Of a DNA stretch of 34,229 bases, positions 1 through 34,229 are shown one piece after another. Origin of the DNA: a virus. The notes under the pieces are model-generated. The model was not told the origin of the DNA and searched no databases. It worked only from the letters and a program-made list of their open reading frames with translations. The position numbers were made by a program, and so were the translations under genes. How positions within the stretch are numbered: position 1 is the first letter of the stretch; the number at the start of each line of letters is the position of its first letter. The DNA lies in the IMG/VR virus record IMGVR_UViG_3300021425_000099, positions 1 to 34,229 of that record; one strand, written 5' to 3'.

Positions 1-66
1 CGCGTGGTTCAAATGAGCGAGCGATTCGGTCTGTCGATCGAGGACTTTGTGAGTTTAGGGAGGTAG
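1..66 (+). CDS. C-terminal end of XRE-like HTH protein (split by contig end)
   Basis: This is the last 21 codons and stop of the small helix-turn-helix protein whose full copy lies at 33938-34150. It is present only because the contig overlaps itself. On the circular map there is one gene, so this entry should not be counted as a second regulator. Confidence 0.9.
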   Translation, partial: RVVQMSERFGLSIEDFVSLGR

Positions 67-145
67 TTAATGCAGTGTCCATGTGGTGGTTCGACAAAAA
101 GCTCAGGCAACGTGCATAAGTGCGAAGGCTGTGGGCGTGTTTACA
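1..145. repeat. Contig-end overlap, left copy
   Basis: These bases match 34085-34229 in the same orientation. The first 126 positions are identical; the copies then differ at 127 (G here, A in the right copy) and 140 (T here, C there). The repeat cuts through a helix-turn-helix gene and a tiny zinc-ribbon gene, and both reading frames continue across the join. This is best explained as the overlap of a circular or circularly permuted genome of 34,084 bp rather than a functional terminal repeat. Confidence 0.9.
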
Positions 146-156
146 AGCCTAATTAA
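70..156 (+). CDS. 28-residue zinc-ribbon peptide
   Basis: A short open frame starts 3 bases after the stop of the HTH gene. The Shine-Dalgarno-like GGGAGG at 58-63 ends six bases before the ATG. The peptide has two cysteine pairs, CPC near the N-terminus (residues 3 and 5) and CEGC (residues 18 and 21), followed by basic and aromatic residues. This layout suits one Zn-binding knuckle, as in rubredoxin-like or ribbon mini-proteins. It is the last gene of the early operon that begins at 32455 on the circular map. The right-hand copy encodes Ser for Gly20 and Ala for Val24. Function unknown; nucleic-acid or protein binding is a guess. Confidence 0.65.
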   Translation: MQCPCGGSTKSSGNVHKCEGCGRVYKPN

Positions 157-160
157 CAGG

Positions 161-247
161 CAAAAAAAAGGGCCACTGAGGAGGTGGCCCATAACCACTT
201 GCGGAAGGGTTATCGCTTGTGGCATCCTTAGTTTGCGTACATAGGAT
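161..247 (-). ncRNA. Candidate leftward small RNA (about 85 nt)
   Basis: Read on the minus strand, a perfect TATAAT (259-254) is followed about 80 bases later by a strong hairpin and eight T residues, as expected for a short Rho-independent transcript. The 5' half can fold in two exclusive ways: CCAC-AA-GCG pairing with CGC-AA-GTGG, or ATAACC pairing with GGTTAT. The terminator loop reads CTCCTCA, an anti-Shine-Dalgarno-like sequence. The minus -35 is poor, so the promoter is the weak point. No homologous RNA family is recognised; this is a structural prediction. Confidence 0.4.
162..190 (-). terminator. Rho-independent terminator reading leftward
   Basis: GGGCCAC (170-176) and GTGGCCC (184-190) form a perfect 7-bp stem with a 7-nt loop. 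On the minus strand the stem is followed by eight T (169-162). On the plus strand there is no T-tract after the stem, so the signal is directional. No leftward protein gene lies immediately to its right. Confidence 0.7.
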
Positions 248-261
248 AGGGAAATTATACA
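233..261 (+). promoter_or_regulatory. Candidate rightward promoter
   Basis: TTGCGT (233-238) and TATACA (256-261) are separated by 17 bp, a fair sigma70 match. It would transcribe the structured leader and the gene block from 554. It overlaps the minus-strand TATAAT, so the two directions might compete. Confidence 0.35.
254..259 (-). promoter_or_regulatory. Minus-strand -10 box
   Basis: The minus strand reads TATAAT exactly, with TG directly upstream. No good -35 hexamer sits 16-18 bp away. It would start the candidate small RNA near 247. Confidence 0.35.
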
Positions 262-309
262 GCAATCTAGCTGTCTGTATACCTGTCACTTCTTATCTCA
301 CCAAAGTAC

Positions 310-329
310 GCCTAGTCGAGCCTAGTCAA
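310..329. repeat. Tandem 10-bp direct repeat
   Basis: GCCTAGTCGA is followed directly by GCCTAGTCAA, giving two 8-bp identical cores exactly one helical turn apart. Such spacing suits a protein-binding site on one face of the DNA. Only two units are seen. Confidence 0.5.
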
Positions 330-382
330 ATAGTGCTGTCTCAGGTGCAGTCGCTCACGAAAGCCGAATCACATTCACGACC

Positions 383-520
383 TTTAGAGGCGGGGATGAA
401 CAGTTGTTATGTTGCCATGTAGTAAGGGCGCGGTTTGGCAGAGCCGTAAATGATCTGAACTGATACTGTGTATGTGATGGACTAGCTAGGATCGTGTATA
501 GGGCAACAACCGCCTCTAAA
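383..520 (+). ncRNA. Candidate structured 5' leader
   Basis: TTTAGAGGCGG (383-393) is perfectly complementary to CCGCCTCTAAA (510-520), closing a 138-nt domain that ends 23 bases before the Shine-Dalgarno of the gene at 554. Inside it GTTGCC (411-416) can pair with GGCAAC (502-507), or GTTGTT (403-408) with AACAAC (505-510). A small hairpin with arms CGGTT and AGCCG lies near 431-446. The nested pairs suggest a folded leader or small RNA, but no known riboswitch or RNA family is recognised. Confidence 0.4.
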
Positions 521-553
521 TGATCCCTATTGTCAAAAAAAAGGAGAAGGGTA

Positions 554-928
554 ATGAAAGACTTTTACGGCGAAGAATACTATCCAGATGATGAGGATTT
601 TATTAAGTGGCAACACGCCTATCCAAACGTCGATGTATTTTTAGAGTATGACGCGGCTGAATGTTGGGTTGATGCCAATCCTGCTCGACGAAAGAAAAAC
701 TGCAAGTCATTCGTCAACAACTGGCTTAAGAAAGCGGCACAGATGGAGAAAGGTATCAGTCCCTTTGCGCAAAAAACGTCAGAGCAGACAGGCGTTATTC
801 CTTTTCGCAAATGGACCAAACTCGATGACGACACGCACGACTTCATGGAAAGCGAAAGTTTCCGACAGTTGTGCCTTGAGAAATACGGGCAGTATGTAAC
901 TTTTAATGGTGAGAGGGTAACCAAATGA
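554..928 (+). CDS. DnaT-tail-like replication-associated protein
   Basis: This 124-residue acidic and aromatic protein contains the block AYPNVDV...WVDANPARRKKNCKSFVNNWL (about residues 22-59). That pattern resembles the tail domain of DnaT-like and phage primosomal or O-type replication proteins, where it follows an HTH domain; here it is nearly stand-alone. The ATG at 554 is chosen over the upstream TTG at 530 because AAGGAG lies seven bases before it. Its stop overlaps the next start (ATGA), so the genes are translationally coupled. By inference it helps load the host helicase. The family link is a memory-based pattern match, not a search. Confidence 0.55.
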   Translation: MKDFYGEEYYPDDEDFIKWQHAYPNVDVFLEYDAAECWVDANPARRKKNCKSFVNNWLKKAAQMEKGISPFAQKTSEQTGVIPFRKWTKLDDDTHDFMESESFRQLCLEKYGQYVTFNGERVTK

Positions 929-1278
929 GTGAAACTAGAAAGGACCAAATGCAAGAGCAGTTCGACAACTTCCACGAGGCGCATCCCGAGGTTTACCAAA
1001 TGTTCGTGCAATTCAGTATCAGCATGATCAATAGGGGGTACGCCAGCTATTCGACCAACAGCATAATAGAGCGCATCCGTTGGGAGAAAGATGTCGGCGG
1101 CGACGGAGTGAATCAATTTAAAATCAACAACAATCACGCGCCGTTTTATAGTCGCAAGTTTATGGAGCAGTACCCGCAGTACGATGGGTTTTTCCGCACC
1201 CGTAAACAGACTTCAGAAAAGCACGACGCTTGTCGCTTGCCAGAGCTAACGCCGCAGGATTACGAGTATGTTCGGTGA
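925..1278 (+). CDS. Conserved phage protein of unknown function
   Basis: A 117-residue protein beginning MSETRKDQMQEQFDNFHEAH. It has the pattern of a family common in phage early regions: a helical N-terminus, a central IIERIRWEKDV segment, then FKINNNHAPFYSRKFMEQYP and a G-F-F-R-T-R motif. The INNNHAPFY stretch is the most diagnostic part. I know of no established biochemical role. It overlaps the DnaT-tail-like gene by ATGA and its own stop overlaps the NinB-like start, so it belongs to a tightly coupled early set with DNA-metabolism neighbours. Confidence 0.7.
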   Translation: MSETRKDQMQEQFDNFHEAHPEVYQMFVQFSISMINRGYASYSTNSIIERIRWEKDVGGDGVNQFKINNNHAPFYSRKFMEQYPQYDGFFRTRKQTSEKHDACRLPELTPQDYEYVR

Positions 1279-1705
1279 GTTTTGGCTGATAAAAGATCCG
1301 ATCGAAATCAAAGATCGACTTAAAGCGTTTCAGACGTTCCTCGAAAAAGAGTGGTGCTGGGACAAGCCAGTGTCGTGGCAGGTAAAGGAGTACAAGCCAC
1401 GGCGCTCACTTAGTCAAAATGATCTGTTTCATGTCTGGTGTCGCGATATGCACAGGCACTTTAAGAAGCGCAACGCATTCACTGGTACAGAGGAGGACAT
1501 TAAGGTTATGGTCAAATACAAGTTCCTTGGCACCGAGGACTTGGACATTTCAAATACTCATATACCTGCGCAAGTTCGGCGCACTTCAAACCTAGATCGC
1601 GGCGAAATGTTATACTTCATGCAACAAGTAGAGGCGTGGTGCATTGATCTGGGGGTCAAGCTCACGAAACCTCAAAATTCGGAGTACTCAAAACTGGGGG
1701 GGTAG
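1268..1705 (+). CDS. ninB: NinB-like recombination protein
   Basis: A 145-residue protein matching the NinB family of lambdoid phages, which bind single-stranded DNA and act in the Orf-dependent recombination pathway. Supporting segments are RRSLSQNDLFHVWCRDM (about 45-61) in place of the usual RS..QN..., and the C-terminal RRTSNLDRGEMLYFMQQVEAW followed by a G-V-K-L stretch. Length agrees with lambda NinB (about 146). The start lies inside the preceding gene's last codons. Together with the HNH protein at 3233 and SSB it forms a recombination toolkit. Confidence 0.75.
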   Translation: MFGEFWLIKDPIEIKDRLKAFQTFLEKEWCWDKPVSWQVKEYKPRRSLSQNDLFHVWCRDMHRHFKKRNAFTGTEEDIKVMVKYKFLGTEDLDISNTHIPAQVRRTSNLDRGEMLYFMQQVEAWCIDLGVKLTKPQNSEYSKLGG

Positions 1706-1707
1706 GC

Positions 1708-2865
1708 ATGAGCCTTATGCAGTTTTGTAAGACCGAAAGGCAAAGAGAAGTAATTAGCCGAGTAGAACAAGGCAAAAGCCAAAGAGTCATCGCAAGTGAG
1801 TTAGGTTTAGGCCGTGGCACTGTAGTGACTCACATCCAAGCAGTGAAGGCAGTAGCCGCAAAGCAGGGTTACAGTCCAGACCACGACTACACGCACCCTG
1901 TCCCTGAAGGCTTTACCGTTAAGGGTGTCTCGACCTACTACAACGACGAGGGCAAGCCTGTCGGTCAATGGGTGAAAAGTCTAAGCGACAAAGAACACGC
2001 ACTGCGCGTCGCATTGGATCACTTCAAACTCGGGCTAAAAGACGAGCTAAAGGGTTTAGCAAAACCCGTGCCAAAACCCAAAACGAAAAAGCACAAAAGC
2101 CGTATGGCAGTCACCATTGTCGGCGATCACCATTTAGGTATGTTGGCTTGGTCGCCAGAGACAGGCGGCGATCCGTGGGACTTGCAGATAGCTCAAGATA
2201 CCTTGGTCAAAGGGGTAGACAAGCTCATGCAAAGCACTGGGGATTGCGCTGTAGGCGTTTTGCTCAACGTGGGTGATCTTATCCATGCCAACTCGCTGAA
2301 AGGCGACACAGGCTCAGGGACGGCCCTTGACGTAGATGGCAGGCAAGGCAAGACAATACGAGCCGCAGGCAATCTGTTTCAAATCATCGTGACCCGAATG
2401 CTTCAGCAGTATGATGAAGTATGGCTGATCAACGCTCGCGGCAACCACGACCCTGACGCGTCGCTGTGGCTCAATGAAATGCTCCGAATGTATTACGAGA
2501 AAGATAAGCGTGTGAAGGTGCTGGACAACTTCAACAAGTTTATCCACTTTGAGTGGGGCAAAAACTTTGTAGTCACGCATCACGGCGACAAGATCCGCAC
2601 GCGCCAGTTGTACGAGGCGATTACTCGCGACTACGCGGAGCAGTGGGGCCGCAGTAAATATCGCTTTGCATGGACAGGTCACATTCACCACAAGCAGGCA
2701 GAGGAGCTAGGCGGCTTGACGTGGGAAAGCTGGAGCGTATTGCCACCGCCTGACGCGTGGCACTCAGCGAGCGGCTATGGCGCACAGCGTTCGATTTCTT
2801 GTGTAGTATTAGACAAGGAGCATGGCGAGTTTAGCCGCTTCAAGGTAGGGATCGAGGCGCTATAG
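1708..2865 (+). CDS. HTH-metallophosphoesterase fusion protein
   Basis: A 385-residue protein with two parts. Residues 9-47 look like a resolvase- or LuxR-type helix-turn-helix (QGKSQRVIASELGLGRGTVV). After a basic Pro/Lys linker (119-132), residues 134-385 form a calcineurin-like phosphoesterase with the full metal-binding set: GDHH (139-142), GDLIH (189-193), GNHD (245-248), THHGD (290-294) and GHIHH (324-328). The fold is shared by SbcD/Mre11 nucleases and by phosphatases. With an HTH and recombination neighbours, a DNA end- or nucleotide-processing role is likely but unproven. A G-rich Shine-Dalgarno tract precedes the ATG. Confidence 0.85.
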   Translation: MSLMQFCKTERQREVISRVEQGKSQRVIASELGLGRGTVVTHIQAVKAVAAKQGYSPDHDYTHPVPEGFTVKGVSTYYNDEGKPVGQWVKSLSDKEHALRVALDHFKLGLKDELKGLAKPVPKPKTKKHKSRMAVTIVGDHHLGMLAWSPETGGDPWDLQIAQDTLVKGVDKLMQSTGDCAVGVLLNVGDLIHANSLKGDTGSGTALDVDGRQGKTIRAAGNLFQIIVTRMLQQYDEVWLINARGNHDPDASLWLNEMLRMYYEKDKRVKVLDNFNKFIHFEWGKNFVVTHHGDKIRTRQLYEAITRDYAEQWGRSKYRFAWTGHIHHKQAEELGGLTWESWSVLPPPDAWHSASGYGAQRSISCVVLDKEHGEFSRFKVGIEAL

Positions 2866-3107
2866 TGACCAAAATGCCAATCATATCAATGCCACTGCCT
2901 GACGGCGGCGCTGTTGTCTGTCGGGTTGAGGCGATTATGGCGGCGACCACCAACATGGGTAACGATCAAATGACAGACGTGTACATCGACGTGGCTTGTC
3001 CTGAAGGCATAACGATCGACGTTGACATTGACTCATTCACTACAAGCTGGCTGACAGCATTACTGACAACAGTCGAGGATTGGCGATCAGAGCATGGTAT
3101 GCATTAA
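2865..3107 (+). CDS. Small early protein, unknown
   Basis: An 80-residue acidic protein with a beta-rich look (VYIDVACPEGITIDVDIDSF) and a helical C-terminus. It starts with GTG in a TAGTG overlap with the phosphoesterase stop. An in-frame ATG at 2874 is an alternative start. A GAGG lies about eight bases before the GTG. No family is recognised. Its position between the phosphoesterase and the zinc-ribbon gene suggests an accessory early function. Confidence 0.55.
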   Translation: MTKMPIISMPLPDGGAVVCRVEAIMAATTNMGNDQMTDVYIDVACPEGITIDVDIDSFTTSWLTALLTTVEDWRSEHGMH

Positions 3108-3270
3108 GTGCTGGAAAGATATGGTGCCGATGTTTACGGCGGCTGACTACAGGCTAGAAGGCTGGGCTTGCAGTTGCGGACACACAGAGAAAGCCATACT
3201 GCGCGAGCGACGATTTACTATAGAGACTTACTATGGCGATAAAAAGAACCAACGCAGACATCGCGTTTAG
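3094..3270 (+). CDS. 58-residue zinc-ribbon protein
   Basis: A short frame overlapping the end of the preceding gene and the first 38 bases of the HNH gene. It has CIKC (residues 3-6) and CSCGH (26-30), so two cysteine pairs are about 20 residues apart, typical of a small zinc ribbon. The C-terminus is basic (KKNQRRHRV). No strong ribosome site is visible, so translation may depend on coupling. It fills what would otherwise be a 125-bp gap between genes, which supports it being real. Function unknown; nucleic-acid binding is plausible. Confidence 0.5.
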   Translation: MVCIKCWKDMVPMFTAADYRLEGWACSCGHTEKAILRERRFTIETYYGDKKNQRRHRV

Positions 3271-3616
3271 TAAAGCAGTTCGACTACGAGACGGTCGATG
3301 CTTGGTTTGCGGCACCGATCAGAGCTTAGAGTGCGCACACATTTACGGTCGCAGGAGTAAGGTAGGCCGATGCTCGATGGACAACGCAGTCACCTTGTGC
3401 AACTACCATCATCGGTTTTTCACTGAAAACCCTTTGGCTTTTGCAGGCTGGCTAGAGACAGAGTTGGGCGCAGGTCATTTAGAATTATTGACCGAGAAAA
3501 TGCGTGGCAAACTCAAAATGACTCAAGCTGTCCGCAACGAGATCGCCAAGCACTATCGCGAAGAGATACGCAAGAAAGAGCAAAACCCCGATTACGTCAT
3601 AGTTTCATTTAACTAA
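3233..3616 (+). CDS. HNH endonuclease
   Basis: A 127-residue protein with the HNH zinc layout: CLVC (23-26), then CAHI (34-37), and NAVTLCNYHH (51-60), followed by RFF.ENP..F..WLE. The second cysteine pair and the His residues form the zinc-supported beta-beta-alpha nuclease site. It resembles the NinG-like or free-standing HNH proteins of phage early regions that process recombination intermediates. Nothing suggests it is embedded in an intron or splits a host gene, so it is probably a functional part of the replication module rather than a homing parasite. Confidence 0.75.
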   Translation: MAIKRTNADIAFSKAVRLRDGRCLVCGTDQSLECAHIYGRRSKVGRCSMDNAVTLCNYHHRFFTENPLAFAGWLETELGAGHLELLTEKMRGKLKMTQAVRNEIAKHYREEIRKKEQNPDYVIVSFN

Positions 3617-3622
3617 TCATAG

Positions 3623-3628
3623 TATAAT
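3623..3628 (+). promoter_or_regulatory. Candidate -10 element
   Basis: A perfect TATAAT lies 31 bases before the start of the next gene, in an AT-rich gap. No clear TTGACA-like box sits 16-18 bp upstream, so it would need an activator or be weak. Confidence 0.4.
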
Positions 3629-3658
3629 ACGCATGACAAACCTCACGAGGGATTGTGT

Positions 3659-3850
3659 ATGTGTGTATACCGACAGCGGCAGTATTTTGCCGAGCGCCAC
3701 AAGCTAGTCGTCACAGATAAGGTCGTTGAGTTGCTGGCTCGATTGGGTCGCGATGAAGGGGTGAGCGAGCAAAAGTACTTGCAGAACCTTTCACGACACC
3801 CAAACAAAGACCAATTTGTTGCTGAAATAGCCCGACACTACAGCGGCTAG
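3659..3850 (+). CDS. Small basic helical protein, unknown
   Basis: 63 residues, predicted mostly helical (FAERHKLVVTDKVVELLARL...VAEIARHY). The ATG at 3659 is chosen over the TTG at 3653 because GAGG (3647-3650) sits eight bases upstream. It follows a TATAAT at 3623 and is the last gene before the strong promoter at 3925. No recognised family. The size and charge suit a DNA-binding or host-takeover protein, but that is a guess. Confidence 0.55.
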   Translation: MCVYRQRQYFAERHKLVVTDKVVELLARLGRDEGVSEQKYLQNLSRHPNKDQFVAEIARHYSG

Positions 3851-3924
3851 ACAGCTTGAAATGGCGATTCGTGGACACACACCCCATAAAAGTAAAAAAA
3901 AGTGCATCTCATGAAAGAAAAGTG

Positions 3925-3953
3925 TTGACAGTTATGCAGGGGTGTACTATCTT
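3925..3953 (+). promoter_or_regulatory. Strong sigma70-type promoter with operator-like repeat
   Basis: TTGACA (3925-3930), a 17-bp spacer and TATCTT (3948-3953) give a near-consensus promoter reading into the gene at 3989. GTACT (3944-3948) and AGTAC (3954-3958) form an inverted repeat centred on the -10, a plausible repressor site. Confidence 0.7.
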
Positions 3954-3988
3954 AGTACCCATAGTCACTGATATGAGGAATCAACGAC

Positions 3989-4243
3989 ATGACAGACTTC
4001 AACTACGAAGAATTTTCTACAGAGGTGCTGATAACCGCACTCAAAAACCAGAAATCTCGCATCCAGATTCACCAGTCTGACTGCAAGCATTTTGCTAAAA
4101 AAATTGAGCGTCGCCGTGGTTACAGCCACAAGGCTTTAGAGGCTTACGCTTACAACATTCAGGTTAAACAGCACTTGATTGCGAAGGCTCAAGAAGAAGT
4201 GGCAGAGCTAGAAGCAGTTATCGCATCACGGGCCGCCGCATAA
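3989..4243 (+). CDS. Coiled-coil protein with its own promoter and terminator
   Basis: An 84-residue protein, highly helical and charged. The segment from about residue 14 to 80 (ITALKNQKSRIQIH... to AQEEVAELEAVIAS) could form an antiparallel coiled coil. A GAGG lies ten bases before the ATG. It is bracketed by a near-consensus promoter and a Rho-independent terminator whose stem overlaps its last codons, which is the layout of a phage moron. No family recognised. Candidate roles are host modulation or anti-defence, from context only. Confidence 0.65.
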   Translation: MTDFNYEEFSTEVLITALKNQKSRIQIHQSDCKHFAKKIERRRGYSHKALEAYAYNIQVKQHLIAKAQEEVAELEAVIASRAAA

Positions 4244-4255
4244 GCGGCTTTTTTT
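4232..4255 (+). terminator. Rho-independent terminator
   Basis: GCCGC and GCGGC pair across a 7-nt loop and are followed directly by seven T. The stem begins inside the last codons of the coiled-coil gene. Confidence 0.8.
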
Positions 4256-4266
4256 CTGGGGGGCAG

Positions 4267-4488
4267 ATGAGCAAGTTCGCAGAGCAGATGACACTGACAG
4301 AAGTAGCCGCAGAGCTTGGGCTGTCACGTCAAAGGGTAAAGCAAATCGAAACAGCGGCGCTGAACAAGCTACGCAATAACGAGAAAGTGAGGGTTTTGTA
4401 TGAAGGAATTATCGACGGATGCGATGGCGCTAGGCATTATAGCAATCATCTTGATTTTTACGGCGTTCGGGATAGCGGGGCAAGGTGA
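4267..4488 (+). CDS. Mini sigma-70 region 4-like protein
   Basis: A 73-residue protein whose N-terminal half (residues 8-36, MTLTEVAAELGLSRQRVKQI onward) closely follows the sigma70 region 4.2 helix-turn-helix that reads the -35 box. Regions 2 and 3 are absent. The C-terminus (about 45-73) is unlike sigma and overlaps the next gene in another frame. It may compete with or redirect host sigma, or act as a small activator of late genes, which begin about 600 bp downstream. A GGGG tract precedes the ATG. The HTH call is firm; the role is inference. Confidence 0.7.
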   Translation: MSKFAEQMTLTEVAAELGLSRQRVKQIETAALNKLRNNEKVRVLYEGIIDGCDGARHYSNHLDFYGVRDSGAR

Positions 4489-4618
4489 TTACGAAGAGGC
4501 GCTTCTGATCGAGCAGGAGTATTGTGAAATGGTGGATTTGTGGGGGCAAACCAATGGCAGAGACGGACACCCAGATTGGCGAAAACTTTATGCAGAGGCT
4601 TGTACACGCGAGCGATGA
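4400..4618 (+). CDS. Single-TM small membrane protein
   Basis: 72 residues with one clear transmembrane helix (about 8-27, ALGIIAIILIFTAFGIAG) and a soluble tail with YEEALLIEQEYCEMVDLWGQ and a later Cys. This tail pattern (E-Q-x-Y-C-E-M-V) occurs in small membrane proteins of many phages; no function is established. It starts inside the sigma-like gene (89-bp overlap) with GAGG seven bases before its ATG. It is probably an inner-membrane protein with a periplasmic tail. Confidence 0.7.
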   Translation: MKELSTDAMALGIIAIILIFTAFGIAGQGDYEEALLIEQEYCEMVDLWGQTNGRDGHPDWRKLYAEACTRER

Positions 4619-4769
4619 GGACTTAGAGAACTGGGTCATCGCCATACAAGCGGCACAAACAATGGCAACACGGCATCAGGAGGACATGGCCGTATTATCA
4701 AACTTCAGGGTAGTAAAGCTCGAAAATAACGACGAGCCGCCCTTAGAGATCGTTCGCTACAGTCCGTAG
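4554..4769 (+). CDS. Small soluble protein, unknown
   Basis: 71 residues from the ATG at 4554 (MAETDTQIGENFMQRL). This start is preferred over the GTG at 4524 because a GGGGG tract lies about eight bases upstream. It is helical in the first two thirds, with a short strand-like C-terminus (FRVVKLENNDEPPLEIVRYS). It overlaps the membrane protein gene by 65 bp and ends just before a strong terminator, closing the sigma-like cassette. No family recognised. Confidence 0.55.
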   Translation: MAETDTQIGENFMQRLVHASDEDLENWVIAIQAAQTMATRHQEDMAVLSNFRVVKLENNDEPPLEIVRYSP

Positions 4770-4793
4770 CACGATGGTGTGAGAAACCCTTTG

Positions 4794-4818
4794 CCCGCTT
4801 TATGCGGGCTTTTTTTTG
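4794..4818 (+). terminator. Rho-independent terminator
   Basis: GCCCGC and GCGGGC form a perfect 6-bp stem with a 5-nt loop (TTTAT), followed by eight T. It separates the small-gene cassette from the packaging and structural operon. Confidence 0.9.
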
Positions 4819-4837
4819 CCCAATCCCCACATGATGT

Positions 4838-4843
4838 ATAATA
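4838..4843 (+). promoter_or_regulatory. Candidate late promoter -10
   Basis: A perfect TATAAT directly after a terminator and 18 bases before the first late gene. The -35 is poor (TTGCCC at 4817-4822 is only 15 bp away), so late transcription may need an activator such as the sigma-like protein encoded just upstream. Confidence 0.5.
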
Positions 4844-4861
4844 TGTCGCGGGGGACACTAT

Positions 4862-5077
4862 ATGTTGCAGACTGTGACTATAGATTGGCGGCCCGTAGTA
4901 CAGGGCAGTATGCCAAGACATGAAGGCAATTACCTCGTCGCATTTGACGACGGGGCTGTAGAGACTTACCCCATGTCAGACCAAGACATCAAACGCGGAG
5001 AAGTGAGAGACGGGCAAACGCATGGCCTCTATTGGGCCGAAGGTATACCGTCACCTTTAGACTATGGCGAAGACTAG
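4862..5077 (+). CDS. Small protein ahead of terminase, DUF551-like
   Basis: 71 residues with W-R-P-V...P...G-N-Y-L-V-A-F-D-D-G-A-V, a pattern like the short DUF551 domain often found in phage small proteins. The second half has YPMSDQDI and a C-terminal WAEGIPSPLDYGED. It is the first gene after the terminator and TATAAT, with GGGGG upstream of the ATG. It overlaps the terminase small subunit start by 14 bp. Function unknown. Confidence 0.55.
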   Translation: MLQTVTIDWRPVVQGSMPRHEGNYLVAFDDGAVETYPMSDQDIKRGEVRDGQTHGLYWAEGIPSPLDYGED

Positions 5078-5363
5078 AGCGCAACGTGAAAGAGGTATCA
5101 GGCAGGACGAATTACGCACCTTTATTGCTGAGAGGGGTAAGCTGTCCTACATCTTTGATAACCTTGAGAAAATTGAGGAACTGGACCCCGAGACAGACCA
5201 GTACTTTGACAAGCGACTGCAACAGCTAAAAATCGCAAACGAGCAACGCATCCGACTGCTCAACAAGTACCTGCCAGACATGAAAGAAGAGCAGACAGAA
5301 GTCACTGATCTGCCGCCTGTCGTTATCCAACTGACCAATGCGTCTGACGCCACCACAGTCTGA
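5064..5363 (+). CDS. Putative terminase small subunit
   Basis: A 99-residue helical protein directly upstream of and overlapping the large subunit, the normal place for TerS. The first half is basic (MAKTRAQRERGIRQDELRTF) and the centre carries an amphipathic helical stretch (DQYFDKRLQQLKIANEQRIR) suited to oligomerisation. The C-terminus (PPVVIQLTNAS) would be the TerL-contact tail. It is shorter than many TerS proteins and lacks an obvious N-terminal HTH. Position is the main evidence; it would recognise the packaging site, commonly within or near its own gene. Confidence 0.65.
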   Translation: MAKTRAQRERGIRQDELRTFIAERGKLSYIFDNLEKIEELDPETDQYFDKRLQQLKIANEQRIRLLNKYLPDMKEEQTEVTDLPPVVIQLTNASDATTV

Positions 5364-6558
5364 CATTTTCCAAAGCCCTGATCGCTTCCGTGTGGTCGTC
5401 GCAGGGCGTCGTTTTGGCAAGACGTTTCTCAGCACAGCAGAGCTAATCAACCGCGCACTAGCCAAGCCTGATCAAAATGTATGGTACTGCGCCCCCACTT
5501 ACCGCGCCGCACGCGACATCTGTTGGGATATGCTGACTAAGCAAATACCGCCTGAGTACATGGTTAAGACTAACGAGACAGCATTAACCATCAACTTCAA
5601 GAACGGCTCAAGCATTTCGCTCAAGGGTGCAGAGAAGCCCGACAACTTACGAGGTCGCGCAGTAGACTTTGTGGTGCTGGATGAGTTCGGCGACATGAGA
5701 CCAGAGGCATGGTACGAGGTCATACGACCATCGCTATCTGGCAGGCATCAACAGGGGTCGGCATTATTTATCGGAACACCACGCGGCAGAAATCATTTCT
5801 ATGACCTGTATGGCAAAGGAGTAGATAACGATGAAGGATGGAAGTCTTACCAGTACACGACCATTGAAGGGGGTAATGTCCCGCCAGATGAGATTGAGAG
5901 CGCGAGAGCAGATTTGGACGAGCGCACCTTTCAGCAGGAGTACGAGGCGCAATTCGTCAACTACAGCGGCATCATCTATTACGGGTTCAAGCGTGAGGAA
6001 TCTGTCAGACGACACACTGCTGACCGTAATGTCATACACGTCGGCATGGACTTTAACCTAGATCCGATGTCTGCCGTCCTCATGACGCGCAAGGGCGACA
6101 CGCTCCATGTATTCGACGAGATCGTCATGTTTGGCTCTAATACCGACGAGATGGTCGCAGAGCTTCGCGAACGCTACGGAAATGGTACAATAGTGATATA
6201 CCCTGACCCTGCTAGTCGTCAGCGTAAGACGAGCGCAGGTGGCAGGACAGATTTGTCGATTCTGCAAAACGCTGGTTTCGAGGTACGCGTCCGAAATCAT
6301 CATGCGGCAGTAAGAGACAGAATTAACGCGGTAAACAGTCGCCTACTATCGAAAGACGGACAGCGACGTTTGTACGTTGACCCTAAGTGCAAGAAGGTGA
6401 TCGAGTCATTGGAACGCCATACCTACAAGGAAGGCACCAGTCAGCCAGAGAAAGACGGCGGCTTTGACCACATGAATGACGCACTTGGTTATGCGGTGGA
6501 GTATCTATTCCCAATTAGAAAGGCGAACGCGCCGCAAGCCCCGCAGAGGTGGACGTAA
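5338..6558 (+). CDS. terL: Terminase large subunit
   Basis: A 406-residue packaging motor and nuclease. Motor motifs: Walker A AGRRFGKT (22-29), Walker B FVVLDEF (111-117) and the coupling segment IGTPRGRNHF (145-154). Nuclease domain: GMDFN (236-240), YPDPAS (288-293) and HMNDALGY (378-385), with acidic residues D238, D290 and D381 placed as in RNase H-fold terminase nucleases (Terminase_6 type). Length is normal for the compact class. It pumps DNA into the prohead through the portal encoded next. The ATG lies inside the TerS gene. Cutting style (headful or cos) cannot be decided here. Confidence 0.96.
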   Translation: MRLTPPQSDIFQSPDRFRVVVAGRRFGKTFLSTAELINRALAKPDQNVWYCAPTYRAARDICWDMLTKQIPPEYMVKTNETALTINFKNGSSISLKGAEKPDNLRGRAVDFVVLDEFGDMRPEAWYEVIRPSLSGRHQQGSALFIGTPRGRNHFYDLYGKGVDNDEGWKSYQYTTIEGGNVPPDEIESARADLDERTFQQEYEAQFVNYSGIIYYGFKREESVRRHTADRNVIHVGMDFNLDPMSAVLMTRKGDTLHVFDEIVMFGSNTDEMVAELRERYGNGTIVIYPDPASRQRKTSAGGRTDLSILQNAGFEVRVRNHHAAVRDRINAVNSRLLSKDGQRRLYVDPKCKKVIESLERHTYKEGTSQPEKDGGFDHMNDALGYAVEYLFPIRKANAPQAPQRWT

Positions 6559-8067
6559 ATGTATTACGAAGATATCGAATATCAGCACCCCGACTATGAG
6601 AACAACATCACACGATGGGAGTTTTACGTTAGGAGCTACATGGGGGGGCAGGATTACCGCGATGGTCGATATCTGACTGACTACCTTAACGAGGACAAAA
6701 ACTCCTACGCACGACGGCTAGAGCTTACACCGCTTGATAACCACTGCCGCAACGTCGTACACGTTTACTCGTCATTCCTGTGGCGCTTACCGCCGACGCG
6801 TAACTTCCAGCAGATGGAGGGCAGTGCCGATCTCGAAGCGTTTATGAAAGACGCCAACCTTGACGGCCAAAACTTCAACAGCTTTATGCGCGAGGCACAG
6901 ATATGGTCGAGCGTTTACGGTCACGTTTGGATCATGCTCGACAAGCCGCAGTCGTCAGCAGGCACTAGAGCAGAAGAGCTAGATCAGGAGATCCGCCCAT
7001 ACGTCACACTGATCACGCCTGAGAACGTCTACGATTGGAAGTACGAGCGAATGCCTAGCGGTCGCCATGAGTTGACCTACATGAAGGTTCGCGAGTCTAT
7101 CAATCGCATCGACGGCACGACGACAGAGACGTTTTTCCGTATCTGGCACAAGGACAGGATCGAGCTAGTCCGATACAACGGTAGCGATGCAAGCACAGTG
7201 GAGGTAATCGACAACCCTATCGGCAAGATCCCCGCAGTGCATCTGCCATCTAACCGATCAGTCGTGCGTGGCATGGGCGTTAGCGACATTAGCGACATTG
7301 CCTATATGCAACAGGCTATCTATCAAGAGCTATCAGAGATTGAGCAGTTGATCCGTATCTCTAACCATCCGACGCTCGTTAAGACATACGACACCGACGC
7401 TAGTGCAGGTGCTGGGGCAGTCATCAATATCAGCGACGACATGGACGCAGGACTACGCCCCTACCAGATGCAACCCTCTGGGGCTAACCTAGACGCGATC
7501 AGAGCCTCTATCACGGACAAAATTGAGTCGATTAATAGGATGGCTCACATGGGCGCAGTACGCGGCACAGAGGCAATCACGCAGTCAGGCGTGGCTATGC
7601 AGACAGAGTTTCAAATGCTTAACGCCAAGCTGTCAGAGAAAGCCGACATCCTTGAGTTGGCAGAAGAACAATTATGGCAGTTGTGGTGTACATGGCAGGG
7701 TCATCCATTGCATGAGGTAGAGATTGAGTACCCTGATAGCTTTGACATCCGCGACTACGACTCAGAGCTTCGATTCCTACAGCAGACACGAGCCAGCGGC
7801 GTTAAGTCAGTCACGTTGCTTCGAGAAATCGACAAGAAAATCGCTGACCTTGTACTTGATGACAGCGTGCTTGCTCAGTCACACGAGGAGATTGAAACAG
7901 CTACAACGGCAGTCGGTGACTTTGCGAAAGAGACGCAGATTTACAAGTACCACATCGACAGCGGATTGGTTACGCCTAACGAAGTGCGTGAGAAGATCGG
8001 GCTTGACGAGATCGCTGGCGGTGACCAATTAGTAGAGCCGATACAAACGCTGACCGATGGCGGCTGA
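6559..8067 (+). CDS. Portal protein (DUF4055-like)
   Basis: A 502-residue protein immediately after TerL, matching portal size and the DUF4055-type pattern. It opens with YENNITRWEFYVRSYMGG, then NHCRNVVHVYSSFLW-like helices, a stem-type segment IPAVHLPSNRSVVRGMGVSDI, and the long helix SAVRGTEAITQSGVAMQTEF-like stretch near 335-355. It forms the dodecameric ring for DNA passage at one capsid vertex. The next gene starts inside its last codons, as is usual for portal and MuF pairs. No truncation seen. Confidence 0.9.
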   Translation: MYYEDIEYQHPDYENNITRWEFYVRSYMGGQDYRDGRYLTDYLNEDKNSYARRLELTPLDNHCRNVVHVYSSFLWRLPPTRNFQQMEGSADLEAFMKDANLDGQNFNSFMREAQIWSSVYGHVWIMLDKPQSSAGTRAEELDQEIRPYVTLITPENVYDWKYERMPSGRHELTYMKVRESINRIDGTTTETFFRIWHKDRIELVRYNGSDASTVEVIDNPIGKIPAVHLPSNRSVVRGMGVSDISDIAYMQQAIYQELSEIEQLIRISNHPTLVKTYDTDASAGAGAVINISDDMDAGLRPYQMQPSGANLDAIRASITDKIESINRMAHMGAVRGTEAITQSGVAMQTEFQMLNAKLSEKADILELAEEQLWQLWCTWQGHPLHEVEIEYPDSFDIRDYDSELRFLQQTRASGVKSVTLLREIDKKIADLVLDDSVLAQSHEEIETATTAVGDFAKETQIYKYHIDSGLVTPNEVREKIGLDEIAGGDQLVEPIQTLTDGG

Positions 8068-8800
8068 TACAGACCATGCTAAGGACGTAATTGGACGTGC
8101 CGAAAGGCATCAGGTTCGATTGCAGTCTGCGCTGGCGGTACTGACTCGTCGGATTGTTCAATTGCTTGGTGATGCACCATTACGAGATGGTCAGCTTTAC
8201 GATCTGCAATGGGCCGTAAACGCTCGCACAACCATCGCTCAACTCGTGCAAGAAGAGTATCTGAGCGAGATCGACGACATTATCAGAGAGTACGCCTTAG
8301 TCGCAGATCAGGCAGAGGCGATGCTACGCAACTACACTGCGCTTGCTCAATTAGATTCGACCGTGGTTGCGCAATTACAGCAACTGTCGTTTCGCGGTCT
8401 TGAAACGCTAGGCGATGAGTTTGTCGAGGCAGTCGCTACGCAAGTCTACGCCAATACACTGACAGGCTTGCCGTTCGCACAGGCGCTTGAGCAAATACAG
8501 CAAAGCGTTGACGCTGACCTTGGCCGCTATGCGCAGGTAGCACTTAACGACGGCCTAATGGATTTTGACCGCACCATAACGACGAATATGTCGCTTGAAG
8601 CTGGTGCAACTGAATTCAAATACTTTGGTCCTGACGACAGTAAGACTCGCGACCACTGCGAGAAGTACGTTGGCAAGACCATGACGATCGAAGAAATACG
8701 CGAGGCTTGGTCTGATAGCTGGTCAGGCAAGCGTGAGGGCAGTCCGTTTGTAGTGGCAGGCGGGTTTAATTGCAGGCACAGGTTTCGACCTGTCTTCTAG
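8057..8800 (+). CDS. MuF/SPP1 gp7-like minor head protein
   Basis: 247 residues. The diagnostic part is the C-terminal domain from about residue 188: KYFGPDDSKTRDHCEKYVGK, then a helical IEEIREAW and the terminal GGFNCRHRFRPVF. This D...R..C......G....GxxCRCR-like layout is the Phage_Mu_F core, with paired Cys and His residues. The N-terminal two thirds are helical. Such proteins attach to the portal and act in head morphogenesis or DNA ejection. No toxin or nuclease domain is appended. Confidence 0.85.
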   Translation: MAADTDHAKDVIGRAERHQVRLQSALAVLTRRIVQLLGDAPLRDGQLYDLQWAVNARTTIAQLVQEEYLSEIDDIIREYALVADQAEAMLRNYTALAQLDSTVVAQLQQLSFRGLETLGDEFVEAVATQVYANTLTGLPFAQALEQIQQSVDADLGRYAQVALNDGLMDFDRTITTNMSLEAGATEFKYFGPDDSKTRDHCEKYVGKTMTIEEIREAWSDSWSGKREGSPFVVAGGFNCRHRFRPVF

Positions 8801-8808
8801 GGGGTAAT

Positions 8809-8859
8809 ATGCCGTACCATAAGAAAGACAAGCGCAAGAAAAAGCGCAAGTCACGCTGA
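8809..8859 (+). CDS. 16-residue highly basic micro-peptide
   Basis: A tiny frame, MPYHKKDKRKKKRKSR, with GGGGG (8800-8804) four bases before the ATG. It occupies the only gap between the MuF and scaffold genes. Eleven of 16 residues are Lys or Arg. The good ribosome site and placement suggest it is translated; it could bind DNA or nucleate with the acidic scaffold. Codon-level proof is impossible at this length, so it remains tentative. Confidence 0.45.
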   Translation: MPYHKKDKRKKKRKSR

Positions 8860-8861
8860 TT

Positions 8862-8870
8862 TGATACAAT
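8862..8870 (+). promoter_or_regulatory. Candidate extended -10 promoter
   Basis: TGATACAAT matches an extended -10 (TGnTACAAT) in the gap before the scaffold and capsid genes. There is no -35 match. It could boost capsid expression. Confidence 0.35.
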
Positions 8871-8898
8871 TAACCCTACTCGAAAGAGGATACGCAAC

Positions 8899-9570
8899 AT
8901 GAGCGATGAAGTCATGGCAGACGCGGTAACTGAGGCCGCAGTGGAAACACCAGAAGTTCAGGAAACTAAGACGTTTACGCAAGAAGAGTTAGACCGAATA
9001 GTTGCGGATCGTGTTTCGCGCACTAAGCGCCAATACGAGAAAAGGCTAGAAGGTATCGACCTCGATGAAGCTAAGTCGCTTCTACAGCGTCAGCAAGAGG
9101 CTGAAGTAGAGAAGCAGAAAGAGCGCGGAGAGTTTGAGTCTATTCTAAAGCAGACCGTCGAAAAGAAAGATCAGGAAATTAGGACGTACAAGCAACGTCT
9201 CGAAAGCCAGCTAGTCGATGGAGCATTGCTCACGGCGGCGAGTAGAAACAACGCAGTATCGGCAGAGCAAGTCGGTCAGTTGTTACGTGGTTCGGTTCGG
9301 CTGTCTGAAGACGGCACCGCAGAGGTTTACGATGCGAACGGAACACCACGCTATAACGACAAGGGCGACCCGCTAAGTGTCGATGAGTTAGTGTCTGACT
9401 TTCTGACCGCGAACCCGCACTTTGTCAAAGCGTCATCAGGTGGCGCAGGCTCGCAGGGTGCAGTGGGTGGAGGCTCTACGAATAAGCCCTTAAGTTATTC
9501 GGATCTGGTCGCAATGGGCGACGAAGGCCAGCGAATTTATCGTGAGATGAAACTAGCAGGCAAAATCTAA
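8899..9570 (+). CDS. Capsid scaffold protein (DUF4355-like)
   Basis: A 223-residue acidic, coiled-coil-rich protein just upstream of the major capsid gene. The motif KTFTQEELDRIVADRVSRTK (about 24-43) is typical of DUF4355-type phage scaffolds, followed by a long helix to about residue 110. A Gly/Ser-rich linker (about 179-195) leads to a helical C-terminus that would contact capsid subunits. No separate head protease gene is visible, so the scaffold may leave the prohead without cleavage. AGAGG lies nine bases before the ATG. Confidence 0.85.
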   Translation: MSDEVMADAVTEAAVETPEVQETKTFTQEELDRIVADRVSRTKRQYEKRLEGIDLDEAKSLLQRQQEAEVEKQKERGEFESILKQTVEKKDQEIRTYKQRLESQLVDGALLTAASRNNAVSAEQVGQLLRGSVRLSEDGTAEVYDANGTPRYNDKGDPLSVDELVSDFLTANPHFVKASSGGAGSQGAVGGGSTNKPLSYSDLVAMGDEGQRIYREMKLAGKI

Positions 9571-9595
9571 CACTTAACTTAAGAGGCTATTTATC

Positions 9596-10432
9596 ATGGC
9601 AAACGAAACAACTAGCTCAACCTTAGACGATCTCTTTGCAAACATCATACTCCAAGCTCGTCATGTGGCTACTGAGAACGCCATCATGCTTGGACTGGTT
9701 ACACGTCACGACATCGCTGGTGTCGCTGGCAAAACGATCCAGATCCCTAAGTACCCTGCAATTTCTGCGGCTGACTTAACTGAAGGCACTGATATGTCAG
9801 CGACAGAAGTTGCGACCACTAGCGTCACAGCAACTGTTGCAGAAGTTGGTGCGCAGGTCGTTATGACTGACATGGCGGCATACGGCTCTGGCAACGTAGC
9901 TCAGGAGCTTGGTACTGTTCTTGGTAACGCAATTGCTACTAAGATCGACACCGACCTGATCGCGTTGTTCGACGGCTTCTCTACCTCTTTGGGTGGTGCA
10001 GGCACAGAAGTTACTGCGGCTGATTTCTTTAAGGCGGCGGCAATTCTTCGTAACGCAAAAGCAGTTGGCACACCTGTTGCAGTGGTACACCCATACCACG
10101 CGTACCAGTTGTCAGCGAACCTGACCAATACCTTTGCAAACCCCAACGGCGGCGACCTTCAGAACGAAGCAATGCGTCAGGGCTTTGTGGGTTCAATCGC
10201 AGGCATCGACGTATACCAGTCAGCAAACATCACTGTTGACGGCAACGGAGATGCAAAAGGGCTTTGCTTCGTACCAGAGGCAATGGTCATTGCGATGAAA
10301 AATGAGTTTAACCTTGAGACAGAGCGCAATGCTTCACTCCGTGCTTTCGAGCTTAACGCAACTGCCGTTTACGGTGTTGCAGAGCTTGACGACACCTACG
10401 GTGTTGAAATGTTCTTTGACGCTACTGTTTAA
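9596..10432 (+). CDS. Major capsid protein
   Basis: A 278-residue protein with the HK97-fold capsid pattern of the N4 gp56 / P22-coat-like group: an N-terminal arm (TTSSTLDDLFANIILQARHV), VAGKTIQIPKYPAIS, a helical spine (NVAQELGTVLGNAIATKIDT), VAVVHPYHAYQL near residue 162, and a C-terminal ALRAFELNATAVYGVAELDD. Its place after the scaffold fits. AAGAGG lies nine bases upstream. Codon use is strongly biased towards common codons, as expected for the most abundant virion protein. A UUCG hairpin follows. Confidence 0.92.
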   Translation: MANETTSSTLDDLFANIILQARHVATENAIMLGLVTRHDIAGVAGKTIQIPKYPAISAADLTEGTDMSATEVATTSVTATVAEVGAQVVMTDMAAYGSGNVAQELGTVLGNAIATKIDTDLIALFDGFSTSLGGAGTEVTAADFFKAAAILRNAKAVGTPVAVVHPYHAYQLSANLTNTFANPNGGDLQNEAMRQGFVGSIAGIDVYQSANITVDGNGDAKGLCFVPEAMVIAMKNEFNLETERNASLRAFELNATAVYGVAELDDTYGVEMFFDATV

Positions 10433-10438
10433 GCTCAC

Positions 10439-10459
10439 ACGGGGCTTCGGCCCCGTTTT
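10439..10459 (+). terminator. UUCG hairpin after capsid gene
   Basis: ACGGGGC and GCCCCGT form a 7-bp stem capped by the very stable tetraloop TTCG, then TTTTA. The T-tract is short, so it may be a partial terminator or an mRNA-stabilising 3' end that raises capsid transcript relative to the connector genes. Confidence 0.7.
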
Positions 10460-10473
10460 ACTTTGAGGTTTAC

Positions 10474-10752
10474 ATGGCAGTCACTTATCGCGGTGAACGG
10501 TTCGAGGATTACAACGTGGCAAAACGCACGCCACGGCATCCGAACAAATCGCACGCGGTATTGGCTCGCTACAAAGGCACGATCAAGCTGATTAGATTTG
10601 GCGCTAAAGGCGCGAAGACTTACCCACCACGCGACGGTGAGTCTGCACGCGACAAGGCCATGCGAGCGGCTTGGTATGCACGACACGAGAAAAACTTACG
10701 CAACGCCACACCCTTAGATGCGGTGTATTGGGCGGCAAAGGTAAAGTGGTGA
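10474..10752 (+). CDS. Conserved small basic head-region protein
   Basis: 92 residues, very basic. It follows a pattern seen in many phages: KRTPRHPNKSHAVLARYKG, then IRFGAKGAKT, a short Gly/Ser loop, AAWYARHEKN and a terminal VYWAAKVKW. The RFG...GAKT and ARH...YWA.K.KW blocks are the constant parts. Homologues usually sit among structural or early genes and have no firm function. Here its location between capsid and connector suggests a minor head or DNA-associated role. Confidence 0.7.
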   Translation: MAVTYRGERFEDYNVAKRTPRHPNKSHAVLARYKGTIKLIRFGAKGAKTYPPRDGESARDKAMRAAWYARHEKNLRNATPLDAVYWAAKVKW

Positions 10753-10756
10753 CGAC

Positions 10757-11170
10757 ATGGCATTTAGTACCGACAGCAACCTAACCGAATTGGTGCCTGA
10801 CATTTTAGACTTCGGCATCACTGCGTTTACCGACGAACACGCACGAGCGCAGGCAGATATCGAAAGAGAGATCCGCAATCGCTGGTGGCATCGCAAGGGC
10901 ATCGCTGGCGAGATGGATGCCAGTTACCTTACCGAGTCACAGTGGACACGATCAGCGTCGTATCTCGTGCTTTGGAAATACGCGCTACCGCAGTTGACTA
11001 ACTGGGTTGACGACGACCGCTTTCTGCAAATGATCGACTTCTACAAGGCACGTTATGGCGAGGAGCTTGATGCTGTATTTCAAGACGGCGTGGAATACGA
11101 CGCAAACGACGACGGCTCTGTGTCTAACAAAGAGAAAGAGCCAATCGCTCTAAACCGTCTCGACCGATGA
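10757..11170 (+). CDS. Head-tail connector (adaptor) protein
   Basis: 137 residues, mainly helical (IEREIRNRWWHRKGI, SASYLVLWKYALPQLTNW), in the usual place of a gp6/gp15-like adaptor that docks under the portal. Near the C-terminus residues 115-126 read DANDDGSVSNKE, a canonical EF-hand-like D-x-N-x-D-G-x-V-x-x-x-E calcium loop. The gene starts five bases after the preceding stop and overlaps the next by ATGA. The adaptor role is inferred from size, helicity and gene order. Confidence 0.65.
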   Translation: MAFSTDSNLTELVPDILDFGITAFTDEHARAQADIEREIRNRWWHRKGIAGEMDASYLTESQWTRSASYLVLWKYALPQLTNWVDDDRFLQMIDFYKARYGEELDAVFQDGVEYDANDDGSVSNKEKEPIALNRLDR

Positions 11171-11685
11171 TTAGAGTCCGCACAAATCCTCTGCGTATTG
11201 AGCGTGTCGTTGACGACATACAGAAGGATCTGGACAGCAGTAAGAAACGCGCTATGGCGCGAACGGTGCTGTATGGCACGACGGTTATCGAAGACCGCAC
11301 TGCACAAGGCAGAGGCATTCGGGGTCCGTTTAAAAAGTATTCTGAAAGCTGGCGTCGAGTCCGTGAAGAGCTTGGTCTTGAGTCATCAAAGGTGACGCTA
11401 GAATTCGGCTACGAGCGACGAGCAAGTGTAGCACCAGCGGCTGGTGAGACGCAGATGACGCGATCATCTGACAGGTGGGTGAAACGACCATCAATGCTTG
11501 GTGCGCTACAGGGGAAGGTGGTCAACAGGACAACGGGCGAGATATTTTTTAGTCGAGCAGATGCGGCGCGACGTGCTGAGATGGTCAACAAGACACGCAA
11601 GTTTTTTGGGTTTAGTCGGGACGAGGAAAAGGATTTGGCGCGCATTTACTTCCGCAATGTAAAATTTAAGGATAGACGGCGATGA
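11167..11685 (+). CDS. Virion morphogenesis / head-tail completion protein
   Basis: A 172-residue basic protein with ARTVLYGTTVIEDRTAQGRG, GPFKKYSESWRRVREELG and later RPSMLGALQGK, resembling HK97 gp10- or Mu gpG-type morphogenesis proteins (R-x-G...F..YS..W...R...G). The last third (RADAARRAEMVNKTRKFFGF) is the family's helical C-terminus. It probably forms the stopper or neck ring between adaptor and tail terminator. Overlaps both neighbours by four bases. Confidence 0.7.
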   Translation: MIRVRTNPLRIERVVDDIQKDLDSSKKRAMARTVLYGTTVIEDRTAQGRGIRGPFKKYSESWRRVREELGLESSKVTLEFGYERRASVAPAAGETQMTRSSDRWVKRPSMLGALQGKVVNRTTGEIFFSRADAARRAEMVNKTRKFFGFSRDEEKDLARIYFRNVKFKDRRR

Positions 11686-12113
11686 GTGTTAGAGAGAATG
11701 TTGCGGCCAACCTTGTAACATCGTTGCAGGCCATATCAACGCCAAACGTAAAGAAGGTGACGCGAGAGCCGTTTAACTTTGACAAGCTCTCTAATGCACA
11801 GTTTCCCGCTATTTTGGTGCGCACTGCTAACGAGTCACGCGAGGACTCAAGCATCGGCGGCAGTATGTCTAGCAGGCAAGGCACCATCGACTACGAATTG
11901 ATTTGCTTTGTAAAGCACAGGAACATCGACACAGCCCGTAACCAACTGGTTGAGGCAATCGACGAAAAGCTCGACGACGATAGGACGCGTGGCGGTCACG
12001 CTATAGATACGCAGGTTATTAGCGTTGAGGTAGATGATGGTACAATAGACCCCATAGGCGGCGTTATCGTTACCGTTCAGGTTCTTTATTCATATACACG
12101 CGGCGACGCGTAA
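11682..12113 (+). CDS. Tail terminator-like protein
   Basis: 143 residues with alternating helix and strand: N-terminal helix (VRENVAANLVTSLQAI), QFPAILVRTA, a central strand TIDYELICFVKHRN, helix ARNQLVEAIDEKL, and final strands VISVEVDD...IGGVIVTVQVLYSY. This is the layout of lambda gpU / HK97 gp10-fold tail terminators, which cap the tube and join it to the neck. Gene order, directly before the tube protein, agrees. Sequence similarity in this class is always low, so the call is structural. Confidence 0.65.
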   Translation: MSVRENVAANLVTSLQAISTPNVKKVTREPFNFDKLSNAQFPAILVRTANESREDSSIGGSMSSRQGTIDYELICFVKHRNIDTARNQLVEAIDEKLDDDRTRGGHAIDTQVISVEVDDGTIDPIGGVIVTVQVLYSYTRGDA

Positions 12114-12125
12114 AGGAGAAAATTC

Positions 12126-12527
12126 ATGGCTACACATAAAGGCTCAAGCGGTGTTGTAAAAGTTGCCGCAAGTGGTGGATCAGAAACAGCAGTTGGAGAG
12201 GTGCGCTCTTACAGCATCGACGAGACTTCAGACACTATTGAAGACACTACGATGGGTGACTCTGTAAAGTCGTACTTGTCTAGCTTGACTGACGCCACAT
12301 TGACTATCGACGCATTGTGGGACGACTCAGACGCACAGCAACTTGTACTCGATACAGGCGCGGCCATTGACTGGGAAATCCACCCAACTGGCACAGGCAC
12401 AGGCGAGAAGTATTACGGCGGTGCTGGCATCGTTACAGCCAAGACAATTTCTGCGTCTTACGATGGCCTTGTTGAGGCTTCGTTTTCGGTGCAGGTGTCA
12501 GGCGCAATCGCTGAGTCAACGAACTAA
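12126..12527 (+). CDS. Major tail tube protein
   Basis: 133 residues, almost entirely beta, with VGEVRSYSIDETSDTIEDTT, LTDATLTIDALWD and C-terminal ISASYDGLVEASFSVQVSGA. This is the signature of lambda gpV / TP901-like tail tube subunits, which stack as hexameric rings around the tape measure. AAGGAG lies nine bases before the ATG. The stop overlaps the chaperone start (TAATG), coupling the two. Confidence 0.88.
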   Translation: MATHKGSSGVVKVAASGGSETAVGEVRSYSIDETSDTIEDTTMGDSVKSYLSSLTDATLTIDALWDDSDAQQLVLDTGAAIDWEIHPTGTGTGEKYYGGAGIVTAKTISASYDGLVEASFSVQVSGAIAESTN

Positions 12528-12874
12528 TGAGTCTGGCGAAAGAGCTTCGCAAGCGTCGCAAGCAATCGCGCCGTAAAATCGAAGTGCAAGAGTGGGCAGA
12601 TGATGACGGACCATTTGTCCTTTATTGTCGGCCCATTACTTGCTATGACCTCAACGAGCTACAGCGCAAGCATCCTACGGTTTTGCAGAACCCTAGCATC
12701 GCGAGCATGGTTGACTTGATTGTCATGAAAGCAGAGTCACAGGATGGCGAAAAGCTATTCAATGCGGCAGATGACAGAATTGAGTTGATGGGCGAAGAGA
12801 CCACAGTGATTTCGGAAATTGCCAACTATATGTTTGGCACTATCGACTCTGTGGAGGACATAGCAAAAAACTGA
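12527..12874 (+). CDS. Tail assembly chaperone, short form (gpG-like)
   Basis: 115 residues, placed between tube and tape measure as in lambda gpG. It has a basic N-terminus (LAKELRKRRKQSRRKIEVQE), a compact central domain with ITCYDLNELQRKHPT, and C-terminal SEIANYMFGTIDSVEDIAKN. The last sense codons are AAA AAC inside a slippery heptamer, and the UGA follows at once. Most ribosomes should stop here, giving the abundant short form that coats the tape measure during assembly. Confidence 0.8.
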   Translation: MSLAKELRKRRKQSRRKIEVQEWADDDGPFVLYCRPITCYDLNELQRKHPTVLQNPSIASMVDLIVMKAESQDGEKLFNAADDRIELMGEETTVISEIANYMFGTIDSVEDIAKN

Positions 12875-13029
12875 AGACCGATCAGTCTCGGTTGAACCTC
12901 ATTGCCTTGGCTGATCGGCTTCATAAGACCATAGAAGAAATCGAGCAAATCTCAGTTAATGAGTATCACGAGTGGCTCGCCTACTTCCACATAATTAGCG
13001 AGCAAGCAGATGGCAACTCAAGACGTTAA
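12527..13029 (+). CDS. Tail assembly chaperone, -1 frameshift fusion (gpGT-like)
   Basis: A -1 slip on AAAAAAC (12865-12871) joins the 115-residue short form to 52 more residues read from 12871 to the TAA at 13027-13029, about 167 in all. The extension (ALADRLHKTIEEIEQISVNE, then YHEWLAYFHIISEQADG) looks like the gpT domain that contacts the tube protein; the phrase S-V-x-E-Y-x-E-W is typical of such domains. The extension has no start codon of its own in a good context and overlaps the tape measure start by 20 bp. Confidence 0.85.
12865..12922 (+). promoter_or_regulatory. Programmed -1 frameshift signal
   Basis: The heptamer A-AAA-AAC is in the correct phase. Downstream, CCGATCAG (12878-12885) pairs perfectly with CTGATCGG (12911-12918). 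GAAG (12873-12876) also pairs with CTTC (12919-12922), leaving one bulged A: in total a 12-bp stem with a 25-nt loop. The uninterrupted stem begins six bases after the slip site, the usual spacing for a stimulatory element. Confidence 0.85.
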
Positions 13030-14899
13030 GATTCGAATTACGGCCATTGATAAGGCGTCCAAAGGACTGGGCGCTATTCGCAAAGGCTTACAGCTAATTG
13101 TCAGACCCTTGTTAAACATGAAAACCGCACTTGCTGGTTTACTTGGTGCAACAGGGTTTACGCTTCTCGTTAGGCAATCTCTGTTAGCGACAGACGCCCT
13201 AAGCAAAACCGCAAACAAAATAGGCACGACGACGGAGGCGCTGAGGAAATTACAGTTTGCCGCTAACCTGAGTGGTGTCGAAACGGCGACGCTAAATATG
13301 GCAATGCAACGCTTCACGCGTAGATTGTCAGAAGCCGCACGCGGAACAGGCGAAGCACAGGGCGCACTCAAAGAGCTAAACATTGACGCTAGGGCATTAC
13401 AGCAACTGCCGCTCGATGAGCAGATGCTACAGTTGTCTCGTGCCTTTGGTGATGTCGGTACAGAAAGCGACAAAGTGCGACTCGCGTTTAAGCTGTTCGA
13501 CTCGGAGGGTGTTGCCCTCGTCAATATGCTTAAAGCAGGCGAGAACAACCTGCGGGGCTTTTTTGATCAAGCCGAAGCGGTTGGCATTGTCATGTCGGGT
13601 AAAGCGGCTAAAGGTGTCGAAGCCGCCAACGACGCTTTCTTTGTTCTTTCTAGCATTTTTAAAGGCATTCTCGACCAGACCACAGCGGCACTAGCGCCTG
13701 CGCTTGAGTACATTGCAGAGTCATTGTCTAGCACGTTGGTCGCGTTTGGTGAGGCGCAGGGCGGGTTTACTGCTGTCGGTAAGACAATTGCTAGTAACTT
13801 GATTGGTGCATTTTCGTTTGCCGCCAAGGGCATATTCGAAATCCTAAACAACATTATTGACGCTTATAACAAAGTAAACCGCGCAGTTATTGATGTCGCA
13901 CTTGTTGTTGATAGGAGAGGGCTGGCGGCTTTAGAACGTGAACAGGCCGCAATGGATGAGTTGATTCGGATACGCAATAAGTCATTTGTTGATCGCGAAA
14001 CACTTACGAAAAAAGAATATAACCTGCTAAAAAAAGCTAATGAAGATGGCCTTATTTTAGAGCAAGATTTCGCAGATGCCGCTTTAGAAATAGAGCGCCA
14101 ACTTGCAGAAAAGCGTCAGGAAATACAGCAACGCGTCGCAAATCGTGAAGGCATTGAGCCCGTTACGATGGAGAGCTTGTTCGGCTTTAGCGAAAAAGAA
14201 TTTGACGAGTTCATTAAAAACCTAACAGGTAAAGTTAAGGACTTTCAGCTTCAGCTAGGCGAACCACCGAAAACGCCTGAGATGAATTTGCCAAACAAGT
14301 ACATACAGTCGCTGGAGGATCTCAATGACACCCTGCCTCAGTCAGAGGACTTGGTGGTGTCGTTTGCCAGTAACACGATGAACGCCATGACCAATGGCTT
14401 CACCAGAGCAATCACAGGCGCAGAAAACTTTGCAGACGCTATGCGCAACATGGCGAAATCAGTAATCGACAGCCTGATTCAGATGGCGGTGCAGTACTTA
14501 ATTACTCAGCAGATATTTAGCGCGATGATCAGTATGTTCAACACTGCGGCGGCACCCAAAGGCATGGATGGCAATCCCGCAGGACCAAGGACAGGGCCGC
14601 AAGTGCCAGATTTCAATGGCGGCGGATTTACAGGCTTCGGCGCTCGCGCTGGCGGTGTTGATGGCAAAGGCGGTTTTCCTGCGATTCTGCACCCAAATGA
14701 AAGCGTCGTTGATCACACAAAAGGACAGGGCGGCGGCATAACTGTGGTACAGCACATCAATGTCACCACAGGCGTACAGCAAACCGTACGTGCTGAGATC
14801 GCAAACTTGTTGCCGCAGATTAGCAACGCGGCGAAAGCGGCAGTCGCAGATGCTAGAATGCGTGGCGGCGGCTTCAGCAAGGCAATGGCGGGTGTGTAA
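13010..14899 (+). CDS. Tail tape measure protein
   Basis: 629 residues, helical and Ala-rich. The N-terminal part (KIRITAIDKASKGLGAIRKG) matches the start of lambda-group tape measures, followed by a hydrophobic stretch near 36-55 and long helices. Residues about 455-515 contain a hydrophobic helix pair (SVIDSLIQMAVQYLITQQIF) and a Gly-rich region with FNGGGFTGFG. The C-terminus carries VQHINVTTGVQQTVRAEIAN, a common tail-end feature. At about 0.15 nm per residue it predicts a tail near 95 nm. Smaller than lambda gpH (853), so a shorter tail. Confidence 0.9.
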   Translation: MATQDVKIRITAIDKASKGLGAIRKGLQLIVRPLLNMKTALAGLLGATGFTLLVRQSLLATDALSKTANKIGTTTEALRKLQFAANLSGVETATLNMAMQRFTRRLSEAARGTGEAQGALKELNIDARALQQLPLDEQMLQLSRAFGDVGTESDKVRLAFKLFDSEGVALVNMLKAGENNLRGFFDQAEAVGIVMSGKAAKGVEAANDAFFVLSSIFKGILDQTTAALAPALEYIAESLSSTLVAFGEAQGGFTAVGKTIASNLIGAFSFAAKGIFEILNNIIDAYNKVNRAVIDVALVVDRRGLAALEREQAAMDELIRIRNKSFVDRETLTKKEYNLLKKANEDGLILEQDFADAALEIERQLAEKRQEIQQRVANREGIEPVTMESLFGFSEKEFDEFIKNLTGKVKDFQLQLGEPPKTPEMNLPNKYIQSLEDLNDTLPQSEDLVVSFASNTMNAMTNGFTRAITGAENFADAMRNMAKSVIDSLIQMAVQYLITQQIFSAMISMFNTAAAPKGMDGNPAGPRTGPQVPDFNGGGFTGFGARAGGVDGKGGFPAILHPNESVVDHTKGQGGGITVVQHINVTTGVQQTVRAEIANLLPQISNAAKAAVADARMRGGGFSKAMAGV

Positions 14900-15438
14900 T
14901 GGCGGCTTTCCCTAATATCGGTTTCACCTCAATGACCATGCGATTGCGTTCGGCTACGTCGATCAGTCAGTCGCCGTTTACTTACGACCAGCAAACGTAT
15001 CAGCATCAAGGTGTTATTTGGGAGGCAGAGGTTTCATTGCCACCACTTAAACGATCCGATGCCAAGCAGGTGGAGGCTTTCTTTGCCTCTCTACGGGGTC
15101 AAGCTAATACCTTTACGATGGGCAACCCTTTGCACAATACGACCGCCACAGGCGCAATTACGAGCGGCACAAAGGGTGCAACGACGGTCACAGGAACAAC
15201 GACGGGTGCAGTTGCTGGTGACTATTTTGAAATCAGTGGTGCGCTTTACATGATTACTGAAACGGGCGTCAGCACCTTTGACATTATGCCCCCGCTCCGC
15301 ACTGCAATCTCAGCGTCAACCAGCCTAGATTTCACGCTACCCAAAGGAACATGGCGACTAGCCAGCAACGAAATCGGTTGGAACATTAACACGGCAGGCT
15401 TGTACGGTTTTACGTTTGCGTGCATTGAGGCGATATGA
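14899..15438 (+). CDS. Tail tip protein (gpM-like position)
   Basis: 179 residues starting in a TAATG overlap with the tape measure. Beta-rich with MRLRSATSISQSPFTYDQQT, WEAEVSLPPLKRSDAKQVEAF and a later run of short strands (ITSGTKGATTVTG). The line ...VSLPP.....A..VEAF..SLRGQ...F is common in phage proteins just after the tape measure and suggests a distal tail or gpM-type ring. Exact family not certain. It would sit between tube and hub. Confidence 0.7.
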   Translation: MAAFPNIGFTSMTMRLRSATSISQSPFTYDQQTYQHQGVIWEAEVSLPPLKRSDAKQVEAFFASLRGQANTFTMGNPLHNTTATGAITSGTKGATTVTGTTTGAVAGDYFEISGALYMITETGVSTFDIMPPLRTAISASTSLDFTLPKGTWRLASNEIGWNINTAGLYGFTFACIEAI

Positions 15439-16061
15439 GCAGAACACTTACCTCGGGAATGCAGACGGCAGTCACTGCCGATCTGGTTCGTCCTATCACT
15501 CTCGTGCAATGCGCGTTCGACTCTGGGAATCTTAACCTCTGGAGCGGCATAGGCGACCTGACTGTAGACAGCGTGGACTACGTTGGTGCGGGTTCTTTGC
15601 TAAGTATTGGCGAGATAACGGAAAGTGCAGAGTTATCAGCCAACGGCATCACTGTCACGTTGTCAGGCGTTACCAGTCCACTAATCACTAAAGCACGCGA
15701 CGAGGATTATCAGGGCCGCGAGCTTAAAGTATTGCTCGGTGCAATGGACGCAAGCAACGGCGTTATATCGGACCCTGTTGTTATTTTCAGTGGCTTCATG
15801 GATGTGATGACCATTAACGAAAGTGGCGAGACGGCTACGATTCAGGTCACGGTCGAGAACAGATTGATCGAGTTCGAAAAAACACGTATCAGACGATACA
15901 CGGCAGAGGATCAAAAAATCGACTATCCAAACGACAAGGGCTTAGAGTTTGTCGCGGAGATGGCTGAAAAGGAAATCGTCTGGGGTCGTAGTCAGGTCAC
16001 AGCAGGCGGTGGTGGTGGTGGCGGAACCGATGAAGATGGAAGCAACACGCACCACAGATAA
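15435..16061 (+). CDS. Tail tip protein, DUF2163 / gpL-like
   Basis: 208 residues with an N-terminus typical of phage hub-associated proteins: LVRPITLVQCAFDSGNLNLW, then WSGIGDLTVDSVDYVGAGSL and VTLSGV. The pattern matches DUF2163-like or lambda gpL-position proteins. The central part is beta-rich (ATIQVTVENRLIEFEKTRIR). The C-terminus has seven consecutive Gly from a GGT/GGC run, then an acidic tail ending in HHR, which looks like a flexible linker. No zinc-binding cysteine set as in lambda gpL is visible. Confidence 0.7.
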   Translation: MSRTLTSGMQTAVTADLVRPITLVQCAFDSGNLNLWSGIGDLTVDSVDYVGAGSLLSIGEITESAELSANGITVTLSGVTSPLITKARDEDYQGRELKVLLGAMDASNGVISDPVVIFSGFMDVMTINESGETATIQVTVENRLIEFEKTRIRRYTAEDQKIDYPNDKGLEFVAEMAEKEIVWGRSQVTAGGGGGGGTDEDGSNTHHR

Positions 16062-16072
16062 GGAGGCAAAGC

Positions 16073-16522
16073 ATGGAGTTTGCAATCGAAAGTCTGGCAA
16101 AGGTACGTCGAGAGATAGAGCCTCTGCTTGTAAAACACTACGAAGAAATCGCGCTCAATAAGGAAATTATTAAGCTCAACCCTGATTGGCGAGCATACGC
16201 GGAGCTAGACAGTATCAACGCACTGCGCATTTACACGGCCCGCAAAGACGGCAAGCTAATGGGCTATTTTGTTTGCATCGTCAGTCGTTCACTGCACTAC
16301 AAAGATCACCTCTTTGCCAACAACGATGTCATTTTTCTAACGAAGACAGCACGCAAGGGACTGACAGGCATGAAGCTGGTAAAATTCGCCATAGAGTCTC
16401 TGACGGCTGAGGGTGTGACGAAGTTGCATATCAATACTAAAGCGCACCAGCCTTTTGACCCCATTATGGTGCGTCTCGGTTTCGAGGAGATTGAAACAGT
16501 ATTTAGCAAAGTTTTGAGGTAA
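16073..16522 (+). CDS. GNAT-like acetyltransferase in tail tip module
   Basis: 149 residues with an N-acetyltransferase layout: helix (IEPLLVKHYEEIALNKEIIK), beta strands around LRIYTARKDGKLMGYFVCIV, the segment FANNDVIFLTKTARKGLTGM corresponding to beta4 and the CoA loop, helix KLVKFAIESLTAEG and a closing FDPIMVRLGFEEIETVFSKV. The family occurs in tail-tip regions of other phages; its substrate is unknown. AAGGAGG lies six bases before the ATG. It takes the slot where an NlpC/P60-type lambda gpK homologue would be expected. It may modify a virion or host protein. Confidence 0.8.
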   Translation: MEFAIESLAKVRREIEPLLVKHYEEIALNKEIIKLNPDWRAYAELDSINALRIYTARKDGKLMGYFVCIVSRSLHYKDHLFANNDVIFLTKTARKGLTGMKLVKFAIESLTAEGVTKLHINTKAHQPFDPIMVRLGFEEIETVFSKVLR

Positions 16523-16526
16523 CAGC

Positions 16527-19500
16527 ATGGCAGTTTCAGCGGTCGCAGGTTTAGCAAGTGCAATAGGAGCGGCGGCGGCTGGCCTAGCTTTTTTTACATT
16601 TGAGGCGCTAACAGTTGGCGCGTTTTTTGGTTATTTCGCATTAGGTGCTGGACTATCTGCACTATCTCGCGCTTTAGCACCAACCCCAAAACTAGGGTCG
16701 CAAATGCGCGGCCTTACGCAAACAACTCGCGAACCCGCAGGATCACGCAAATTAGTTTACGGACAGCTACGAGTTGGTGGTCAAGTTGTGTTTATTGCCA
16801 ACTCAGGCACAGATAACGAATACCTGCACCTCGTTATCGTGTTTGCCGCTCATGAAATAGAGTCGTTTGAAGAATTTTGGTTTAACGACAACAAGGTGTA
16901 CGAGAACAATGCTGTCGTTTCTGCGTGGTCAGACTATGTGACGATTGCCAAGTTTGACGGATCGCAAACCACCGCCGACTCAACACTTACGTCCGTTTCT
17001 AATCAGTGGACTAACAACCATATTTTAAATGGCATGGCTTACGCGCACGTCAGACTAAAGTGGGATGCAGATCAATACCCGCAAGGCGTGCCAAACATAA
17101 GCGCAGTCATAAAAGGCAAGAAGGTTTACGATCCGCGAGACAGCAACCAAAGCGCGACAGACGCATCGACGTGGACGTACAGCCAAAACCCTGCGCTGTG
17201 TGTCCGCGACTATTTAGTAGATACCAAATACGGCCTTGGTGAAGACCGCACACTAATCGACAGCACCGCGCTTACTGCGGCGGCTAATCTGTGTGAGGAG
17301 TCAATCAGCTTAGATGGCGGCGGCACTCAAGATCGCTACAGGCTCAACGGTCAAATAGATACTGCAAACCAAATCAAGGACAACATAGAGCAGATGCTGT
17401 CCGCTATGGGCGGCACGATGAGCTACTCAGGCGGTAAGTATTTTCTGCGTGGCGCTGAGTACATTACGCCGACAGTTACATTTGACGAAGCTGACTGCGT
17501 TGCTGATATTCAGCTACAAACCAAGCAGTCGCGTAGGGGCGCGTATAACGGCGTCAAGGGCATTTTTGTTTCAGAGGAGAAAGACTACAAGGTACTCGAC
17601 TATCCTGCTCAGATAAGCTCGACATACGCCACAGAGGACGGCGATCCGATATACCTTGATATGCCTTTGCCGTTTGTTACTAACAACGTGCAGGCACAGC
17701 GCATTGCAAAAATTGCATTACTTAAGTCACGCCAGCAAACCGTTATTTCGATGGTGGTGAACCTTAAAGGGTTGCGCGTTAAAGTAGGCGACACAATTAA
17801 TGTTTCTAACACGCACCTCGGCTATAGCAACAAGGTGTTTGAGGTCATTGATTACTCGCTGGCTATTGCTGACGGCGGCACTCTTGCTGTTAGCCTGACG
17901 TGCATAGAGACAGCTTCTGCAATTTACGACTGGACGACTAGCGACCAAGAGGACTTTTTAAGCGGTGGAACGCTTCCGCTTTACGATGGCCGCACCGTTG
18001 ATAACGTCACGTCGTTACAGCACAGCGTCGTCGGCTTGAAAGGACCAGACGGCAAGCTAATTACTAGCGTCGATTTAACGTGGACTGCGCCAAATGACGC
18101 ATTCGTTGAGTTTTACGTCGTCACCTATGAAAAAGATAGCGACGGCGATGTGTATGAAGTGCAAACACGCAACCCTCGCGTTCGGCTTTCAGAGCTTACA
18201 ATTGGCTCGGCTTATACCTTTACTGTTAAAGCGCAGAACCTAATCGGTGTTAGAAGTAGCGGGACGACCCTTAACGTCGCCAGCCTAGCAGGTGACACCA
18301 CAGCGCCAGCAGTTCCAACTAGCCCGAGTACAACAGGCGGCATTCGTCAGATCACGGTTGAGTGGACTGAAGCAACAGACGAAGATTTGGCGCTCACGCT
18401 TATCTATTACAACGATACCGACAACCTAAGCACGGCGACTAGAAGCAAAACGCGAGGCGAGGAGTTTGTCTATACGCTGGCTGACGGCGAGACTAGCCCA
18501 AAGACCAAATACTTCTGGTTGAGTTCAATCGACTATTCGGGCAACGAATCAGCTAAGACGAGCAGTTTTACGGGCACATCGGTTAGGACAAAAGAGAACG
18601 ACATTGCCGATGGCGAAGTCACTACAGGCAAGATAGAAAACGGCGCTGTCACAGAGGTCAAAATCGAAGACGGCGCAGTCACTGCTGGCAAAATAACTGT
18701 TGGCGAATTGTCTGCTATCACGGCTGACATTGGTGACATCACTGCGGGAACGCTACAAGCCAACACGTCAACACCGATACCCGACGCAAACGACTCTCCC
18801 TCTGGTAGCGAGACAGGCGCGTTCATCGACCTAGACAATGGAAAGTTTGTATTTGGTGACGCTAACAAGCACCTGCTGTATGACGGCTCAACGCTCGTAG
18901 TCAAAGGGGAATTAGAGGCCGATATTCTCGACGTTATTGACGCGACTATTACAGGACAGCTTACAGCTAATGCGATTTCTGCGGGTGCGGTTACAGTCGA
19001 GTCATTGTCTGCTGGTGTGTTTGCTGAGTTCGACGACCGCTACGGCACAAGCGGTGGCTTTTACGTCACAGATACTGACGAGTTTTTCGATGGCAACAGC
19101 ACAAAGTACGTTACGGTCGGAACGGTAGCGCACAGCACAGACGACATCTATTTCGAGTGCCGACTAAATCACTCGTGGAGTTGGCCGCGTAATGACACAG
19201 GCGACAAGCTAAACGCTAACGTCAGCTTTGAGTACAGCACAGACAACAGCACTTGGACGACTGTACCTAGCAGTACGACTCAAGTAGCTACAGCCACAGG
19301 TGTGGTTGCTCAGTACGCAACGCTGTACAGCATTGCAGAAGACATTACCTACACGATGACAGGCAGTGCGCTTACCGCTGGTAACTACTATTTCCGCGTC
19401 AAGATCGTCGCACAGAACAGCACTAACGCTTTTCAGTTGGCCGCGTTTGGTAGTGGTAGTGGTGTCCCGATTGCGTTTGAGGTACAGGAGTCATCGGGGC

Positions 19501-22500
19501 TTTCTGCGGCAGGCGGTAACGCTGACACGCTTGATGGCTTAGACAGCACACAGTTCCTACGCTCTGACACTAACGACACATTCGACGGCAATCTGACCAT
19601 CACGGGCGACCTGATACTGCAAGGCGGTATTGACCAGTACAACGTCACTAACCTCACAGTCGATGACAAGACCATCACAGTTAATGCTGGTAGCACTCAA
19701 GCATTAAGCGACGGCGCTGGCCTTATCGTTGATCGCGGCACTGCGGCAGATGCGTCTATTACGTGGGATGAGACAAACGACGAGTTTGATTTTAGCCATG
19801 ACGTGACCGCACCGAACCTCAGCATTAGCAACTGGAACACTGCTTACACCTACAGCCAAGTCGGGCACTTACCTTTAGCTGGCGGCACTGTTACAGGCGC
19901 AGTCACAGTACAGGATAACGTGACCGCAGACTCAGCCGATATAAATGAAATTTACATAGGCAAAGGCAATCAAAACGCCGATCAAAACGCTAGAAACATA
20001 GGCGCGTCTAGCAGCTATCTGCTACTGCAAAGAGACGCTGACATTCCTATCGAACTTTGGGGTAGCAAGGTCGAATCGCGCTCAACGCATTATTTTGGTT
20101 CGCAGGCTGGTGGTAAATACATAAATACGGCAGGTGCCGCTGTATTAGGTGATGTCACAACTGCTGATATTGACAGTGTAGGGACAGCGAATTTTGGCAA
20201 CAGTGGGTCGGGTGCATACAAACTCAATATACACACCACAGGCAATCAAGACGCTATTGCCATATACGCAACTTCAACTTCAGGAACCAGTGATCAGTCT
20301 GCTATCCGATTCTTTAACGATGGGGGACTTTCAGCACACATCGGTCTAGCTGTTGATGCGGGACGCTTACTGCCAAATACAGCCGCCAACGATTTTGCAA
20401 TAAAAACGTTTGGCAGTTTGCATCTCGGTAACGGCAATGGAACTAATCTATTCACGTTTACCAACACGGGAAACATGAAGGTCGGGAACGACACGGTTTT
20501 AACTAGCAACAAAGCGCTGACCAACATAGCGTCAATAGATATGCCGACTAGCGGTTCGCAAATTATGGTCAACGCCTATTCGACCACATCGCAAGAAGGC
20601 GGCGGCATCTTCTTCCGTGATGGGTTCGACAGTTCAGCCAAGTACAACCTGTCAATCATGGCACGATCTCGTGCAGATGACGGCTCTACAGACGGGTTGA
20701 GCATAAACGGCTATGAAGGTATTGCGTTTAGTACAGGCTCGAATAGCTACAACGAGCGGCTTTTTATAGATTCGAGCGGCAACTTCGACTTCAACGATGG
20801 AGCGATTAGTAACGCTGGAGCTATTACGTCTGAGGGCGCAATAACCGCAGGTGATGGCTCAACGTCGCTTGGATATTACGTTGGTGCTAATCAAGTCATC
20901 AACGGATCAAGAGTCGCTACCTTTGCTCAAGTTATAAGCAGTGGCACGCTGAGCGGTACGTCTTTGTACTTTAACAATAGCCATTCTAAAACTAAGATTC
21001 GTTTGCTTGGCTCTACTGACGGCGCACATAACATTGGCACAGAATCCTATAACAACACCTACGGCCCAAACTCTTGGACAGGTGGCACGATAGGCCATAG
21101 ATTTTACGGTACGCCTACCAGTTTAATAGCGAGACTTGGCACTGGCGGGGCGTCGGGTGATCTCAACAGTGAGTTTTATGGGTCAGTAAAGATAGATCAG
21201 ACTAGCTCATCTCTCATTGATCATCTCGTATTAGAAAATGACAATGCTGGGGGCGCTGGTGGTGCCATTGCCTTTAAACAACTAGGCGGCACGAAAGCCA
21301 AACTTAAATCGTATTTTGGTTCTAATCAGTGGACGTTCGCCATTGACACGGAAGATACCACTAATGCGTTTGAGATTTACGACGACGGCACGGTAAATAT
21401 AAGTGGCGCTTTAGAATCAGGCGGCACTACAATTCTATCCTCAACACGTCGTTTCTATGCTTCTAATGGTACGTCTGTCAAAGCCGCATACTCGTTTGAT
21501 GGGGATTCAGGAACAGGTATTAGCCGCACTGCGGCAGGTCGTATTGACTTCCTATCAAGTGGCGCTATTAAGGCATATATAAAGACAGGCACTAGCAATC
21601 CAATATCGCCGACAATGTATGTCGATGGTCGCACAGAAATCAACGGCGTCGTTACATGGACAGGCGGTAGCTCTACCAATGCGAATACAGCCTACGGTTG
21701 GGGCGATCACTCAACTCAAGGATACCTTACTTCGTCGTCATCTATAGCGGCGACACAACTTACAGGCACAATCAACAACAATCGACTCAGCTCTGATGTG
21801 TTAATTACGGATGGCGGGACATACTCGACAGGTTTTGCCGCTGATCTTGACACGATAACGGGCTTCCGCATTCATCGCGTAACAGGCTTTACAGGCACCG
21901 ATCATCGGGCGTTCACAGGACATCACAATCTAATACAAATACCTAATACGTCTAGCTCTGGGCCGTATGAAGTTCAATTAGCCTTTACGACAGTTTCATC
22001 AGGAACACCTGAATTTAAGTTTAGATCGTCGGGAGTCACATGGTCAGATTGGGTAAAGGTGTTTAATGACGGCTATCACCCGAACGCTGACAAGTGGACA
22101 ACGGCTCGCACTCTATCACTAACAGGAGCGATCACAGGATCGGTAAGCTGGGACGGATCTGCCAACGCCTCACTAGCGACTACGGTTGGAGACTTGGGCA
22201 GTATTACTGTCACAGATTTAACGGTAGACGGCACTACAAACGCAAGCGTCAGGATAGATAGAGCAAGCACGTCTCACCATAACAATTTACTGTATTACAC
22301 CAACGGAAGTTTGTCGTGGCGTATATGGCAATCAGGCGCTGATAACACGCTTGCAATCCGCAACGAAGCGTCTACGACAAACGTCATCACGATGACGAAT
22401 ACGGACACATTGTTTGCAAATAACGTCACCGCCAATGGCTCTTTTGTTACGTCTACAGCATCTACGGCAGTAGGTATTTATGCAGGGTCAACACAGATCC

Positions 22501-25500
22501 TAGAAGGATCTACTAGGAACCTAAAAAATATCGGCACAATCAATTCGGGCAGTGTTACTAGCTCGGGTCATGTAAAGGCCACAAACTTTTTCATCGGAAC
22601 CGTTACTAGTGACCTGATTAATATCCATACAGATAGCTCAAATGGTCAGATAGCAACATACCGCAACAACGCAGGCTATTTTCTTCACCGAACATACGCT
22701 GATTACAATAACGATGGAACTACGGTTGAATTACAACAGCGTGTCGGAAACGATGGCAATTATTCAAGTATCGGCAATTTCACCGCACACGACTTCCATT
22801 TAAGAACAAACAACACAAACCGTATAAGCATCGGCAGTGCTGGGAACGTCAGCATAAGCAACGCGCTGTCTATTGTTAATGGCATAGATTCAAACACAGG
22901 CGGTGCGGGTGCCAATCTTTTCCGCGCGAACACAAGTGATGGTCGAGTGCTTCGACTGAGAGATCGCACGGATAACGGCGGTAACATAATTCAGTTTGAG
23001 CAAAACAATGGATCAGGTATCTGGGAGGTTGTCGGACGCTCAAGTCAGTTTTACGTGTACAAAAACAGTGGCACTGGGGCAGGTTTAAAATGGAATATTG
23101 ATTCTAGTGGCAATCACACCTTTAACGGTGACATGGCGCTAGTCAATCAAGTTACTTTAGGCACCAACCTTTCAACTACGAACGCGGGTCGTCTTAGAGT
23201 AGAGGGCACATTTGCAAATACAGGTGCGGCGTCACACCCACGCATTACCTTTAACGATGACAACTTTGGTATTGGCGCTGGAGGCTGGGCAACAACAGGA
23301 AACAACGACGATCTTTACTTGTGGTCGTATAACGGCGCTGGCAGGAAGATACGTTTCGCGGTAACGACAGACGGCGGAACAGATGTAACAAATGCCGCTT
23401 GGACTACCAACGCAACTATTGATAACGATGGAAACTTTGATTTAGCTAGAGGCGCATTAGAAGTTGGCGGCAACACGGTAATAGCGACGACACGCCGTTT
23501 TTATGCTTCTAACGGTACAGTCGCAAAAGCCGCGTTCTCGTTCGATGGCGAATCCAGCACTGGTATGTACAAGTACGGCACGAATCAGATTGGATTTACT
23601 GCTGGCGGCAGTCTTATGGCTTACGTGCAAAACGTATCAGGCTCTGCCGCTCTGATCGTACAGGGTCAGATCAACGCATCGGGCGGCAACTCTGGTAACT
23701 GGAATACCGCTTACGGCTGGGGTGACCATAGTACCGCTGGCTACCTACAAACGAATGACAACATAACGGTAGGCACCATTTCCTCGGGCGCTATTACCAC
23801 TAGCGCCAACTTCTTGATGACGGGCGGGTACTCTATATACCTAGGCACCACTAGCCGTTTTAGCTCAGACAATAACGGCGGCTTTGGCATTAACTATGGG
23901 ACTACAGGAGGCACCGCAACCGCAAGCCTGTCGATCTACAACAATACCACGGCAACTATTCAGCTAAACCGCAACGGCACCATCTCCTCGGGCGCTATTA
24001 CTAGCAGTGGGGCATTGACGACATCCACTGGCGTCATCATGAATAATGGTGGCGACAAGTATTGGGTGCGTTGGTCGAGCGCGTCAACTACTGGCCTGTA
24101 TTATCGTCAAACACCCGCCCAAAAATTACAGTTTTTGTTTGGCGGCTCCGAGCGTTGGGGTGTTGATGCTAGCGGCAACATGAACGCCTATAACAACATC
24201 ACCGCAGGTGGCTCATTCGTTACTGCTACGTCGTCGAGCGCACTGGGTATATACGCGGGATCGACTCAAGTGTTTGAGGGTTCCACTAGGAACCTTAAGA
24301 ACATAGGCACCATCTCCTCGGGCGCTATCACTAGCAGTGGGCACATAAAAACTACTGGCGGCGATTTTAAGATCGGTGGCGACAGCGTTATCACTAGCAA
24401 TAGAGATGTTTACGCGAGGAGGCTGTTTTACAGCGATTACGCCGACTTCAGCGGAATCCTGTATTTACGCAATACCATAAATGTTCTAAATGCTACTGAC
24501 AACGGCTGGAATACTTTTGCGGCTCGCTCTAATGGCAGATTCAACCTCACTATAGGCTCGCTCTCAAGTAACAGCACAGGGCAATTCGAAAACATAGGTA
24601 TCGGAATCGCGCCAAGCACTCCTGCCATCAAGGTTTACCACACCGATAACTTTGAGGCTGGTGAGTTTATAACGAACGCAGGCGGGTCACTAATTCGCTA
24701 TCGTGACAACACCTCAACAAGCATTGAAATTGGAATACAAGGCGGCGTTCCTGTAATACGTACAGGTAGTCAGGCAAGGCTGACAGTTGATGGCTCTGAC
24801 TTAAAAATTAACAGCGGTGCTTTAAAGATCGCTAACACGTCGGTAATCACCAGTGGTCGTTTCTTGGAGAATGTGACGCTAGAGGCTGGAGCCGCAGGCG
24901 CAAGATTTAAACACAGTGATTGGCACCAATCTACTGACGGTAGAAATCGCTTTTATTTTGCGCTCAATAGCCATACGTACTATCGAACAGGTAACGCTTT
25001 CATTTACCGCAATAACGCCGATGGTGGAGTTGCTACTATAGACGCCGCTGGCAGAATGCGCCTACAAACAAGTTCCGATCAGTTAAGTATTGGCGCTGGC
25101 TTACAAATAGGCAACAACACCTTTACGGGCGCTAACGGCGTTTTTGCGAGCAGTCGTATAGGCGCTATGGTAAACGGCTCGCTTACGAGCTATGTCTACG
25201 CAAGTACGTATAACGATGCAAACTTCCCTGACTACGGTTTTGTATTCATCCACGGGCCAAGCACCTCAAGCTATAACGTGTGGTCTATCAGTCCCGATGG
25301 CCCTGCAAAAGGCAATGCCCTTAACTTTATATACGGCAATGGCGCGACCAACATCCACACGACTGCGCCAAAGGTTGTGTTTGATGGTAGTGGGAACGTC
25401 GATATTAAGGCAGGCGCTCTCCAAGCCTTTAAAGCTGGGTATCAATTGCGCTTGCGCCGTACTGATCTTGTCGATCAGGACTGGCGTTTTTATTCTTGGA

Positions 25501-27128
25501 GTGGCGGATTAAATATCTTCCCCGCCGCAACCTCGGCTGTTTATTTTGGCAGAGATGGCGCGACAACTAACGTCAGCATTTACAACGGCAACCTAGTGAT
25601 GGGAACGGGTGATACCACCATCATTTCGTCTGCCAGAAACGTAGAGAACATTAATCACTTTGGCGTCGCAAATACGACGACTGTTAATCAAAAGCGAGCA
25701 ACATTTACCTACGGGGCCAGCGATTCAAACTTCCAGCTTGCTATAGCAAATGGTAGCGGTAGCACTAGCAATTCTGAGCAGGCTTGGCTTGGCCTCTACT
25801 ACGGATCAAATAAGCGAAGTGGTATTTCGTTTTTACGATCTGGTAATGCTTATGGCGGTGACATGGTGTTCACCACCAGTCAAAACAACACGCGAATGAC
25901 TATCGCGGGTCAGACAGGCAACATTGGAATCGGTGTAACTCCCAATGCGTCATATAAGTTATACGTCGGCGGTTCGATCGCTCAGTCATCAGGAAGCATC
26001 TATTCGTATGGCGATATCGTTATTGGTCAGGGCGGTCTGAAAAGAGGCTCAACAGATTTAATAACGAGCGCTTTGGAATTAAGGAATATCACAAAGGCCA
26101 CAATCGGCTCTCCTTTGTCAGGAACCTTCCCCGACACAAACGCACAGCTAGATATTGCGTCAACAACAGCCCAAACCAACTTTAGCTCTAAAGCGCTGAG
26201 TTACGGCTCTGATCGGGCTTCTATTGTTGTGGATGCGCGGCATGGCTCAACAAAAGACGGGGTGCTCGGCTACGCTGGGCCTATGATGGATTTTCGCGCA
26301 CACAACGCCAGCTATCAGTGGTCTGTTGCTCAAATCATTGGCACGGTTGACCCAGAGAACGGCAGTACTTTCCAAGGCGGCCTTGTATTTTCTACGTCAG
26401 GCGGCGGTACAGCTAATCCTACGGGACGAAGAAATCAAGGTGCCGCACCTACTGCTCGAATGCTTATTGGCGCAGGCGGTAACGTCACGATCCTTACTGG
26501 CGATCTTAAGTTTGGCAACAGCCTAACGAGTGTAATTACCTCAGCCAGAGAAATTCGCAATGTGGAAAACGCGAATATAGGTAACTTGCGCGTAGGATAT
26601 AGCTCTCTAGGTACAACATCTACATATGACAACAGCATAGAATCGACGGGTAGCTATCTTCTTCTGCAACGAAACCAATCTGCACCAATTGAAATTTGGG
26701 GTAGTCGAGCCGAACTGCGTTCAGCGACATATTTCGGTTCGTTGTCTGACGCGCATGGATATGTAGACACGAGCGGCAACGCTACCTTTGAGGGAAATGT
26801 CACAGCGTATGGCTCACCGTCTGACATAAGACTAAAAGAAAACGTCGAGCGTATTGCTGACCCCATTGCGAAAGTTAAGAAGTTGGATGGCGTCACGTTT
26901 AACTACAAGAAAGACGGGGGGCGGTCTACTGGCTTAATTGCACAGCAGTTATTAGAGGTTCTGCCAGAGGTCGTCTATGAGACTGAAGATTTGGCGACAG
27001 GCGAAGAACATTATGCGGTACGATACGGCAACGTAGTCGGCCTGCTAGTTGAGGCAATGAAAGAACAGCAAGATACAATCGAATCACTAACCAAGCGAAT
27101 AGAGGAGCTTGAAAATGGCGATAACTAA
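16527..27128 (+). CDS. Giant gpJ-like central fibre with C-terminal S74 chaperone domain
   Basis: 3533 residues, 31% of the genome. A hydrophobic Ala/Gly-rich N-terminus (about 1-50, gpI-like) leads into a gpJ-type hub domain (about 60-480: GSRKLVYGQLRVGGQ, NPALCVRDYLVDTKYGLGED). Two fibronectin III-like domains (about 493-590, 592-686) and a short GAVT..KI.DGAVTAGKI repeat (690-745) follow. About 750-3420 is a long beta-repeat shaft with duplicated modules. The end is a Peptidase_S74 intramolecular chaperone with SDIRLKE, Ser3432 and Lys3437 as the likely catalytic pair, then a coiled-coil tail. Self-cleavage would release it after trimer folding. It binds the host. Confidence 0.93.
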   Translation: MAVSAVAGLASAIGAAAAGLAFFTFEALTVGAFFGYFALGAGLSALSRALAPTPKLGSQMRGLTQTTREPAGSRKLVYGQLRVGGQVVFIANSGTDNEYLHLVIVFAAHEIESFEEFWFNDNKVYENNAVVSAWSDYVTIAKFDGSQTTADSTLTSVSNQWTNNHILNGMAYAHVRLKWDADQYPQGVPNISAVIKGKKVYDPRDSNQSATDASTWTYSQNPALCVRDYLVDTKYGLGEDRTLIDSTALTAAANLCEESISLDGGGTQDRYRLNGQIDTANQIKDNIEQMLSAMGGTMSYSGGKYFLRGAEYITPTVTFDEADCVADIQLQTKQSRRGAYNGVKGIFVSEEKDYKVLDYPAQISSTYATEDGDPIYLDMPLPFVTNNVQAQRIAKIALLKSRQQTVISMVVNLKGLRVKVGDTINVSNTHLGYSNKVFEVIDYSLAIADGGTLAVSLTCIETASAIYDWTTSDQEDFLSGGTLPLYDGRTVDNVTSLQHSVVGLKGPDGKLITSVDLTWTAPNDAFVEFYVVTYEKDSDGDVYEVQTRNPRVRLSELTIGSAYTFTVKAQNLIGVRSSGTTLNVASLAGDTTAPAVPTSPSTTGGIRQITVEWTEATDEDLALTLIYYNDTDNLSTATRSKTRGEEFVYTLADGETSPKTKYFWLSSIDYSGNESAKTSSFTGTSVRTKENDIADGEVTTGKIENGAVTEVKIEDGAVTAGKITVGELSAITADIGDITAGTLQANTSTPIPDANDSPSGSETGAFIDLDNGKFVFGDANKHLLYDGSTLVVKGELEADILDVIDATITGQLTANAISAGAVTVESLSAGVFAEFDDRYGTSGGFYVTDTDEFFDGNSTKYVTVGTVAHSTDDIYFECRLNHSWSWPRNDTGDKLNANVSFEYSTDNSTWTTVPSSTTQVATATGVVAQYATLYSIAEDITYTMTGSALTAGNYYFRVKIVAQNSTNAFQLAAFGSGSGVPIAFEVQESSGLSAAGGNADTLDGLDSTQFLRSDTNDTFDGNLTITGDLILQGGIDQYNVTNLTVDDKTITVNAGSTQALSDGAGLIVDRGTAADASITWDETNDEFDFSHDVTAPNLSISNWNTAYTYSQVGHLPLAGGTVTGAVTVQDNVTADSADINEIYIGKGNQNADQNARNIGASSSYLLLQRDADIPIELWGSKVESRSTHYFGSQAGGKYINTAGAAVLGDVTTADIDSVGTANFGNSGSGAYKLNIHTTGNQDAIAIYATSTSGTSDQSAIRFFNDGGLSAHIGLAVDAGRLLPNTAANDFAIKTFGSLHLGNGNGTNLFTFTNTGNMKVGNDTVLTSNKALTNIASIDMPTSGSQIMVNAYSTTSQEGGGIFFRDGFDSSAKYNLSIMARSRADDGSTDGLSINGYEGIAFSTGSNSYNERLFIDSSGNFDFNDGAISNAGAITSEGAITAGDGSTSLGYYVGANQVINGSRVATFAQVISSGTLSGTSLYFNNSHSKTKIRLLGSTDGAHNIGTESYNNTYGPNSWTGGTIGHRFYGTPTSLIARLGTGGASGDLNSEFYGSVKIDQTSSSLIDHLVLENDNAGGAGGAIAFKQLGGTKAKLKSYFGSNQWTFAIDTEDTTNAFEIYDDGTVNISGALESGGTTILSSTRRFYASNGTSVKAAYSFDGDSGTGISRTAAGRIDFLSSGAIKAYIKTGTSNPISPTMYVDGRTEINGVVTWTGGSSTNANTAYGWGDHSTQGYLTSSSSIAATQLTGTINNNRLSSDVLITDGGTYSTGFAADLDTITGFRIHRVTGFTGTDHRAFTGHHNLIQIPNTSSSGPYEVQLAFTTVSSGTPEFKFRSSGVTWSDWVKVFNDGYHPNADKWTTARTLSLTGAITGSVSWDGSANASLATTVGDLGSITVTDLTVDGTTNASVRIDRASTSHHNNLLYYTNGSLSWRIWQSGADNTLAIRNEASTTNVITMTNTDTLFANNVTANGSFVTSTASTAVGIYAGSTQILEGSTRNLKNIGTINSGSVTSSGHVKATNFFIGTVTSDLINIHTDSSNGQIATYRNNAGYFLHRTYADYNNDGTTVELQQRVGNDGNYSSIGNFTAHDFHLRTNNTNRISIGSAGNVSISNALSIVNGIDSNTGGAGANLFRANTSDGRVLRLRDRTDNGGNIIQFEQNNGSGIWEVVGRSSQFYVYKNSGTGAGLKWNIDSSGNHTFNGDMALVNQVTLGTNLSTTNAGRLRVEGTFANTGAASHPRITFNDDNFGIGAGGWATTGNNDDLYLWSYNGAGRKIRFAVTTDGGTDVTNAAWTTNATIDNDGNFDLARGALEVGGNTVIATTRRFYASNGTVAKAAFSFDGESSTGMYKYGTNQIGFTAGGSLMAYVQNVSGSAALIVQGQINASGGNSGNWNTAYGWGDHSTAGYLQTNDNITVGTISSGAITTSANFLMTGGYSIYLGTTSRFSSDNNGGFGINYGTTGGTATASLSIYNNTTATIQLNRNGTISSGAITSSGALTTSTGVIMNNGGDKYWVRWSSASTTGLYYRQTPAQKLQFLFGGSERWGVDASGNMNAYNNITAGGSFVTATSSSALGIYAGSTQVFEGSTRNLKNIGTISSGAITSSGHIKTTGGDFKIGGDSVITSNRDVYARRLFYSDYADFSGILYLRNTINVLNATDNGWNTFAARSNGRFNLTIGSLSSNSTGQFENIGIGIAPSTPAIKVYHTDNFEAGEFITNAGGSLIRYRDNTSTSIEIGIQGGVPVIRTGSQARLTVDGSDLKINSGALKIANTSVITSGRFLENVTLEAGAAGARFKHSDWHQSTDGRNRFYFALNSHTYYRTGNAFIYRNNADGGVATIDAAGRMRLQTSSDQLSIGAGLQIGNNTFTGANGVFASSRIGAMVNGSLTSYVYASTYNDANFPDYGFVFIHGPSTSSYNVWSISPDGPAKGNALNFIYGNGATNIHTTAPKVVFDGSGNVDIKAGALQAFKAGYQLRLRRTDLVDQDWRFYSWSGGLNIFPAATSAVYFGRDGATTNVSIYNGNLVMGTGDTTIISSARNVENINHFGVANTTTVNQKRATFTYGASDSNFQLAIANGSGSTSNSEQAWLGLYYGSNKRSGISFLRSGNAYGGDMVFTTSQNNTRMTIAGQTGNIGIGVTPNASYKLYVGGSIAQSSGSIYSYGDIVIGQGGLKRGSTDLITSALELRNITKATIGSPLSGTFPDTNAQLDIASTTAQTNFSSKALSYGSDRASIVVDARHGSTKDGVLGYAGPMMDFRAHNASYQWSVAQIIGTVDPENGSTFQGGLVFSTSGGGTANPTGRRNQGAAPTARMLIGAGGNVTILTGDLKFGNSLTSVITSAREIRNVENANIGNLRVGYSSLGTTSTYDNSIESTGSYLLLQRNQSAPIEIWGSRAELRSATYFGSLSDAHGYVDTSGNATFEGNVTAYGSPSDIRLKENVERIADPIAKVKKLDGVTFNYKKDGGRSTGLIAQQLLEVLPEVVYETEDLATGEEHYAVRYGNVVGLLVEAMKEQQDTIESLTKRIEELENGDN
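23976..24011 (+). repeat. 36-bp direct repeat in fibre gene, copy 1
   Basis: Starts GGCACCATCTCCTCGGGC and ends in ACTAGCAGTGGG; matches 24306-24341 with one mismatch, in the same frame (GTISSGAITSSG). A third, partial copy starts at 23772. Identity at synonymous sites implies recent duplication or gene conversion. Confidence 0.85.
24306..24341 (+). repeat. 36-bp direct repeat in fibre gene, copy 2
   Basis: Second copy, 330 bp (110 codons) after the first, so recombination between the two would delete or add 110 residues in frame. Confidence 0.85.
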
Positions 27129-27384
27129 TACACGCGCAGTTCAGCGCATTGAGACATACCCTGCGGCTGACGCAGACAGCGATGCCACTTTAATGGTGGT
27201 ATACGAGCATACGTTTGACGACTCAACAGATGACGCTCTGCCTGTGACTAGCACAGTGGTGAAGCATCTACAGCGCTACGTCGTAACGACTGACGACGAT
27301 GGCAACGAGACATCGACAGCAACAGACGTGACTGGCGAGGCGCAACTGGTACAGGATATCTGCGCGGCTGTCTGGACTGACTAA
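27115..27384 (+). CDS. Small acidic fibre-associated protein
   Basis: 89 residues from the ATG at 27115, preferred over the upstream TTG because GGAG lies seven bases before it. The start overlaps the fibre's last codons. Strand-rich and acidic (ADADSDATLMVVYEHTFDDS), with VKHLQRYVVTTDDDGNETS and a C-terminal AQLVQDICAAVW helix. It looks like a minor tail or fibre accessory protein by position; no family recognised. Confidence 0.6.
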   Translation: MAITNTRAVQRIETYPAADADSDATLMVVYEHTFDDSTDDALPVTSTVVKHLQRYVVTTDDDGNETSTATDVTGEAQLVQDICAAVWTD

Positions 27385-27950
27385 TGCCGTTACAGACATC
27401 GGGTGCGATATCACTGCAAGACTTGCAGGACGAGTTCAATATCGGCTCGCACCCTATTACGCTCACTGAGTATGCGGGACTTAGAACGTCAGGCAGTGGC
27501 ACGACTATCAGCTTGTCAGACTATTACGGCGCTACAAACTCGCCTGTCGTAACGCAGGGGACACTGCAACAGCAATTCTCGACGATCTATGGCTTTAATG
27601 ATGCGAATAGCGTCGGGTCAGTGTCTCCGAGTAACTGGATGAATGCCAGCGGTGAGGTTCGCACGATTAAAGAGATCGCGAGGGTACAGGCATCGTCTGG
27701 TCTGTTCTTTCAGTTTGAGCTTAGTTATTCATCGGCAGTGCCAGCGAATGACTTCACCAGCATTCAGTTTACGGCCAACGGTACGCTGACCACGCTGACA
27801 TCGGCAGAGTCATCCACTACGACAACGCAGGGCGGATTCGGTCGGCGCTGGACGTGGAGCTTTGCCAACGGTCTGGACACCACAGAGCTTGCCAATATAG
27901 CGGCTGAGTTTGATGGGTCAGGTAACGTCACGATCACGGTGAACGCATGA
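27384..27950 (+). CDS. Virion protein with ISLxDLQxEF-type N-terminus
   Basis: 188 residues. The N-terminal 50 (SGAISLQDLQDEFNIGSHPI, then SLSDYYGA) match a short module common at the start of tail or appendage proteins of aquatic phages. The rest is beta-rich (VTQGTLQQQFSTIYGFNDAN, FFQFELSYSS, ITVNA). Starts in a TAATG overlap and ends in an ATGA overlap with its neighbours, so it is co-translated with the fibre-associated genes. A surface or fibre-tip role is likely. Confidence 0.65.
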   Translation: MPLQTSGAISLQDLQDEFNIGSHPITLTEYAGLRTSGSGTTISLSDYYGATNSPVVTQGTLQQQFSTIYGFNDANSVGSVSPSNWMNASGEVRTIKEIARVQASSGLFFQFELSYSSAVPANDFTSIQFTANGTLTTLTSAESSTTTTQGGFGRRWTWSFANGLDTTELANIAAEFDGSGNVTITVNA

Positions 27951-28189
27951 GGACGCTGATATACGATACGCCAGCGGATGATGCCACGCACCTAGAGGGA
28001 TTCGTGGAGTCTGAAGCTATAACGCAGGAGGCTCCTGTACCATTCCGCGTGCCGATGATTAAGACAAATGGCGTCAATGACATGGAGGCCACCATCGCTC
28101 TCGTGCATTTGATGGAGGATCGCATTGACGAGGACATCGCTGACGGATCAGTTATCGGAAGGGTGCCGATAGATCCAACTACGGTGTAA
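27947..28189 (+). CDS. Small protein of fibre module, unknown
   Basis: 80 residues (MRTLIYDTPADDATHLEGFV...), acidic, with a helical centre (MEATIALVHLMEDRIDEDIA) and a C-terminal GRVPIDPTTV. It overlaps the preceding virion gene by four bases. No family recognised. Its position at the end of a coupled three-gene set downstream of the fibre suggests an assembly or decoration role. Confidence 0.55.
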   Translation: MRTLIYDTPADDATHLEGFVESEAITQEAPVPFRVPMIKTNGVNDMEATIALVHLMEDRIDEDIADGSVIGRVPIDPTTV

Positions 28190-28236
28190 ACTACACACGG
28201 CACAACGCCATACAATTTCTGCCTAAGAGGGGAAAC

Positions 28237-28452
28237 ATGGAAAATCAAAATCAAGTAACTGAGGAGCAGTTTGTTCTAGCGCAACGCATGGAATCACTTG
28301 CTCGACAAAACGCACAACAGGCTTTGCGCATTGCTGATTTAGAGGCACAGATCGCGCTGACACAAGCCAAAGCACAGCAGTCCGAACAACCTCAAGCAGA
28401 GGAAGTCTCCGATGACGACTATGAGGACGTTGTGCCTGACACTGTTAATTAG
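28237..28452 (+). CDS. Short coiled-coil protein
   Basis: 71 residues; about 14-47 form a Gln/Ala/Leu-rich coiled coil (MESLARQNAQQALRIADLEA). The tail is very acidic (EEVSDDDYEDVVPD). AGAGGGG lies five bases before the ATG, and a TACAAT lies upstream in the 47-bp gap. Its C-terminus overlaps the signal peptide region of the next gene. No family recognised; oligomerisation is likely. Confidence 0.65.
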   Translation: MENQNQVTEEQFVLAQRMESLARQNAQQALRIADLEAQIALTQAKAQQSEQPQAEEVSDDDYEDVVPDTVN

Positions 28453-29098
28453 TGTCTCTGTTCCTGCCTTCGGGCAGGATATAGAACCTGCGCCTGAGAT
28501 TGACCCACCGCCGTCATTACCTACTGAAGACGGACCAGAAATGGAAGACGGCATAAGAAACGAAGGCGACTTAAACACTAACAACATCAACTCAAACAAC
28601 GGCAACAGCACGGTCAATAATTCAGGACCGAATGCTGGCTCGCGTATGCCTGCAAATACTGCTGTCAGTCCATCGCTTATGTCTGGCGGTAGCGAGTCGT
28701 GCTTGCAGTCAATGTCAGGTGGCGTGCAATTAGTTGGCTTTGGTGTGTCGTCGGGTAAATACGTGCAGGACATAGAGTGCAACAGACGCGCCTTTGCTCG
28801 CGTCATGGCGGATCTCGGTTTGAAGGTTCCAGCCGTTAGCTTGCTCTGCCAGAACAAAGACGTTTGGCGAGCAATGCTCATGGCGGCGACACCGTGTCCA
28901 GTGGTAAAATACGGAAAGATACTTGTCGGAAAGCGGGCCATGCTTGAGATTAAGAAGCGGCCAAAGCTACTGATACCAGATTACAGTGATGACAGGGAAT
29001 TTTACGACGCCATTCTAGGCATGGGGGTAGAAACAGATGAGGCAGAAACACCTGTTGGCAATCTGTCTGATCGCTATCGGTCCAGCACACGCGAATGA
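28412..29098 (+). CDS. Exported four-cysteine phage protein
   Basis: 228 residues. A Sec signal peptide (MRTLCLTLLISVSVPAFG, about residues 4-21) precedes a Pro/Asp-rich and Asn-rich low-complexity stretch (about 25-75). The folded part has four Cys in SCLQSM, IECNRR, LLCQ and TPCP contexts, enough for two disulfides in the periplasm. Similar proteins occur near lysis genes of other phages and lack a known role. The ATG at 28412 has GAGGA eight bases upstream. It could act on the outer envelope or in superinfection control; this is inference. Confidence 0.75.
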   Translation: MTTMRTLCLTLLISVSVPAFGQDIEPAPEIDPPPSLPTEDGPEMEDGIRNEGDLNTNNINSNNGNSTVNNSGPNAGSRMPANTAVSPSLMSGGSESCLQSMSGGVQLVGFGVSSGKYVQDIECNRRAFARVMADLGLKVPAVSLLCQNKDVWRAMLMAATPCPVVKYGKILVGKRAMLEIKKRPKLLIPDYSDDREFYDAILGMGVETDEAETPVGNLSDRYRSSTRE

Positions 29099-29873
29099 AA
29101 TTGACAACCTAGTCAACGCCTCGCAGGATATACGCGACACCTTCAAGCATGGCATTCAAGTTATAGCAGGAAGTGAAAGCTACGCGTGGCAAGGTTTGTT
29201 GTCACCTGACGGATCTATTGACCAAGGGCTACTTGATAAAGCAAAGCAAGATGCCTACAACGCCGCTGTTCTTGCAGTTAAAAATCAAACCTACACCTAC
29301 GACCCAAACAGTCAGCAATACTTTGAGGATCAAGCATCGAGCGCAATGGACGTTGTGAGCGAAACTATTGATGCATATGTTGAAGCCGCGCAAGTTTTGA
29401 TAGAGGTGGCGACCGTCAACGAGATGGCGCAAGACGCGGCAAATGCTCAAGACGATCGACAGGCGATGGCGCTACAAGACTACATGGCCGCTAACGATGT
29501 CACGCTAGAAGATCAAGAGGTCGATCAATACAACGATGCGCTGGTAGCCGTACATGAGGCGACGCAAGTAGCCGCCGCGTACATGGCTGTAGCTAATGAC
29601 GAGTCGTTGCAAGAAGTGGCAGACGGCATGGCATACGATTTGCGAGTGACGTATCAAGAAGCGGCCAGTGTGTTTTTTGATGCGGCCACACAATCAGTGT
29701 GGATTTCGTTTGACGGTGGCGAAACAATACAGGGCTTAAACCTCGGCAATTACTACGTGTCGGTTGAGGATGTTTTGATCGAGGGCGAACAACAGCCGTT
29801 TTTCACTAGCTCCCCCGAAGGCGGTTGCTGGTTCGAACAAGATCCAGAGGCGTGCTACAACAATGGCGATTGA
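29037..29873 (+). CDS. Second exported protein, helical
   Basis: 278 residues starting with a good signal peptide (MRQKHLLAICLIAIGPAHA, cleavage after the AHA motif). The mature part is acidic, Ala/Gln-rich and mostly helical (about 65-205), with a beta C-terminus containing two Cys (GGCWFEQDPEACYN). It overlaps the previous exported gene by 62 bp. The paired arrangement suggests the two proteins work together in the periplasm or envelope. No family recognised. Confidence 0.7.
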   Translation: MRQKHLLAICLIAIGPAHANEIDNLVNASQDIRDTFKHGIQVIAGSESYAWQGLLSPDGSIDQGLLDKAKQDAYNAAVLAVKNQTYTYDPNSQQYFEDQASSAMDVVSETIDAYVEAAQVLIEVATVNEMAQDAANAQDDRQAMALQDYMAANDVTLEDQEVDQYNDALVAVHEATQVAAAYMAVANDESLQEVADGMAYDLRVTYQEAASVFFDAATQSVWISFDGGETIQGLNLGNYYVSVEDVLIEGEQQPFFTSSPEGGCWFEQDPEACYNNGD

Positions 29874-30396
29874 AGATTTAGAGCTAAACGTCGGCGGCAC
29901 GCAGATCAAGGGCGTGTGGATTGCTATCTTACTGTCGTTTGCGTCAACTATCGGCGGCGGTATTTGGACAGCGTCAGAATTTTTCAGTCGCTTGGAGGCG
30001 CTAGAATCCGCTGTAAGCGACGCTACATCTGGCACGGCAGTCATAGAGGGTAGATTCGAGGACTTGCGTACAGCGCAATCAGAGACGCTACAGGGCTATC
30101 AAGTCAGCATATCTAATATGCAACAGCAGTTAGACGACAACAACATTGCAGACTTGCAGGGCAAGCTGGCAGAGCTATCAACGAACCTGTCTCAAATTAT
30201 GGAGCTACAGCGCGACCTGTTGCCGCTACGTGACAGGGTAGCCGCAGTCGAAAAATCTAATAGCGAGACGGTGCTAGTAGTCAATGGTAAAATAGAGTCA
30301 TTAAGTAACGTGGCCGACAGGATGAATCGCACGTCGAGAGAAATTGACGATTTGTGGTTGGCTATGGACGAACTTGCAAACCCATTAGGACGATGA
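29863..30396 (+). CDS. Membrane-anchored coiled-coil protein
   Basis: 177 residues: a short N-terminus (MAIEDLELNVGGTQIKG), one transmembrane helix (about 17-37, IAILLSFASTIGGGIW) and a long coiled coil (about 38-170). The topology would put the coil in the periplasm, like an i-spanin, though it is larger and lies before the endolysin. The N-terminal GGTQIKGVWIA motif recurs in lysis-region proteins of aquatic phages. The start overlaps the previous stop by 11 bp. Confidence 0.65.
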   Translation: MAIEDLELNVGGTQIKGVWIAILLSFASTIGGGIWTASEFFSRLEALESAVSDATSGTAVIEGRFEDLRTAQSETLQGYQVSISNMQQQLDDNNIADLQGKLAELSTNLSQIMELQRDLLPLRDRVAAVEKSNSETVLVVNGKIESLSNVADRMNRTSREIDDLWLAMDELANPLGR

Positions 30397-30397
30397 C

Positions 30398-30592
30398 ATG
30401 GAAATCAACGAGGCACTCTTGAAACTTGAAGCGCATGAGCGCGAGTGCCTGTTGCGGTACGAAAGCATCCAGCGGCAACTAGACGAACACAACAAGCGAT
30501 TTGACAAGCTAGACGCCGCACTAAATCGTCACCTCATCATCATGGTGTCTATGGTTCCTGTAGTCATCGGATTTGTGGAGTACCTGCGCTAA
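30398..30592 (+). CDS. Tail-anchored small membrane protein (XhlA-like)
   Basis: 64 residues: an amphipathic coiled coil (about 6-44, ALLKLEAHERECLLRYESIQ...FDKLDAALNRH) and a C-terminal transmembrane helix (about 46-61). The order, coil then C-terminal TM, is that of XhlA-type holin helpers. It begins two bases after the preceding stop. In a lysis region with a classical holin nearby, a helper or antiholin role is plausible. Confidence 0.6.
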   Translation: MEINEALLKLEAHERECLLRYESIQRQLDEHNKRFDKLDAALNRHLIIMVSMVPVVIGFVEYLR

Positions 30593-31311
30593 TGTATCAA
30601 TTTCACACTGACCATCCGACTCCTTATGTCTACCTTGATATTGCGCGTGGCGCTATTTCCAACTCCAAGCTGATCCACAAGTTTGGCGCTAACTTCGACA
30701 TTGACCAAGCCGATGACCCTGAAAGCGTATGGACTGGCGGCGGTCTGTATCCTTGGGCGTCACTTTCTAGCGCCCAAACCATTTATTGCGTATCGACTAG
30801 CGCGAGCGACACCACGACGCTAACGCTTGAGGGTCTTGACGCTAACTACGACGAGATCACTGAGACAGTCACGTTGACAGGCTTAACCGCAGTCACCACG
30901 ACTAACCAATTCCTGCGCGTTTTCCGCATGACCTACGACGCAACAAACGTGGGTGACATCGAGGCACGCGTTACGAGCGCGTCAGGGACGATTGTGGCGC
31001 AGATAGCGGCAGGGTATGCACAGACACTCATGGCGGTCTACACGATCCCTAGAGGCTTTACAGGCTATCTAGTGTCGCTTGATGCAACTATCGACGGGAC
31101 GAAGACTTGCCAGATGCTCATGTACCACCGACTGGCAGGCAAGCCGTTTAGAATTGCCCATATCGCAGAGTCAGATGGTCACTACCGCTACGACTTTATC
31201 GCACCCCTAACAGTGCCTGAGAAAACCGACATCGACATTCGCGTCAACGAGGTCAGCGGCAACGACGCACGAGTTACTGCAAACTTTGACATCGTACTAA
31301 TCAAGGACTAA
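30592..31311 (+). CDS. Beta-rich virion-type protein
   Basis: 239 residues. The pattern VWTGGGLYPWASLSSAQTIY, TTTLTLEGLDANYDEITETV, TTNQFLRVFRM, YTIPRGFTGYLVSLDATIDG and LTVPEKTDIDIRVNE is widespread in aquatic phages, where such proteins are annotated as structural or tail-associated. It is beta-sandwich-like with no signal peptide or metal site. Its place between membrane proteins and the holin is odd for a virion protein. Stop-start overlap (TAATG) with the previous gene. Confidence 0.7.
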   Translation: MYQFHTDHPTPYVYLDIARGAISNSKLIHKFGANFDIDQADDPESVWTGGGLYPWASLSSAQTIYCVSTSASDTTTLTLEGLDANYDEITETVTLTGLTAVTTTNQFLRVFRMTYDATNVGDIEARVTSASGTIVAQIAAGYAQTLMAVYTIPRGFTGYLVSLDATIDGTKTCQMLMYHRLAGKPFRIAHIAESDGHYRYDFIAPLTVPEKTDIDIRVNEVSGNDARVTANFDIVLIKD

Positions 31312-31314
31312 ACC

Positions 31315-31713
31315 ATGTGGCAATCGCTAGTTGGGCCAGTTGCTGGACTGCTGGACAAGTTTGTTGAGGATAAAGACCAGAAAGCAAAGCTCGCGCACGA
31401 GATCAGCACGATGGCTGAAAAGCACGCGCAGGAGCTTGCCAAAGCACAGCTAGAGGTCAACAAGGTAGAGGCGGCACACAAGTCGCTATTCGTATCGGGC
31501 TGGCGTCCTGCTGTAGGCTGGTGCTGTGTATTGGGCATGACTGGCAACTTTATGGTCATACCCTTTACTAACTTTGTACTCGCACTGCTGGCGATAGATG
31601 TGACCATCCCACTGATCGACTTAGAGACAATGATGCCCGTCCTTATGGGTATGCTAGGCTTAGGCGCTATGCGAAGCTACGAAAAGACCAAAGGCGTATC
31701 GAGAGAAAAATGA
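31315..31713 (+). CDS. Three-TM holin
   Basis: 132 residues matching the 'holin of 3TMs, for gene-transfer release' family: an N-terminal amphipathic helix (AKLAHEISTMAEKHAQELAK onward), then SLFVSGWRPAVGWCCVLGMT leading into the first membrane helix, a second around 80-97 and a third around 106-121 (MMPVLMGMLGLGAMRSYEK). The SGWRPAVGW motif is diagnostic. It forms lesions in the inner membrane that release the endolysin encoded next (ATGA overlap). Confidence 0.88.
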   Translation: MWQSLVGPVAGLLDKFVEDKDQKAKLAHEISTMAEKHAQELAKAQLEVNKVEAAHKSLFVSGWRPAVGWCCVLGMTGNFMVIPFTNFVLALLAIDVTIPLIDLETMMPVLMGMLGLGAMRSYEKTKGVSREK

Positions 31714-32060
31714 GCTACAAGTATTTTCACGAGTCAGAGTTTCGCTGTCGAGAGACTGGCGAAAATCGAATGAAGCCAGAATTCATAACTATGCTTGACG
31801 AGCTACGTGAGCGATGCGGGTTCAGCTTTACGGTGACGAGCGGCTTTAGATCGGTTGAGCATACGGCAGAGCGTAGCAAGACCAAAGGCGGAACACACAC
31901 GCAGGGCATCGCGGCTGACATTGCTGTGGCTAACGGCGAGCAGAGAATGAAGATCGTGCGAGAAGCCCTAGACATGGGCTTTGGTGGGATTGGCGTGGCT
32001 CGCACCTTCGTCCATGTCGATATGCGAACGACCACGCCAGTGATGTGGACCTACGGCTAG
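31710..32060 (+). CDS. Endolysin, M15-family peptidase
   Basis: 116 residues. The Peptidase_M15_3 pattern is complete: FRCRETGENRMKPEFITMLD, SGFRSVEH, the zinc site HTQGIAAD (H63, D70) and FVHVDMR (H102, D104). It cleaves peptide cross-links of peptidoglycan (D-Ala-D-Ala carboxypeptidase or L-Ala-D-Glu type). There is no signal peptide, so it needs the holin for release. Single-domain and short, as usual for phages of Gram-negative hosts. Confidence 0.92.
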   Translation: MSYKYFHESEFRCRETGENRMKPEFITMLDELRERCGFSFTVTSGFRSVEHTAERSKTKGGTHTQGIAADIAVANGEQRMKIVREALDMGFGGIGVARTFVHVDMRTTTPVMWTYG

Positions 32061-32076
32061 GGCCGCTTACGCGGCC
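32061..32076. terminator. Hairpin between convergent genes
   Basis: GGCCGC-TTAC-GCGGCC is a perfect 6-bp stem with a 4-nt loop, directly after the endolysin stop and overlapping the stop of the leftward gene. Neither strand has a T-tract. It may slow polymerase from both sides or protect the 3' ends of both mRNAs. Confidence 0.5.
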
Positions 32077-32303
32077 ATCTTGACGTACTGGTGTACGCCG
32101 TTCTTTTTCTCAACCGCCATAAAGCGGCATCGACCTGAATCTAAATAAGCCTTGGCTAAATCTACAGCGTCAGCCTTGCGGTGAAAATACTCTGACTCAC
32201 CAAGGCAGTCGCCTTCCTCGTTTTTGGTTGTGACCATCCAAGTGTTCCAACCTTCTTGATCGCAGTACCAAACCTCAGTGATAAACCAGCTATCTATGTA
32301 CAT
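32067..32303 (-). CDS. Lone leftward gene, DUF2188-like small protein
   Basis: 78 residues from the ATG at 32303, chosen because GAGGAG lies eight bases upstream (an ATG at 32309 would be only two bases away). The sequence (WFITEVWYCDQEGWNTWMVT, then SEYFHRKADAVDLAKAYLDS and VEKKNGVHQYV) has the strand-helix-strand pattern of DUF2188-like small proteins. It is the only gene on this strand and is divergent from the early operon across 151 bp. No HTH is seen, so it is not an obvious repressor. Confidence 0.65.
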   Translation of the reverse strand: MYIDSWFITEVWYCDQEGWNTWMVTTKNEEGDCLGESEYFHRKADAVDLAKAYLDSGRCRFMAVEKKNGVHQYVKMAA

Positions 32304-32332
32304 TGTCATCTCTCCTCTCAGTTGACAAAAAC

Positions 32333-32361
32333 ATCTTTGCATTTCTGCGAGATCACGTCAA
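32333..32361 (-). promoter_or_regulatory. Candidate promoter for leftward gene
   Basis: On the minus strand TTGACG (32361-32356) is followed after 17 bp by AAAGAT (32338-32333), a poor -10. Transcription would start about 20 bases before the GAGGAG of the leftward gene. Confidence 0.35.
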
Positions 32362-32374
32362 CCTTTTTTGTGAT
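32352..32374. promoter_or_regulatory. ATCAC-N13-GTGAT inverted repeat
   Basis: ATCAC (32352-32356) and GTGAT (32370-32374) are symmetric and lie between the two divergent promoters, overlapping the leftward -35. The spacing and location suit an operator for a dimeric HTH protein such as the one at 33938. Confidence 0.35.
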
Positions 32375-32387
32375 AAGAAATAAAAAG

Positions 32388-32415
32388 TTGCACACAAACA
32401 AAATATGCGTATACT
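32388..32415 (+). promoter_or_regulatory. Early rightward promoter
   Basis: TTGCAC (32388-32393), 16-bp spacer, TATACT (32410-32415), in a very AT-rich stretch. It heads the early operon that runs through the contig junction. The start point would fall near 32422. Confidence 0.75.
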
Positions 32416-32421
32416 GATAAA

Positions 32422-32437
32422 TGTTCCATGTGGAACA
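32422..32437. promoter_or_regulatory. parS-like palindrome at the early transcription start
   Basis: TGTTCCATGTGGAACA has 7-bp perfect arms around a TG centre. It differs by one base from TGTTCCACGTGGAACA, the ParB-binding site of Pseudomonas-type chromosomes. It lies right at the predicted +1 of the early promoter. It could be a host ParB site, an operator for a phage regulator, or a 5'-end hairpin in the mRNA. Confidence 0.6.
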
Positions 32438-32454
32438 CAACAAACGGAGGGGTT

Positions 32455-32646
32455 ATGTATTCAGAGGACGCGATCACGCAATACAGCGAGATCCTTGATC
32501 ATATTGAAGAGGCGCTTGGAGAGCTTAAAAAAGCCGATCTTCACTACGGTCTTACTGACATCCAAGGCCAGTCGGTCATTCAGCTAAGACAGATTTACGA
32601 CGCCATGATTGGCGACGTTCTTAATCTTGAACGCGAAGTATTTTGA
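32455..32646 (+). CDS. First early protein, unknown
   Basis: 63 residues from the ATG at 32455 with GGAGGGG directly upstream; the ATG at 32428 lies within the parS-like palindrome and has no ribosome site. The protein is acidic and helical (ILDHIEEALGELKKADLHYG, LRQIYDAMIGDVLNLEREVF), probably a helical bundle. First genes of phage early operons often inhibit host functions, but no family is recognised. Confidence 0.6.
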   Translation: MYSEDAITQYSEILDHIEEALGELKKADLHYGLTDIQGQSVIQLRQIYDAMIGDVLNLEREVF

Positions 32647-32657
32647 GGAGGGCGATG

Positions 32658-32942
32658 ATGAACAAGGAATTTGTAGAGCCAAAGCTCATTTCGCAAGAAG
32701 ACATGGATGCTATTGCTGGTAGCTTAGATGCACTGCGAGCGTTGAGCGTTCGCACACCTAAATCAGCACAGCAGGTACACATGGAGAATCGGTTAGCCGA
32801 CTTCTTAGAGCTTGCCGAGCAGGACTTTATCCGTGGCTGGACTGACTGGGAAGAGGGCATCCAGCACAAGGAGGGGCAGTCGGACGCGTACAACTCTGGT
32901 TATGCTGACTGCTACGAGTACGAAAATGGCAGGGGTGACTAA
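32658..32942 (+). CDS. Early protein, unknown
   Basis: 94 residues from the ATG at 32658; the ATG at 32655 is also possible. AGGAGG lies six bases before the chosen start. Two helical halves: LISQEDMDAIAGSLDALRAL and HMENRLADFLELAEQDFIRG, then an acidic WTDWEEG and Tyr-rich C-terminus (SGYADCYEYENGRG). TGAGGAGG at its ribosome site is fully complementary to the loop of the candidate small RNA at 161-247. No family recognised. Confidence 0.6.
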   Translation: MNKEFVEPKLISQEDMDAIAGSLDALRALSVRTPKSAQQVHMENRLADFLELAEQDFIRGWTDWEEGIQHKEGQSDAYNSGYADCYEYENGRGD

Positions 32943-33553
32943 TGTCTAAGAAGATACCTGACGACCTGCAGAAGGCGCTTAAAGAAGTTGACGAGACTGT
33001 AGGCTCTGCAACATGGGATTGTCACGGCACACCTGTCGTAAAGCACAAGGCGCTGGAAAAGATTGCCGCAAAAAAGGGCATCGAGTTTGACGCGCCCGTT
33101 CACCTACTGACCAACCCCGCCAACAAAGAGGTCGTCATACAGGTGACGGGTAGGCTAGGTGATCGTCAGGAGTGGTCGATTGGCGAGGTGTCTGCCAAGA
33201 ATTGCCGCAATGATTACCCGTTTGCGATGGCAGAGAAACGTGCCAAAGATCGCGTCATTTTGAAGCTGATTGGCGTTGCTGGTGATGTGTACTCAGAAGA
33301 CGAGTCGGACGAGTTTACCGAGTCACTGGAGTCGCAGTTGGTCGCTTACATCCATGCTATTGACGAGCATTTTGATTTCGTCGCCAGTATCAAGTCGGCG
33401 GTAGTCAATGAGGAGTGGGACACGTTGCGGTGCATCATTGAGGAGACACCCAACGAGGTTAAACAGAAGTTTAGTCGCGCCTACAGCAAGGGCGGCATAT
33501 TCACCACGCACGAAGTTAAGTGCATGAAGCAAAACCCCAAAGGAGCATTGTAA
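32942..33553 (+). CDS. Putative ssDNA-annealing (Rad52-type) protein
   Basis: 203 residues directly upstream of SSB, a common place for phage annealing proteins. The first two thirds have [29 protein letters not shown] and [40 protein letters not shown]. The Y-P-x-A-M-A-E-K-R-A-x-D-R block resembles the ALKRAL helix of Rad52-like proteins. The C-terminal third is helical. It would pair single strands coated by the next gene's SSB. The family is recognised as phage-conserved, but the annealase role is inference. Confidence 0.5.
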
Positions 33554-33957
33554 TGGCTGGAGGAGTAAACAAGGCAATTATCGTCGGCAACGTAGGCGAT
33601 GACCCTAAAACGAGCGTACTGCCGCAGGGCGGTGCAGTCGCAAACTTTAGTGTCGCAACCAGCGAGTCATGGAAGGACAAGCAGACAGGCGAGATGAGAG
33701 AGCGGACAGAGTGGCACAAGGTTGTCATGTTCAACCGCTTGGCAGAGGTTGCTGGCGAATATTTGTCGAAGGGTTCAAAGGTGTACGTCGAAGGCAAGAT
33801 ACAGACGCGCAAGTGGAAAGACCAGTCGGGTCAGGATCGCTACACCACAGAGATCGTCGGCGCTCAGATGCAAATGCTAGACAGCAAAGAGTCAAAGCCG
33901 CAGGCACAGCCGCAACAAAACAATGGGGGTTTTGATAATGAAGACATCCCTTTCTAA
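33553..33957 (+). CDS. ssb: Single-stranded DNA-binding protein
   Basis: 134 residues from the ATG at 33553 (TAATG overlap, AAGGAG upstream). OB-fold motifs: [55 protein letters not shown] and [21 protein letters not shown] Gln/Pro-rich linker ends in the acidic tip DNEDIPF, the standard docking peptide for host replication and repair proteins. It supports replication and recombination together with the annealing candidate. Confidence 0.96.
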
Positions 33958-34150
33958 CTGTGGCGAGGCGCTACGCAGGGCGCAGTTTGAGTACGGCATT
34001 AGTAATGTGCAACTGGCTAGAGACTTGGGCGTACCACGCCAAGAGATCAGCAGGTGGCGCACCCAAAGTGATTGGCGGCTGAGTCGCGTGGTTCAAATGA
34101 GCGAGCGATTCGGTCTGTCGATCGAGGACTTTGTGAGTTTAGGGAGGTAG
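33938..34150 (+). CDS. Small XRE-like helix-turn-helix protein
   Basis: 70 residues. The HTH is clear at about 22-41 ([20 protein letters not shown]), followed by a third helix pair ([20 protein letters not shown]) as in XRE/Cro-type DNA-binding domains. The start lies inside the SSB tail (20-bp overlap). It has no dimerisation domain beyond the fold, so it resembles Cro more than CI. It may control the divergent promoters at 32304-32454, where palindromes are present. Confidence 0.8.
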
Positions 34151-34229
34151 TTAATGCAGTGTCCATGTGGTGGTTCGACAAAAAGCTCAGGCAACGTGCA
34201 TAAGTGCGAAAGCTGTGGGCGTGCTTACA
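34085..34229. repeat. Contig-end overlap, right copy
   Basis: Second copy of the sequence at 1-145, with 143 of 145 positions identical. Both differences lie in the last 19 bases and fall inside the small zinc-ribbon gene, where each changes an amino acid. They may be population variants or end-of-contig errors. Confidence 0.9.
34154..34229 (+). CDS. Zinc-ribbon peptide, second copy cut by contig end
   Basis: Start of the same gene as 70-156, truncated by the end of the contig. It carries two amino-acid differences (Ser20, Ala24). The cysteine pairs are unchanged in both versions, so both should still bind metal. Confidence 0.8.
   Translation, partial: MQCPCGGSTKSSGNVHKCESCGRAY

Follow-up and report, generated by a model that had tools for sequence, protein, structure and literature searches.

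The window analyzed here, a marine metagenomic viral contig of 34,229 nucleotides (positions 1 to 34,229 of IMG/VR record IMGVR_UViG_3300021425_000099), carries a siphophage gene order of terminase, portal, scaffold, capsid, tail tube, and tape measure (629 aa), followed by further tail genes. The record is classed as linear in the database. Because bases 34085 to 34229 are a copy of bases 1 to 145 (145 bp, 2 mismatches), so that the contig ends overlap, the window probably represents an entire, circularly mapping genome of ~34.08 kb (34,084 bp). Behind the tape measure lie genes for a distal tail protein and an L-like tail protein, a small acyltransferase-like gene, and then the gene we call J, the order typical of gpJ-type tail tips. 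J is open through 3,533 codons with no internal stop and makes up 31.1% of the ~34,084-bp genome, as had been proposed from the sequence alone (a 3533-residue fiber taking 31% of the genome). The features of J and of the genes behind it are collected in Table 1; L and G numbers denote the contigs that were compared with the window.

The 149-aa gene that adjoins J upstream (16073 to 16522) matches a PHROG “acetyltransferase” family, and the gene just ahead of J in Pelagibacter phage HTVC026P is annotated as “toxin-activating lysine-acyltransferase.” The product of 16073 to 16522 might modify the tail tip.

Table 1. Features of the J gene and of the genes directly downstream (positions in the window, residues of J)
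Feature	Residues	Position	Strand	Basis or remark
J gene: hub, FN3 pair, shaft, and S74 chaperone		16527..27128	+	3,533 aa
Hub (Phage-tail_3/central tail fiber J)	1-500	16527..18026	+	PF13550, phrog_31; 62-80% identity to backbone relatives
FN3 pair, putative hub-arm swap joint	513-692	18063..18602	+	fn3 PF00041, AF2
About 3 decapeptide repeats (GAVTxxKIxx)		18609..18695	+	TRF, period 30
Beta domain “Jc,” ahead of shaft	851-990	19077..19496	+	AF2, homologues
Module family “m1000” (fiber entry)	1016-1097	19572..19817	+	Family scan
SYLLLQR..WGS segment, copy 1	1158-1211	19998..20159	+	50% to copy 2
Module A (RRFYASNGT...AYGWGDHST)	1611-1763	21357..21815	+	BLAST
WSDW...ADKWTTARTL module	1824-1889	21996..22193	+	Family scan
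STRNLKNIG module, copy 1	1965-2024	22419..22598	+	BLAST
95-aa shaft module	2019-2112	22581..22862	+	Family scan
Module B (second RRFYASNGT...AYGWGDHST copy)	2293-2434	23403..23828	+	BLAST
STRNLKNIG module, copy 2	2556-2617	24192..24377	+	BLAST
91-aa shaft module	2752-2842	24780..25052	+	Family scan
SYLLLQR..WGS segment, copy 2, just ahead of chaperone	3371-3426	26637..26804	+	BLAST
S74 intramolecular chaperone	3432-3533	26820..27125	+	PF13884
Three small genes (91, 188, 80 aa), apparently travelling with the arm		27109..28189	+	Identity to L064/L065

The N terminus of J is a gpJ-type hub. It matches PF13550 over residues 279 to 429 (E 3e-7), the phrog_31 family “central tail fiber J” over residues 147 to 432 (E 7.5e-57), and the solved tip attachment protein J 9e7m_Ja (phmmer, E 3e-4). 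FN3 domains separate the hub from the fiber, as expected for a gpJ-type protein: fn3 matches residues 513 to 575, and the FN3 pair gave a confident AF2 model that matches the lambda J tail tips 8iyk, 8k35, and 9e7m. The Jc domain was modeled as an all-beta block (pLDDT about 70 to 89) and has homologues in L065, L072, L087, and L090; these AF2 models are backed by nine sequences only. Lambda gpJ shares with the window J the PF13550/PHROG 31/9e7m hub homology, FN3 domains after the hub, and a place in the gene order behind the genes for the tape measure, the distal tail protein, and an L-like tail protein. The lambda protein has about 1,130 aa and no S74 domain, whereas the window J adds a modular shaft of ~2,500 aa and a chaperone in the same chain.

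That chaperone lies at the C terminus, where PF13884 matches residues 3432 to 3484 (E 9e-14; 51.9 bits against a curated cut-off of 22). With PF13550 and phrog_31 at the other end, this bears out the sequence-only reading that a gpJ-like hub, a shaft, and an S74 chaperone are fused in one chain. The S74 Ser, Asp, and Lys are invariant across 12 aligned tips, and the catalytic dyad, a Ser at the cleavage point and a Lys at +5, is intact in the window as S3432/K3437. The dyads of MyRF (S587/K592) and endoNF (S911/K916) have the same spacing (PMC8326128). From the conserved dyad, self-cleavage is predicted at P3431|S3432, freeing about 102 residues. A C-terminal PF13884 domain with Ser and Lys five apart and the chaperone placed after the shaft is common to endoNF, the T5 L-shaped fiber, KVP40-like gp37, MyRF, and the window J. 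In the phage fibers among these (endoNF, T5, KVP40-like), S74 ends a separate tailspike or fiber protein, whereas in the window it is fused to the hub and cleavage is predicted.

The shaft is built largely of modules shared with other phage fibers. Its 137-, 71-, 42-, 95-, 91-, and 83-residue families each have 31 to 124 matches in the gathered open reading frames (ORFs). The m1000 family (38 matches in fetched ORFs; up to 84% identity to L064) is common to many marine phage fibers, the 95-aa module (124 matches) is widespread among fiber genes, and the 91-aa module has 61 matches. The WSDW...ADKWTTARTL module is 76 to 84% identical over about 40 aa to the fiber of Vibrio phage K566; it recurs within KVP40-like gp37 fibers, as does the 71-residue family, and residues 1853 to 1888 match the Dec protein 6e3c (phmmer). 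The 56-residue SYLLLQR family was found, among the gathered ORFs, in the window (twice) and in L026 only. Residues 1201 to 1350, 1451 to 1600, 2151 to 2250, 2851 to 2950, and 3201 to 3300 had no match among the gathered sequences, and a contig scan with residues 2650 to 3370 returned no relatives. An AF2 monomer of shaft residues 1600 to 1910 was of low confidence (mean pLDDT 44).

Four motif pairs had been read from the sequence as internal duplicates, and they hold up. RRFYASNGT lies at residues 1641 and 2323, AYGWGDHST at 1722 and 2395, STRNLKNIG at 1995 and 2586, and SYLLLQR at 1163 and 3376, all within a few residues of the positions first proposed. Whole-protein self-BLAST gave the diagonal only, and a fragment self-comparison was therefore used. 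It recovered residues 1611 to 1740 against 2293 to 2413 (47% identity, E 3e-29, with a second match extending to 1763 and 2434), 1965 to 2024 against 2556 to 2617 (73%, E 1e-24), and 1158 to 1211 against 3371 to 3426 (50%, E 1.5e-12). Self-comparison of five window-shuffled copies yielded no matches, and no control of any kind scored above 26 bits, compared with 54 to 102 bits for the true repeats.

The sequence-only reading took these repeats as a sign that the fiber grew by module duplication. Recent growth of this kind, in which J would have copied its own modules, could account for the three significant repeat pairs, for copies still 70 to 79% alike in DNA, and for the near confinement of the SYLLLQR segment to the window. 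Internal copies should then be each other's closest relatives, and for most of the repeats they are not. Modules A and B are 40% identical to each other in the window over the full alignment (47% locally), and both have orthologues, in the same order, in the giant J chains of L064 and L065: A-A identities among the three are 64 to 68% and B-B identities 55 to 75%, against 33 to 46% for A-B. Because the copies are orthologous in all three shafts, the A/B duplication predates their divergence; the hubs of the same three proteins are only 29 to 41% alike. Copy 2 of the NLKNIG module is likewise nearer to L065 (73%) than to its own sister copy (65%). The repeats moreover account for just a small fraction of the shaft, which is free of tandem arrays (TRF). 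Recent growth is already contradicted for A/B, and as an account of the whole shaft we consider it improbable. The duplication claim survives only for the 56-aa SYLLLQR segment, which alone looks like a lineage-confined copy; for A/B and NLKNIG it gives way to inheritance from older shafts. We also rejected the possibility that an ancestral short J-S74 arm, of the kind seen in L010, once ended at SYLLLQR copy 1: this copy shows no significant similarity to the stretch ahead of S74 in L010.

Since the A/B duplication is old, the giant arm appears to have been gained by exchange and not by recent growth in place. Identity along J changes abruptly at the FN3 domains. In DNA, L072 is 56 to 79% identical to the window J over residues 1 to 500 (68 to 79% over 251 to 500), 93 to 96% over 501 to 700, 73% over 701 to 750, and 40 to 55% over 751 to 1000. 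The hubs of L073 and L074 are ~31% identical to that of the window, yet their proteins are 82 to 90% identical to it over residues 601 to 700 (FN3-2), where members of the window's hub clade, apart from L072 and L008 (the latter 82 to 92%), drop to 33 to 49%. Farther on, over residues 1001 to 1050, identity is back up to 82% (L064) and 58% (L065). Shaft modules are 84 to 98% identical to those of L064 and 58 to 66% to those of L065 (module A, 98% over 83 aa and 66%; module B, 87% over 77 to 99 aa to L064 residues 1839 to 1966, and about 56%), although the hubs are only 32% and 29% identical. This breakpoint pattern indicates that the whole arm was replaced at the FN3 domains. None of the gathered relatives has both this hub lineage and the whole shaft; L072 ends with its contig near residue 994, and L026 starts near residue 3375.

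The exchanged unit seems to extend past J. The three small genes behind the arm are 84 to 87%, 56 to 57%, and 77 to 92% identical to the genes that immediately follow the giant J in L064 and L065; in L026 the identities are 83 to 88%. The L064 portal is 23% identical to that of the window (23 to 30% for portal and terminase); the L065 contig does not cover the head genes, and the L065 homologues of the later window genes at 28412 to 30396 are 51 to 63% identical. Beyond the arm cassette, the window genes return to 73 to 91% identity with the same backbone relatives as the upstream genes. A GTA-type holin at 31315 to 31713 is 96% identical to the L064 holin; set against the 23% of the portals, this suggests that lysis genes are exchanged too. 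At 28412 to 29873 lie two overlapping conserved genes (228 and 278 aa) with no Pfam match, which are retained in backbone relatives whose arms are rods or split (L131, L083, L085, L086) and after the L065 giant J.

Two other explanations of this mosaic were weighed. One is that an old giant J was inherited vertically, without exchange in the window lineage, and was lost or split elsewhere. Similar arms exist in both split and fused form (L086/L088/L091; L047/L049), which implies that fission is easy. Several pairs, however, change abruptly in DNA identity at FN3, the shaft modules are 84 to 98% identical to those of a phage whose hub is only 32% identical, and giant arms occupy separate regions of the hub tree; purely vertical inheritance is therefore quite unlikely. 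The other is that the assembler joined the hub of one phage to the fiber of another. The contig is metagenomic, hub and arm differ in their closest relatives, and L047/L049 show single-base assembly or sequence differences in such genes. An artifact of this kind is nevertheless very hard to reconcile with a reading frame open through its full length, a contig that closes on itself, and post-cassette genes that match the same backbone relatives as the upstream genes. Moreover, a hub of this type is followed by the same FN3 and Jc domains in L072, an independent assembly; in L026 the matching tip and downstream genes are again joined, at 72% DNA identity across some 3.3 kb; and the layout recurs independently in L064, L065, and L106. 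We regard a chimera as very improbable.

Close relatives of the window carry other arms on the same backbone. Portals 81 to 92% identical to that of the window occur in G001, G002, G003, G006, G025 to G029, G031, and G032, whose J proteins measure 922 to 2,954 aa; the hubs of the backbone relatives are 51 to 80% identical to the window hub, and their J lengths range from 797 to 2,954 aa. The 55 complete J proteins of relatives, near-duplicates included, have a median of 1,192 and a maximum of 2,954 aa. The hub clade bears short knobs, coiled-coil rods of ~1,750 to 1,950 aa (assigned by Pfam coiled-coil matches in four arms and by length in the others), a 1,287-aa J-S74 chain (L010), and a 2,954-aa J-S74 chain (L106). 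A separate fiber gene lies downstream in most relatives and often carries an S74 of its own; neither the window nor L106 has such a gene. Measured from the start of J up to a common marker gene, the region spans 12.5 kb in the window and 9.2 to 10.3 kb in five split-arm relatives; the giant arm would therefore be in part a consolidation of several fiber genes and in part added length. In the hub tree, which comes from a quick search and is built on hubs that themselves recombine, the window and L106 fall in different starred sets amid other arm types, and the starred branches force at least two changes. Giant arms thereby appear to have arisen at least twice within the hub clade.

Giant chains also occur outside this clade. 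J-S74 proteins of 2,304 to 3,510 aa were found in L029, L030, L035, L037, L038, L046, L049, L064 (34.9 kb, with overlapping ends), and L065. With L106, these ten marine contigs share the hub-shaft-S74 order of the window; their hubs are 25 to 32% identical to that of the window (L106, 64%), and their shaft modules differ in order and number. The giant chains make up about 26 to 31% of the larger contigs L029, L035, L037, and L064. A unique size of the window J is thus ruled out, and the earlier statement that such length is rare in so small a genome must be softened: IMG/VR contigs contain at least 10 chains of comparable size. The J proteins of the cultured phages checked that have similar hubs span 719 to 1,560 aa (HTVC026P, 719; Loki, 820; CRP-406, 956; HTVC202P, 959; CRP-821, 971; Alteromonas phage P24, 1,560). 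The closest portals from cultured phages, ~50% identical to that of the window, belong to Pelagibacter phages. A search of open-licence PMC papers for giant tail fibers found no match.

We propose, as by far the most probable explanation, that the window J is a gpJ-type hub with a single-chain receptor arm that was gained as an FN3-shaft-S74 cassette by exchange at FN3. By homology to gpJ, three J copies would cap the tail tube, and each chain would leave the hub through the two FN3 domains and the beta domain before entering a long trimeric shaft of shared marine-fiber modules. The S74 domain would trimerize the C termini, initiate shaft folding, and release itself at the predicted site, so that about 3,431 residues would stay in the particle. 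The direction of transfer would have been inward: a foreign cassette, together with the small genes that follow it, recombined onto the phage's own hub, its repeats being mostly old modules inherited with it. The arm would stand in for the shorter J arm and the separate fiber gene of most relatives, and the receptor may be bound by its distal part or by knob-like shaft modules. T4-like shafts rise about 0.5 to 0.7 Å per residue. At such a rise the arm would be some 130 to 180 nm long, exceeding a tail estimated at roughly 95 nm from the 629-residue tape measure (1.5 Å per residue).

Host-recognition modules have been exchanged between Alteromonas phages A5 and V22, which belong to distant families (PMC10579305). 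There, separate fiber and chaperone genes move, whereas in the window the hub gene itself appears to have had its C-terminal portion replaced at the FN3 joint. Module exchange among distant marine phages is thus already known; what seems new is the exchange, as a cassette, of a gpJ with an S74-ended giant arm. A small phage could in this way change its host-recognition organ whole, keeping the tip that fits its tail and swapping the arm at a repeated immunoglobulin-like domain, and the tempting reading of growth by duplication is corrected. Close genomes whose main difference is the arm offer a natural comparison for host-range studies. More broadly, we speculate, with about even confidence, that small marine siphophages possess a portable system of receptor arms in the form of single-chain giant J arms, with FN3 as the recombination joint. 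If so, the joint lets whole arms pass between unrelated tail tips; the exchangeable arms include knobs, coiled-coil rods, short J-S74 chains, and giant J-S74 chains with the small genes downstream; and a giant arm serves as hub fiber and side fiber at once, making a separate side fiber unneeded.

Arm length also varies in other ways among these phages. The decapeptide array behind the FN3 pair is longer at the same J site in L008, L017, L126, L127, L133, L138, and L139 (8 to 15 pattern matches), a tandem element that changes length within the same J family. In L086 (13188), L088 (11833), and L091 (13957), J ends at a TAA and an in-frame S74 fiber ORF, with an AAGG-like site ahead of its start, begins 9 bases on; because the TAA is conserved in all three contigs, fused and split forms of J appear to be one stop apart. 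A one-base difference between L047 (6380 to 6485) and L049 splits a 2,782-aa J-S74 chain into 1,452 and 1,294 aa, through either a sequencing error or a real frameshift. The hub-clade J proteins of L131, L079, L080, L083, L084, L085, L089, L095, L096, L099, L121, and L137 bear very long, coiled-coil-like rods with repeats such as TTAEGSITTNASDITALETTVN, which represent quite another route to a long arm.

Follow-up and report, generated by a model that had tools for sequence, protein, structure and literature searches.

A conserved three-gene module of ocean phages, usually located beside lysis genes, that may encode a spanin-like envelope complex

Few marine phages are as abundant as those of SAR11 and Roseobacter, and the means by which they break the outer membrane are largely unannotated. 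In two-component spanins, the i-spanin has an N-terminal membrane anchor and a periplasmic coiled coil and the o-spanin is an outer-membrane lipoprotein; unimolecular spanins combine an N-terminal lipobox and a C-terminal membrane segment in one protein. The relevant passages of a survey of 677 phages report that no spanin was found in 91, and that o-spanins are lipoproteins in which up to four cysteines are possible (PMC6139136). The three genes described here, designated A, B, and C, are similar to two-component spanins (lambda Rz/Rz1 and T4 PseT.3/PseT.2) in that a putative inner-membrane coiled coil is combined with a predicted exported cysteine protein, the genes overlap, and a holin and endolysin are frequently nearby. 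In contrast, A and B of the genome examined here are not lipoproteins, the module has two putatively exported proteins rather than one, and C resembles Rz-like PHROGs only weakly.

The DNA analyzed (hereafter, the window) is the 34,229-base virus record IMGVR_UViG_3300021425_000099, which may be incomplete but contains terminase, portal, capsid, and tape-measure genes. A 10.6-kb fibre gene (16527-27128; 3,533 aa), the C-terminal end of which we take to resemble an S74-type intramolecular chaperone, is followed by four small ORFs, A, B, C, D, E, a GTA-type holin, and an M15 endolysin, and from A through the endolysin all neighbours overlap or are a few bases apart. A (28412-29098, plus strand as are all genes from here to the endolysin; 228 aa) has a predicted signal peptide, an Asn/Ser-rich stretch, and a four-Cys C-terminal core. 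B (29037-29873; 278 aa) is a putative exported, mostly helical protein without known family, C (29863-30396; 177 aa) has an N-terminal membrane segment, a coiled coil, and a C-terminal NPL motif, and D (30398-30592; 64 aa) is a small coiled coil with a C-terminal membrane anchor. These four ORFs lie exactly where the initial annotation had placed them, and its description of two signal-peptide proteins overlapping by 62 bp (29037-29098), followed by an N-anchored and a tail-anchored coiled coil, was borne out. It had located all of them before the holin (31315-31713; GTA_holin_3TM, PF11351 at 6.9e-20, phrog_3427); this is true of A to D, although a fifth gene that it did not name, E (30592-31311; 239 aa), lies between D and the holin. 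E matches phrog_8198 (8.5e-50), relatives of which occur in 51 phage records, mostly of cyanophages and Vibrio phages, and it is probably virion-related and outside the module. The endolysin is an M15 peptidase (31710-32060; PF08291 at 1.8e-10, phrog_894), and directly after it a 91-aa minus-strand ORF (32067-32342) runs opposite to the direction of its neighbours. Directly 5' of A is a small soluble coiled coil (28237-28452), the putative counterpart of a coiled-coil gene cluster (cluster 28) found at position -1 of A in 14 of 15 close-relative loci.

The A-B-C module is real and widespread, recurring in hundreds of ocean phages and usually beside lysis genes, and it is without a described function in Pfam, PHROGs, PADLOC, the PDB, or the literature searched. 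Among viral contigs, A is encoded by at least 593 of 600 candidate stretches and B by at least 301 of 599, and 80 of each were used. In a tblastn search of 50,697 phage records, A was found in 11 (Roseobacter phages CRP-207 and CRP-810; Pelagibacter phages HTVC023P, HTVC202P, HTVC033P, HTVC115P, Mosig, and Baldr; and three uncultured phages), and B in three of those 11. Contigs of cellular genomes contributed one locus at most, L281, on a 5.8-kb contig of an Opitutales MAG, which is probably a phage contig binned into that MAG. The 173 sources compared, comprising 172 loci (one of which, L012, is a copy of the window) and the window itself, include 172 with A, 117 with B, and 163 with C. B directly follows A in all 116 loci having both, and the second gene after A is C in 152 of the 161 loci that could be scored. 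Only one of the 80 loci fetched with B alone is missing A, and that locus is cut inside B. The genes surrounding A-B-C vary widely between loci. Relative to four relatives, all three genes are under purifying selection (dN 0.09-0.24; pS 0.63-0.80); a fifth, more distant relative was saturated. Passages of the CRP-207 and CRP-810 papers give no role for the module genes, and no virion proteome of an A-bearing phage was found in the literature search. A pelagiphage transcriptome study, as far as its consulted sections describe, used HTVC027P, which is without A (PMC12753301).

The initial annotation had suggested that all four proteins together could form an envelope complex. There is good support for A-B-C being a conserved unit, to which D does not belong: D-like genes from 31 loci make up one cluster (cluster 7) and occupy position +3 in 21 of these, and most relatives are without D, which is thus accessory and outside the conserved core. 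D has the C-terminal segment of a unimolecular spanin but not the lipobox, and is therefore not one by that definition. A relative of D weakly matches the 'hemolysin' PHROGs 1193 and 937.

Protein A starts with a signal peptide, continues with a region rich in Asn, Thr, and Ser whose length varies greatly, and has a core in which four cysteines (C97, C123, C146, and C162) are invariant across 49 aligned sequences. Its AlphaFold model has a confident core at approximately residues 121-200; residues 98-119 are modelled with less certainty as a beta hairpin, along which the alternation of hydrophobic with small or polar residues is incomplete. A has no match in Pfam, and its sole family match in Pfam and PHROGs is phrog_20531 (8.3e-13; profile positions 163-274 of 314), a family without assigned function to which it can be assigned by sequence. 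Neither A nor B matched the PDB at E 0.001 when their AlphaFold models were compared, and the best Z scores of a second structural search were 2.7 and 7.5, respectively, the latter being typical of any helical bundle. Nine matches of A to BFVD at E 0.001 are all uncharacterised or unnamed phage proteins, and sequence profiles compared with solved structures gave nothing at E 0.001 in a listing to E 1. A of CRP-810 carries the GenBank label 'OmpA family protein'.

B has no significant match in Pfam or PHROGs, and its AlphaFold model is helical (mean pLDDT 86.2). A and B overlap in all 115 scorable relatives, with lengths that are upper bounds because they were measured from the most upstream start; in the window, the 62 bp encode both the conserved SLSxRFR-like C-terminal tail of A and the signal peptide of B, in different frames. 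In SAR11-type phages, B is replaced by a larger, presumably exported protein, B'. Loci that are without B mostly have B' at its position, and some are cut or unresolved by ORF choice. Of the 30 proteins aligned for B', a single one has a CBM_4_9 match; two B-type proteins (L017 and L021) are also part of this alignment.

A crude signal-peptide rule, applied with eight A and one B excluded for their open 5' ends, was passed by 154 of 163 A proteins and all 115 B proteins, as compared with 291 of the 1,309 remaining genes of 100 aa or more in these loci. Because these rates are far above those of other genes, the export pattern of A and B is not attributable to chance. The same N termini bear on whether the proteins are virion components, that is, late structural proteins in which the N-terminal hydrophobic segments are not export signals. 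This would be consistent with the placement of the genes, which have the fibre gene on one side and E on the other in the window and structural genes close by in several relatives. Nevertheless, the near-universal signal-peptide-like N termini, the conserved cysteines, and the unrelated genomic surroundings make it very improbable.

The Asn/Thr/Ser-rich region of A raises another alternative. In locus L079 (L079:5589-6965), A reaches 458 aa through Asn/Thr/Ser repeats, and in L045 (L045:1969-3084) it has a similar repeat extension; the NNNNVNSGTMT-like sequence of these repeats is suggestive of a beta-solenoid or amyloid-like region. Pelagiphages are known to carry curli (T8SS) operons, for which the sections consulted list CsgG, CsgF, FecR, and a kinase (PMC9599517, PMC7029224), and the module is similar to these in encoding putatively exported Asn-rich proteins in SAR11 phages. 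A could be a secreted curli-like or beta-solenoid fibre, with B' as its sugar-binding head and C as its inner-membrane base, that causes infected cells to stick. However, A of the window has a short Asn-rich stretch only, and A of L009 is almost wholly without repeats. Additionally, no CsgG- or CsgF-like partner was present in the Pfam and PHROG matches of the ten module-region proteins of the window, and neither FecR nor the kinase was seen in the module. A secreted adhesin is considered quite unlikely.

Protein C of the window matches only generic coiled-coil models in Pfam and PHROGs. The NPL motif is present in at least 90% of 70 aligned C sequences, and 127 of 162 end in NPL plus up to four residues. 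The N-terminal membrane segment passes the rule applied in 93 of 162, and its topology is weakly N-in (more Lys/Arg before than after the segment in 48 of 133, equal numbers in 59, and fewer in 26). Nine of 70 C members match the Rz-like phrog_739 with a best value of 7e-5, although any coiled coil might do so. PHROG matches of C members to 80 families, SbcC-like first, were regarded as coiled-coil noise and not used for membership, and PADLOC matches were rejected as coiled-coil matches to SMC-like proteins. GenBank labels C of CRP-207 (L001:3292-3873) and CRP-810 (L002:7210-7632) as lysozyme; nothing in the family searches points to a lysozyme among C proteins.

The missing lipobox means that A-B-C does not fit the definition of a spanin. 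When both strands of the window were scanned for lipoboxes, one match only was found, antisense inside other genes, and none in A or B; at this sensitivity, the result agrees with the earlier remark that no classical spanin pair is otherwise visible. PF03245 (Rz) was not over cut-off in any of 45 whole records, although spanins are too diverse for this to carry much weight. A lipobox is found only in a relative of A that is absent from the window. A small ORF with the cysteine pattern of A immediately precedes A in 59 loci, and 25 of 37 distinct versions of it pass the lipobox rule. Profile comparison of this A-like lipoprotein with the A core gave 97.4% (E 9e-12, 41 columns), although the regular expression defining the 59 was written after the first ones had been seen, and the 97% homology is thus biased towards the pattern. 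Two checks are independent of the pattern, namely the weak matches of two of the lipoproteins to phrog_20531 (0.006 and 0.007) and an earlier lipobox scan. The lipoprotein is without the hairpin that A has between its first two cysteines.

For 12 of the 37 distinct lipoproteins, the gene that ends where the lipoprotein starts encodes a membrane segment, although two of these are doubtful (the segment is C-terminal in L128 and in an upstream extension in L152). These phages may therefore already have a conventional spanin pair, to which A-B-C would be an addition. As only 12 of 37 have such a gene, the lipoprotein and an upstream membrane coiled coil were rejected as a spanin pair present everywhere. 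For instance, the gene preceding the CRP-207 lipoprotein has no membrane segment, and thus C is the only membrane coiled coil visible beside it.

With respect to location, the module does lie in the lysis cassette, as spanin genes do: in the window, the distance from C to the holin start is 0.9 kb and that to the endolysin start 1.3 kb. Among 61 dereplicated loci, 39 show no endolysin, and in 20 of the 22 that do it is within 2 kb, where 11.2 would be expected if positions were uniform (P 2e-5, which is optimistic because the loci share ancestry). The endolysin seeds for that count came partly from the same loci; whole records were searched with Pfam instead. Of 45 such records, 19 have an endolysin encoded by a small ORF, at a distance from the module of up to 3 kb in 14 and of 11-24 kb in five (HTVC202P, Baldr, AP013540, HTVC115P, and G015), and none was found in 26. 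This tally was made by hand from coordinates; it includes four GH19 matches below the curated cut-off (G005, G015, G022, and G027) and leaves out matches inside ORFs of more than 600 aa (W01, G029, and the M15 match of W03) and one weak partial match approximately 0.5 kb from A (G031). A GTA-type holin was over cut-off in four of the 45 records, near the module in three and approximately 23 kb away in CRP-810.

Comparison of two pelagiphages suggests that the module can be exchanged for another set of genes. The genes flanking A-B'-gp47-C in HTVC023P are gp44, which carries a PurM annotation, and gp49, the M15 endolysin. In HTVC027P, gp11 and gp17, relatives of gp44 and gp49, instead flank gp12 to gp16, of which gp14 is predicted to be an exported four-Cys protein and gp13 and gp15 to be coiled coils with N-terminal membrane segments. 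The block from the PurM-like gene to the endolysin seems to move as a unit, as it is elsewhere in the HTVC027P genome than in HTVC023P. The gp13-gp14-gp15 trio (HTVC027P and Skadi phages) thus resembles A-B-C in the kind of flanking gene and in combining an exported four-Cys protein with membrane coiled coils, but B is absent and mature gp14 is not detectably related to A. Despite the similar cysteine layout, gp14 was rejected as a diverged A homologue on the basis of profile comparison; another such comparison aligned only the leaders and the part immediately following.

In searches with positive controls, A was present in none of 24 gp14 records and full-length gp14 in none of 45 A records. 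Two partial gp14 matches are the A genes of HTVC202P and Baldr, which start with the gp14 leader, a feature that the trio and the module thus have in common in these two phages. Their DNA is identical to the gp14 5' end at 97 of 135 and 71 of 86 aligned bases, respectively, and then diverges, and the leader alignments score 36 and 43.5 against shuffled maxima of 17 and 21. Across 281 loci, the leader pattern occurs in 71 gp14 and four A rows (two phages, two overlapping loci each) and in no other gene. The simplest account of these sequences is that recombination exchanged the mature proteins behind a common leader, an indication that they fill a single functional slot. HTVC027P has this slot next to its endolysin; HTVC202P and Baldr do not.

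The exchange also bears on superinfection exclusion, one of the roles offered by the initial annotation, in which A together with B or B' would arrive at the cell surface late in infection and hide or modify the receptor, keeping progeny and competing phages from adsorbing to dying cells. Both proteins pass the signal-peptide rule, and the middle gene is variable (B, a CBM-like B', or a B' that appears NIDO-like by eye), as would be expected if it tracked host surface chemistry. Additionally, the module is accessory within one phage group, being present in HTVC023P and not in HTVC027P. However, the usual position beside endolysin and holin and the exchange with another set at the lysis locus speak against it, and no similarity to a named exclusion protein was found in Pfam, PHROGs, or PADLOC. 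Surface remodelling of this kind is regarded as unlikely. In contrast, the lysis or outer-membrane disruption that had also been offered gains support from endolysin proximity, the HTVC023P/HTVC027P exchange, and the A-like lipoprotein.

Overall, the best reading is that the complex is spanin-like while not being a spanin by the defining features, and we give about an even chance to A, B, and C being late proteins of an envelope-spanning complex that helps the lysis genes open the outer membrane. C would have its anchor in the inner membrane and, probably, its coiled coil in the periplasm, and its conserved C-terminal NPL tail may dock partners. A and B would be exported by Sec, and the disulphide-capable four-Cys core of A would be placed in the periplasm or at the outer membrane, where the paralogous lipoprotein of sister phages would be tethered. 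The holin and endolysin would first open the inner membrane and cell wall, after which a rearrangement of the complex would break the outer membrane. The reading frames, signal-peptide-like N termini, synteny, locus exchange, and lipoprotein paralogy are read from the sequences themselves; export, late expression, the location of the mature proteins, complex formation, and a mechanical step at the outer membrane are what this model would add.

The lysis-complex model is favoured by the order A-B/B'-C, the closeness of the endolysin, the HTVC023P/HTVC027P exchange, the mutual exclusion of A and gp14, the gp14 leader on A, and the A-like lipoprotein. Against it are the endolysins 11-24 kb away in five of 19 records and the distant CRP-810 holin, the absence of a lipobox in A and B of the window, the conventional spanin pair that some relatives may already have, the only weakly N-in topology of C, and the lack of detectable homology between the mature parts of gp14 and A. 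Additionally, B' has N-terminal domains that resemble binding domains, a feature not expected of a protein acting in lysis. A bolder and rather doubtful extension is that A-B-C constitutes a third route of outer-membrane breach in Gram-negative hosts, independent of two-component and unimolecular spanins. The hairpin of A (98-119) could then insert in the outer membrane, with the inner-membrane coiled coil of C driving A via an exchangeable exported linker, and ocean phages of SAR11 and Roseobacter would swap A-B-C for gp13-gp14-gp15 at the same slot. If the module is the answer to outer-membrane breakage for many such phages, then three gene families are named for testing in culturable phages; if it instead serves exclusion or adhesion, it still represents widespread envelope remodelling of infected marine cells.

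The gp13-gp14-gp15 genes are themselves a second undescribed trio, present in many pelagiphage contigs and often near an M15 endolysin (L197:8172-10936, which is HTVC027P; L279; and L280). Relatives of gp14 were found in 11 phage records and in 296 of 304 candidate viral stretches, 80 of which were used. In these 80 loci, gp13 adjoins gp14 in all 73 with enough upstream sequence and gp15 adjoins it in 62 of 63. An endolysin lies within 2 kb of gp14 in 30 of the 52 loci with enough downstream sequence, with none in 22 and none farther away.
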